Source: an uncultured Syntrophobacterales bacterium (GTDB lineage: Bacteria > Desulfobacterota > Syntrophia > Syntrophales > UBA5619). Taken from it: 38,668 nucleotides of DNA. This document shows positions 1 through 38,668 of the stretch, piece after piece. Made by a program: the position numbers and the translations under genes. The DNA lies in NCBI GenBank assembly GCA_903928915.1, contig CAIYSL010000082.1, positions 1 through 38,668 on the forward strand, read 5' to 3'. Below the pieces are notes generated by a model, which was not told the origin of the DNA, did not search any database, and worked only from the letters and a program-made list of their open reading frames with translations. Every line of letters starts with the position of its first letter. The stretch's first letter is position 1.

Positions 1-1089
1 ACAGACGCAGGTCAGCGCCTCGAGCTTCTCCAGCGACATGGCCCCCGCCTCGACGGCGGCGATCATCCCGGCGTCCTCGCTCACCGGGATGAAGGCCCCG
101 CTGAGTCCGCCGACCGAGGAGGAGGCCATGGCGCCGCCCTTCTTGACGGCGTCGTTCAGGAGCGCCAGCGCCGCCGTGGAACCCGGGGCCCCGCACCGCT
201 GGATGCCCATCTCCTCGAGGATCGCCGCGATGCTGTCGCCGACGGCCGGTGTAGGGGCCAGGGAGAGGTCGACGATCCCGAACCGCGTGTCCAGCCGTTC
301 CGAGGCCATCCGGCCGACGAGCTCCCCCATCCGGGCGACCTTGAAGGCCGTCTTCTTGATCACCTCGGCGAGCTGCCCGAACCCCGCCGACGGGTGCTCC
401 CGGACGGCATGGAGGACCACACCGGGGCCGCTGACCCCGACGTTGATCACCGTTTCCGCCTCGCCGATCCCGTGGAACGCGCCCGCCATGAAGGGGTTGT
501 CCTCCGGGGCGTTGCAGAAGACCACGAGCTTGGCGCAGCCGATCCCCCCCGCGGCCGCGGTCAGCTCGGCGGTCCGCTTGATGATCGTCCCCATCAGCGC
601 GCAGGCGTCCATGTTGATCCCCGCCTTCGTGGTCGCCAGGTTGACCGAGGCGCAGACCTTCGCCGTAGCGGCCAGGGCCTCGGGAAGGGCGGTGATCAGA
701 TCGGCGTCGCCGCGGGTGAATCCCTTGTGGACGAGGGCCGAGAAGCCGCCGATGAAGTTGACCCCGGTCGCCGCGGCGGCGCGGTCGAGCGTCCGGGCCA
801 AGCCCGGAAACCCCTCCGCCGGGACTCCCCCGGCCACGAGCGCGATCGGGGTGACGGCGATCCGCTTGTGGACGATCGGGATCCCCAGCTCCTTTTCGAT
901 CGCCTCGCAGACCGGCACCAGCCTTTCGGCCCGGTCCATGATCTTTGCGTAGATCTTGCGGCAGAGCGCCCCGGGATCAGCGTCGGCGCAGTCGAGCAGG
1001 GAGATCCCCATCGTCACGGTGCGGATGTCCAGGTGCTCCGCCTGGACCATCCGGATCGTCTCGATGATTTCCTGCGGCGAATAGTTCAT
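1..1089 (-). CDS. UPF0210 / PFL family protein (DUF711), 3' end outside window
   Basis: Start ATG at 1087-1089 is preceded on the minus strand by a strong GGAG-rich ribosome site. 363 codons are visible and the frame runs off the left edge without a stop; the family is usually about 450 residues, so the C-terminal fifth is missing. The visible protein opens [14 protein letters not shown] and carries family-typical glycine-rich stretches ([47 protein letters not shown]). The biochemical role of UPF0210 is unknown; the fold resembles pyruvate-formate-lyase-type glycyl radical barrels, hence the PFL name. It lies downstream of the ACT-domain gene at 1239-1526 on the same strand, a pairing I know as conserved in many bacteria and archaea. 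This suggests the ACT protein senses a small ligand for it. Family assignment is firm, function open. Confidence 0.9.
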
Positions 1090-1116
1090 CTCCTCTCCTT
1101 CTCCCCAATCGCTGCT

Positions 1117-1236
1117 GGCTGCTCAAGAATGGCTAGATGCAAGGCGCGCAAAAACCGAAGAGCGGGGCGTATCGTGTCATACGTCGAGCGATGAGGTTTG
1201 CAGCGCAACGCAGCAGATGACCGTTTTTCAGCAGCC
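1117..1236. repeat. MITE-like 120-bp inverted-repeat element
   Basis: The two ends are imperfect terminal inverted repeats: GGCTGCTCAAGAATGG at 1117-1132 and CCGTTTTTCAGCAGCC at 1221-1236. The reverse complement of the second matches the first at 13 of 16 positions. A small central stem, CGTAT and ATACG around a 6-nt loop, sits near the middle. The element fills nearly all the space between the ACT and UPF0210 genes and ends 2 bp outside the ACT stop codon. Similar elements ending in TTTTTCAGCAGCC recur, as far as I remember, in many deltaproteobacterial genomes. No coding capacity is evident and no clear target duplication is seen. Confidence 0.6.
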
Positions 1237-1238
1237 GG

Positions 1239-1526
1239 CTATATCCGGTGCATGAACCTGAAGACGTCCTCGCGCTGGGCATGGATCTCCATCCCCATCT
1301 CCTGGCCTAGGCTGACCAATTCGTCCCGGACCTGGACGAAGGGCTTCGTGGCGCCGCCGAGCTCGACGATCATGCTCATCGTGAACAGGTCCCCCCTGAT
1401 CGTCTGCGAAATGTCGAGGATGTTGATCCCCAGCGCGGCCAGTGCCCCGGTGATCCGGGCGATGATCCCGACCCTGTCGACCCCGACGACCGTGATGACG
1501 GCCCGGAGGCTCTGTTCCTTTTCCAT
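1239..1526 (-). CDS. ACT domain protein (UPF0237 family)
   Basis: A 95-residue single ACT domain. It starts MEKEQSLRAVITVVG and shows the ACT signature around residues 15-35 (VDRVGIIARITGALAALGIN, then NILDISQTI), where the conserved Gly at the first loop marks the usual small-ligand site. The second half (FTMSMIVELGG) is the next beta strand. The ATG at 1524-1526 follows a GGGGGAAG ribosome site. A longer frame upstream has no such signal and reads as non-protein. Stand-alone ACT proteins of this family occur beside UPF0210 genes, as here, and probably bind an amino acid or related ligand to regulate the neighbour. The ligand cannot be read from sequence. Confidence 0.9.
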   Translation of the reverse strand: MEKEQSLRAVITVVGVDRVGIIARITGALAALGINILDISQTIRGDLFTMSMIVELGGATKPFVQVRDELVSLGQEMGMEIHAQREDVFRFMHRI

Positions 1527-1654
1527 GGCGTCTTCCCCCTGAGGGTTGGAGAACCGCTGTCCCTCTGTCCGGGAGGCTATCACAGAGCGGGGAGGCATGC
1601 AAGAAAGGGAGCCCGGGGATGACTAACCCTGTCGGCGCGAATATCCGCTGTGCA

Positions 1655-1681
1655 GCCGGCCGGGGACACTCCGGGGCCGGC
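1655..1681. repeat. GC-rich hairpin between divergent genes
   Basis: GCCGGCC at 1655-1661 and GGCCGGC at 1675-1681 form a perfect 7-bp stem around a 13-nt loop. It lies in the 314-bp gap between the ACT gene start and hsp20. There is no T-run on either side, so it is not a classic terminator. Apart from this hairpin and the promoter at 1725-1753, I see nothing else in the gap. Confidence 0.45.
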
Positions 1682-1724
1682 GCGGGCCGCCTCGGGTGCG
1701 GCGGATTTCGGACTGCGGACGCCC

Positions 1725-1753
1725 TTGACTCCGCTGGGTAACGTGCATATCTT
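1725..1753 (+). promoter_or_regulatory. Likely sigma-70-type promoter for hsp20-lon
   Basis: TTGACT at 1725-1730 and TATCTT at 1748-1753 are separated by exactly 17 bp, giving a start near 1760 and a leader of about 80 nt before hsp20. The -35 overlaps CCCTTGACT, which only partly resembles the sigma-32 -35 (CTTGAA). No CCCCAT-type -10 is present, so heat-shock sigma control is not supported. Confidence 0.55.
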
Positions 1754-1840
1754 ACCCCCGTTGTACCGCATCCCTGTCGCCGGCGTTCAGGTCCGTGCAG
1801 ACGGGGGCGACACCACCGGCGCGAAAAACAGGAGTGCACC

Positions 1841-2287
1841 ATGGATTACATCAAGATCAGGTTCGTGGAAAACCCGGAAGGGGCCGAAACCGAACTGCTG
1901 AGGACCCTCGACGAGATGTTCCGCGGCGCCGGTCCGCGCTTCGCCCCCGCGCGGCACGGCTGGCGGCCCCAGATCGACGTCTACGAAACCGCCGCGGAGG
2001 TCGTCATCCAGGCCGAGATCGCCGGCGTCGAGCGGGAGGCGATCAATCTGGAGATCGGGCCGCGCGCCGTGAAGATTTCGGGCATCCGGGAAAGCTGCCC
2101 GCGCGCCGCCGGCGCCCGCTACCGGCTGGCCGAAATCCCCTGCGGCTATTTCGAGCGTACCCTCGCCCTTCCGGCGCTGGTCGACACGGAAAAAGCTGCG
2201 GCGCTGTACCGCGACGGCCTGCTGGAGGTCCGGCTCGCCAAGCGTCCGCTCGACCGCATACACCGAATCAGCATTCAGGGAAGCTGA
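1841..2287 (+). CDS. Hsp20 / alpha-crystallin family small heat-shock protein
   Basis: 148 residues. It starts at an ATG preceded by ACAGGAGTG. Residues 43-140 form the alpha-crystallin domain: it opens with WRPQIDVYETAAEVVIQAEI, continues through GVEREAINLEI and KISGIRE, and ends with DGLLEVRLAKR, the conserved G-x-L strand before the C-terminal extension. A terminal I-x-I/V-like motif (HRISIQGS) is present, used by small heat-shock proteins to bind the groove of a neighbouring subunit. It holds unfolding proteins in a refoldable state in the cytoplasm. lon starts 31 bp downstream on the same strand, so the two probably share a transcript pairing a holdase with a protease. Confidence 0.93.
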   Translation: MDYIKIRFVENPEGAETELLRTLDEMFRGAGPRFAPARHGWRPQIDVYETAAEVVIQAEIAGVEREAINLEIGPRAVKISGIRESCPRAAGARYRLAEIPCGYFERTLALPALVDTEKAAALYRDGLLEVRLAKRPLDRIHRISIQGS

Positions 2288-2318
2288 ACCCCCTGTCGCC
2301 ATATACGTGGAGGTTTCC

Positions 2319-4691
<2,373 letters not shown>

Positions 4692-4842
4692 CCTTACCGG
4701 CCCCGGCGGCGTGCGCCGCTCAACTGCGCCCCGGCAGCGGCGATTGTACCGCTGCGGCATTTCGGGTTACCCTGTGGGCCGGCAGGGCCCCGTCCGGCGA
4801 GCCCGGCGGCGGAGCCCCGATCAACGACGCGGAGGGAAGGAC

Positions 4843-5610
4843 ATGAGAAGAAACGCGGTGGTATCCGGGATCGCCCTTGTACTCGTTCTGTCGCTAATGG
4901 CCGTCCCGGGCCGGGCGGCCGAGGCCGCCCGGCCGGAGCGGATCGTGGACCTGCGGGAGACGATCCCCGATGTTCTCCTCGACATCCGGTACCACGGCCC
5001 CCACAACTTCGTGGGGGCGCCCGTGGATGGCTACCGGGCGGCCAAGTGCTTGATCACCCGGGAGGCGGCAGAGGCGCTGGGCAAGGTCCAGGCGGAACTC
5101 AGGGAGTTCTCGCTGTCGCTGAAGATTTACGACTGTTACCGGCCGCAGCGGGCCGTCGACCACTTCGTCCGGTGGGCCGAGGCAATCGGGGACCGGAAGA
5201 CCCAGCAGGAGTTCTACCCCACGGTGGACAAACGGCATCTCTTCCGCGACGGGTACATCGCGAAGCGATCGGGCCACTCCCGGGCGAGCACGGTGGACCT
5301 CACCATCGTCCCCCTCCCCCCGCCGCCGCAGGAACGCTACCGGCCCGGGCAACCGCTGGCGGCCTGTTTCCTGCCCGCCGGCCAGCGGTTTGGCGACAAT
5401 TCCCTCGACATGGGGACGGGGTTCGACTGTTTCCACGAGCTCTCCCATCCGGGAAACCCGCGGGTGGGGCTCACGCAGCGGATAAACCGCCTCCTCCTCA
5501 AGACGCTGATGGACAAGCACGGGTTTGCCGGCTACGATAAAGAGTGGTGGCATTTCACCCTCCGGGACGAGCCCTATCCCGACACCTTTTTCGATTTTCC
5601 CGTGGAGTGA
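4843..5610 (+). CDS. Exported D-alanyl-D-alanine dipeptidase, VanX/DdpX type (M15D)
   Basis: 255 residues with an N-terminal signal peptide (MRRNAVVSGIALVLVLSLMA, cleavage probably after GRAAEA). Peptidase family M15D zinc ligands are visible: His145 and Asp152 in SGHSRASTVD and His237 in EWWHF, with catalytic Glu about 234. Arg100 in DCYRPQ matches the conserved substrate-binding Arg. The start chosen has GGAGGGAAGG just upstream; the frame opens earlier but that part lacks a signal peptide. The enzyme cleaves D-Ala-D-Ala, in most non-resistant bacteria for recycling peptidoglycan fragments. The signal peptide places it in the periplasm, unlike cytoplasmic VanX of resistance clusters. No VanA/H/R/S genes are nearby, so a resistance role is not supported. 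Confidence 0.92.
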   Translation: MRRNAVVSGIALVLVLSLMAVPGRAAEAARPERIVDLRETIPDVLLDIRYHGPHNFVGAPVDGYRAAKCLITREAAEALGKVQAELREFSLSLKIYDCYRPQRAVDHFVRWAEAIGDRKTQQEFYPTVDKRHLFRDGYIAKRSGHSRASTVDLTIVPLPPPPQERYRPGQPLAACFLPAGQRFGDNSLDMGTGFDCFHELSHPGNPRVGLTQRINRLLLKTLMDKHGFAGYDKEWWHFTLRDEPYPDTFFDFPVE

Positions 5611-5796
5611 GACCGCGGCGAACGCCGTAAAAAAAAGCGGAACTTTCCCCCGACATATGGTATGGGGTTCGGCGGTATTCCGCCGGCGGCGCCCCCGAAA
5701 GCGCCACCCTCCCCGTCTCGTACCGGCAGCTGCGGTTGCGCGCACCCGGGCAAGCGCCGGCGCAACAACGATGGCAACTGGACGAGAGGAGTTCCT

Positions 5797-7371
5797 ATGA
5801 CCACTGATGCCCTGGCTCTGCCGCTTTCCGAATCCCCCATCACCGAACAGCCGTCACCGGAACCTCTCCCCCAAACGGCAGCGCGGCCAACCCCCGGCGC
5901 CGCCCCGGGGCGAAGGTCATTTCCGATCCGTTCGCTCCCGGCAGCCGCCCTGCTTGTCGGCGTCGGGACGGGCACCTGCTTCGCCTCCGGACCGGAGGCG
6001 GCAGTGGACATCGGCCGGCTGCTCCCGATCTGGACGATCATCCCCTTCGCCGGGATCCTGCTGTCGATCGCCCTCTGCCCGCTGCTCACGCCCCAGTTCT
6101 GGCACCACCACTTCGGCAAGGCCTCGGCGTTCTGGGCGCTGCTGTTCGCCCTCCCGTTCCTGTACGCCTACCGGGGCGTGGCCTCTCACGAGATCCTCCA
6201 CATCTTCCTGATCGACTACATCCCCTTCATCATCCTCCTCTGGGGGCTGTTCACCATCTCCGGCGGGGTTGTTCTCAAGGGCTCGCTGAAGGGGACGCCC
6301 GTGGTCAACACGGCGATGCTCCTGATCGGGACGGTGCTGGCCTCCTGGGTCGGCACCACCGGCGCCTCGATGGTGATGATCCGGCCGCTCCTGAGGGCCA
6401 ACAAACAGCGCGTCAGGAAGGCGCACATCTTCTGCTTTTTCATCTTCCTGGTGGCCAATATCGGCGGTTCGCTCACCCCGCTGGGCGACCCCCCGCTGTT
6501 TCTGGGGTTCCTGCACAACGTCCCCTTCTTCTGGGTGACGACGCACCTCCTGCCCCACATGCTGACCGCCTCGCTGATCCTCCTGGCCCTGTTCTACCTG
6601 ATCGACCGGTATCACTACCGGAAAGAGGAGCGCGAGGCCTTGGTGCCGACCGCGGAGGAAACGGGTGAGCCCCTCGGGATCGAGGGCAGCCACAACTTCG
6701 CACTCCTGGCCGGGGTCGTGGGGATCATCCTCGTCAGCGGTTACTGGCGGCCCGGCCACATATCGGTCCTGGGCATCCACGTGGAGCTCCAGAACCTGCT
6801 CAGGGACGGGGTGATCGCCGCGCTGGGATTCATCTCCCTCGCCACTACGCCGAAACGGCTCCGCGAGGCCAACGAGTTCAGCTGGGGCCCCATCCTGGAG
6901 GTGGCGAAGCTCTTCGCCGCCATCTTCGTGACTATCATCCCGGCCATCGCCATCCTGAAGGCCGGACCGCACGGCGCCCTGGCGGCGCTCGTCACGGCGG
7001 TCGAGACGCCCGCCCACTACTTCTGGGCCTCGGGATCGCTCTCCTCCTTCCTGGACAACGCCCCGACCTACCTGACCTTCTTCAACATGGCCCTGGGAAA
7101 GCTCGGCTTGGCCGAGGCGGCGGTCCCGGCGGCCCTGGCGGCGGGGACCGCCACGGCCAACCCCGTGTTCATCAGCTACCTCCAGGCCGTCTCCGCCGGG
7201 GCGGTGTTCATGGGCGCCAACACCTATATCGGCAACGCCCCGAATTTCATGGTGAAATCGATCGCCGAGGAGGCGGGGGTAAACATGCCCAGCTTCTTCG
7301 GGTACATGTTCAAGTACTCCGTACCGATCCTGATTCCGGTCTTCATCCTCGTGACGTTTATCTTCTTTTAG
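5797..7371 (+). CDS. CitMHS_2/NhaD-like sodium:proton antiporter
   Basis: 524 residues starting at ATG after GAGAGGAG. An unusual proline-rich N-terminal stretch of about 65 residues leads to the first membrane segment near LLPIWTIIPFAGILLSIALC. About a dozen hydrophobic helices follow. Family hallmarks include SWVGTTGASMVMIRP and the symmetric NIGGSLTPLGDPPL in the first half, with SSFLDNAPTYLTF and GANTYIGNAPNFMV in the second. These paired NAP/GDPP hairpins are typical of ion transporter superfamily Na+/H+ exchangers. It probably exports Na+ (or transports an organic acid) across the inner membrane. The next gene begins 13 bp downstream and is likely co-transcribed. The residues around 20-65 (Ala/Pro/Ser-rich) may be an unusual tail or mean the true start lies further downstream. 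Confidence 0.88.
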   Translation: MTTDALALPLSESPITEQPSPEPLPQTAARPTPGAAPGRRSFPIRSLPAAALLVGVGTGTCFASGPEAAVDIGRLLPIWTIIPFAGILLSIALCPLLTPQFWHHHFGKASAFWALLFALPFLYAYRGVASHEILHIFLIDYIPFIILLWGLFTISGGVVLKGSLKGTPVVNTAMLLIGTVLASWVGTTGASMVMIRPLLRANKQRVRKAHIFCFFIFLVANIGGSLTPLGDPPLFLGFLHNVPFFWVTTHLLPHMLTASLILLALFYLIDRYHYRKEEREALVPTAEETGEPLGIEGSHNFALLAGVVGIILVSGYWRPGHISVLGIHVELQNLLRDGVIAALGFISLATTPKRLREANEFSWGPILEVAKLFAAIFVTIIPAIAILKAGPHGALAALVTAVETPAHYFWASGSLSSFLDNAPTYLTFFNMALGKLGLAEAAVPAALAAGTATANPVFISYLQAVSAGAVFMGANTYIGNAPNFMVKSIAEEAGVNMPSFFGYMFKYSVPILIPVFILVTFIFF

Positions 7372-7384
7372 CGGGAGGGACAGC

Positions 7385-7975
7385 ATGAACACGCACTACA
7401 CCGAAGTCGTCATCGAGGGTCATCTCGACCTCGCGAAGGGGTTTGTGATGGGGTTTCTCGCGGGCCGGGGCATCGAAGGCAGCGCCTTCTTCGACGACGC
7501 CTGCCACATCGGCGGGGAAGATGACGCGGCAGGCCCCCTCGTCCGGCTGCTCGGCGCCCGCGGCAGCGAAAGCACGCTGATCATCGGTGCAGGTCTGTGC
7601 GACCTGCTCGCCGCCGCCCTGGACCGACAGCCCCAGGCCATCGCGCTGAGGATCAAGAAGGTCCGGCCGGTCCTGAGCGCCGCATTCACGTGCACATTCA
7701 GAACCTACTCCCGGGAAGTGGGCGACAGACTCAAAGCGATCTTCGGCTGCATCCCCGCGGGGGTGGACGGGAATTCGGCCTTCGCGCTGGAAGAGAAGAG
7801 CGACCCCGCGGGTAAGGGGCACGAATTCTTCACCCCCCTGCACGACTACGAGCTCGCCGGCAGCGGACGGATATCCGGGTCCGTGCCGGGCGTCCTGAAC
7901 CTGTACCAGCGGTTGAAACGGTTCGAGGTCGTCGACCTGGGAGAGTTGGAGCTCACCTACGGGGAGACCCGGTAA
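7385..7975 (+). CDS. Unrecognised 196-aa cytoplasmic protein, partner of the antiporter
   Basis: The ATG follows GGGAGGGACAGC and lies 13 bp after the antiporter stop, so the two genes are almost certainly one transcript. I do not recognise the family. The protein is soluble with no signal peptide or membrane helix. It contains an acidic stretch (FFDDACHIGGEDD), a hydrophobic strand-rich middle (STLIIGAGLCDLLAAAL) and a basic segment (ALRIKKVRPVLSAAFTC). The C-terminus reads like beta strands (FEVVDLGELELTYG). The alternating strand/helix pattern fits a compact alpha/beta domain. A regulatory or accessory role for ion transport is guilt by association only. Confidence 0.8.
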   Translation: MNTHYTEVVIEGHLDLAKGFVMGFLAGRGIEGSAFFDDACHIGGEDDAAGPLVRLLGARGSESTLIIGAGLCDLLAAALDRQPQAIALRIKKVRPVLSAAFTCTFRTYSREVGDRLKAIFGCIPAGVDGNSAFALEEKSDPAGKGHEFFTPLHDYELAGSGRISGSVPGVLNLYQRLKRFEVVDLGELELTYGETR

Positions 7976-8058
7976 GCGCGGGAGCGGCGTTCATCCTTAC
8001 CTTTTCTCCGGAAACGTGGTAAAAGGAGCGATCGATAATCTCCTGAGGGGGTGCGGTC

Positions 8059-9222
8059 CTGAGAAAGCGAATCGTCGTCATCTTCGTCCTCCTCCTCGTC
8101 GGCGTGGGCCTCCTCGTGTACTTCGGACAGCGCAGGGTCCGCGAGGGGGAACTCTTCTATTCCGGCACGATCGAAGCCACGCAGTCCCACCTCGCCTTCC
8201 AGACGGGCGGACGCGTACGGGCCGTCGCTGCGCAAGAGGGGCAGGCCGTGGCAACGGACCAGCCCCTGGCAGAACTCGACCCGGCGGAGCTGGATTCCCG
8301 TCTCGAGCAGGCAAAGGCCAATCTCGAAAAATCCCTGCAGGCCCGCGAACAGGCCCAGGCCCAGCTCCGGGTCGCCGAGAAGACCCTCCCCGCGGAGGAG
8401 GCCCGGGCCGCGGCAGCAGTCCGCGCCCTGACCTCCCAGCTCGACGAACTCAAGGCGGGGAGCCGCGGGCAGGAGGTGGCCCGGGCCGAACAGGCGATGC
8501 AGGCGGCCCGCGCGGTCATGGAGGACGCACAGAGGAACGCCGAGCGCTACGAGGCCCTCTTCCGCAAGGGCACCGTCTCGGAGCGGGAGCGCGACAGCCT
8601 CCGCCTGCGGTACGACACGGCGCTGAGGGAATACGAGCGGAGCCGGGAGGCCTCCGACCTGATCCGGGAGGGGAGCCGGACCGAGACGATCCACACCGCC
8701 GCGGCGCGGCTGGCGGAGGGAGAGGCCCTCCTGAGGCAGGCCACGGGCAACCTCGGCCGGATCGAAACGGCCCGTAGGGAGGCGGAAGCGGCCCGCGCGC
8801 TCGTGGCCGCCAGCCGCGCGGCCCTCGACCAGGCCGCGATCCAGCGGGGATACGCAAAGCTCACGGCGCCCTGGGCGGGCGTGATCACCAGCCGCAGCGT
8901 CGAGCCGGGCGAGGTGGTCACCCCCGGCCGGGAGGTGATGACCCTCTCCGACCTCAGCACCGTGGACCTGAAGATCTTCGTCGACGAGACCCAGATCGGC
9001 AAGGTGAAACCGGGCCAGAAGGCGGAGGTCCGCGTCGACACCTTTCCCGACCGTTCCTTTGCCGGGACCGTCAGCTTTATCTCCCCCGAGGGGGAGTTCA
9101 CCCCCAAGATCATCCAGACGCGGAAGGAGCGGGTCAAGCTGGTGTACCTCGTCAAGGTGTCCATCCCCAATCCCGCCTCCGCGCTCAAACCGGGGATGCC
9201 GGCCGATGCCTGGCTACGTTAA
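8059..9222 (+). CDS. HlyD-family periplasmic adaptor of ABC exporter (YbhG-like)
   Basis: About 387 residues. An N-terminal signal anchor (RKRIVVIFVLLLVGVGLLVYF) precedes the first lipoyl half (YSGTIEATQSHLAFQTGGRV). A long alpha-helical hairpin follows (about residues 75-270, very rich in Ala, Glu and Arg), then the second lipoyl half (YAKLTAPWAGVITSRSVEPG) and beta-barrel segments ending KPGMPADAWLR. No ATG fits: the in-frame stop at 8044 leaves CTG 8059, with GAGGGGG eight bases upstream, or GTG 8104, which would cut the membrane anchor. I choose the CTG as an inference. The adaptor links inner-membrane ABC permeases to an outer-membrane channel. The ATPase gene overlaps its 3' end by 17 bp. 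Confidence 0.9.
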   Translation: MRKRIVVIFVLLLVGVGLLVYFGQRRVREGELFYSGTIEATQSHLAFQTGGRVRAVAAQEGQAVATDQPLAELDPAELDSRLEQAKANLEKSLQAREQAQAQLRVAEKTLPAEEARAAAAVRALTSQLDELKAGSRGQEVARAEQAMQAARAVMEDAQRNAERYEALFRKGTVSERERDSLRLRYDTALREYERSREASDLIREGSRTETIHTAAARLAEGEALLRQATGNLGRIETARREAEAARALVAASRAALDQAAIQRGYAKLTAPWAGVITSRSVEPGEVVTPGREVMTLSDLSTVDLKIFVDETQIGKVKPGQKAEVRVDTFPDRSFAGTVSFISPEGEFTPKIIQTRKERVKLVYLVKVSIPNPASALKPGMPADAWLR

Positions 9223-9976
9223 CGATGCCCCCGCCCTCTCGGTCGAGGGCGTTTCCTACCGGTTCGGGAACGTCGATGCGGTCCGCAACGTTACCCTGTC
9301 GGTCGCGCGGGGGACGATCTTCGGCCTCGTCGGCTCCGACGGGGCAGGAAAATCAACCCTCCTCAGGATGGCGGCAACGATGCTCAAACCCGCAGCGGGC
9401 CGGATCCTCGTCGGCGGCCTCGACACGGCGACGCACAAGGCCGGGATCAAGGCCCTGATCGGCTACATGCCCCAGCGGTTCGGCCTGTACCAGGACCTGA
9501 CCGTCGAGGAAAACATCGACTTCTTCCTGGACATCTTCGGGATCGCCGGCGCGGAGCGGAAGGCGCGGAAGGCCCTGTACCTGGGGTTCTCCAACCTGCT
9601 GCCCTTCACCGAGCGGCAGGCGGGCAACCTCTCCGGGGGGATGAAGCAGAAACTGGGGCTTGCCTGCGTCCTGGTCCACGAACCGAAGCTCCTGATCCTG
9701 GACGAACCGACCAACGGCGTCGATCCCGTCTCCCGCCAGGAATTCTGGGAGATCCTGGGGAAGATGCGCGAGCGGGGGATGACGATCCTCGTGTCGACGG
9801 CCTACCTCGACGAGGGGGAGCGATGCGACCGGCTGGGGTTGATGCACCGGGCAGCGCTCCTCGACGCCGCCGCTCCGGCCGAGATCCGCGCCCGGTTCGC
9901 GAACCTGGAGGAGGCGATCGTCAGCCGCATCCAGGAGGCGGACGCGGAGCTGGCGAGCGACACCTTCAAGCTGTGA
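9206..9976 (+). CDS. ABC exporter ATP-binding protein 1
   Basis: 256 residues; the ATG overlaps the end of the adaptor gene by 17 bp, so translation is probably coupled. It has a complete set of ABC motifs: Walker A GSDGAGKST at 43-51, Q-loop near YMPQRFGLYQ, signature LSGGMKQK at 142-149 and Walker B LLILDEP at 162-168. The switch His is replaced: after the D-loop comes TILVSTAYLDE, where family members often also have STAYMDE. It corresponds to one half of the fused YbhF ATPase of enterobacteria. It energises export together with the second ATPase and the permeases at 11562-13820. Confidence 0.94.
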   Translation: MPGYVNDAPALSVEGVSYRFGNVDAVRNVTLSVARGTIFGLVGSDGAGKSTLLRMAATMLKPAAGRILVGGLDTATHKAGIKALIGYMPQRFGLYQDLTVEENIDFFLDIFGIAGAERKARKALYLGFSNLLPFTERQAGNLSGGMKQKLGLACVLVHEPKLLILDEPTNGVDPVSRQEFWEILGKMRERGMTILVSTAYLDEGERCDRLGLMHRAALLDAAAPAEIRARFANLEEAIVSRIQEADAELASDTFKL

Positions 9977-10030
9977 GGGTTCCGCGGAGCCGCATGGTTT
10001 GCCGAGGGGACACGCCCCGGGAGTATTCCT

Positions 10031-10801
10031 GTGAATGACCTGAACGCCGCCGCCGAAGACGCGATCGTCGTAGCCGGACTCGAAAAACGGTTCGGGGCCT
10101 TTACCGCCGTGGACCGGATCAGCTTTTCCGTCCGGCGGGGCGAGATCTTCGGTTTTCTGGGGTCGAACGGCTCGGGGAAATCGACGACGATCCGGATGCT
10201 CTGCGGTATCCTCACCCCCACCGCGGGCGGGGCGAAGGTGGCCGGGTACGACATCGTCACCGAGGCGGAGGAGGTCAAGCACGCAATCGGATACATGTCG
10301 CAGAAGTTCTCGCTGTACGAGGACCTGACCCCCCTGGAGAATCTTCGGTTCTACCTCGGCGTCTACAGTGTACCCGAACAGCAATGGGATGAGCGCCGCC
10401 AGTGGGTCCTCGACATGACCCGGCTCCAGGATGTGCGCAACCGTCCCACCCGCGAACTGCCGCCGGGCTGGCGCCAGCGCCTCGCCCTGGGCTGCGCGCT
10501 CCTCCACCGGCCCCGGATCCTCTTCCTCGACGAGCCGACCTCGGGGGTGGACCCGATCACCCGGCGCCACTTCTGGAGTTTCATCGGCCAGCTCGCCGGC
10601 GAGGGGATCACGGTCTTTGTCACCACCCACTACATGGACGAGGCGCGCCACTGCGGCAGGATCGTGATGATCAGCGAAGGCCGGATCGTCGCCCAGGGCA
10701 GCAGCGACGAGATCATCCGGGCCGCCTGCCCGGACAGGCCGGAGGCGGACCTCAACGACGCCTTCGTGGCCCTGATGTCCAGGAGAACAGGGGCCGCATG
10801 A
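10031..10801 (+). CDS. ABC exporter ATP-binding protein 2, degenerate signature motif
   Basis: 256 residues from a GTG start, 54 bp after the first ATPase. Walker A GSNGSGKST lies at 44-52 and Walker B ILFLDEP at about 163-169, with switch region VTTHYMDEA. The ABC signature is LPPGWRQR (143-150) instead of LSGGQ, which I recall as typical of the second half of YbhF-like tandem ATPases. The pair therefore looks like a naturally split YbhF, with one canonical and one non-canonical composite ATP site. Its stop is followed by a repeat-rich 169-bp stretch and a LOG gene before the permeases, an interruption of the expected order. Confidence 0.93.
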   Translation: MNDLNAAAEDAIVVAGLEKRFGAFTAVDRISFSVRRGEIFGFLGSNGSGKSTTIRMLCGILTPTAGGAKVAGYDIVTEAEEVKHAIGYMSQKFSLYEDLTPLENLRFYLGVYSVPEQQWDERRQWVLDMTRLQDVRNRPTRELPPGWRQRLALGCALLHRPRILFLDEPTSGVDPITRRHFWSFIGQLAGEGITVFVTTHYMDEARHCGRIVMISEGRIVAQGSSDEIIRAACPDRPEADLNDAFVALMSRRTGAA

Positions 10802-10892
10802 TGGCAGGAGAGGGGCAAAGCACCCGCGTTCTTTTCTTGCGTAGGAGGGCTTAGATGTCGTCAAGCAACGAGGCACTCATCATCGTTATTCT

Positions 10893-10950
10893 TTCCCCGC
10901 GGGGGAAGGGCTTAGGCATACCCATTCCCCGCCCCGTGCGGGAGGGGATG
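10893..10950. repeat. Two small GC-rich inverted repeats upstream of the LOG gene
   Basis: TTCCCC at 10893-10898 pairs with GGGGAA at 10902-10907. A second structure runs from CATTCCCC at 10923 to GGGGATG ending at 10950, with an internal CCC/GGG pair. Neither has a T-run. The second contains GTGCGGGAGGGG, and GTGCGGGAGAGGG recurs just after the LOG gene at 11487. Such intergenic palindromes resemble REP-type repeats, though no other full copy is visible here. Confidence 0.45.
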
Positions 10951-10970
10951 ACGGGGAAGGGAAACGGCCT

Positions 10971-11480
10971 ATGCCGGAGATGATCTCCGTACCGAGAAGA
11001 CCGCGGATCGTCGGGGTGATGGGGAGCCATGCGGAGGAGCCGGAGGTCCGGGAGGCGGCCCGACTCCTGGGGGAGGCCATCGCCCGACGGGGGCATGTGC
11101 TGGTCACCGGCGGCGGCACGGGGCTGATGCGGGCGGCTTCGGAGGGGGCCCACCGGGCAGGAGGGCTGGTCATCGGGATCCTCCCGAACGACCGGAAGCG
11201 GCCGCTGGAAGGCTATCCCAACGAGTTCGTCGATATCGCGATCTTCACGGGGATGTCCGAAGGGCGCAACGTCATCAACGCCAAGACGCCGCACTGCCTG
11301 ATCGCGCTGGCCGGCAGCGCCGGAACGCTCTCGGAGATCGCCCTGGCGCTGCGCGCCGGGACGCCGGTGATCAGTCTGAACGGCCCGGAGGTTACCTGCG
11401 GCGGGGCAGAGGCGATCCGCCGGGTCGCTTCGGTGGATGAGGCGGTAGCAGCGCTGGACGAGGTCCTTGCCAGGAAATAG
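10971..11480 (+). CDS. LOG/SLOG-fold protein, TIGR00725 family
   Basis: 169 residues. Rossmann-like nucleotide-binding features are present: IVGVMGSHAEEP at the N-terminus, LVTGGGTGLMRAASEGAHRAGG in the first half and the loop LAGSAGTLSEIALAL, which corresponds to the GGxGTxxE motif of lysine-decarboxylase-like (LOG) proteins. The family sits in the SLOG/DprA superfamily. Related LOG proteins release cytokinin-type bases from nucleotides, but TIGR00725 members have no settled function. The gene interrupts the exporter operon between the ATPases and permeases and is bracketed by inverted repeats at 10893-10950 and 11475-11533, which hints at insertion. A second ATG three codons in (10980) is an alternative start. 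Confidence 0.88.
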   Translation: MPEMISVPRRPRIVGVMGSHAEEPEVREAARLLGEAIARRGHVLVTGGGTGLMRAASEGAHRAGGLVIGILPNDRKRPLEGYPNEFVDIAIFTGMSEGRNVINAKTPHCLIALAGSAGTLSEIALALRAGTPVISLNGPEVTCGGAEAIRRVASVDEAVAALDEVLARK

Positions 11481-11533
11481 GGACAGTGCGGGAGAGGGCC
11501 GGGGTGAGGGGAAATAGGGCACTGCCCCTATTT
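11475..11533. repeat. 15-bp imperfect inverted repeat overlapping the LOG stop codon
   Basis: AAATAGGGACAGTGC at 11475-11489, containing the LOG gene's TAG stop, pairs with GCACTGCCCCTATTT at 11519-11533 at 14 of 15 positions. A second direct copy of AAATAGGG at 11512-11519 can instead make a tight 8-bp hairpin with 11526-11533 around a 6-nt loop, followed by TTTTC outside the stem. Between them lies GGGAGAGGGCCGGGGTGAGGGG, a phrase common in intergenic repeats of GC-rich proteobacteria. AAATAGGGACAG-type ends resemble, from memory, sequences near REP-associated transposases. The tight hairpin could act as a weak terminator. Confidence 0.55.
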
Positions 11534-11561
11534 TCGGTGCGGCACGCGGAGGGGGGAGTTC

Positions 11562-12695
11562 GTGAACCTGAGGAACATCCGGGCGATCGCCGGCAAGGAG
11601 GTCTACCACCTGGTGCGGGACTTCCGGAGCCTGTACCTGGCCTTCGCGGTCCCCCTGCTGCTGATCCTGCTGTTCGGCTACGCGCTCAGCCTGGACGTGG
11701 AGCGGATCGAGACGGTCGTCGTCGACTCGGACCGGACCGACCTGAGCCGCGACTTCCTCCGCCGGCTCGGGGCCTCCCCCTACTTCCGGATCGACGCCCT
11801 GCTCCCCGACGGGAAGGCCGTGACCGAGGCCCTCGACCGGGGGACGGCGCGGCTCGCCGTGCTCATCCCGCCGGGCTGGACCGCCGATCTCCGGGCGGAG
11901 CGGGAGGCCGCGGTCCAGGTCATCCTCGACGGGAGCGACCCCAACTTCGCCGGGATCTCCCGGGCGTACATCACCGGGTTCATCGAAACCTACAACCGCG
12001 AGCTCCTGGGCGAGTTCCTCAACCGTCGCGGGATGGAGAAGATCCGCCCCCCCGTGGAGGGGCGGATCCGGGTCTGGTTCAACGAGGACCTGGAGAGCAG
12101 GAACTTCATCGTCCCGGGGATCATCGCGATCATCATCATGATCGTCGGGGCGATGCTCACGTCGCTCGTCATCGCCCGGGAGTACGAAAACGGCACGATG
12201 GAGACACTCCGTTCGCTCCCGATCAGCGCCGGGGAGCTGCTCACCGGCAAGGCGATCCCCTATTTCCTGATCGGCCTCACCGACGTCCTGATCGCCATCC
12301 TGATGGGGCAGGTGCTGTTCGGGATCGTGATGAAGGCGGGCTTCTGGCTGATGATCCTGGCCTCGTCGATCTACCTGCTGGTCGCCCTGACGCTGGGGCT
12401 GCTGATCTCGTCGGTCACCAAGTCCCAGATGATCGCCAACCAGATGGCCGTGCTGATCACCTACCTGCCGTCCCTGCTCCTGTCGAACTTCGTGTTCCCG
12501 GTGATCAACATGCCGAAGGTTCTCCAGGCCTTCTCCGCAGTCGTCCCGGCGACCTACTACATCGAGATTCTCTCCGGGATCTACCTGAGGGACCTGGGGC
12601 TGGCCTACCTCTGGGGCGATTTCGCCGTCCTGACCGGGATGTTTCTCCTGCTGGCCATCGCCAACTGCCTTGTCCTGAAACGGGAGGGGCTCTAA
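11562..12695 (+). CDS. ABC-2 type permease 1 (YbhS/YbhR-like)
   Basis: 377 residues from a GTG start with GGAGGGGGGAG just upstream. The layout is that of ABC-2 exporters: one N-terminal membrane helix (LYLAFAVPLLLILLFGYAL), a large extracytoplasmic domain of about 140 residues, then five membrane helices. These begin with FIVPGIIAIIIMIVGAMLTS, followed by the coupling-helix region (REYENGTMETLRSLPI) that contacts the ATPases. It ends four bases before the next permease. The two permeases should form a heterodimer in the inner membrane. The transported substrate is unknown; related systems export cationic drugs or hydrophobic compounds. Confidence 0.93.
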   Translation: MNLRNIRAIAGKEVYHLVRDFRSLYLAFAVPLLLILLFGYALSLDVERIETVVVDSDRTDLSRDFLRRLGASPYFRIDALLPDGKAVTEALDRGTARLAVLIPPGWTADLRAEREAAVQVILDGSDPNFAGISRAYITGFIETYNRELLGEFLNRRGMEKIRPPVEGRIRVWFNEDLESRNFIVPGIIAIIIMIVGAMLTSLVIAREYENGTMETLRSLPISAGELLTGKAIPYFLIGLTDVLIAILMGQVLFGIVMKAGFWLMILASSIYLLVALTLGLLISSVTKSQMIANQMAVLITYLPSLLLSNFVFPVINMPKVLQAFSAVVPATYYIEILSGIYLRDLGLAYLWGDFAVLTGMFLLLAIANCLVLKREGL

Positions 12696-12698
12696 CCC

Positions 12699-13820
12699 AT
12701 GAGCTGGCTGCGCATCCGCGAGATGGTCCGCAAGGAGTTCATCCAGCTGTTCCGCGACAAACGGAACCGTCCGATTCTGGTCATCGCGCCGCTGATCCAG
12801 CTCTTGGTGTTCGGCTACGTGGTCAACTACGACATCCGGGACGTCCGGGTGGCCCTTACCGACCAGGCGCGGACCCGGGAGAGCAGGCTGGCGGCCGACG
12901 CCTTCACCGGGAGCGGGATCTTCCGGATCACCCACCTGCCTGCCACCCCCCGCGCGATGGAGGAGCTCCTCCTGGCCGGCAAGGTCGATATGGGGATCAA
13001 GATCCCCCCCGACTTCAGTGACCACATCCGGCGCGGCAAGACGGCCGGCCTCCAGATCCTTGCCGACGGCTCGATGAGCAACATGGCCTCGGTCCGGATC
13101 TCCTACACCGCGACGGTCCTCGACCGCCTGAACGCGGAGCTGATCAAGGAACTCCACGGCCGCGAGCTCAAATACGGAAAGATCGACGGCCGCATCCGGA
13201 CCTGGTACAACCCGAACCTCGACAGCCAGCATTTCTTCGTCCCGGGAATCGTGGCCTTCGTGGTGATGCTGATCTCGCTGTTGATGACGTCGATCGCCAT
13301 CATCAAGGAGCGGGAGGCCGGCACGATGGAGCAGCTGATCGTGACCCCGCTCAAGCCGATCGAGCTGATCATCGGCAAGACGATCCCCTACACGATCATC
13401 TCTCTCGGCCAGATGGCCCTGGTGATGCTCTTCGCGCTGTACTGGTTCGCAATCCCCTTCGCCGGGAGCGTCCCGCTCCTCTTTTTGGCGACCTGCGTCT
13501 TCCTGCTGAGCACACTGGGGATCGGGCTGTTCATCTCCACGGTGTCGAAGACCCAGCAGCAGGCCATGATGACGACCTTTTTCTTCATCCTCCCCTTCTT
13601 CATGCTCTCGGGGTTCGTGTTTCCCATCTCCAACATGCCCGAGCTCGTCCAGTGGTTGACATACCTCAACCCTTTGCGCTATTTTCTCGTCATCATCCGG
13701 GGGATCTTCCTCAAGGGGGTGGGGCTCGACATGCTCTGGCCCCAGTACGCGGCCCTGGCGCTCCTCGGCACGGCGGTGTTCGCCGGGGCGGTGGGACGGT
13801 TCCGGAAACGGCTGGATTAG
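12699..13820 (+). CDS. ABC-2 type permease 2 (YbhR-like)
   Basis: 373 residues with the same architecture as the preceding gene: N-terminal helix (PILVIAPLIQLLVFGYVV), an external domain starting NYDIRDVRVALTD, and five further helices from FFVPGIVAFVVMLISLLMTS. The coupling segment reads KEREAGTMEQLIVTPLKP. The two permeases are recognisably paralogous across their length. Only 3 bp separate the genes, so they are translated together. The C-terminus (AVGRFRKRLD) is basic and cytoplasmic. The gene at 13830 begins 9 bp after its stop, extending the operon. Confidence 0.93.
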   Translation: MSWLRIREMVRKEFIQLFRDKRNRPILVIAPLIQLLVFGYVVNYDIRDVRVALTDQARTRESRLAADAFTGSGIFRITHLPATPRAMEELLLAGKVDMGIKIPPDFSDHIRRGKTAGLQILADGSMSNMASVRISYTATVLDRLNAELIKELHGRELKYGKIDGRIRTWYNPNLDSQHFFVPGIVAFVVMLISLLMTSIAIIKEREAGTMEQLIVTPLKPIELIIGKTIPYTIISLGQMALVMLFALYWFAIPFAGSVPLLFLATCVFLLSTLGIGLFISTVSKTQQQAMMTTFFFILPFFMLSGFVFPISNMPELVQWLTYLNPLRYFLVIIRGIFLKGVGLDMLWPQYAALALLGTAVFAGAVGRFRKRLD

Positions 13821-13829
13821 GACCATACC

Positions 13830-14831
13830 ATGCTGAAGGTAGTTGAGGATGAAGCGGCGATCCGCAGGCACCAGCGGCTGTTCGCCCGACAGATGCGGGC
13901 TGCGGGGCCTGCGGCGATCACCGTCCGGCTCGGCCATCCCGGCGCGAGCGAAAAGGCGAAGGTCGCCTGGTCGGAAGGGCTCGGCGTCTGGTTCTTTGCC
14001 CGGAAGATCGCCTCGAGCCGCTACTGGAACGCCTTCGGCGTCGGCCGGCCGGAGGGAGGAAGCGGAGTCGCGATCACCTGCGAGATCAATTTCCCCCTCT
14101 ACGGAATCGACCGCCGGACCGGCGGCGCCTTCGCCCAGGACCGCAGCGGCCGCGTCTTCGTCGTCCACCGGGGCAAGCTGGGCGGCGGCAGGCTGGGGAT
14201 CGGGAAATCACTGTTTGAAAACGCCTACCGCGGCGTTTGGGAGGTGATGGCCGACGGCGGCGAGGAGACGCCGGTCGCCCTGATCGGGGTCCTCGACTCG
14301 CCGCGCTTCAGCCGGCAGATCGCCCAGTTCGTCCGCAAGATCGCCCGGATCAAGGATGCCGCCGCCGCGCGCTCCAGCCAGGCGGAGCTGACCCTCGACG
14401 AATTCGCCCTCCGGGAGGAGCTGATCGGCGCCCCCTTTAGCGACGAGCGGAGGGAGGCCGGGGCCGAATGCGACCGGGGGCTGGCCGTCCGGGACCTGGC
14501 CGACGCACTGAGGGCGCAGGGCCTGCGGAGCGGGAACGACGGACAGCGGGACCTGATGGCGATCGACCGAAGCGGCCGTCTTCGCGCGGTCTTCCAGGTC
14601 GTGACGGATACCACGCCCGCCGGGATCCACGCCGCCGCGACCGAGCTTCTGCTGGCCGCGCTGGACCTTCCGGACGATCCGCTGCGCATCCTCGTCCTCC
14701 CCTCCGCGGCGGAGGCCGGTCTCGGAGAACGGCTGCGGCGGCTGGGGGTCGCGACGATCGCCTGCGCATGGCAGGGGCAACGGGCGGACTTCGCCGGACT
14801 GGACGCCCTGCTCCCCCGGATCGCCTCCTGA
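13830..14831 (+). CDS. Unrecognised 333-aa protein, possible degenerate PD-(D/E)xK nuclease-like C-terminus
   Basis: It starts 9 bp after the permease stop and probably belongs to the exporter transcript. I do not recognise the whole protein. The N-terminal half has a basic, glycine-rich segment (VFVVHRGKLGGGRLGIGKS) and an aromatic stretch (GVWFFARKIASSRYWNAFGV). The C-terminal half reads NDGQRDLMAIDRSGRLRAVF, then QVVTDTTPAGIHAAATELLL and RILVLPS. This pattern (Asp, strand, E-x-K-like strand, helix, strand) resembles restriction-endonuclease-like folds I recall ending in EVKTDTS. Here the E-x-K position reads Q-V-V, so catalysis would be lost. That resemblance is memory-based and unverified. 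There is no signal peptide or membrane helix. Confidence 0.75.
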   Translation: MLKVVEDEAAIRRHQRLFARQMRAAGPAAITVRLGHPGASEKAKVAWSEGLGVWFFARKIASSRYWNAFGVGRPEGGSGVAITCEINFPLYGIDRRTGGAFAQDRSGRVFVVHRGKLGGGRLGIGKSLFENAYRGVWEVMADGGEETPVALIGVLDSPRFSRQIAQFVRKIARIKDAAAARSSQAELTLDEFALREELIGAPFSDERREAGAECDRGLAVRDLADALRAQGLRSGNDGQRDLMAIDRSGRLRAVFQVVTDTTPAGIHAAATELLLAALDLPDDPLRILVLPSAAEAGLGERLRRLGVATIACAWQGQRADFAGLDALLPRIAS

Positions 14832-14871
14832 CCGCTCGCCTCTCGGAGGCCCGTGGCACGGGGGAGCGGTC
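14830..14871 (+). other. Three-stem structured element at the end of the 13830 gene
   Basis: GACCGCTC at 14830-14837, which includes two bases of the TGA stop, pairs perfectly with GAGCGGTC at 14864-14871. Inside are GCCTC/GAGGC (14838-14850) and a smaller CCG/CGG hairpin (14851-14861), making a compact three-way junction. No T-run follows. It may be an RNA 3' end-protecting structure, a processing site or a REP-like remnant; the sequence alone does not decide. Confidence 0.45.
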
Positions 14872-14958
14872 ATCCCCGCGCAAGACGCGCCCCCTGGGGG
14901 CGGATTAACGCCGCAGCTGCATAACCGGGCTGGGGCGACAACAGGGAGATCATCAGCG

Positions 14959-15765
14959 ATGGAGTCTTTGGCCCAGATCACGCGCCTGATCCTCGACATG
15001 GACGGGGTGCTGTACCGGGGGAGCGAGCCGATCCCCCGCCTCAGGGAGTTCTTCGCCTTCCTCCGCGAGCGGCGCATCCCCTTCATGCTCGCCACCAACA
15101 ACGCCACCCGCACCCCGCAAGAGCGATCGGAGAAGCTGGCCCGGATGGGGGCGCAGGTTGCCCCCGCCGAGATCCTGACCTCCGCCCAGGGGGCAGCCCG
15201 CTTCCTGAAGCGCCAGTACCCCGCGGGGACGCGGGTCCACGTCTTCGGGATGGCTGCACTCAGGGAGGCGGTGCGGGAAGAGGGGTTCGTCCTCGCCGAC
15301 GAGGACGTGAAGATCGTCGTGGCCAGTGTGGACCGCGACGTCACCTTCGAAAAGGTCAAGGTCGCCTCCCGGCTCATCCGGGCAGGGGCGCGCTTCATCG
15401 CCACGAATCTCGACCCCAACATCCCGGCGGAGGACGGCTTTCTTCCCGGGACCGGCGCGATGGTCGCGATGCTGGCGACCGCTTCCGGGGTGGCGCCGAC
15501 CGGGATCGGCAAGCCCGAGCCGATCCTGTACGAGCTGGCCATGAGCCAGATGGGGGCCCGGCCCGGGACGACGGCCGCCGTGGGCGACCGCGTGATGACC
15601 GACATCGTCGGCGGCAAGCGCGCCGGGCTCACCACAATCTGCGTCCTCACCGGCGCATCCGACCGGGCCGAGGCCGAAGCGGCCGGGGCGGACTTCATCT
15701 TCGCCGACATCGGCGCACTCCTGGATGCCTGGCGCGCGGCCCTGGCGGCGCAGACACAGGCGTAA
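14959..15765 (+). CDS. HAD-IIA family hydrolase (NagD/phosphoglycolate phosphatase-like)
   Basis: 268 residues. HAD motif I LILDMDGVLYRG gives nucleophile Asp13 and acid/base Asp15. Motif II is the Thr/Asn region ATNNATRTP, motif III the Lys in IGKPEP, and motif IV the acidic loop VGDRVMTDIVGGKRAG. The large C2 cap between motifs II and III (about residues 75-175) places it in subclass IIA with NagD, 4-nitrophenylphosphatases and eukaryotic phosphoglycolate phosphatase. It dephosphorylates small sugar or nucleotide phosphates in the cytoplasm; the exact substrate is set by the cap and cannot be told here. It stands alone, with AGGGAG upstream and a convergent cold-shock gene downstream. Confidence 0.92.
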   Translation: MESLAQITRLILDMDGVLYRGSEPIPRLREFFAFLRERRIPFMLATNNATRTPQERSEKLARMGAQVAPAEILTSAQGAARFLKRQYPAGTRVHVFGMAALREAVREEGFVLADEDVKIVVASVDRDVTFEKVKVASRLIRAGARFIATNLDPNIPAEDGFLPGTGAMVAMLATASGVAPTGIGKPEPILYELAMSQMGARPGTTAAVGDRVMTDIVGGKRAGLTTICVLTGASDRAEAEAAGADFIFADIGALLDAWRAALAAQTQA

Positions 15766-15921
15766 CCGGTCACGGAAAACAGTATTCCCGTTCGGAGATG
15801 CCTCTTCCGGCGCAAGAAAACGGCGCGAACCGGCGTTTCTGCATCGCTGTTCTCGATCAGAGCTGGAGCTGCTCTTTCACCGCCCTGCCCTTTGACGCGG
15901 CGGGGATGGTTTCTCTGAGAT

Positions 15922-16001
15922 CCCTCCCCCGCGGAGGGGGGCTGGTTTATCTGCTGGGGGGGGAAAATCCCTCCCCGCCGCATCCCCGGCAGCGGGGGGG
16001 G
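15922..16001. repeat. G/C-run-rich intergenic stretch with hairpins
   Basis: The 275-bp gap between the convergent HAD and cold-shock genes holds CCCTCC/GGAGGG around a 5-nt loop (15922-15938), runs of eight or more G, and GGCAGCGGGGGGGG at 15988-16001. The last phrase recurs at 24998 and, shorter, at 37812. The stretch could serve as a two-way transcription barrier or form G-quadruplexes. No gene is supported here. Confidence 0.5.
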
Positions 16002-16040
16002 CGGGCAGAGGGAGCTGCGTTCGGGCGCTGCTGCACCCGC

Positions 16041-16259
16041 TTACTGCCAGGATTCGCAGGTCTTCACGATGGCGGCGGTGGGGGATAGGCTCCTGATATT
16101 CGTGGCGATAGCGAAACGCACACACTGGCCCCGCCGGATCGCCTGCGGATCGTCACCGTTGAGCGCGCTCAAGCGGAAAAAGACGTTCTCGCCTTCGTCG
16201 CTCCTGATGAACCCGGCGCCTATCTGCTGGTTGAACCATTTGATCTTTCCCGTGGGCAT
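16041..16259 (-). CDS. Cold-shock domain protein, divergent
   Basis: 72 residues, one OB-fold cold-shock domain. The ATG has AAAGGAGGAG seven bases upstream, a very strong site. KIKWFNQQIGAGFI aligns with the usual KWFN-(4)-GFGFI, and VFFRLSAL with VFVHFSAI. RNP1 therefore has Ala where an aromatic residue normally stacks on nucleic acid, and RNP2 has Arg in place of His. The Gln-Gln after WFN replaces the usual Lys-Gly turn. It is probably an RNA or single-strand DNA binder with altered affinity, not necessarily cold-induced. A perfect palindrome lies about 50 bp upstream of the start. Confidence 0.88.
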   Translation of the reverse strand: MPTGKIKWFNQQIGAGFIRSDEGENVFFRLSALNGDDPQAIRRGQCVRFAIATNIRSLSPTAAIVKTCESWQ

Positions 16260-16309
16260 GTGATTCTCCTCCTTTCCCCGGCGATGCACATTGCCCTCGG
16301 CCCGGTCTT

Positions 16310-16334
16310 CCCGCCCAGGAACGTTCCGGGCGGG
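16310..16334. promoter_or_regulatory. Near-perfect 25-bp palindrome upstream of the cold-shock gene
   Basis: CCCGCCC at 16310-16316 and GGGCGGG at 16328-16334 flank the self-complementary GGAACGTTCC (16318-16327), with one unpaired base. As RNA it would be a strong hairpin in the 162-nt gap between the PRPP synthetase stop and the cold-shock start. It may end prs transcription, protect or structure the csp leader, or bind a dimeric protein as DNA. There is no T-run on either strand. Confidence 0.5.
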
Positions 16335-16421
16335 TCCTGCCGGATGCACCCCGGTTACCGACAGAGTACCGAAGCGCGAACGGGAAGAACATAAGAAACG
16401 AAGGTGAGCACATTGGGAGGG

Positions 16422-17297
16422 CTAACCTACCAGCCGGTCGGCCAGCAGCGGGACGATGTCGAGGCGGCGAACCTTCGGCCGCCGCGCCTGCGGCAGGGTA
16501 TCGGTGATCATGATCTCGCGGACGGGCAGGCCCGCGAGCCGTTCGCAGGCAGCGCAGGAAAAGATGCCGTGCGTCGCGGCGATGCGGATCCCCGCGGCGC
16601 CCTGATCGATCAGGAGCTTTACCGCCTCGGCGAGCGTTCCGCCGGTGTCGATCATGTCGTCGACGATCAGGACATCCTTTCCCCGCACATCTCCATGGAG
16701 CTGTCGCGCGAACGCCACATTCGGCCGGGGGCGGACCTTGTCGATCCAGGCGACCTGGGGTTCGGACTCCAGGAGCTTTGCGAGCCGCCGCGCCCGGCCG
16801 ACGGAGCCCGCATCGGGGGAGAGAATCACCTCGGGGGGCCGCTTCGCCAGCGCCGCGGCGAACAGCGGCAGGGCCGACAGCTCCACCGCGGAGGGGCCGA
16901 GGGCCCGGCGGATACGTTCGCTGTGCACGTCGCACAGGATCAGCCGGGAGGGCTTCAGCGACCGGATGAGCTCGGCCACCATGATGCCGATGCTCGCCTC
17001 TCCCCTGCCGGCCGGGCGATCCTGCCGGGCATACCCCAGGTAGGGGACGATCAGGTTGACCTCGGCGGCGCCGTTCTCCCTGAGCAGCCGGTCGAGGGCT
17101 AAGAGGTCGAACAGCGACTCCGGTGCGGGCAGCACCGAGGCGACGATCGCGACCGGCCGGCCCGCCACCTCCCCCTTCAGGCGGTACCGCCGCTCGCTGT
17201 CGGCGAAGGCGGACAGCTCCGTGCGGCCGACGGCGTGGCCGTGCCGGACGAGCGATGACCGAAGGTGGGCGGTGGACGCGGTGAGGAAATAGATCAT
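16422..17297 (-). CDS. Ribose-phosphate pyrophosphokinase, short divergent form
   Basis: 291 residues. It makes PRPP from ribose 5-phosphate and ATP. Visible motifs are the flexible-loop region YLGYARQDRPAGRGE (about 86-100), the Mg/ribose site LCDVHSER (121-128, normally VDLHA), IDKVRP, and the PRPP loop DDMIDTGGT (213-221). Bacterial housekeeping enzymes are about 315 residues; this one is shorter and its allosteric-site segments differ. It looks more like archaeal (class III) or PRPP-synthetase-like proteins, so it may be a second copy with different regulation. The ribosome site is weak. The gene is divergent from birA, with starts 89 bp apart. Confidence 0.85.
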   Translation of the reverse strand: MIYFLTASTAHLRSSLVRHGHAVGRTELSAFADSERRYRLKGEVAGRPVAIVASVLPAPESLFDLLALDRLLRENGAAEVNLIVPYLGYARQDRPAGRGEASIGIMVAELIRSLKPSRLILCDVHSERIRRALGPSAVELSALPLFAAALAKRPPEVILSPDAGSVGRARRLAKLLESEPQVAWIDKVRPRPNVAFARQLHGDVRGKDVLIVDDMIDTGGTLAEAVKLLIDQGAAGIRIAATHGIFSCAACERLAGLPVREIMITDTLPQARRPKVRRLDIVPLLADRLVG

Positions 17298-17385
17298 GAC
17301 CGTGCTTTCTATCCCCGTACTCCAGAAAAAGCAAGGATTCCGTCGATGGTTGACAGCCGGACCGGCGCAGTGGTATGGGACTGAA

Positions 17386-18261
17386 ATGACCATCGCCGAT
17401 CGCCCAGCGGAGGTCCCGCAGGGATCGGACCTCCTCCCCGCCGAGATCCGCCGGGGGCTCAAGACCTCCCTCCTCGGACAGGGTAGGATCGACTACTTTC
17501 CAAAGATCGATTCGACGAACATCCACGCCCGCAGGATCGCCGACGCGGGGGCGCCGGAAGGGACGATCGTCGTGGCTGAGGCCCAGTCCGCCGGGAAGGG
17601 CAGGAGGGGCAGGGCCTGGTTCTCCCCGGCCGGGAAGGGCCTCTACCTGTCCGTCGTCCTGAGGCCCCGGATCCCGCCTGCCGAGGCGCCGCGGCTCGTT
17701 CTGACCGCGGCGGTGGCCGCGGCGGAGGCCCTCCTGGCCCAGACAACGGTGCCGCTGAGCGTCAAGTGGCCGAACGACATCCTGATCGCCGGGAAGAAGG
17801 TAGCCGGTATCCTGACGGAGATGCGCCTCGACGGAGAGCGGATCAGCCATGTCGTCATCGGCCTGGGAGCAAACGTCAACACCGCTGCCGAGGAGATGCC
17901 GTCGGAGATCCGGCCCATCGCCACGTCGCTTTTTGCCGCCACCGGCAGGACCGTTTCCCGGCCGGCGCTGCTGCACAGCCTCCTGGAGCGCCTGGAGCAC
18001 TGGTACGGCCTGCTCCAGGAGGGACACTTCGAGCGGATCCGCGCGCGCTGGCTCGACCTGGCCGCGATCGTGGGGCGGCGGGTGACGATCGCGGGGGTGG
18101 AACGCACCTACGAGGGTGAGGTCGTCGACATCGACCAGACCGGATTCCTGATCCTGCGGTCGCCCGACGGGACCCTCCGGCGGATACTGGCGGGGGACGT
18201 TTCGATGATCGACACCCCGTCTTATCCGCGCGGTCCGGAGGGTTCCGGTAATTCTGCTTGA
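17386..18261 (+). CDS. birA: Biotin--[acetyl-CoA-carboxylase] ligase, monofunctional
   Basis: 291 residues. The biotinyl-AMP loop reads AGKGRRGRAWFSP (about 69-81, usually GRGRRGR) and the catalytic Lys is in KWPNDI (127-132), followed by KKVAGILTEM. It has a C-terminal SH3-like domain from about residue 235 (GRRVTIAGVERTYEGEVVD). No N-terminal winged helix is present, so it attaches biotin to carrier proteins but should not repress the biotin operon. The ATG at 17386 is chosen because the longer frame from 17296 would add 30 unnatural residues overlapping the prs start. A TTGACA at 17348 with a weak -10 would put transcription almost at this ATG; the ribosome site is poor. Confidence 0.9.
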   Translation: MTIADRPAEVPQGSDLLPAEIRRGLKTSLLGQGRIDYFPKIDSTNIHARRIADAGAPEGTIVVAEAQSAGKGRRGRAWFSPAGKGLYLSVVLRPRIPPAEAPRLVLTAAVAAAEALLAQTTVPLSVKWPNDILIAGKKVAGILTEMRLDGERISHVVIGLGANVNTAAEEMPSEIRPIATSLFAATGRTVSRPALLHSLLERLEHWYGLLQEGHFERIRARWLDLAAIVGRRVTIAGVERTYEGEVVDIDQTGFLILRSPDGTLRRILAGDVSMIDTPSYPRGPEGSGNSA

Positions 18262-18294
18262 CAGGACGATCGGTTCGGTCAAAGCTGCGAAATA

Positions 18295-18606
18295 ATGGCA
18301 AGAGAACAAGTCATGATCCGGTTTGCCTCGCTGCGGAACAGAAGACTATTCTGTCTCATCACCGTCTTCCTCACGGTTTCCCTCTTCGTGGCGGATATCT
18401 CCGATCTCCGCGAAGAGCTGCAAATCCGCTCCTGCCCGTACACTACCGGCGTCGACGACGACATCACGACCGGTATCACGGTTCGGTTCGTCTTCGCTTC
18501 GTCGCCGATCCTCACGTTCTCCCCTGTTCGCGGGAATGCGTCGGTCGCTATCTCCGCATCGCACCTTCCGCCCTGCGGCTTCCGGGCCCCTCCCTCCCTG
18601 TCTTGA
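18295..18606 (+). CDS. Small single-pass membrane protein, unrecognised
   Basis: 103 residues, or 97 from the ATG at 18313. The N-terminal helix RRLFCLITVFLTVSLFVAD is preceded by basic residues, giving a signal or anchor. The mature part has one Cys (IRSCPYTTG), an acidic DDD, and ends GFRAPPSLS. Codon use is high in G/C at third positions like the neighbours, supporting a real gene. I recall similar short deltaproteobacterial proteins with a terminal RAPP motif, without known function. Ribosome sites are weak for both starts. The gene follows birA by 33 bp. Confidence 0.55.
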   Translation: MAREQVMIRFASLRNRRLFCLITVFLTVSLFVADISDLREELQIRSCPYTTGVDDDITTGITVRFVFASSPILTFSPVRGNASVAISASHLPPCGFRAPPSLS

Positions 18607-18698
18607 TACCGCGCCGAAATCCCATTCCTTCAGCGGTGGAACGATAGCCCGCTATCGCTCCCGTACACCCGAATTCGCTTTGACGAAAAACGACAGCT

Positions 18699-18747
18699 CC
18701 CGCGGCGAGCCGCGGGGGCAGGCTTGCCGACGGGTCCAGGCGGCAAG
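18699..18747. repeat. Two consecutive hairpins upstream of the glycosyltransferase
   Basis: CCCGCGG (18699-18705) pairs with CCGCGGG (18710-18716) around CGAG. CTTGCCG (18723-18729) pairs with CGGCAAG (18741-18747). They end 32 bp before the glycosyltransferase ATG. No T-run follows either, so they are more likely leader structures than terminators. The rest of 18607-18779 shows nothing else recognisable. Confidence 0.45.
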
Positions 18748-18779
18748 ACCGCACAGCGGGCGAATCGAGGCGAAGAACT

Positions 18780-20027
18780 ATGAAATTGACAACCCTTGCC
18801 GGCAGGCTGTTTCAGGGAAAGCAGGGAAAACTGCCGGTCGTCTGTATATTCGGCCGCAGCCGTATCGAGCTGGTTACCCCCGTCGTAGAGGAGTATGAGG
18901 AGAAGCGGCTCGACTGCCGCTGCTACCCTTCCGACTCCGCTCTCGAACGGGTTCTCGTCCGGGATAAGCCGGACGTCATCGTAACGATCGGGAACCGGTC
19001 TGGCTATCCCACCCTGGCGAAGGCCCCCTTCGAGATACAGCGGCGCTGGCTTCATTACGACACGTTGCCGGACCTGGACCGGCTTGGTATCGCCGCGTAC
19101 GATCGATACCTGAGGAACATGCTCGCCGAGGACGTCGCGGAGGGAACCCCGCTCGTCACCGTTTTCACCGCTGCCTACAATACGGGGGACGCAATCCGGC
19201 GTCCCTTCGCTTCGCTCAGGGGCCAGACCTACAGCAACTGGGAATGGATCATCGTGGACGATTCGGACGACTCAGGGAAGACCTTCGGCATGCTCTGCGG
19301 AATTGCCAAGCAGGATCACCGGATCCAGGTCTTCAAGCCCGGGGAGCACTCGGGGGTCATTGGCAAGGTGAAGAGCTGGGCCTGCAGCCTCGCCAAGGGG
19401 GCGGTCCTCGTCGAGCTGGACCACGACGATGAATTGACCGACTACGCCCTGGATCACGTCATCAGAGGGTTTGCGCAGTATCCGGAGGCGGGGTTCCTGT
19501 ACACGGACTGCGCAGAGATTCATCCGGACCGGACGAGTCACACCTACCGCGACGGCTGGGCCTTCGGCTATGGGTCGTATGCCGAGGTCGAGTACCGCGG
19601 CCGGCGCTACCAGTCGGGCAGCGCCGGCAACATCAACGCCAAGACCATCCGGCACATCATCTCGGCGCCCAACCACATCCGCGCCTGGAGGAGGTCGTGT
19701 TACGAAGCGATCGGCGGACACAACAAGAAGCTCCACGTCGCCGACGATTATGAGATCCTCGTCAGGACCTTTCTCAAGACGCGAATGGTGCGGGTTCCCA
19801 AGCTCTGCTATTTCCAGCATATCGGCAACACCGCCCAACAGGAACGGAACCGGGATATCCACCGCCACGTACGGTCCATCAGGCTCCACTACGACCGGAT
19901 GATCCACCAGCGGCTCCTCGAACTGGGGTGCGATGATTTTGCCTGGGATGAAAGGAACAACTGTTCCGACTACCGCCTCCCCAACCCGACCGCGGAATCC
20001 CACGCGACTCTGATCGCCGACGTTTGA
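18780..20027 (+). CDS. Family 2 glycosyltransferase with unusual N-terminal domain
   Basis: 415 residues. A GT-A domain starts near residue 124 (PLVTVFTAAYNTGDAIRRPF), with WEWIIVDDSDDSG and the metal-binding DxD region VELDHDDEL (about 211-219). Acceptor-side features follow: HIRAWRRSCYEAIGGHN, then VADDYEILVRTF. The first 120 residues (KLPVVCIFGRSRIELVTPVV, DVIVTIGNRSGYPTL) look like a Rossmann-like half domain similar to the front of GT4-type enzymes, so the protein may be a composite. It transfers a sugar from a nucleotide donor, probably for surface polysaccharide. No polysaccharide cluster surrounds it. The ATG follows GAGGCGAAGAA. Confidence 0.88.
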   Translation: MKLTTLAGRLFQGKQGKLPVVCIFGRSRIELVTPVVEEYEEKRLDCRCYPSDSALERVLVRDKPDVIVTIGNRSGYPTLAKAPFEIQRRWLHYDTLPDLDRLGIAAYDRYLRNMLAEDVAEGTPLVTVFTAAYNTGDAIRRPFASLRGQTYSNWEWIIVDDSDDSGKTFGMLCGIAKQDHRIQVFKPGEHSGVIGKVKSWACSLAKGAVLVELDHDDELTDYALDHVIRGFAQYPEAGFLYTDCAEIHPDRTSHTYRDGWAFGYGSYAEVEYRGRRYQSGSAGNINAKTIRHIISAPNHIRAWRRSCYEAIGGHNKKLHVADDYEILVRTFLKTRMVRVPKLCYFQHIGNTAQQERNRDIHRHVRSIRLHYDRMIHQRLLELGCDDFAWDERNNCSDYRLPNPTAESHATLIADV

Positions 20028-20054
20028 GGGGCATCGATAACTCGCATATTTTGT

Positions 20055-20083
20055 TTGACAACCCTCCGCAAATGGTCTATGGA
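20055..20083 (+). promoter_or_regulatory. Likely promoter for cimA leader transcript
   Basis: TTGACA (perfect -35) at 20055-20060, a 17-bp spacer and TATGGA at 20078-20083. Transcription would begin near 20090, giving a leader of about 190 nt before cimA. It lies 28 bp after the glycosyltransferase stop in a locally AT-rich patch. Confidence 0.6.
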
Positions 20084-20163
20084 ATTTATCAAACATCGTC
20101 AGTGGGGACACAGGTGCGGCACTTTTTCTTCAGCGCGACAATCGGAGGCATAATTATCGGGCC

Positions 20164-20257
20164 CACATAGGGGCCTGATAGGGGGAGAGTCTCGGCAAGA
20201 GGCAGTGCAGAATCGACTTTAATCCGTTATCAGGTGAAAACCGGTAACGGATTTTTT
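20164..20257 (+). terminator. Intrinsic terminator with possible antiterminator in the cimA leader
   Basis: ATCCGTTATC at 20222-20231 pairs with GGTAACGGAT at 20243-20252 through one U-G pair. The stem continues past a bulged A as GGT/ACC closed by a GAAA tetraloop, and is followed by a run of T (20252-20257). This is a textbook Rho-independent terminator. It ends 22 bp before the cimA ATG, too close for another promoter in between. Upstream, CCTGATA at 20174-20180 is complementary to TATCAGG at 20228-20234 (7 pairs plus a G-U at each end), which would break the terminator. That makes transcription attenuation plausible. No T-box motif or leader peptide rich in one amino acid was found. Confidence 0.6.
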
Positions 20258-20279
20258 GTTTGCAGGGCAAGGAGGAGCC

Positions 20280-21884
20280 ATGAAGGAACAGCAGGTATGC
20301 ATCTACGACACGACGCTCAGGGACGGAACGCAGGCGGAGCACATCAATTTTTCCGCCGAGGAGAAACTGCGGATCGCCCTGCGCCTGGACGAGATGGGGT
20401 TCCACTACATCGAGGGGGGGTGGCCGGGCTCCAACCCCAAGGACGCCCGCTTCTTCGCGATGGCCAGGTCGGCCGCCTTCCGGAACGCCCGACTGACCGC
20501 CTTCGGCAGCACCTGCAAGCCCGGCGCCAGCCCCGGGCAGTGCCGGAACATCAGGGCCCTGCTCAAGGCGGAAACGCCGGTCGTGGCCGTGTTCGGCAAG
20601 AGCTGGGACCTCCACGTAACCGACATCCTCGGGACCACCCGCAGGGAAAACCTCGCGCTGATCGGCGACACCGTCGCCTTCCTGAAGGCGCGGGAGAAGG
20701 AGGTCATCTTCGACGCGGAGCACTTCTTCGACGGCTATCGGGAAAACGCACCCTACGCCCTGGCCACCCTGAAGGCGGCCTTCGCCGCCGGGGCAGACCG
20801 GATCGTCCTGTGCGACACCAACGGCGGGACCCTCCCCCACGACCTGACCGCGGCGGTCGCGAAGGCGGCGCAGATCGTCCCGCCCGGGCGGCTGGGCATC
20901 CACGCCCATAACGACGGCGGCCTGGCCGTGGCCAACTCCATCGCCGCCGTCCAGGCCGGGGTCACGATGGTCCAGGGGACGGTCAACGGCTACGGCGAGC
21001 GGTGCGGCAACGCCGATTTGATCACCGTCATCGCCAACCTCCAGCTGAAGATGAACCGGCGCTGCATCCCCGAAGCGGCGCTCAGCCAGCTCACCAACCT
21101 CTCGTACTACGTGAGCGAAATGGCGAACGCCCGGCCGCTCCCCTTCCGCCCCTTCGTCGGCCGGAGCGCCTTCACCCACAAGGGAGGCGTCCACGTCCAC
21201 GCCGTGGCCAAGAACCCGCAGGCCTACGAGCACATCGCCCCGGAGCGGGTGGGGAACCGCCAGCGGGTCGTGGTTTCGGACCTGGCCGGGAAGAGCAACA
21301 TCGCCTTCAAGGCAAAACAGTTCGGGATCGACGTGGGGAAAAACGACGCCCTGAGCAAGAAGATCGTTCGGGAGATCAAGCGGCTGGAGGACCAGGGATA
21401 CCAGTACGACGCGGCCGAAGGGTCGCTGGCGCTGCTGATGAAGAAGATCACCGGCGTCTTCGCCGAGCCCTTCACCCTGGAGTGCTTCAACGTGACGAAC
21501 GGCAAGACCGGCAACCGGCCCTCCCTGTGCCAGGCGATGATCAAGATCTCCGTGGGCAGCGAGGTGGAGCTGACCGCGGCGGAGGGGAACGGTCCGGTCA
21601 ATGCCCTCGACCACGCCCTCAGGAAGGCCCTGACCAAGTTCTACCCGCAGATCAATGAGATGCACCTGGTCGACTTCAAGGTCCGGATCGTGGAGGGGAG
21701 CGAAGGCACGGCGGCGCGGGTCAAGGTGCAGCTCGAATCCCGGGACCCAGAGGGGTCCTGGAGCACGATCGGCGTGTCCGAGAACATCATCGAGGCGAGC
21801 TGGCAGGCCCTGGTGGACAGCATCCAGTACAAGCTGAGCAAGGACAACCTCAACCGGAACGAAGGGCGGCAGAAGGCGGGGTGA
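20280..21884 (+). CDS. cimA: (R)-citramalate synthase
   Basis: 534 residues, matching the long citramalate synthase type (TIGR00977). The alpha-isopropylmalate/homocitrate synthase signature is at the N-terminus (IYDTTLRDGTQAEHINFS) with metal-binding HAHND near residue 208 and the conserved NGYGERCGNAD. The C-terminal third (from about residue 400) is the LeuA-type regulatory domain. It condenses acetyl-CoA with pyruvate to (R)-citramalate, giving 2-oxobutyrate for isoleucine without threonine deaminase, as is typical in Geobacter relatives. The start has AAGGAGGAGCC just upstream. Expression is probably controlled by the terminator-bearing leader. The next gene is convergent, 21 bp away. 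Confidence 0.93.
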   Translation: MKEQQVCIYDTTLRDGTQAEHINFSAEEKLRIALRLDEMGFHYIEGGWPGSNPKDARFFAMARSAAFRNARLTAFGSTCKPGASPGQCRNIRALLKAETPVVAVFGKSWDLHVTDILGTTRRENLALIGDTVAFLKAREKEVIFDAEHFFDGYRENAPYALATLKAAFAAGADRIVLCDTNGGTLPHDLTAAVAKAAQIVPPGRLGIHAHNDGGLAVANSIAAVQAGVTMVQGTVNGYGERCGNADLITVIANLQLKMNRRCIPEAALSQLTNLSYYVSEMANARPLPFRPFVGRSAFTHKGGVHVHAVAKNPQAYEHIAPERVGNRQRVVVSDLAGKSNIAFKAKQFGIDVGKNDALSKKIVREIKRLEDQGYQYDAAEGSLALLMKKITGVFAEPFTLECFNVTNGKTGNRPSLCQAMIKISVGSEVELTAAEGNGPVNALDHALRKALTKFYPQINEMHLVDFKVRIVEGSEGTAARVKVQLESRDPEGSWSTIGVSENIIEASWQALVDSIQYKLSKDNLNRNEGRQKAG

Positions 21885-21905
21885 AGCGCCCCGGGGGATC
21901 ACCCG

Positions 21906-23993
21906 CTACGGCGCCATGAGATTCAGGGCGATCGCCGTCCCCTGCGCGCCGTACAGCAGCAGGTACTTCGCGCCGCTGCCGGAAAACGACGGCGCTCCGC
22001 TTCCCGTACCGGAGGCGAGTTCCCGGAACTCCGCATCGTACAGGAACCAGCGGGCGGCGCCGCTGAGGGTAAGCGCACCGGCAGCGGGGAGGCGGCGCCA
22101 CTGGGCAAACCCGTCGCTGCCGATCGCCACCGTGGAGGAGCCCGAGGGGAGCGGCGGGACGCCCGACAGGGGGCGGTACAGATAGCTGCCCAGGCGGAGC
22201 CACTGCTGACCGTCCCGAGGCTCGATTCCCGCCTCCGTCAGGTTCGAGACGCCGTCGGGGAGCGTCAGGAACATCCCGTCCAGCCGGTCGTCGGAGGCCG
22301 GGGTCCTGTCGCGGAGAGGGTTGTTCCCCCACACATAACCGGTCAGGCCGGCGATCCGCTGGAACCGGAAGCTGGGGTCCGCCACCTTCACCGGGAAGTT
22401 CACGTAGGTCTCTTTATTCACCGGCAGCCAGCGCTCGTCCAGCCGCGCCTGCCAGGCAGCCGATACGGCCGGCCTGTCGCCGAGCCGCTGGGCAAGCATG
22501 ATCGTGACGCTGTAGTGGCCGAACCCCCGCTTCAGCCGCTTGGCGATGTAGGTGTGTCCCGCGCGGCTCAACAGCCGCAATGCCTTGACCGGGTCGTTGT
22601 CCGCCGCATACCAGCCGTCGCTGCGGAGCTTGAACTGGCTGTATTCCGGGGTCCAGTCACCGCCGAATGCCTCGACAAAGAGCGAATCATCCGCCCCGTA
22701 GCTCAGGCGGTAGACCCCGCTTGCCGAGGCGTAGAATCCCGGGTAGGCGCTTCTTTCTTCCGCGGTCACGGCCTTCGTGGGCAGCGGCGTTTTCGGCAGC
22801 GGCCCCGGCATGGCGGCGATTCTGCCGCGCTCCACCAGGGCGCGCAGCAGGATCCGCTCCGAGATCGTCACGGCATGGCCGGAGGTAAAGGAGGTGGCGA
22901 AGGAGCCGGAGGCGCCGAACACCACCACCGCCAGCCCCTCTTCCGGCGCCACGGCGATATTGGCGCCGTAGTACCCGCTCATGTCGCCGGTCTTGTCCCA
23001 GGCCGTGACACCCGCCGCCGCCAGCCCCGGCTGGACCACCGTATCCCACCCCAGGCCGAACCGGTTCTCTTCGTACGGCACCGGATTGAACGATCCCAGC
23101 CGTTGATCCTGCGCCATGGCTGCCACCGACCGGGCGGAGAGAATCCGGCGGGAGCCGTACACCCCCTTGTTGATCAGCATCATGGCCAGGCGACCCAAAT
23201 CCTCCGGGGTGGAGAAGAGGCCGCCCGAGCCGTAGACGTTGAAGAAGTACATCGGCAGCCCGGTGGTTCCGTCGTAGGGTACGGCGTAGGAGTTCCCGGG
23301 AAGGGGCTCGGTCTGGTACCGGCTGGCGTTCATGCCGAGCGGAACGAAGATGTTGTCGCGGACGAATGCCGGGTACTCCTGGCCCGTCACCGCCGTAATC
23401 AGGTTCTCCACCATCGTGAACCCGTCGTTGTTGTAGGAGCTGAGGGTTCCCGGGTCGTGCTTCAGGCGCTGGTATTTCAGGGAGTCCATCATCTGGGCGG
23501 CATATCCGGGAAAGGGAGCGAGGGTGATCCCTCCCCGCACATCATTGCCGGGAAGGCCGGAGGAGTGGTTCAAGAGCATCCGCACGGTGATGTCCCGGTG
23601 GCGCGGATCGAGGGGCATGCGAAAATCGCTGATGTAGGTCGTTATCGGTTCATCCAGCGATACGCGCTCCTGGTCCACGAGGATCATGACCGCCACCGTG
23701 GCCAGCATCTTGCTCAGCGAGCAGATGCCGTAGAGCGTATCGGTCGTTGCCCGCCGGCCTGACCCGCGATCCGCATCGCCGAAGGCCTCGGACCAGAGCA
23801 CGCGCTCGCCGTCCACGAGGGCTACGGAGAGAGCGGCGGCGCCGGTTTCCGCCATGATCTCCTGCGCGGCGGCGCGGCCTTCGGCGATGACGGCGGAATA
23901 GGGATTGCCGGACGGGGACGAGCTGCCGCAGCCCGCAAGGAAGGCGCCGGCGAGCAGAAGGCAGCAAACCTTCGGGAAGAGATGTGCGCGCAT
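21906..23993 (-). CDS. Lipoprotein serine hydrolase, class C beta-lactamase/AmpH-like fold
   Basis: 695 residues. The signal peptide ends in a lipobox (LAGAFLAGC, Cys22). A PF00144 domain covers about residues 35-390. Catalytic motifs are all present: Ser92-Leu-Ser-Lys95, Tyr187-Asn-Asn189 and Lys334-Thr-Gly336. The remaining 300 residues have no lactamase motifs and look beta-rich (SAYPGFYASASGVYRLSYGAD, LRLGSYLYRPLSG), as in long esterase or peptidase relatives. It is probably a periplasmic or outer-membrane-anchored esterase or D-amino-acid peptidase, not necessarily a lactamase. The ATG with GGAGG eight bases upstream is chosen over a longer frame starting at 24059, which lacks the lipobox context. 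Confidence 0.9.
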   Translation of the reverse strand: MRAHLFPKVCCLLLAGAFLAGCGSSSPSGNPYSAVIAEGRAAAQEIMAETGAAALSVALVDGERVLWSEAFGDADRGSGRRATTDTLYGICSLSKMLATVAVMILVDQERVSLDEPITTYISDFRMPLDPRHRDITVRMLLNHSSGLPGNDVRGGITLAPFPGYAAQMMDSLKYQRLKHDPGTLSSYNNDGFTMVENLITAVTGQEYPAFVRDNIFVPLGMNASRYQTEPLPGNSYAVPYDGTTGLPMYFFNVYGSGGLFSTPEDLGRLAMMLINKGVYGSRRILSARSVAAMAQDQRLGSFNPVPYEENRFGLGWDTVVQPGLAAAGVTAWDKTGDMSGYYGANIAVAPEEGLAVVVFGASGSFATSFTSGHAVTISERILLRALVERGRIAAMPGPLPKTPLPTKAVTAEERSAYPGFYASASGVYRLSYGADDSLFVEAFGGDWTPEYSQFKLRSDGWYAADNDPVKALRLLSRAGHTYIAKRLKRGFGHYSVTIMLAQRLGDRPAVSAAWQARLDERWLPVNKETYVNFPVKVADPSFRFQRIAGLTGYVWGNNPLRDRTPASDDRLDGMFLTLPDGVSNLTEAGIEPRDGQQWLRLGSYLYRPLSGVPPLPSGSSTVAIGSDGFAQWRRLPAAGALTLSGAARWFLYDAEFRELASGTGSGAPSFSGSGAKYLLLYGAQGTAIALNLMAP

Positions 23994-24120
23994 GACACAA
24001 GCCTCCGGAGTGGAATGGTTCCCGCCGCGTTCTATATCCCTTCCGACGGCACGCGTCAAGCCGGCAGAGTCGCCGGCAGCGACTCAGGCTGATTCGGAAG
24101 ACGTCCCGCGGCACAGAATG

Positions 24121-24786
24121 TCAGGTGAGGAAGGCCTTCAGGGCTGTTTCGTCCACCCCGAACTCCCGGGCAAGATGCTCGGGGGTAGCTCCGGTCTGCT
24201 CGATCACCTCACGGAGGTACTCTCTGAGGGTCGCCTGCTTTTCGCAGGTGTTGAAATAGTTCTTCAGCACCAGTGCGAGCCCCTCGGAGGGTATCCGGTA
24301 GCCCTTCTTCGTGGCCTCCCGCTCTCCGACGCTCTCCGGGATGCCGAGGACGACGATCCGCTCGTCCACGACGGTGAAGCGGATGTTGTGGACCATCAGG
24401 CAGCTGCTGAAGCGGACCTCCGCCCCCGCCTTCGTGTACCGGATGCCGATCGGGAGGCGGTCGGGAAACTTCGGCAGGAGGTACATGATCCGCACCCCCT
24501 TCGCCGACATCTTCGCGATGGCGTCCACGATGTTGCGGGTCGTCTTGATGTCGTCGCCCAGCGGAGGCCTGCCGGTAATGCAGCCGACGATCTCCCGCTG
24601 CGCGTCGAGCATCGCATCCATCAGCGAAAGAAAGTACTCCTGCCGCATGAACACCTTGGTCGCCTTGCCGACCTCTTCGAGGAGGCGGTAGCGCTGCTTG
24701 CCCTCGCGGATACCGTAAACCAGCAGGGCAACCGTGGCGGCCAGCAGCACCGATTCCAGCAGCAGAAGCCCCAGTTCCATGGTCAT
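24121..24786 (-). CDS. Membrane-anchored PLD-like protein with altered HKD motif
   Basis: 221 residues. An N-terminal membrane helix (ELGLLLLESVLLAATVALLVY) is followed by a basic linker and a cytoplasmic domain. The core (GVRIMYLLPKFPDRL, AEVRFSSCLMVHNIRFTVVD, ERIVVLGIPES) has the strand order of phospholipase-D-like folds. However, the H-x-K-x4-D motif appears as HNIRFTVVD, lacking the Lys, and only one copy exists. That points to a binding rather than catalytic domain, as in some PLD-like regulators. The C-terminus (ATPEHLAREFGVDETALKAF) resembles a small helix-turn-helix. The function is unknown. Starts at 24786 and 24780 are equivalent. It ends 127 bp upstream of the lipoprotein hydrolase start on the same strand. 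Confidence 0.75.
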   Translation of the reverse strand: MTMELGLLLLESVLLAATVALLVYGIREGKQRYRLLEEVGKATKVFMRQEYFLSLMDAMLDAQREIVGCITGRPPLGDDIKTTRNIVDAIAKMSAKGVRIMYLLPKFPDRLPIGIRYTKAGAEVRFSSCLMVHNIRFTVVDERIVVLGIPESVGEREATKKGYRIPSEGLALVLKNYFNTCEKQATLREYLREVIEQTGATPEHLAREFGVDETALKAFLT

Positions 24787-25113
24787 GGTTCAGCCTCGCG
24801 CGATCGACGTTCCGGACTACCGATACTCTGCTTGTACTCTCCGGCACGAACAGGGACAATGGGGATAAAATGGAGGGAATCTGGTAAGAGAAAGCTCCCA
24901 GCGGAGGGCAAAATCTCCTTGACATGCCCGACCGCTTTCCTTACCGTTACCCCACGAAAACGCGCAGCTTCCCCCGCCTCCCCCCGTCCGCGCACCGGGC
25001 AGCGGGGGGGGGAGCGCGCCCTGCCGTGGGGCACGTCTCCCGGGGAAGCCGGGTGGCAACAGGCCGCCTCCCGCGCACGGCACGGACAGACGATAGGATT
25101 GGAGCGGTTTCCG
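24787..25113. other. 327-bp divergent intergenic region with weak promoter and G-rich repeat
   Basis: Between the divergent PLD-like and permease genes. On the plus strand, TTGACA at 24919-24924 and TACCGT at 24942-24947 are 17 bp apart, a possible promoter for the permease with a poor -10. GGCAGCGGGGGGGGGAG at 24998-25014 repeats a phrase found at 15988 and 37812 and is preceded by C-rich runs (24971-24986). No small gene is supported. Confidence 0.5.
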
Positions 25114-26829
25114 ATGAAGAGCAGCCGTCTCGTTTACGACGTCAACGAAACGCCCCCCCTCTGGCTGGCGCTGGTCATGGGGATGCAGCATGTCCTGCTG
25201 ATCTACGGCGAAGTCGCCCTGCTGCCGGTGATCGTGGGCAGGAAGGCGGGCGCCCCGTCGGAGCACATCCTCTTCGCCTCCTGTGCCGCCGGCGTCGCCG
25301 CGGGGATCGTCACCCTGATCCAGGTCCTGCGCCTGGGCCGGATCGGCGCCGGGTATGCACTGTTCATGGGCAGCTCGGCGGCCTACCTGGCCGGCAGCCT
25401 CGAAACCCTCAAGGCCGGAGGGTTTCCCCTGCTGGCCACGCTGAGCATCCTGGTGGCGCCCCTCGAGGCCCTTATGGCCTACTTCCTCCGGTTCCTGCGG
25501 CACATCGTCACACCCGCCGTCGGCGGCGTGATCATCCTGCTGGTCGTGTTCAGCCTGGTGCCCGTGAGCATCCAGGAATGGGTGGGCGAAGAGGGGCACG
25601 CCTCGTACAGCGCCGGGGCCAATTTTCTGACCGGCCTGAGCGCGATGGCCATCCTGCTGGGGCTGGCGCTCTTCGGCAACAAGACACTCCGGCTCTGGTG
25701 CCCCCTGATCGGCATGACCGGAGGGCTTCTGACCTCCTGGCTGCTCGGGCAGTTCACCTTCCAGGATCTCCTGGGCAACCCCTGGATAGGGACCTTCCCC
25801 GGCAGCTGGCCGGGGCTGACCTTCGACCTGAAGTTCGACCATCTTCCCCTGTTCGCCACCCTGGCAGTGCTCACCATCATCAACGGCGTTCAGGCCATCG
25901 GCAACAGCATGGCGGTCCAGCAGATATCCCACCGGGAGCGCCGCCAGATGGACTACGACGTCATCCAGGGGACGATGTACGGCGACGCCCTGGGCAACGT
26001 CGCCAGCGGCATTCTCGGCACCGTTCCCAACGAAACCTACGCGGAGAACATCTCCGTGCTCAAGGTCACCGGCGTCGCCAGCCGGGTGGTCGGCGTCTGC
26101 GGCGCGCTCCTCCTCATCCTCCTCCCCTTTTCGCCGAAGATCAGCCTGGCCCTGGTGGCGCTGCCCGATCCGGTTTTCGGCGGCTTCCTGATGGGGCTGG
26201 CGGCAATGATGATGCCGGCGGGGCTGGAGCTGGTGTTCGCCCGGGGCATCACCCACCGCACGGGCCTCCTGGTCGGCATCTCCCTGTGCGTCGGCCTGGT
26301 CGCCGAGACGGGGGCCTTCTTCCCCGCGCTTTTTCCGGCATCCGTGCAGGCCTTTCTCAACAGCGGCGTCGCCTCGGGCGGGCTGGCGGCGGTCCTGCTG
26401 AGTGTGGTGTTCCGGCTGATGGAGCGGCAGGGATACGCGACCCGGATCCCGCTGGGGATCGACCACCTGCCGGCCCTGGTCGGCCACGTCAATCAGGCGA
26501 GCGACCGGCTGGACCTCACACGGGAACAGCGCCTCCGCCTCCATCTGGCCTGCGAGGAGCTGTTCGTCCACATCGCCCGCTCCGCGGAGTCGACCCCGGG
26601 GCAATTGCTGGCGCTCAGGATCACCCACCAGGAGGAGGAGCTGCGGGTGGAGATGATCCACGGGAAGCGCCTGGGCAGCGTGGAGGGAATCGCCATGCCC
26701 GAGGACCTCCTCGCCGCCGGACCGGCGGACCTGGAGAAGCTGGGGCTGGTGCTGTTCGGAAGCATCGTCCACGACCTGCACCAGGCGATCATTTCCGGAA
26801 ACACCTACATCTGGTTCAAGCTCGAATAG
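25114..26829 (+). CDS. NCS2 xanthine/uracil permease fused to a C-terminal GHKL-like (RsbW-type) domain
   Basis: 571 residues. Residues 1-430 are a nucleobase:cation symporter-2 permease with about 12-14 helices: MGMQHVLLIYGEVALLPVIV at the start, GAGYALFMGSSAAY, and the family motif region NGVQAIGNSMAVQQISHRE. GTVPNETYAENISVLKVTGV is the transport-site helix 10 segment. After helix 14 come about 125 soluble residues (from GIDHLPALVGHVNQ). Their LRLHLACEELFVHIA at about 472-487 matches the N-box helix of anti-sigma-type ATPases (EExxxNI), with His in place of Asn. The end, LGLVLFGSIVHDL...TYIWFKLE, matches the last helix-strand of that fold. I infer a degenerate kinase-like sensor or regulator. 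The ATG follows GGAG nine bases upstream. Confidence 0.85.
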   Translation: MKSSRLVYDVNETPPLWLALVMGMQHVLLIYGEVALLPVIVGRKAGAPSEHILFASCAAGVAAGIVTLIQVLRLGRIGAGYALFMGSSAAYLAGSLETLKAGGFPLLATLSILVAPLEALMAYFLRFLRHIVTPAVGGVIILLVVFSLVPVSIQEWVGEEGHASYSAGANFLTGLSAMAILLGLALFGNKTLRLWCPLIGMTGGLLTSWLLGQFTFQDLLGNPWIGTFPGSWPGLTFDLKFDHLPLFATLAVLTIINGVQAIGNSMAVQQISHRERRQMDYDVIQGTMYGDALGNVASGILGTVPNETYAENISVLKVTGVASRVVGVCGALLLILLPFSPKISLALVALPDPVFGGFLMGLAAMMMPAGLELVFARGITHRTGLLVGISLCVGLVAETGAFFPALFPASVQAFLNSGVASGGLAAVLLSVVFRLMERQGYATRIPLGIDHLPALVGHVNQASDRLDLTREQRLRLHLACEELFVHIARSAESTPGQLLALRITHQEEELRVEMIHGKRLGSVEGIAMPEDLLAAGPADLEKLGLVLFGSIVHDLHQAIISGNTYIWFKLE

Positions 26830-26889
26830 ACGCACCTCCCCCACCGCCGCTTCCCGCAGACCGGTACGGATTACGGTAAAGATCTTCCA

Positions 26890-26918
26890 TTGATAATCGC
26901 CTTTGTTTCTGGTACATT
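26890..26918 (+). promoter_or_regulatory. Likely promoter for the Sua5/YciO gene
   Basis: TTGATA at 26890-26895, a 17-bp spacer and TACATT at 26913-26918, giving a start near 26925 and a 40-nt leader. Confidence 0.5.
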
Positions 26919-26966
26919 TCCCGCCGTGATCTCCGGGAGCGCCTCCCGGCAGCGGACAGAGATGCA

Positions 26967-27575
26967 ATGCTGGTAGCCATCAACAATCAGAACCCCCAGA
27001 TGCGGTTGATCCGCAGGGCGGTGGAAATCCTCCAGAACGGGGGGATCATCATCTACCCGACCGACACGGTCTACGGGATGGGATGCGACCTGTTCAACAA
27101 GCGGGGGATCGAACGGATCTACGAGATCCAGCGCCGCGACCGGAAGCAGCCGCTGAGCTTTATCTGTTCCGATCTCAAGGATATCAGCCGCTACGCCCGC
27201 GTCTCCGACGATGCCTATAAGATCATGCGGCGCCTCCTCCCCGGCCCCTACACCTTCATCCTCGAGGCCTCGCGCATCGTTCCCAAGATCATCCTCCCGA
27301 AACGGCAGACCACCGGCATCCGTGTCCCCGACAACAGGATCTGCCAGGCCCTGGTCGCCGAGATGGGATCGCCGATCATCAGCACCAGCGTCAAGGACGA
27401 GGCGGGCGAGCTGATCGGCGATCCCCGGCTGATCGAGGAGCAGTTCGGCCGGCGGGTGGACATGATCATCGATGGAGGAATCGTCGGAGCGACCCCCTCG
27501 AGCGTGCTCAGCCTCCTCGAGGGGGGCGTCGAAGTGGTCAGAGTTGGCAAAGGCGATGTGACCGCCTTTCTGTAG
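26967..27575 (+). CDS. L-threonylcarbamoyladenylate synthase family protein (Sua5/YciO/YrdC)
   Basis: 202 residues, the single-domain form. The signature GGIIIYPTDTVYGMGCD (25-41) and KQPLSFICSDL form the ATP/bicarbonate/threonine pocket, with SPIISTSVK as the S-x-S/N motif of the nucleotide site. YrdC-type proteins make threonylcarbamoyl-AMP for tRNA t6A37. The sequence from DLKDISRYARV to IVPKIILPKRQTTGIRVPDN is closer to YciO than to YrdC, and YciO is less certain as a t6A enzyme. It acts in the cytoplasm, possibly on RNA-containing complexes. The ribosome site is weak (CAGAGATGC). The RNase E/G gene follows on the same strand after 163 bp. Confidence 0.88.
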   Translation: MLVAINNQNPQMRLIRRAVEILQNGGIIIYPTDTVYGMGCDLFNKRGIERIYEIQRRDRKQPLSFICSDLKDISRYARVSDDAYKIMRRLLPGPYTFILEASRIVPKIILPKRQTTGIRVPDNRICQALVAEMGSPIISTSVKDEAGELIGDPRLIEEQFGRRVDMIIDGGIVGATPSSVLSLLEGGVEVVRVGKGDVTAFL

Positions 27576-27738
27576 ATACCTGCGGCAGCGACGGATGCGA
27601 ACCGCGCTGCCGCCTGCGGGAGAACGTTCCGGAGGCGCGGGGCAGCCGCGCGGGCACCCCCTGTGCCCCCAGCCGCCCGCGCAGCGTGCGCCGTCTCCGA
27701 TCGCCGCAGAAACCGAACGCTCATTGAAGAGGAACCCT

Positions 27739-29679
27739 ATGAAAAAACTGATGCTGATCAATGCCGTCCACCTGGAACAGAAGCGGATGGCGATCGTGGA
27801 AGACGGCAAACTGGTGGAGTTCAACATCCAGATGGCCGTGAAAGAGCCGATCACGGGCAACATCTACAAAGGGGTCGTGATGAAAGTGGAGCGCGGCCTC
27901 CAGGCCGCCTTCGTGAACTACGGCGGGAAGAAGGACGGGTTTCTCCCGCTGCGCGACGTCAGCCACGAGTATCTGTCCGACGCCGCCGGCAGGGAGGGGA
28001 ACAGGCCCACGCTGAAGGCCGGCCAGGAGATCCTCGTCCAGATCCTGCGCGAGGTCAGCGAACGCAAGGGGGCGCTGCTGACCTCCTACATCTCGCTGCC
28101 GGGACGGTACCTCGTCCTGCTGCCGAACAAGGAGAGCAGCGGCATCTCCCGGAAGATCGAGGATGAGGGGGACCGGAAACGGCTGAAGGAGCTGGTCGGC
28201 CAGATCACGACCGAGGAGGGGCTCGGGTTCATCGTCCGGACGGCGGGGATGAATCGAACGAAGCAGGAGCTGGCCCGCGATTATCAGCACCTCTCCCGGC
28301 TCTGGAAGGAGATCCAGAAGCAGTCCTGCGAAACCAAGGGGCCCGCCCTGATCTACCAGGAGAGCGACTTCGGCGTCCGGTCGCTGCGCGATTACTTCAC
28401 CACCGACATCGAGGAGATCCTCGTCGACGACGTGGAAACCTTCCGGCAGATGCGGGCCTACTGCAAGGCCGTGGCCCCCCGGAACGTCAAGATGATCAAG
28501 CTGGATAAGGAGAAGACCCCCATCTTCGACCGGTACGACCTGGAGGATCAGATCCGCGTCATCTACCAGGATCACGTGGAGCTGAAATCGGGCGGCTATC
28601 TGATCATCAACCCCACCGAGGCGATGATCACCATCGACGTGAACTCGGGCCGGGGCACGAGCAAGCGGAACGTCGAGGAGACTGCCTTCAAGACGAACAT
28701 GGAGGCGGCGGAGGAGATCGCCCGCCAGCTCCGGCTGCGCGACCTCGGGGGGCTGATCGTGATCGACTTCATCGACATGATGGAGCAGAAACACAACGCC
28801 GAGGTGGAGAAGACCTTCAAGAAAGCCATCGCCCTGGACCGGGCGCGGATCCAGCTCTCCCACATCTCCAAATTCGGCATCATGGAGCTTTCGCGCCAGA
28901 AGAAGCAGTCGACGATCCAGGAGATCAGCTACACCCCCTGCCCCCACTGCCGGGGCCGGGGGGTCCGGCCGTCGCTCGAGTACACGGCCCTGACCGCCTA
29001 CCGGAAGATCGAATCCCAGGCCGTCAAGGGGTACACCGCCCAGATCAGGGTGGGGCTCCCCTGCGAAGTGGCGGAGTACCTCCTCAATCAGAAGCGCTCC
29101 GAGATCAGCCATCTGGAGAGCGAGTACGACATGTCGATCACCATCTGCGGCAAAGCGGACCTGGCCTGGGACGACATGAAGATCGATTCGACCAGGCGCG
29201 AGGGACCGCCCGTGCTGGACCACGCCGGCCATAACGGACACCGGGCCGAGGAGATCTTCGAGGAGGAGCTCGAGGAGGAGCAGCCGGAAGCGCAGGCGGA
29301 GGCGGAAGCCCAGGAAGGGGAGGCGCGGGCTGCGGACGAACCGAAGGAGGAGCCCAAGGAAGGCCCCGAACCGGCGAAGAAGCGTTCCCACCGTCGGTCG
29401 CGGCACCGCAGAAAGAAGTCCGGAGAAAAACCGGCAAACGGCGCTGCTGCCGCACCGCAGGCGGCCGCCCCCCCGGCGGAAACGCCGAAGCCGGCCGCGG
29501 CGCCGCAGGCGGCGCGCGAGCCGGTGCGGATCAAGCCGCCCGCCGCGGCTGCCGAGGCCGCTCCCCCGCGGCCCCCGGAGGCCCCCAAACCGGCGGCGCC
29601 GGAGCGGGGCGGATCCCCGAAGAACAACGAAGATCCGCTCTTGCGGCTCCGCAAGGTCTTCGAAACGCTGACCGATTGA
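27739..29679 (+). CDS. rng: Ribonuclease E/G family endoribonuclease with disordered C-terminal tail
   Basis: 646 residues. An S1 RNA-binding domain covers about 35-125 (GNIYKGVVMKVERGLQAAFV). The catalytic Mg sites are Asp300 (ITIDVNSG) and Asp343 (VIDFIDM), three residues from E. coli RNase E D303/D346. The zinc-link CPHC is at 401-404. Up to about residue 490 it is RNase G-like. The last 150 residues are acidic, then basic, then Ala/Pro-rich and disordered (KKRSHRRSRHRRKKSGEK), suggesting RNA or protein docking as in RNase E, but much shorter than E. coli's scaffold. It starts mRNA decay and processes rRNA. The ATG follows GAAGAGGAA; a longer upstream frame is not protein-like. Confidence 0.93.
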   Translation: MKKLMLINAVHLEQKRMAIVEDGKLVEFNIQMAVKEPITGNIYKGVVMKVERGLQAAFVNYGGKKDGFLPLRDVSHEYLSDAAGREGNRPTLKAGQEILVQILREVSERKGALLTSYISLPGRYLVLLPNKESSGISRKIEDEGDRKRLKELVGQITTEEGLGFIVRTAGMNRTKQELARDYQHLSRLWKEIQKQSCETKGPALIYQESDFGVRSLRDYFTTDIEEILVDDVETFRQMRAYCKAVAPRNVKMIKLDKEKTPIFDRYDLEDQIRVIYQDHVELKSGGYLIINPTEAMITIDVNSGRGTSKRNVEETAFKTNMEAAEEIARQLRLRDLGGLIVIDFIDMMEQKHNAEVEKTFKKAIALDRARIQLSHISKFGIMELSRQKKQSTIQEISYTPCPHCRGRGVRPSLEYTALTAYRKIESQAVKGYTAQIRVGLPCEVAEYLLNQKRSEISHLESEYDMSITICGKADLAWDDMKIDSTRREGPPVLDHAGHNGHRAEEIFEEELEEEQPEAQAEAEAQEGEARAADEPKEEPKEGPEPAKKRSHRRSRHRRKKSGEKPANGAAAAPQAAAPPAETPKPAAAPQAAREPVRIKPPAAAAEAAPPRPPEAPKPAAPERGGSPKNNEDPLLRLRKVFETLTD

Positions 29680-29808
29680 CGATGGACGTCGGGGAGGCGT
29701 CACCCCGGCAACGCCCGGATGAGGCTGATCAATCCGATCCGGGGCCCGGCACCGGAGCCGGGGTCCAGCTTCTTTCGGGGTCACGGCCTCGGCAGGGTCC
29801 ACGTCTGG

Positions 29809-29828
29809 ATACCGGCCTTCGCCGGTAT
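29809..29828. repeat. Short palindrome of the ATACCGGC-CTTC-GCCGGTAT type
   Basis: A perfect 8-bp stem with a CTTC loop, in the gap between the convergent RNase E/G and ProC genes. Its context (CTGGATACC...GGTATGACG) strongly resembles the widely dispersed CTGGATTCC...GGAATGACG hairpins seen between genes of many proteobacteria. It may also act as a two-way 3' end structure. Confidence 0.6.
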
Positions 29829-29886
29829 GACGCCCGGGGGCAGACAGCCGATCTTTTCGCGGCCGGCCGCGATGGCGTAGGCGGGC

Positions 29887-30705
29887 CTACTTCCGGCCGC
29901 CCAGCTCCGCGGAGCGATGAGTCGCCGCCGCCACGGCTGCGATCAGCACCTCCCGGAGCTTTCCCTCCTCCAGCACCTTGAGCCCCGCGAGCGTCGTTCC
30001 CCCGGGGGAGGTCACCATCGCCCGGAGTTCCGCCGGCGGTTTCTCCCCTTTCAGGCAGAGCTTGGCCGCCCCGAGGAGGCTCTGGCTGGCCAGCCGGAGG
30101 GCCACATCGGCGGCAAGCCCCATCCGGACGCCGGCGTCAGCCAGCGCCTCGATGATCAAAAAGGCGTATCCGGGCCCGCTGCCGCTGAGTCCGGTCACCG
30201 CGTCCATCAGCGACTCATCCACCTCGACGGTGATCCCGACGGCAGCGAAGATCCGCCGCGCCACCTCCAGGTCCGCATCGGTGGCGAAGGCCCCGCGGCA
30301 CAGCGCCGCCGCCCCTTCGCCGATCAGCGCCGGCATGTTCGGCATGACCCGTACGACGCGCACTCCGGTGCCGAGCGCCTGTTCGATGAACCCCGTGGAG
30401 ATCCCCGCCGCGATGGAGATGAACAGCGCCGCCGGCCCCGCCGCGCCGGCAAGCCCCGCAAGGACCTCCGCCATGTTCTGTGGCTTGACCGACAGGACGA
30501 CGATCTCGGCGTCCGTAAGCGCCGCCCGGTTGTCCGTCGTCACAGCCACACCGTACGCCCGGGCCAGTTCGGCCAGACGGCCCTCGTCCGTGTCGGCCAC
30601 GGTCAGGGCCGCAGCCGGAAACAGGCCGCCCGCGATCATCCCCCCGATGAGGGCGCCCCCCATCTTGCCGCCCCCGACCACGCCGATCTTCCTCTGTTGA
30701 GCCAT
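29887..30705 (-). CDS. proC: Pyrroline-5-carboxylate reductase
   Basis: 272 residues. The NAD(P)H-binding Rossmann motif VVGGGKMGGALIGGMIAGG is at the N-terminus. Later come VLSVKPQNM, VRVMPNMPALIGEGA and the C-terminal dimer/active-site segment TGLSGSGPGYAFLIIEALAD followed by SPGGTTLAGLKVLEEG, all hallmarks of ProC. It reduces pyrroline-5-carboxylate to proline in the cytoplasm. The ATG has GGGAGG six bases upstream. proC often neighbours yggS-yggT-yggU; here yggT and the DUF167 gene are close but on the opposite strand, with a hydrolase in between, so the usual order has been rearranged. Confidence 0.96.
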   Translation of the reverse strand: MAQQRKIGVVGGGKMGGALIGGMIAGGLFPAAALTVADTDEGRLAELARAYGVAVTTDNRAALTDAEIVVLSVKPQNMAEVLAGLAGAAGPAALFISIAAGISTGFIEQALGTGVRVVRVMPNMPALIGEGAAALCRGAFATDADLEVARRIFAAVGITVEVDESLMDAVTGLSGSGPGYAFLIIEALADAGVRMGLAADVALRLASQSLLGAAKLCLKGEKPPAELRAMVTSPGGTTLAGLKVLEEGKLREVLIAAVAAATHRSAELGGRK

Positions 30706-30755
30706 AGGTACCTCCCGAATGATCCTTCCTTACCTCAGAGTGGGGTTTCACTTCA

Positions 30756-30776
30756 ATTGGTAATTGCACAACCAAT
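30756..30776. promoter_or_regulatory. Operator-like inverted repeat between proC and the hydrolase
   Basis: ATTGGT (30756-30761) and ACCAAT (30771-30776) are perfect 6-bp half-sites 9 bp apart in an unusually AT-rich 127-bp divergent region. An overlapping pair GCACAAC/GTTGTGT also occurs (30766-30772 and about 30781-30787). Either could bind a dimeric regulator of the divergent genes. Confidence 0.35.
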
Positions 30777-30832
30777 GCCCGTTGTGTTAGTTGTACACCA
30801 GGGTGCTGAAAAACATGCTGCCGGAGGCCGAC

Positions 30833-31609
30833 ATGATCCATCTGCAAGATATCGGCGGGCGTCGGATCGCCTGCTGGATCAACAACGGAGGCCTGCAGCG
30901 CGGCCGCAGGGCGCTGGTCTTCATCCACGGCTCCGGCGGCGACCACACCAACTGGATCCAGCAGTATACCCCCTTGAAAACGGCCTACGCCATCGTCGCG
31001 CTCGACCTTCCCGGCCACGGACAGTCCGCGGGGCCCGGCGAACGGTCGGTTGCCGCCTACTGCGGGTGGGTAAAACGGATCCTCGACGGCCTCGGGATCG
31101 TCAAGCCCGTCCTGGTCGGCCATTCACTGGGGGCCGCCATCTGCCTCGATTTCGCCATTCGGTACGGCGATGCGGCCGCCGCGGTGGTGCCCGTGGGCGG
31201 GGGGCTGAAGATGCCGGTCAATCCCCTCATTTTGGAGGGGCTGCGAAGCGACCCCGGCGCCGTCATCGCCATGGCAGGCAAGCTGTCCGTGGCCAAGCAG
31301 AACCGCGAGCGGCTCTCCGGACTGCTCACCGCTGCGCTCGCCCGCGTCGATCCCGAGATCATCCACGGCGATTTCTCCGCCTGCGCCGGACTGGATATCG
31401 CCGAGGCAGTCGCGGCGATCCGGATCCCGGCCCTGGTCGTCTGCGGGGCCGACGACAAGATGACGCCGCCCGCGCTGTCGCAGAGCATCCGGGACGGCAT
31501 CCCCGGGGCCCGGCTCGCCCTGGTCGAGGGGGCCGGCCATTTCGCCATGCTGGAGAACCCGGCGGCCTTCAACGCAACCCTGACCGATTTCGTCGCTTCG
31601 CTGGGATAG
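30833..31609 (+). CDS. Alpha/beta hydrolase
   Basis: 258 residues. The oxyanion segment FIHGSGGDHTNW, nucleophile elbow GHSLGA (Ser98), acid in CGADDKMTPP (about Asp207/208) and catalytic His236 in GAGHFAML are all in place. The cap between strands 6 and 7 is short. The substrate cannot be told; close families include haloperoxidase-like esterases and carboxyl-ester hydrolases. It is cytoplasmic with no signal peptide. The ATG at 30833 is chosen for GGAGG five bases upstream; earlier in-frame TTG 30791 and ATG 30815 lack this. It precedes yggT by 25 bp and may share its transcript. Confidence 0.92.
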   Translation: MIHLQDIGGRRIACWINNGGLQRGRRALVFIHGSGGDHTNWIQQYTPLKTAYAIVALDLPGHGQSAGPGERSVAAYCGWVKRILDGLGIVKPVLVGHSLGAAICLDFAIRYGDAAAAVVPVGGGLKMPVNPLILEGLRSDPGAVIAMAGKLSVAKQNRERLSGLLTAALARVDPEIIHGDFSACAGLDIAEAVAAIRIPALVVCGADDKMTPPALSQSIRDGIPGARLALVEGAGHFAMLENPAAFNATLTDFVASLG

Positions 31610-31634
31610 ACCGGGAGAAAGGAAGGGAGGAGAG

Positions 31635-31934
31635 ATGTTCGTTCTGGGAAACCTGATCGCCGCCGTGGCCCACATCATCGATATCGCGCTCACCGTCTAT
31701 CTGTGGATCATCGTCATCCGGGCGGTCCTCTCCTGGGTGAACCCCGATCCCTACAACCCGATCGTCCGGTTCCTCATCCAGGTCACCGAACCGGTGCTGG
31801 CCCCTATCCGGCGGTTGATCCCGCTCAGGGGGATGGGGATCGATCTGTCGCCGATGATCGTCCTGCTGGGGATCGTCTTCCTCCAGCAGTTCCTGGTGCC
31901 CACCCTGTTGCAGGTTTCGTATCACTTCCGGTGA
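31635..31934 (+). CDS. YggT family membrane protein
   Basis: 99 residues with two hydrophobic segments flanking the family hallmark: ALTVYLWIIVIRAVLSWVNP, then PIVRFLIQVTEPVLAPIRRL and PMIVLLGIVFLQQFLV. The W-V-N/x-P and EP-(x)5-R-R motifs define YggT. It is an inner-membrane protein, in plastid relatives linked to cytochrome or nucleoid organisation and in bacteria to osmotic tolerance and cell division. The start follows GGGAGGAGAG. Its stop overlaps the GTG start of the DUF167 gene, so the two are translationally coupled. Confidence 0.94.
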   Translation: MFVLGNLIAAVAHIIDIALTVYLWIIVIRAVLSWVNPDPYNPIVRFLIQVTEPVLAPIRRLIPLRGMGIDLSPMIVLLGIVFLQQFLVPTLLQVSYHFR

Positions 31935-32242
31935 GCGCCGTGGCAGGCTTGCCTCTCCCGGTTCGTGATACAGCCGGTGGCGCCGTGTTCCGCATCCGCG
32001 TCTGCCCGCGGGCCGGCCGCACCGGGATCGCCGGCGTCCAGGACGACGCGCTAAAGCTCCGGATTACGGCCCCCCCGGTGGAGGGAAAGGCCAACGACGC
32101 GTGCATCCGCCTGCTGGCGGAACTGCTGGGGGTGAAACGGGCACAGGTGACGATCATCGCCGGTCATGCCTCGCGGACCAAGACCGTCGCCGTGGCAGGG
32201 GCGAAGGCGGAGCAGATCGCCTCCCGTATCGCAGCGCTGTGA
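31931..32242 (+). CDS. DUF167 (YggU) family protein
   Basis: 103 residues. The GTG start at 31931 overlaps the yggT TGA stop by 4 bp. The DUF167 core is clear: FRIRVCPRAGRTGIAG, LKLRITAPPVEGKANDACIR, LLGVKRAQVTIIAGHASRTK. The invariant PPVEGKAN motif is intact. It is a small cytoplasmic alpha/beta protein of unknown role, nearly always next to yggT or the division genes. The first 18 residues before GAVFRIR could be an extension; an in-frame GTG at 31985 is a later alternative. Confidence 0.9.
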   Translation: MSAVAGLPLPVRDTAGGAVFRIRVCPRAGRTGIAGVQDDALKLRITAPPVEGKANDACIRLLAELLGVKRAQVTIIAGHASRTKTVAVAGAKAEQIASRIAAL

Positions 32243-32286
32243 GACACGCGCATGACGTGAGAACCGCGATGAACATGATGCCGGAA

Positions 32287-32366
32287 GCGCACATTGGAGA
32301 TTGTTCGGGGCACCCTGCCCCCGCAGCGAAGCGAGGAAGAGCAGGGTCGGAAAATGTCCCGTGCGC
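32287..32366 (+). other. Long stem structure between DUF167 and murJ
   Basis: GCGCAC (32287-32292) pairs with GTGCGC (32361-32366). Inside, ACCCTGC (32312-32318) pairs with GCAGGGT (32341-32347). The whole would fold as an extended hairpin in the 185-bp gap before murJ. There is no T-run. It may be a murJ leader structure or a decayed repeat. Confidence 0.35.
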
Positions 32367-32427
32367 GGAGGGATCATGTTCGCCGTGCCTCTCACCGATA
32401 CTGTAGGCTTTGGGGAAAGATTCCGAC

Positions 32428-34047
32428 ATGGCGGATGAGCAGCATTCCGAAAACGCGCGGGTCGTCCGGGCCGCGGGCGTCGTGGGCATCGCCACGATGC
32501 TCTCCCGCGTGTTCGGATTCCTGCGGGACATGGTGGTGGCCGGCCTCTTCGGCGCCGGGCTCACCACCGACGCCTTCTTCGTCGCCTTCCGGATCCCCAA
32601 CCTCCTCCGGAGGCTCCTGGCCGAGGGCTCGCTGACCGTGTCGTTCGTCCCCGTGTTCACCGAGTACCTGCGGAACAAGACCCGCCAAGAGGCGCTGGAG
32701 CTGGCGAACGTCACCTTCACGGCACTTTCGATCCTGCTGGTGGCCGTCTCGCTGCTCGGCGTCCTCTTCTCGCCGCTCATCGTGACGGTCATGGCGCCCG
32801 GGTTCAGCCGGATGCCCGCCCAGTACGACCTGGCGGTCTTCCTCACGCGGCTGATGTTCCCCTACATCCTGCTGATCTCGCTCGTGGCGCTCTGCATGGG
32901 GATCCTCAATTCGCTTCGGCATTTTGCGGCGCCGGCCCTCTCGCCCGTTGTCCTGAACATCGCGATGATCCTTGCGGCCCTGACACTCGGGGGCTTTTTC
33001 CGGGAGCCGGTTGTGGCACTGGCCGTGGGTGTCATGGCCGGCGGCATACTCCAGGTCGCCATGCAGTGGCCGTTTCTGGTCAGGATGGGGGTGCGGTTGA
33101 AGCCGGATTTCCACTTTCGCCACCCGGGGCTCAAGCGGATTGGGATGCTGATGCTCCCCGCATCGTTCGGGGCGGCGATCTACCAGATCAACATCTTCAT
33201 CGGAACGATCCTGGCGTCTCTCCTGCCGGCGGGAAGCGTATCCTACCTCTACTACGCCGATAGGATCGTCGAGCTTCCCCTCGGGGTCTTCGCCATCGCC
33301 GTGGGGACTGCCACCCTCCCGAGTTTTTCGGAACAAGCGGCGGAAGGACGGATCGACGAGCTGAAACGGACGATCGCCTTCTCGCTCAGGCTGATACTGT
33401 TCATCACCATCCCGGCGACGATCGCGTTGATCGCCCTGCGCGCCCCGATCATCTCCGTGCTGTTCCAGCGGGGCGAGTTCAGCCTCCGGTCGACCGAGCT
33501 CACGGCGCAGGCCCTGCTGTTCTACGCCGTCGGCCTCTGGGCCTTCTCGGTCATCCGGATCATCGTTGCGGCCTTCTATTCTCTCCAGGATACCCGCTCC
33601 CCGATGCGGGCCGCCATCTGTGCCCTGGTGGTGAACGCCCTGGGCAGCATTGCGCTGATGTTTCCGCTGCAGCACGGGGGGATCGCGCTGGCCACCTCGC
33701 TCGCCTCGGCTGTGAATGTGGGAATGCTGTGGGTGATCCTGACGCGGCGGATCGGACCGATCCTGGACGGCGCCTTCTTCCGCGCCGCCGCCAAGACCGC
33801 CCTCGCCTCGCTCCTGATGTGGGGGGTGATCCTCCTGATCGGCCTTCTCACCCCCTGGGACCCCGCAGGCCCCTTCGCTGCCCGGCTCGTCTACCTCGCC
33901 CTGTGCGTCACCGCGGGCGGCGTCGCCTTTTTCGCCGCCGCCGCCCTGCTCAAGAGCCCCGATATCACGGTCGTGCTGGGGACCCTGCGGAGGCGGATCG
34001 GAGGGCGGGAGCTGGGCGGGGAGCGTTCGCATACTTCCGCTGGATAA
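32428..34047 (+). CDS. murJ: Lipid II flippase MurJ (MviN)
   Basis: 539 residues with about 14 membrane helices. The N-terminus shows the MurJ signature VGIATMLSRVFGFLRDMVVAG, then FFVAFRIPNLLRRLLAEGSL and FVPVFTEY, all with the conserved arginines that line the lipid II cavity. Later segments (GSVSYLYYADRIVELPLGVF, FYSLQDTRSPM) are equally typical. It flips lipid II across the inner membrane for peptidoglycan synthesis. The ATG at 32428 is preferred over an in-frame TTG at 32410. The 3' end overlaps the convergent SPOR gene by 83 bp, so the two stop-ends share DNA. Confidence 0.96.
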   Translation: MADEQHSENARVVRAAGVVGIATMLSRVFGFLRDMVVAGLFGAGLTTDAFFVAFRIPNLLRRLLAEGSLTVSFVPVFTEYLRNKTRQEALELANVTFTALSILLVAVSLLGVLFSPLIVTVMAPGFSRMPAQYDLAVFLTRLMFPYILLISLVALCMGILNSLRHFAAPALSPVVLNIAMILAALTLGGFFREPVVALAVGVMAGGILQVAMQWPFLVRMGVRLKPDFHFRHPGLKRIGMLMLPASFGAAIYQINIFIGTILASLLPAGSVSYLYYADRIVELPLGVFAIAVGTATLPSFSEQAAEGRIDELKRTIAFSLRLILFITIPATIALIALRAPIISVLFQRGEFSLRSTELTAQALLFYAVGLWAFSVIRIIVAAFYSLQDTRSPMRAAICALVVNALGSIALMFPLQHGGIALATSLASAVNVGMLWVILTRRIGPILDGAFFRAAAKTALASLLMWGVILLIGLLTPWDPAGPFAARLVYLALCVTAGGVAFFAAAALLKSPDITVVLGTLRRRIGGRELGGERSHTSAG

Positions 34048-34684
34048 ACCCGTAGGGGTGCTCACGTGCCACGCTGTTGGCCGCTCGATACTCGGCGGCC
34101 TCTTCGACCGTGGAGAAATCGCCGAGCAGGATCCGGTGCCACACCCCGCGTTCTGCAGTCGAGACGGTTTCCAGCGAGACATCGGACGCCCGGCCCCGCA
34201 GCTCCTCCATGAACAGGAGGGCCTTCTGCTTCTGCTGTTCGGGATAGGCCCGAACCTGGATGGCGTATCGGGCTGGCCGGTCGGCGGGGGAAAAAGCGGC
34301 GGCAGGCGGTTCCCCGGGCGGCGGCACCGGATGCCCCACCGTCTCTTCCGCCGCCAGGATGATGATCCCCCCGCCTCCCTCCCCGGTCGACGGAACCGTG
34401 GGCGCTGCGGCGCCCCACCAGCCCTGCCACCAGGAAAGACCGATCACGCCGAAAATGAGGAGGGCGAGGCCCCAAGAGGGGCGGACGGGAAAGCGACGCC
34501 CCCGTTGCCGATCCGATCCGGCCCCGGTTGCCTCCCGACCGCCCGCATGCGGAGGCGCTGTCCCACTGACGGTCGGGACCATCCGCTCAGGGCAATCATC
34601 CGATTGATCCAGGCCGGCAACCTTGCGATAGAGCCCCTCCAGTTCCCGTTCCAGTTCGCACTCCCGCAGATCTCCCCTCTCCAT
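33965..34684 (-). CDS. Single-pass membrane protein with C-terminal SPOR domain
   Basis: 239 residues. A cytoplasmic N-terminus of about 65 residues (coiled ELERELEGLYRKVAG, then a basic stretch) is followed by one membrane helix at about 69-88 (SWGLALLIFGVIGLSWWQGW), a Pro/Gly-rich linker and a SPOR domain from about 138 (RYAIQVRAYPEQQKQKALLF, WHRILLGDFSTVEEAAEYR). SPOR domains bind denuded glycan at division septa. The C-terminus is Ala/Pro-rich. It is the third gene of the minus-strand set, 39 bp after the J/HTH gene, and overlaps the end of murJ by 83 bp. It probably links a cytoplasmic partner to septal peptidoglycan. Confidence 0.88.
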   Translation of the reverse strand: MERGDLRECELERELEGLYRKVAGLDQSDDCPERMVPTVSGTAPPHAGGREATGAGSDRQRGRRFPVRPSWGLALLIFGVIGLSWWQGWWGAAAPTVPSTGEGGGGIIILAAEETVGHPVPPPGEPPAAAFSPADRPARYAIQVRAYPEQQKQKALLFMEELRGRASDVSLETVSTAERGVWHRILLGDFSTVEEAAEYRAANSVAREHPYGFIQRKYANAPRPAPALRSASAGSPARP

Positions 34685-34723
34685 GGCAGCCTGCCTCTCT
34701 TCGCGACGATGCGGCGACAGCGA

Positions 34724-35371
34724 TCAGAGAAACCCGAGTTTCCGGAGATAGCCGTCCATGACCGGGCCCGCATCCAGCTCCAGGCAGCGGCTGTAGGCCC
34801 GCAGAAACCCTTTCAGGTAGACCAGCGGCGGAAAGCACTCCACCTGCTCCGCCTCGATGGCCTGGAGCGTATCGATCCGGATGTTGGTCCGTTCGGCAAT
34901 CTCTTCCAGCGGTACCTCAAGGACCGTTCTGATCTCCCGCAGATCTGACCCCGCCAGCGTATCCTGCGAAAGGAGACGGCGAATCGCGGGGGTTTGCGCG
35001 ATCCGCTGTTTCAATTCAGCGGACCGCTTGGCAAGAGACGAACCGTTCCTGCCGGCAGCCTGAAACTCGTAGATCGCGATCGGCTCTTTTGTCCTGTCCC
35101 GGAACGTCCCCGCGGCGTCGAGGAGGCCGGCGAGGATCAGGGATTGATCGTACGCCTTCCTGGCCTCGGGATTGATCAGCGTCAGATAGGCCTGCTCGAT
35201 GCAGGAAAGGATCTCCGTCCTCTCCTCCTCCGAGAAGAAGGAGTAACTGGCGAGGGAGTCGTCCTGGTAGAGCGAAAAATTGGCCTTGTAGGCCCGCCGG
35301 ATGTCCAGCGGTCCGGCGTCGGGCGGAATTTCCAGGACCTCGTAGTAATTCTGCTCGTTGAACGGTTTCAT
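34724..35371 (-). CDS. J-like domain (no HPD) fused to RodZ-type HTH_25
   Basis: 215 residues from ATG 35371, or 222 from GTG 35392, which directly abuts the upstream stop. Residues 4-75 read as a J domain (NYYEVLEIPPDAGPLDIRRA, ending INPEARKAYD), but the HPD tripeptide needed to stimulate DnaK is replaced by QDD (YQDDS). From about 140, LREIRTVLEVPLEEIAERTN through FPPLVYLKGFLRAYSRCLEL is the RodZ-like HTH_25 domain, which in RodZ binds MreB rather than only DNA. There is no membrane helix, unlike RodZ. Placed between a MinD-like ATPase and a SPOR protein, it looks like a cytoplasmic adaptor. The function is inferred only from domains and order. Confidence 0.85.
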   Translation of the reverse strand: MKPFNEQNYYEVLEIPPDAGPLDIRRAYKANFSLYQDDSLASYSFFSEEERTEILSCIEQAYLTLINPEARKAYDQSLILAGLLDAAGTFRDRTKEPIAIYEFQAAGRNGSSLAKRSAELKQRIAQTPAIRRLLSQDTLAGSDLREIRTVLEVPLEEIAERTNIRIDTLQAIEAEQVECFPPLVYLKGFLRAYSRCLELDAGPVMDGYLRKLGFL

Positions 35372-35392
35372 GGCCGATGCTCTTGCCCGCAC

Positions 35393-36406
35393 TCAGTCTG
35401 CGCCCCCGTGCAGGCGCCGCTCGGCCTCCTTATTTGCCGGCAGCAGGCTGCGGCAACATTCCCGCAGGTCGAGGGCGGTCTGCGTGTAGGGATACAGTTC
35501 GATGAAGGGTGTCCGCTTGCAGATCGCGCTATGCACGCGGTCGTCAAACCCGACATTACCGATATGCTCCATCCGCAGGGCGAGATGTTTCGAGATGATC
35601 TTGCAGATCAGGGCGCCGATGCTGTGGTTGTCCTGCTTCCGCAGCTGATTCAGGACCAGCCTGAAATGGAGGCTTCCCAGTTCCTGCTGGAGGAGGCTGC
35701 CCTTTTCCGGGTCGAGTTCCCCCATCACCCGCAGGAGGAGATCGGGGTTGCTGACGATGGCCTTCGGATTTCGCCGCTCCGCCTCATCGGCCAGTGCCTT
35801 GAAATCGTACGTCTTGAGGACGTGGTGGATCTTGCGGAAATAGACGGAGCGGATCAGGCGGTAGATATTCTCTATCGATGTCGGTTCGGGGGTGGTAATG
35901 AATACCCCCGTCTGCGAAATCAGGAAAAAATCGATCGTGTTGAAGGCGGTCCCGGCCCCGAGGTCCAGGAGGATATAGTCATAGGAAAGTCTGGCCACCC
36001 CCCGCAGCACCTTCATCTTCTGTTCGTGGCCGAGGTTGGCCATGTCGAGGTTGTTCATCGCCCCGCTGATCAGAAAGAGGTTGGGGAGGGCGGTGGGGAC
36101 TACTGTTTCCTCGAGCGTGCCGACCCGCCGGTTGATGAAGTCCGCGATGCTCATCGGGGGGTTGGGAATGCCGACGATCGTGTGGAGGTTTGCCGCACCG
36201 AGGTCGACATCGATCAGGAGCGTCCGGTATCCCTGTCTGGCCAACAGAAATCCGAGGCTGCCGGTAAAAAAACTCTTACCGGTTCCCCCCTTCCCGCCGC
36301 CGATGGGCCATATCTGGGATACGGGACTCGCCATGCCGTTTGCCGGTTCAGCCACCCCCTGCCCGCTGCGTCCCCTGCCGAAAACGATGGATACCTGCCG
36401 CACCAT
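35393..36406 (-). CDS. MinD/FlhG-like P-loop ATPase
   Basis: 337 residues. The deviant Walker A KGGTGKS is at 39-45, with the second active-site lysine at Lys39. TLLIDVDLGAANLHT (63-77) is the A' motif and YDYILLDLGAGT at about 143-154 is the switch/Walker B. The body resembles FlhG/FleN and MinD (DLGAANLHTIVGI is the FlhG-style form). A FlhG-type activator domain is not obvious and the C-terminal amphipathic membrane helix of MinD is not clear, so positioning is probably partner-driven. It begins ten residues earlier than most MinD homologs; the ribosome site (CAGGG) sits very close to ATG 36406, so a later start (GTG at about 36355 or ATG 36334) is possible. A strong promoter lies just upstream. 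Confidence 0.9.
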   Translation of the reverse strand: MVRQVSIVFGRGRSGQGVAEPANGMASPVSQIWPIGGGKGGTGKSFFTGSLGFLLARQGYRTLLIDVDLGAANLHTIVGIPNPPMSIADFINRRVGTLEETVVPTALPNLFLISGAMNNLDMANLGHEQKMKVLRGVARLSYDYILLDLGAGTAFNTIDFFLISQTGVFITTPEPTSIENIYRLIRSVYFRKIHHVLKTYDFKALADEAERRNPKAIVSNPDLLLRVMGELDPEKGSLLQQELGSLHFRLVLNQLRKQDNHSIGALICKIISKHLALRMEHIGNVGFDDRVHSAICKRTPFIELYPYTQTALDLRECCRSLLPANKEAERRLHGGAD

Positions 36407-36424
36407 CCCTGCTGAAGCGGCTGA

Positions 36425-36453
36425 AGTATAGGGAGATGAGTCTACTTTGTCAA
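36425..36453 (-). promoter_or_regulatory. Near-consensus sigma-70 promoter of the MinD-like gene set
   Basis: On the minus strand TTGACA (36453-36448), exactly 17 bp, then TATACT (36430-36425). This is the closest match to the sigma-70 consensus in the window. The start would be near 36418, leaving only about 12 nt before ATG 36406. Confidence 0.8.
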
Positions 36454-36459
36454 GTTATT

Positions 36460-36469
36460 TAACTAGTTA
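36460..36469. promoter_or_regulatory. Perfect 10-bp palindrome beside the MinD-like promoter
   Basis: TAACTAGTTA lies 6 bp upstream of the -35 hexamer in an AT-rich patch that stands out from the GC-rich surroundings. It could be an operator or an upstream element contact. Only one site is seen. Confidence 0.35.
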
Positions 36470-36644
36470 TTCACCAAGTCGGTAATCACTGCCTTCCCCC
36501 GGGGCGGGCCCGTGAGAATCTCGAGGCGCTGCCCCTCAAGGGGAAGCGATCATCCGGTCCCGCCGGACTGAATCCGGCCCGGCCGGACATTGTCCTCTGG
36601 GGCAGGACAGATATGCCCCCCACCACCCATTCTTCTCGGCTTCT

Positions 36645-37160
36645 GCCATTGCCAGCGGAACGTTCCAGACGAACCTCCTGGCACTGAACGCGGCAGTCGA
36701 AGCGGCCCGGGCCGGGGAAGCGGGGGCGGGGTTTGCGGTCGTGGCCGATGAGGTCCGCAACCTGGCAATGCGGGCCGCCGAGGCGGCCGGGAATACCTCC
36801 GGACTGATGGGCGATATCGTGACCAAGGTGAAGGCCGGGGAAAGGTTGGTGGAGGCGACCAACAGCGCCTTCAAGCAGGTGGGGACGAGCTCCGAAAAAG
36901 TCGTCGTGCTGATGGGGGAAATTGCCGCCGCTTCGCAGGAGCAGTACCAGGGTATCGAGCAGGTCAACCGAGCAGTCGTGGAAATGAACGGTGCAACGCA
37001 GCAGAACGCGGCCAGCGCCGAGGAACTCGCCGCAGCCGTGGCGACGTTCAAGACAAGCCATCAGGGCTTCAACGATTCGCCAGGCCGCAAGAGGCCGCGC
37101 AGAGGCGGTGCGACTCCCGTCGCGCTTCCGGCGCCGACGTTATCCGCCCATGCTCTTTAG
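36645..37160 (+). pseudogene. Remnant of a methyl-accepting chemotaxis protein, signalling tip onward
   Basis: The frame reads [20 protein letters not shown] (from 36663), then [20 protein letters not shown]: the highly conserved CheA/CheW-binding hairpin tip of chemoreceptors. The descending coiled coil ([18 protein letters not shown]) and a basic tail follow, ending at a TAG at 37160. Everything before the tip (sensor, membrane helices, HAMP, ascending helix) is absent. Upstream the same frame is open to a TGA at 36513 but is not receptor-like and has no ATG. The only early start, GTG 36741, would begin inside the tip. I therefore call it a 5'-truncated gene. The Cache-domain gene just downstream may be a relative or replacement. 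Confidence 0.75.
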
Positions 37161-37335
37161 CCGGTTCCCGGGAGCTGCAGGAGGGAGTCACGCAGTGGTT
37201 GTCCGGGAAACAGTTCAGAAACGAACGGGGGGATAACCGCTGATAGAAATGGCAGCTCAGCGGGGAAACGGATAGCGGACAATCCGAACGGCCGGTGGAG
37301 AATTCCGGCCATACTTGATAACAGGGAGGTAGGCA

Positions 37336-37797
37336 ATGAAACAGAAGTTGACGATCATGGTAGCGGTTCTCTTCTTCGGAATGGTTTGCACTGCGCAAGC
37401 GGCGGGAACGATGGACGATGCGAAGGCGCTGGTGGACAAGGCCCTGGCGTTTATCAAGGCCAACGGACTGGAGAAGGCCATCGCGGAAGTCAACGGCAAC
37501 CCCAAGGGTCAGTTGAGCAAGGACGACATCTACTTAGTGATTCAGGATTTCAAGGGCGTGGTCCTGGCGCACGGCGGCAACCCCAAGCTCGTGGGGCAGA
37601 ACCACTGGGATGTGAAGGACCCTTCAGGAAAATATTTCGTGAGGGAACTGGTCGAAGTTGCCAAGACCAAGAGCGGCGGCGGCCCGGTGGACCTGGTCTG
37701 GACCAACCCCGCGACCAAGAAGGTCCAGCCCAAGACCAACTTCGTCAAGAAGATCGAAGGCAAGGATATCATGGTGATGGCGGGCATCTTCAAATAG
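37336..37797 (+). CDS. Secreted single-Cache (sCache_2) domain protein
   Basis: 153 residues. The signal peptide MKQKLTIMVAVLFFGMVCTAQA is cleaved probably before AGTM. The rest is one small Cache domain: DDAKALVDKALAFIKANGLE, YLVIQDFKGVVLAHGGNPKL, VGQNHWDVKDPSGKYFVREL, and WTNPATKKVQPKTNFVKKI. Cache domains bind small molecules such as organic acids or amino acids, usually as the external part of chemoreceptors or kinases. Here there is no membrane or signalling part, so it is a free periplasmic binding protein. GGGAGGTAGGCA precedes the ATG. A chemoreceptor remnant lies 175 bp upstream, so a joint history in chemotaxis is plausible. A strong hairpin follows the stop. Confidence 0.9.
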   Translation: MKQKLTIMVAVLFFGMVCTAQAAGTMDDAKALVDKALAFIKANGLEKAIAEVNGNPKGQLSKDDIYLVIQDFKGVVLAHGGNPKLVGQNHWDVKDPSGKYFVRELVEVAKTKSGGGPVDLVWTNPATKKVQPKTNFVKKIEGKDIMVMAGIFK

Positions 37798-37811
37798 CGG
37801 CTTTCTCTTCA

Positions 37812-37845
37812 GGCAGCGGGGGAGGAACGGGTCTCCCCCGCTGCC
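37812..37845 (+). terminator. Perfect 13-bp hairpin after the Cache gene
   Basis: GGCAGCGGGGGAG (37812-37824) and CTCCCCCGCTGCC (37833-37845) pair without mismatch around an 8-nt loop, 15 bp after the Cache stop. No T-run follows, so it is more likely an mRNA 3' stabiliser or factor-assisted terminator than a classic intrinsic one. Its left arm repeats the G-rich phrase found at 15988 and 24998. The rest of the 342-bp gap to the next gene holds the tandem repeat and promoter described separately. Confidence 0.6.
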
Positions 37846-38024
37846 CGACGACTGTGCCGTTTGTGCCGGTCGGTATCGACACCCCTTCGGCAGGCGATGT
37901 CCCCATCGAGCCGCATGCTCCTCCCTCTTCCATTCCCTTGCGCACATCGAATACAGAACTATCTGCCCATCTCCAGCAGTTCCCGTCCCGCGCGGGTGCC
38001 GCAGGATGTTCGTTTCGCGGGAAG

Positions 38025-38054
38025 ATGTTTTTCCCGAACATGTTTTTTCCGAAC
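38025..38054 (+). promoter_or_regulatory. Tandem 15-bp direct repeat just upstream of the lipoprotein promoter
   Basis: ATGTTTTTCCCGAAC at 38025-38039 is followed at once by ATGTTTTTTCCGAAC at 38040-38054, differing at one base. The repeat ends 3 bp before the -35 hexamer. The position fits an activator or response-regulator site. The 15-bp period would put the two copies on different faces of the helix unless the DNA is bent. Confidence 0.5.
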
Positions 38055-38057
38055 AGC

Positions 38058-38087
38058 TTGACAATGCCGTAAAAAAGTATATATAAA
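38058..38087 (+). promoter_or_regulatory. Strong promoter of the Ala/Lys-rich lipoprotein gene
   Basis: TTGACA at 38058-38063, with overlapping -10 candidates TATATA (38080), ATATAA (38081) and TATAAA (38082) at spacings of 16, 17 and 18 bp. It sits in a marked AT-rich island, about 45 bp upstream of the start codon. Confidence 0.75.
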
Positions 38088-38139
38088 GACTGGTTTCGTT
38101 CTGCAGAACTAATTGTAATCATTAACAAAGGAGGTATGT

Positions 38140-38668
38140 ATGAAACGTTTTTCGTATGCCCTGTCGTGTTTGCTCGTTCTCGCCTGCGTCCTGGTCTTTA
38201 CCGGTTGCGCGAAACCCCCGGAGGAGGAGCAGAAGGCAGCCAAGGCCGCCATGGATGCCGCCGTAGCAGCGGGCGCGGATAAATACGCCGCCGCCGACCT
38301 GGCCGCCGCCAAGAAATCCTGGGAAACCGCGGAAGCGCAGGTGAAGGACAAGAAGTACAAAGAGGCCAAGGAAGGGTACGTGGCCGCCAAGGCCGCCTTC
38401 GAGAAGGCCGGTGCCGCCGTGGCCGCGGGCAAGAAGGCCGTTGCCGACGAGGCTACCGCCGCGCTGACCGCCCTGGAAGAGGGCTGGGCCGCAGTCGAGG
38501 CCGCCGCCAAGAAGGCCGAAAAGAAGATGAAGGACAAGAAGGCCGAGTGGGAGACCGACGCCAAGGCGTTCGGGGACAGCCTGAAGGCCGCGAAGGATGC
38601 CCTCGCCGCCGATCCGATCGGCGCAAAGGCGAAGGCCGGCGAACTGAAGGCCGCCGTCGAGAAGTGGG
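38140..38668 (+). CDS. Ala/Lys-rich coiled-coil lipoprotein, 3' end outside window
   Basis: 176 codons are visible, with the frame still open at the edge. The lipobox LVFTGC puts the lipidated Cys at 23, after the signal MKRFSYALSCLLVLACV. The mature part is almost wholly Ala, Lys and Glu in heptad-like pattern (ADKYAAADLAAAKKSWETAE, AAKAAFEKAGAAVAAGKKAV), a long alpha-helical rod. This resembles deltaproteobacterial DUF4398-type or Lpp-like lipoproteins that often carry a C-terminal OmpA domain, here unseen. It is probably an abundant envelope-tethering protein: the ribosome site is near perfect (AAAGGAGG) and the promoter strong. Confidence 0.85.
   Translation, partial: MKRFSYALSCLLVLACVLVFTGCAKPPEEEQKAAKAAMDAAVAAGADKYAAADLAAAKKSWETAEAQVKDKKYKEAKEGYVAAKAAFEKAGAAVAAGKKAVADEATAALTALEEGWAAVEAAAKKAEKKMKDKKAEWETDAKAFGDSLKAAKDALAADPIGAKAKAGELKAAVEKW

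Follow-up and report, generated by a model that had tools for sequence, protein, structure and literature searches.

Many ParA/MinD ATPases are termed orphans, with unknown partners, and the general scheme of ParA/MinD (A/D) positioning systems is an ATPase gene together with a partner (PMC10241942). We analyzed a 38,668-nucleotide stretch of DNA (the window) from an uncultured Syntrophobacterales bacterium, in which three neighboring genes code for an ATPase of this type, a protein with a J-like domain and a helix-turn-helix (HTH) domain, and a SPOR-domain protein. Do these genes form a functional unit, and what might their products do together?

Gene set and its promoter

Three minus-strand open reading frames are present: 35393-36406 (ATPase), 34724-35392 (J-HTH protein, hereafter the adaptor) and 33965-34684 (SPOR protein). 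A sigma-70-like promoter, TTGACA-17-TATACT, lies in front of them on the same strand, from 36453 to 36425. It ranked first among seven candidates in the window with 11 of 12 consensus matches, although shuffles of that half of the window averaged 2.3 matches above the threshold. Thus, the original prediction of three adjacent minus-strand genes behind the best promoter of the window was correct. Chance was excluded as the source of the gene set because it is conserved over dozens of genomes. Two start codons were revised. The ATPase frame opens at 36406; because relatives begin near the second in-frame ATG, we set the probable start at 36334, which gives a gene at 35393-36334 and a protein of 313 amino acids. 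Similarly, the more probable start of the adaptor is ATG 35371 rather than GTG 35392, so that its gene would occupy 34724-35371.

The ATPase

The first gene product matches the Pfam families CbiA, AAA_31 and ParA, and its predicted structure matches FleN (5j1j, Z 30.2), FlhG (4rz3, Z 29.3) and MinD (Z 27). Thus, it is a P-loop ATPase of the MinD/FlhG type, as had been proposed. The deviant Walker A motif, GGGKGGTGKS, is encoded at 36272-36301 (minus strand). The Walker residues (deviant Walker A with the signature lysine, A′ and B) are invariant in 73 relatives except for one Q at the signature lysine. Both the fold (Z 27-30) and these motifs are common to FlhG/FleN and MinD. However, this ATPase differs from them in having a helical insert past the PEPTSIEN helix and in lacking a C-terminal membrane-targeting helix. 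The insert (35672-35809, minus strand), flanked by the PEPTSIEN helix and the LNQ strand, forms helices 179-188, 197-207 and 209-220 in the model and is also present in the wider family. No C-terminal amphipathic membrane-targeting helix was found in the ATPase family: the tails are 2-21 residues long without a conserved pattern, and some relatives stop two residues past the last helix. A further difference from FlhG/FleN and MinD is that this ATPase is unlinked to flagellar or min genes and has a dedicated J-HTH partner.

The adaptor

The adaptor scored above the Pfam cut-offs for DnaJ (32.8 bits; cut-off 27.8) and HTH_25 (64.4 bits; cut-off 24.6). Because Foldseek on the joint ATPase/adaptor model returned only ATPases, the J, HTH and SPOR domains were assessed on a second model. 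It should be mentioned that the E-values from this second model were weak (best 0.006; these are small single domains in a long model) and that the domain calls rest on probability and Z score. The J-like domain (35126-35359, minus strand) matches 4wb7 (Z 10.5) and 2och (Z 9.9), and the J fold was thus confirmed in the predicted structure. Although the fold and the DnaJ score are shared with the J domain of DnaJ, the HPD motif has been lost: the window has QDD at this site (35258-35266), and none of 77 adaptor relatives contains HPD.

The HTH domain (34727-34963, minus strand) has its best structural match in 2wus_S, RodZ of the MreB-RodZ complex (Z 10.2, 80 of 82 residues). Aromatic residues are needed for MreB binding by RodZ, namely F60/Y64 in E. 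coli and Y66/F70 in Chlamydia (PMC4047632). Both MreB-contact aromatics are retained in the adaptor HTH, in 73/77 and 77/77 relatives, respectively, which may be a general property of HTH_25. The adaptor shares these features with RodZ; in contrast to RodZ, it has neither a membrane helix nor a periplasmic domain, and its HTH is C-terminal, behind the J-like domain. Prediction of hydrophobic stretches found no membrane helix in the adaptor. Accordingly, the Pfam scores, the predicted structures, the lost HPD and the missing membrane helix bear out the description of this protein as a J-like domain without HPD joined to a RodZ-type HTH without a membrane anchor.

Conservation of the ATPase and adaptor genes

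Related loci were found by a scan of genome contigs with the ATPase alignment. A scan with the J-HTH protein alone gave nothing, and the alignment of this protein was too variable for patterns. Of the 79 loci that could be assessed, 77 have the ATPase and adaptor genes side by side. The loci come from at least six phyla: Desulfobacterota, Nitrospirota, Bdellovibrionota, Myxococcota, SAR324 and Acidobacteriota. In the tally by named locus, they are adjacent in 76 of 80; of the other four, one has just the start of the adaptor before the contig ends, one contig stops at the ATPase, and a real absence of the adaptor beside the ATPase is seen in two genomes, which are related. In the tree of ATPases, those with a J protein next door fall into a single group (support 0.76), inside which the same two genomes are the exceptions. 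Carriers include cultured Corallococcus and relatives of Bacteriovorax. One genome (G007) has lost the ATPase together with the J half and retains only the HTH half. Thus, the two genes are a conserved unit that is co-inherited in at least six phyla, and the predicted conservation of their neighborhood was confirmed. In the open-access papers searched (subscription papers and preprints were outside the scope), we found no description of this pair.

Exchange of the output domain and alternative explanations

In another class, the gene behind an ATPase of the family encodes a fusion of a J domain with a BY-kinase-like domain. The ATPase gene is immediately upstream in seven of the eight such loci read, and the eighth locus ends there. 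Here the BY-kinase-like domain takes the place of the HTH, so the output domain changes but the J domain remains behind the ATPase.

This exchange bears on the function of the adaptor. The structures nearest to the ATPase are those of FleN, some of them complexed with the transcription factor FleQ, and repressor HTH folds (DdrO, Z 7.7, and SinR) also match the adaptor HTH. Both observations would fit a FleN/FleQ-like regulator, in which the ATPase restrains a transcription factor and the adaptor binds DNA through its HTH half. However, the top HTH match is RodZ, whose HTH domain does not bind DNA (PMC6946637), the recognition-helix region of the adaptor is slightly acidic (median net charge -1), and a kinase-like domain takes the place of the HTH in one class. 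Therefore, we consider such a regulator unlikely. A little less likely still is a unit that serves the export or assembly of envelope polysaccharide rather than MreB, with the HTH form as a variant of BY-kinase-like control. The J/BY-kinase form of genome G119 does adjoin Wzz and NusG-like genes, and one sister-group ATPase carries an attached second P-loop domain, but no polysaccharide genes were seen beside the J-HTH form in most of the loci read.

Given its membership of the FlhG/MinD group, the ATPase might be expected to have an accessory role in flagella or the Min division system. Yet FlhA is missing from 13 of the 19 genomes of the phylum that carry the pair, and the host has a separate FlhG-like paralogue approximately 1.3 kb from flhA. 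No flagellar genes were found beside the pair in the loci read. MinC was detected in 0/19 of these genomes while six control genomes were positive, although MinC is rare in the phylum (10/148 genomes) and its avoidance by pair genomes is not significant. These results agree with the expectation that the unit is independent of flagellar and min genes, and make the accessory role very improbable. We regard it as similarly improbable that the two genes have no joint function and simply share a housekeeping operon: rluD-like (pseudouridine synthase) and PgeF-like genes do follow the pair in Bdellovibrionota, but the pair stays together while its other neighbors vary between phyla, and the J/BY-kinase protein holds the same place behind the ATPase. 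Stimulation of Hsp70 by J domains requires HPD; thus a true Hsp70 co-chaperone unit, suggested by the J fold, is the least probable explanation, given that all 77 relatives lack this motif.

The SPOR protein and murJ

The product of the third gene (33965-34684, minus strand) has a SPOR domain (34076-34273) that scored 23.9 bits in Pfam (cut-off 21) and matches the RlpA SPOR domain in the predicted structure (6i09, Z 9.3), and one predicted membrane helix (34424-34492). It is therefore a single-pass SPOR protein, as anticipated, and shares the SPOR fold and single membrane pass with RlpA, DedD, DamX and FtsN. It differs from them in its fixed site beside the pair and in a conserved cytoplasmic N-terminal helix, ELExELExLYRKVA (34613-34660), in which L15, Y19 and V22 are invariant (n = 17 sequences). 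Of 24 loci from the host's order, 17 have the SPOR gene beside the pair, in two cases on the opposite strand. Outside the order, neither the SPOR protein nor its N-terminal helix had a match at E up to 10 in the ORFs of the fetched loci. Thus, the proposed set of three genes holds within the order, where the SPOR protein is a true neighbor, but the set does not include it elsewhere. The SPOR gene and the convergent murJ overlap tail-to-tail by 83 bp. The convergent position of murJ next door had also been noted; in the loci compared, it is not a conserved neighbor of the gene set, and its adjacency is incidental.

Predicted contacts and co-occurrence with MreB

The joint model of the ATPase and the adaptor gave a pTM of 0.76, whereas a model with the ATPase as its only rigid part should give approximately 0.57. 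This is consistent with the predicted docking of the two proteins, although a short natural linker may bias the joint model. In contrast, the predicted complex of the adaptor with the SPOR protein gave no sign of docking in its joint model (pTM 0.41, approximately the value for no docking). Paired-sequence covariation yielded no ATPase-J signal and a weak ATPase-HTH signal that may be phylogenetic. MreB is present in all pair genomes; however, this is uninformative because almost every genome of the phylum has MreB (143/148).

Proposed mechanism

The gene pair looks like an undescribed relative of known bacterial positioning systems, and we lean towards the reading that it is a positioning or recruitment switch of the ParA/MinD type with a J-fold adaptor. 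Judging from its intact Walker residues, the ATPase would cycle between an ATP-bound dimer and a monomer, like FlhG and MinD. Its dedicated partner would be the adaptor, as in ParA-ParB, McdAB and PomXYZ, where a dedicated partner gene would supply cargo specificity. In known systems, the partner is demonstrated or proposed to contact the ATPase by a disordered N-terminus with positive charge (PMC10241942), whereas the adaptor opens almost at once with its folded J-like domain. From the joint model we infer that this J half, useless for Hsp70, may have been repurposed to dock on the ATPase. The other half would be the output that picks the cargo. Counting against this reading, no conserved cargo gene was seen beside the pair across phyla in the loci read, and the host genome encodes a RodZ and an MreB of its own. 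The usual output, the RodZ-type HTH, would most likely target MreB or an MreB-associated protein; in one class the output would be the BY-kinase-like domain. In the host's order, the added single-pass SPOR protein would anchor the unit in the membrane and connect it to denuded, septal peptidoglycan.

A wider proposal, which we put forward tentatively and hold to be clearly less likely than the switch itself, is a new ParA/MinD positioning class in at least six phyla. In this class, the J fold stripped of its Hsp70 function would be a general ATPase-docking module with exchangeable outputs, the RodZ-type HTH leading to the MreB cytoskeleton and the BY-kinase-like domain to envelope polysaccharide, and with an order-specific SPOR arm to the septal cell wall. 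We know of no earlier case in which a J fold has been recycled as the module that docks on a positioning ATPase. If the proposal is true, this would be the first, possibly with a direct path from the ATPase to MreB and the septal wall. For an ATPase family found in at least six phyla, the pair supplies a partner and, with it, an adaptor principle that can be tested.

Conservation of the ATPase and adaptor gene pair

As originally predicted, three minus-strand open reading frames were found within 33965-36453. The first, the ATPase gene, contains GGGKGGTGKS and has a ParA/MinD score. The second scores above the cut-off for both DnaJ and HTH_25, reads LYQDD at the HPD site and has no predicted membrane helix, in agreement with a J-like domain that lacks HPD, fused to a RodZ-type HTH without an anchor (J-HTH adaptor). 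The third, described as a single-pass SPOR protein, scores above the SPOR cut-off and has one predicted membrane helix. No better match than the sigma-70-like promoter 5′ of the ATPase gene was found within the window, so that the promoter claim also held. Judging from alignment with relatives, the ATPase and the adaptor likely start at 36334 and 35371, respectively. Just upstream of the promoter, 36741-37160 (plus strand) encodes a chemoreceptor C-terminal signalling-like fragment, which looks like a remnant.

The three genes had been proposed to form one set. This triad is real inside one order (Syntrophales); its core, however, is a two-gene unit, which is far more widespread. When 148 genomes of Desulfobacterota were searched, J-HTH fusions were present in many families, and the ATPase gene was immediately upstream in 16/16 fetched fusions other than that of the window. 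An eighteenth pair, L056, was reached by a search with the ATPase. Full-length matches to the ATPase model (E below 1e-49) were obtained in about 50 genomes of the phylum and were set apart from ordinary MinD/FlhG proteins, whose matches cover only about the first 170 model positions. The gene 3′ of the pair depends on the family (fn3 protein, metallo-beta-lactamase fold, acetyltransferase, pseudouridine synthase or archease); in other families, convergent redoxin and polyprenyl synthetase genes follow.

The ATPase alignment was then used as a query on genome contigs, and at least 80 loci were obtained from Deltaproteobacteria/Syntrophaceae, Nitrospirae, Bacteriovoracaceae and other Bdellovibrionota, SAR324, Myxococcota including Corallococcus, and Acidobacteria. 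Among the matches listed, the J-HTH gene directly follows the ATPase gene in 76 of 80 loci, and the intergenic gap usually ranges from -10 to +40 bases. At locus L084, the first codons of the J-HTH gene are present at the contig end, and at L124 the contig stops right after the ATPase. Two close relatives, L138 and L143, truly have no J-HTH beside the ATPase; genome-wide, they possess J proteins elsewhere and no clear J-HTH. When 134 ATPases were placed in a tree, those linked to J formed one cluster (112 of 114 tips with J; support 0.76), nested within a broader group having the same insert. ATPases of this sister or broader group at L058, L060, L062, L064 and L065 immediately follow the gene of a PilZ-like protein (c-di-GMP receptor), with no J-HTH gene after them; the gene upstream at L062 is PilZ by Pfam. 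In Bdellovibrionota (many of L092-L155), the pair is followed by genes for a pseudouridine synthase (at least 51 loci overall) and a PgeF-like laccase-domain protein (at least 43 loci). In Corallococcus (L142 and L152), a linker of about 440 residues separates the J and HTH halves, and the L142 adaptor has 592 aa; elsewhere, the linker is short. We found no published account of the pair in open-access papers, and one may exist elsewhere.

The J half follows the ATPase

In genome G119, the gene after the ATPase encodes a J domain joined to a P-loop domain of AAA_31/BY-kinase type, and a Wzz gene adjoins. Such J/BY-kinase-like proteins were matched in 27 of 63 genomes of the same class (E 1e-30), mostly through both halves. 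The ATPase is directly upstream in seven of the eight loci read; the eighth ends at a contig edge. Genome G007 has kept the HTH half alone (L051:8469-8780), at 72% identity, among the same genes as in two related pair-bearing genomes, and has neither the ATPase nor the J half there. Therefore, the J half goes with the ATPase and its fusion partner is exchangeable. The loci L202-L209, at which the J/BY-kinase-like form stands behind the ATPase, are from a class of the phylum other than that of the window; several of them have a NusG-like gene in the vicinity.

The SPOR gene in Syntrophales

Among the loci fetched, the SPOR protein was restricted to the order of the window; neither it nor its N-terminal helix was found at loci outside. 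In 15 loci of the order, including the window, the SPOR gene comes right after the pair on the same strand; it adjoins the pair on the opposite strand in L184 and L194, and is absent from seven (L183, L185, L191 and L193; L036, L037 and L039 of family f2). Because adjacency is kept after inversion, this arrangement argues for a functional link to the pair. An N-terminal cytoplasmic helix is common to 17/17 SPOR proteins, with L15, Y19 and V22 invariant. In contrast, murJ, whose gene overlaps the SPOR gene tail-to-tail by 83 bp, adjoins the pair only in the window, and its proposed association was not borne out.

Structure models and sequence conservation

Structure searches matched the ATPase to FleN/FlhG (Z 29-30), the J half to J domains (Z up to 10.5), the HTH half to RodZ of the MreB complex (2wus, Z 10.2) and the SPOR domain to that of RlpA (Z 9.3). 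Only a single TGA interrupts the common frame of the ATPase and adaptor genes; the natural sequence was therefore read through this stop and folded as one chain, with an alignment that comprised 18 read-through pairs of the same kind as well as 112 single proteins. The mean pLDDT was 90 and the pTM 0.76; the pTM formula predicts about 0.57 if only the ATPase is rigid, and docking of J would raise this to 0.70, docking of both J and HTH to 0.82. In several VIA alignments, the match to nitrogenase Fe protein extends beyond the ATPase into model residues 360-384 (J domain), which would fit a J domain packed in the joint model. The adaptor and SPOR genes are likewise in frame, and their joint model had a pTM of 0.41, close to the no-docking prediction; this model thus also serves as a linker control. 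Covariation in paired sequences showed no signal between the ATPase and J, and a weak one between the ATPase and the HTH that may be phylogenetic.

All 73 ATPases compared have intact Walker residues, except for one Q at the signature lysine. Their C-terminal tails are short and variable, so that they lack the membrane helix that MinD possesses. HPD is missing in 77/77 adaptors. For MreB binding, RodZ of E. coli and Chlamydia requires two aromatics (F60/Y64 and Y66/F70, respectively; PMC4047632); the HTH of RodZ does not bind DNA (PMC6946637). The equivalent adaptor positions are aromatic in 73/77 (H in four) and 77/77.

Across 19 genomes from the phylum, of which 18 carry the pair and one, G119, carries the kinase form, FlhA was absent from 13 and MinC from all, consistent with the expected independence from flagella and Min. 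Since MinC occurs in just 10 of 148 phylum genomes, its absence means independence, not replacement. MreB is present in 19/19, yet also in nearly all genomes of the phylum. The genome of the window also has MreB, an FlhG-like gene and, apart from the adaptor, a RodZ-like protein with a membrane anchor.

Thus, the core is a widespread two-gene unit, and the SPOR-bearing triad is real within one order. The best-supported reading is that the pair is a ParA/MinD-type switch, in which the J fold of the partner is a putative docking module and the RodZ-type HTH a putative output. MreB is a reasonable candidate for the target of this output, and septal glycan may reasonably be regarded as a putative anchor.
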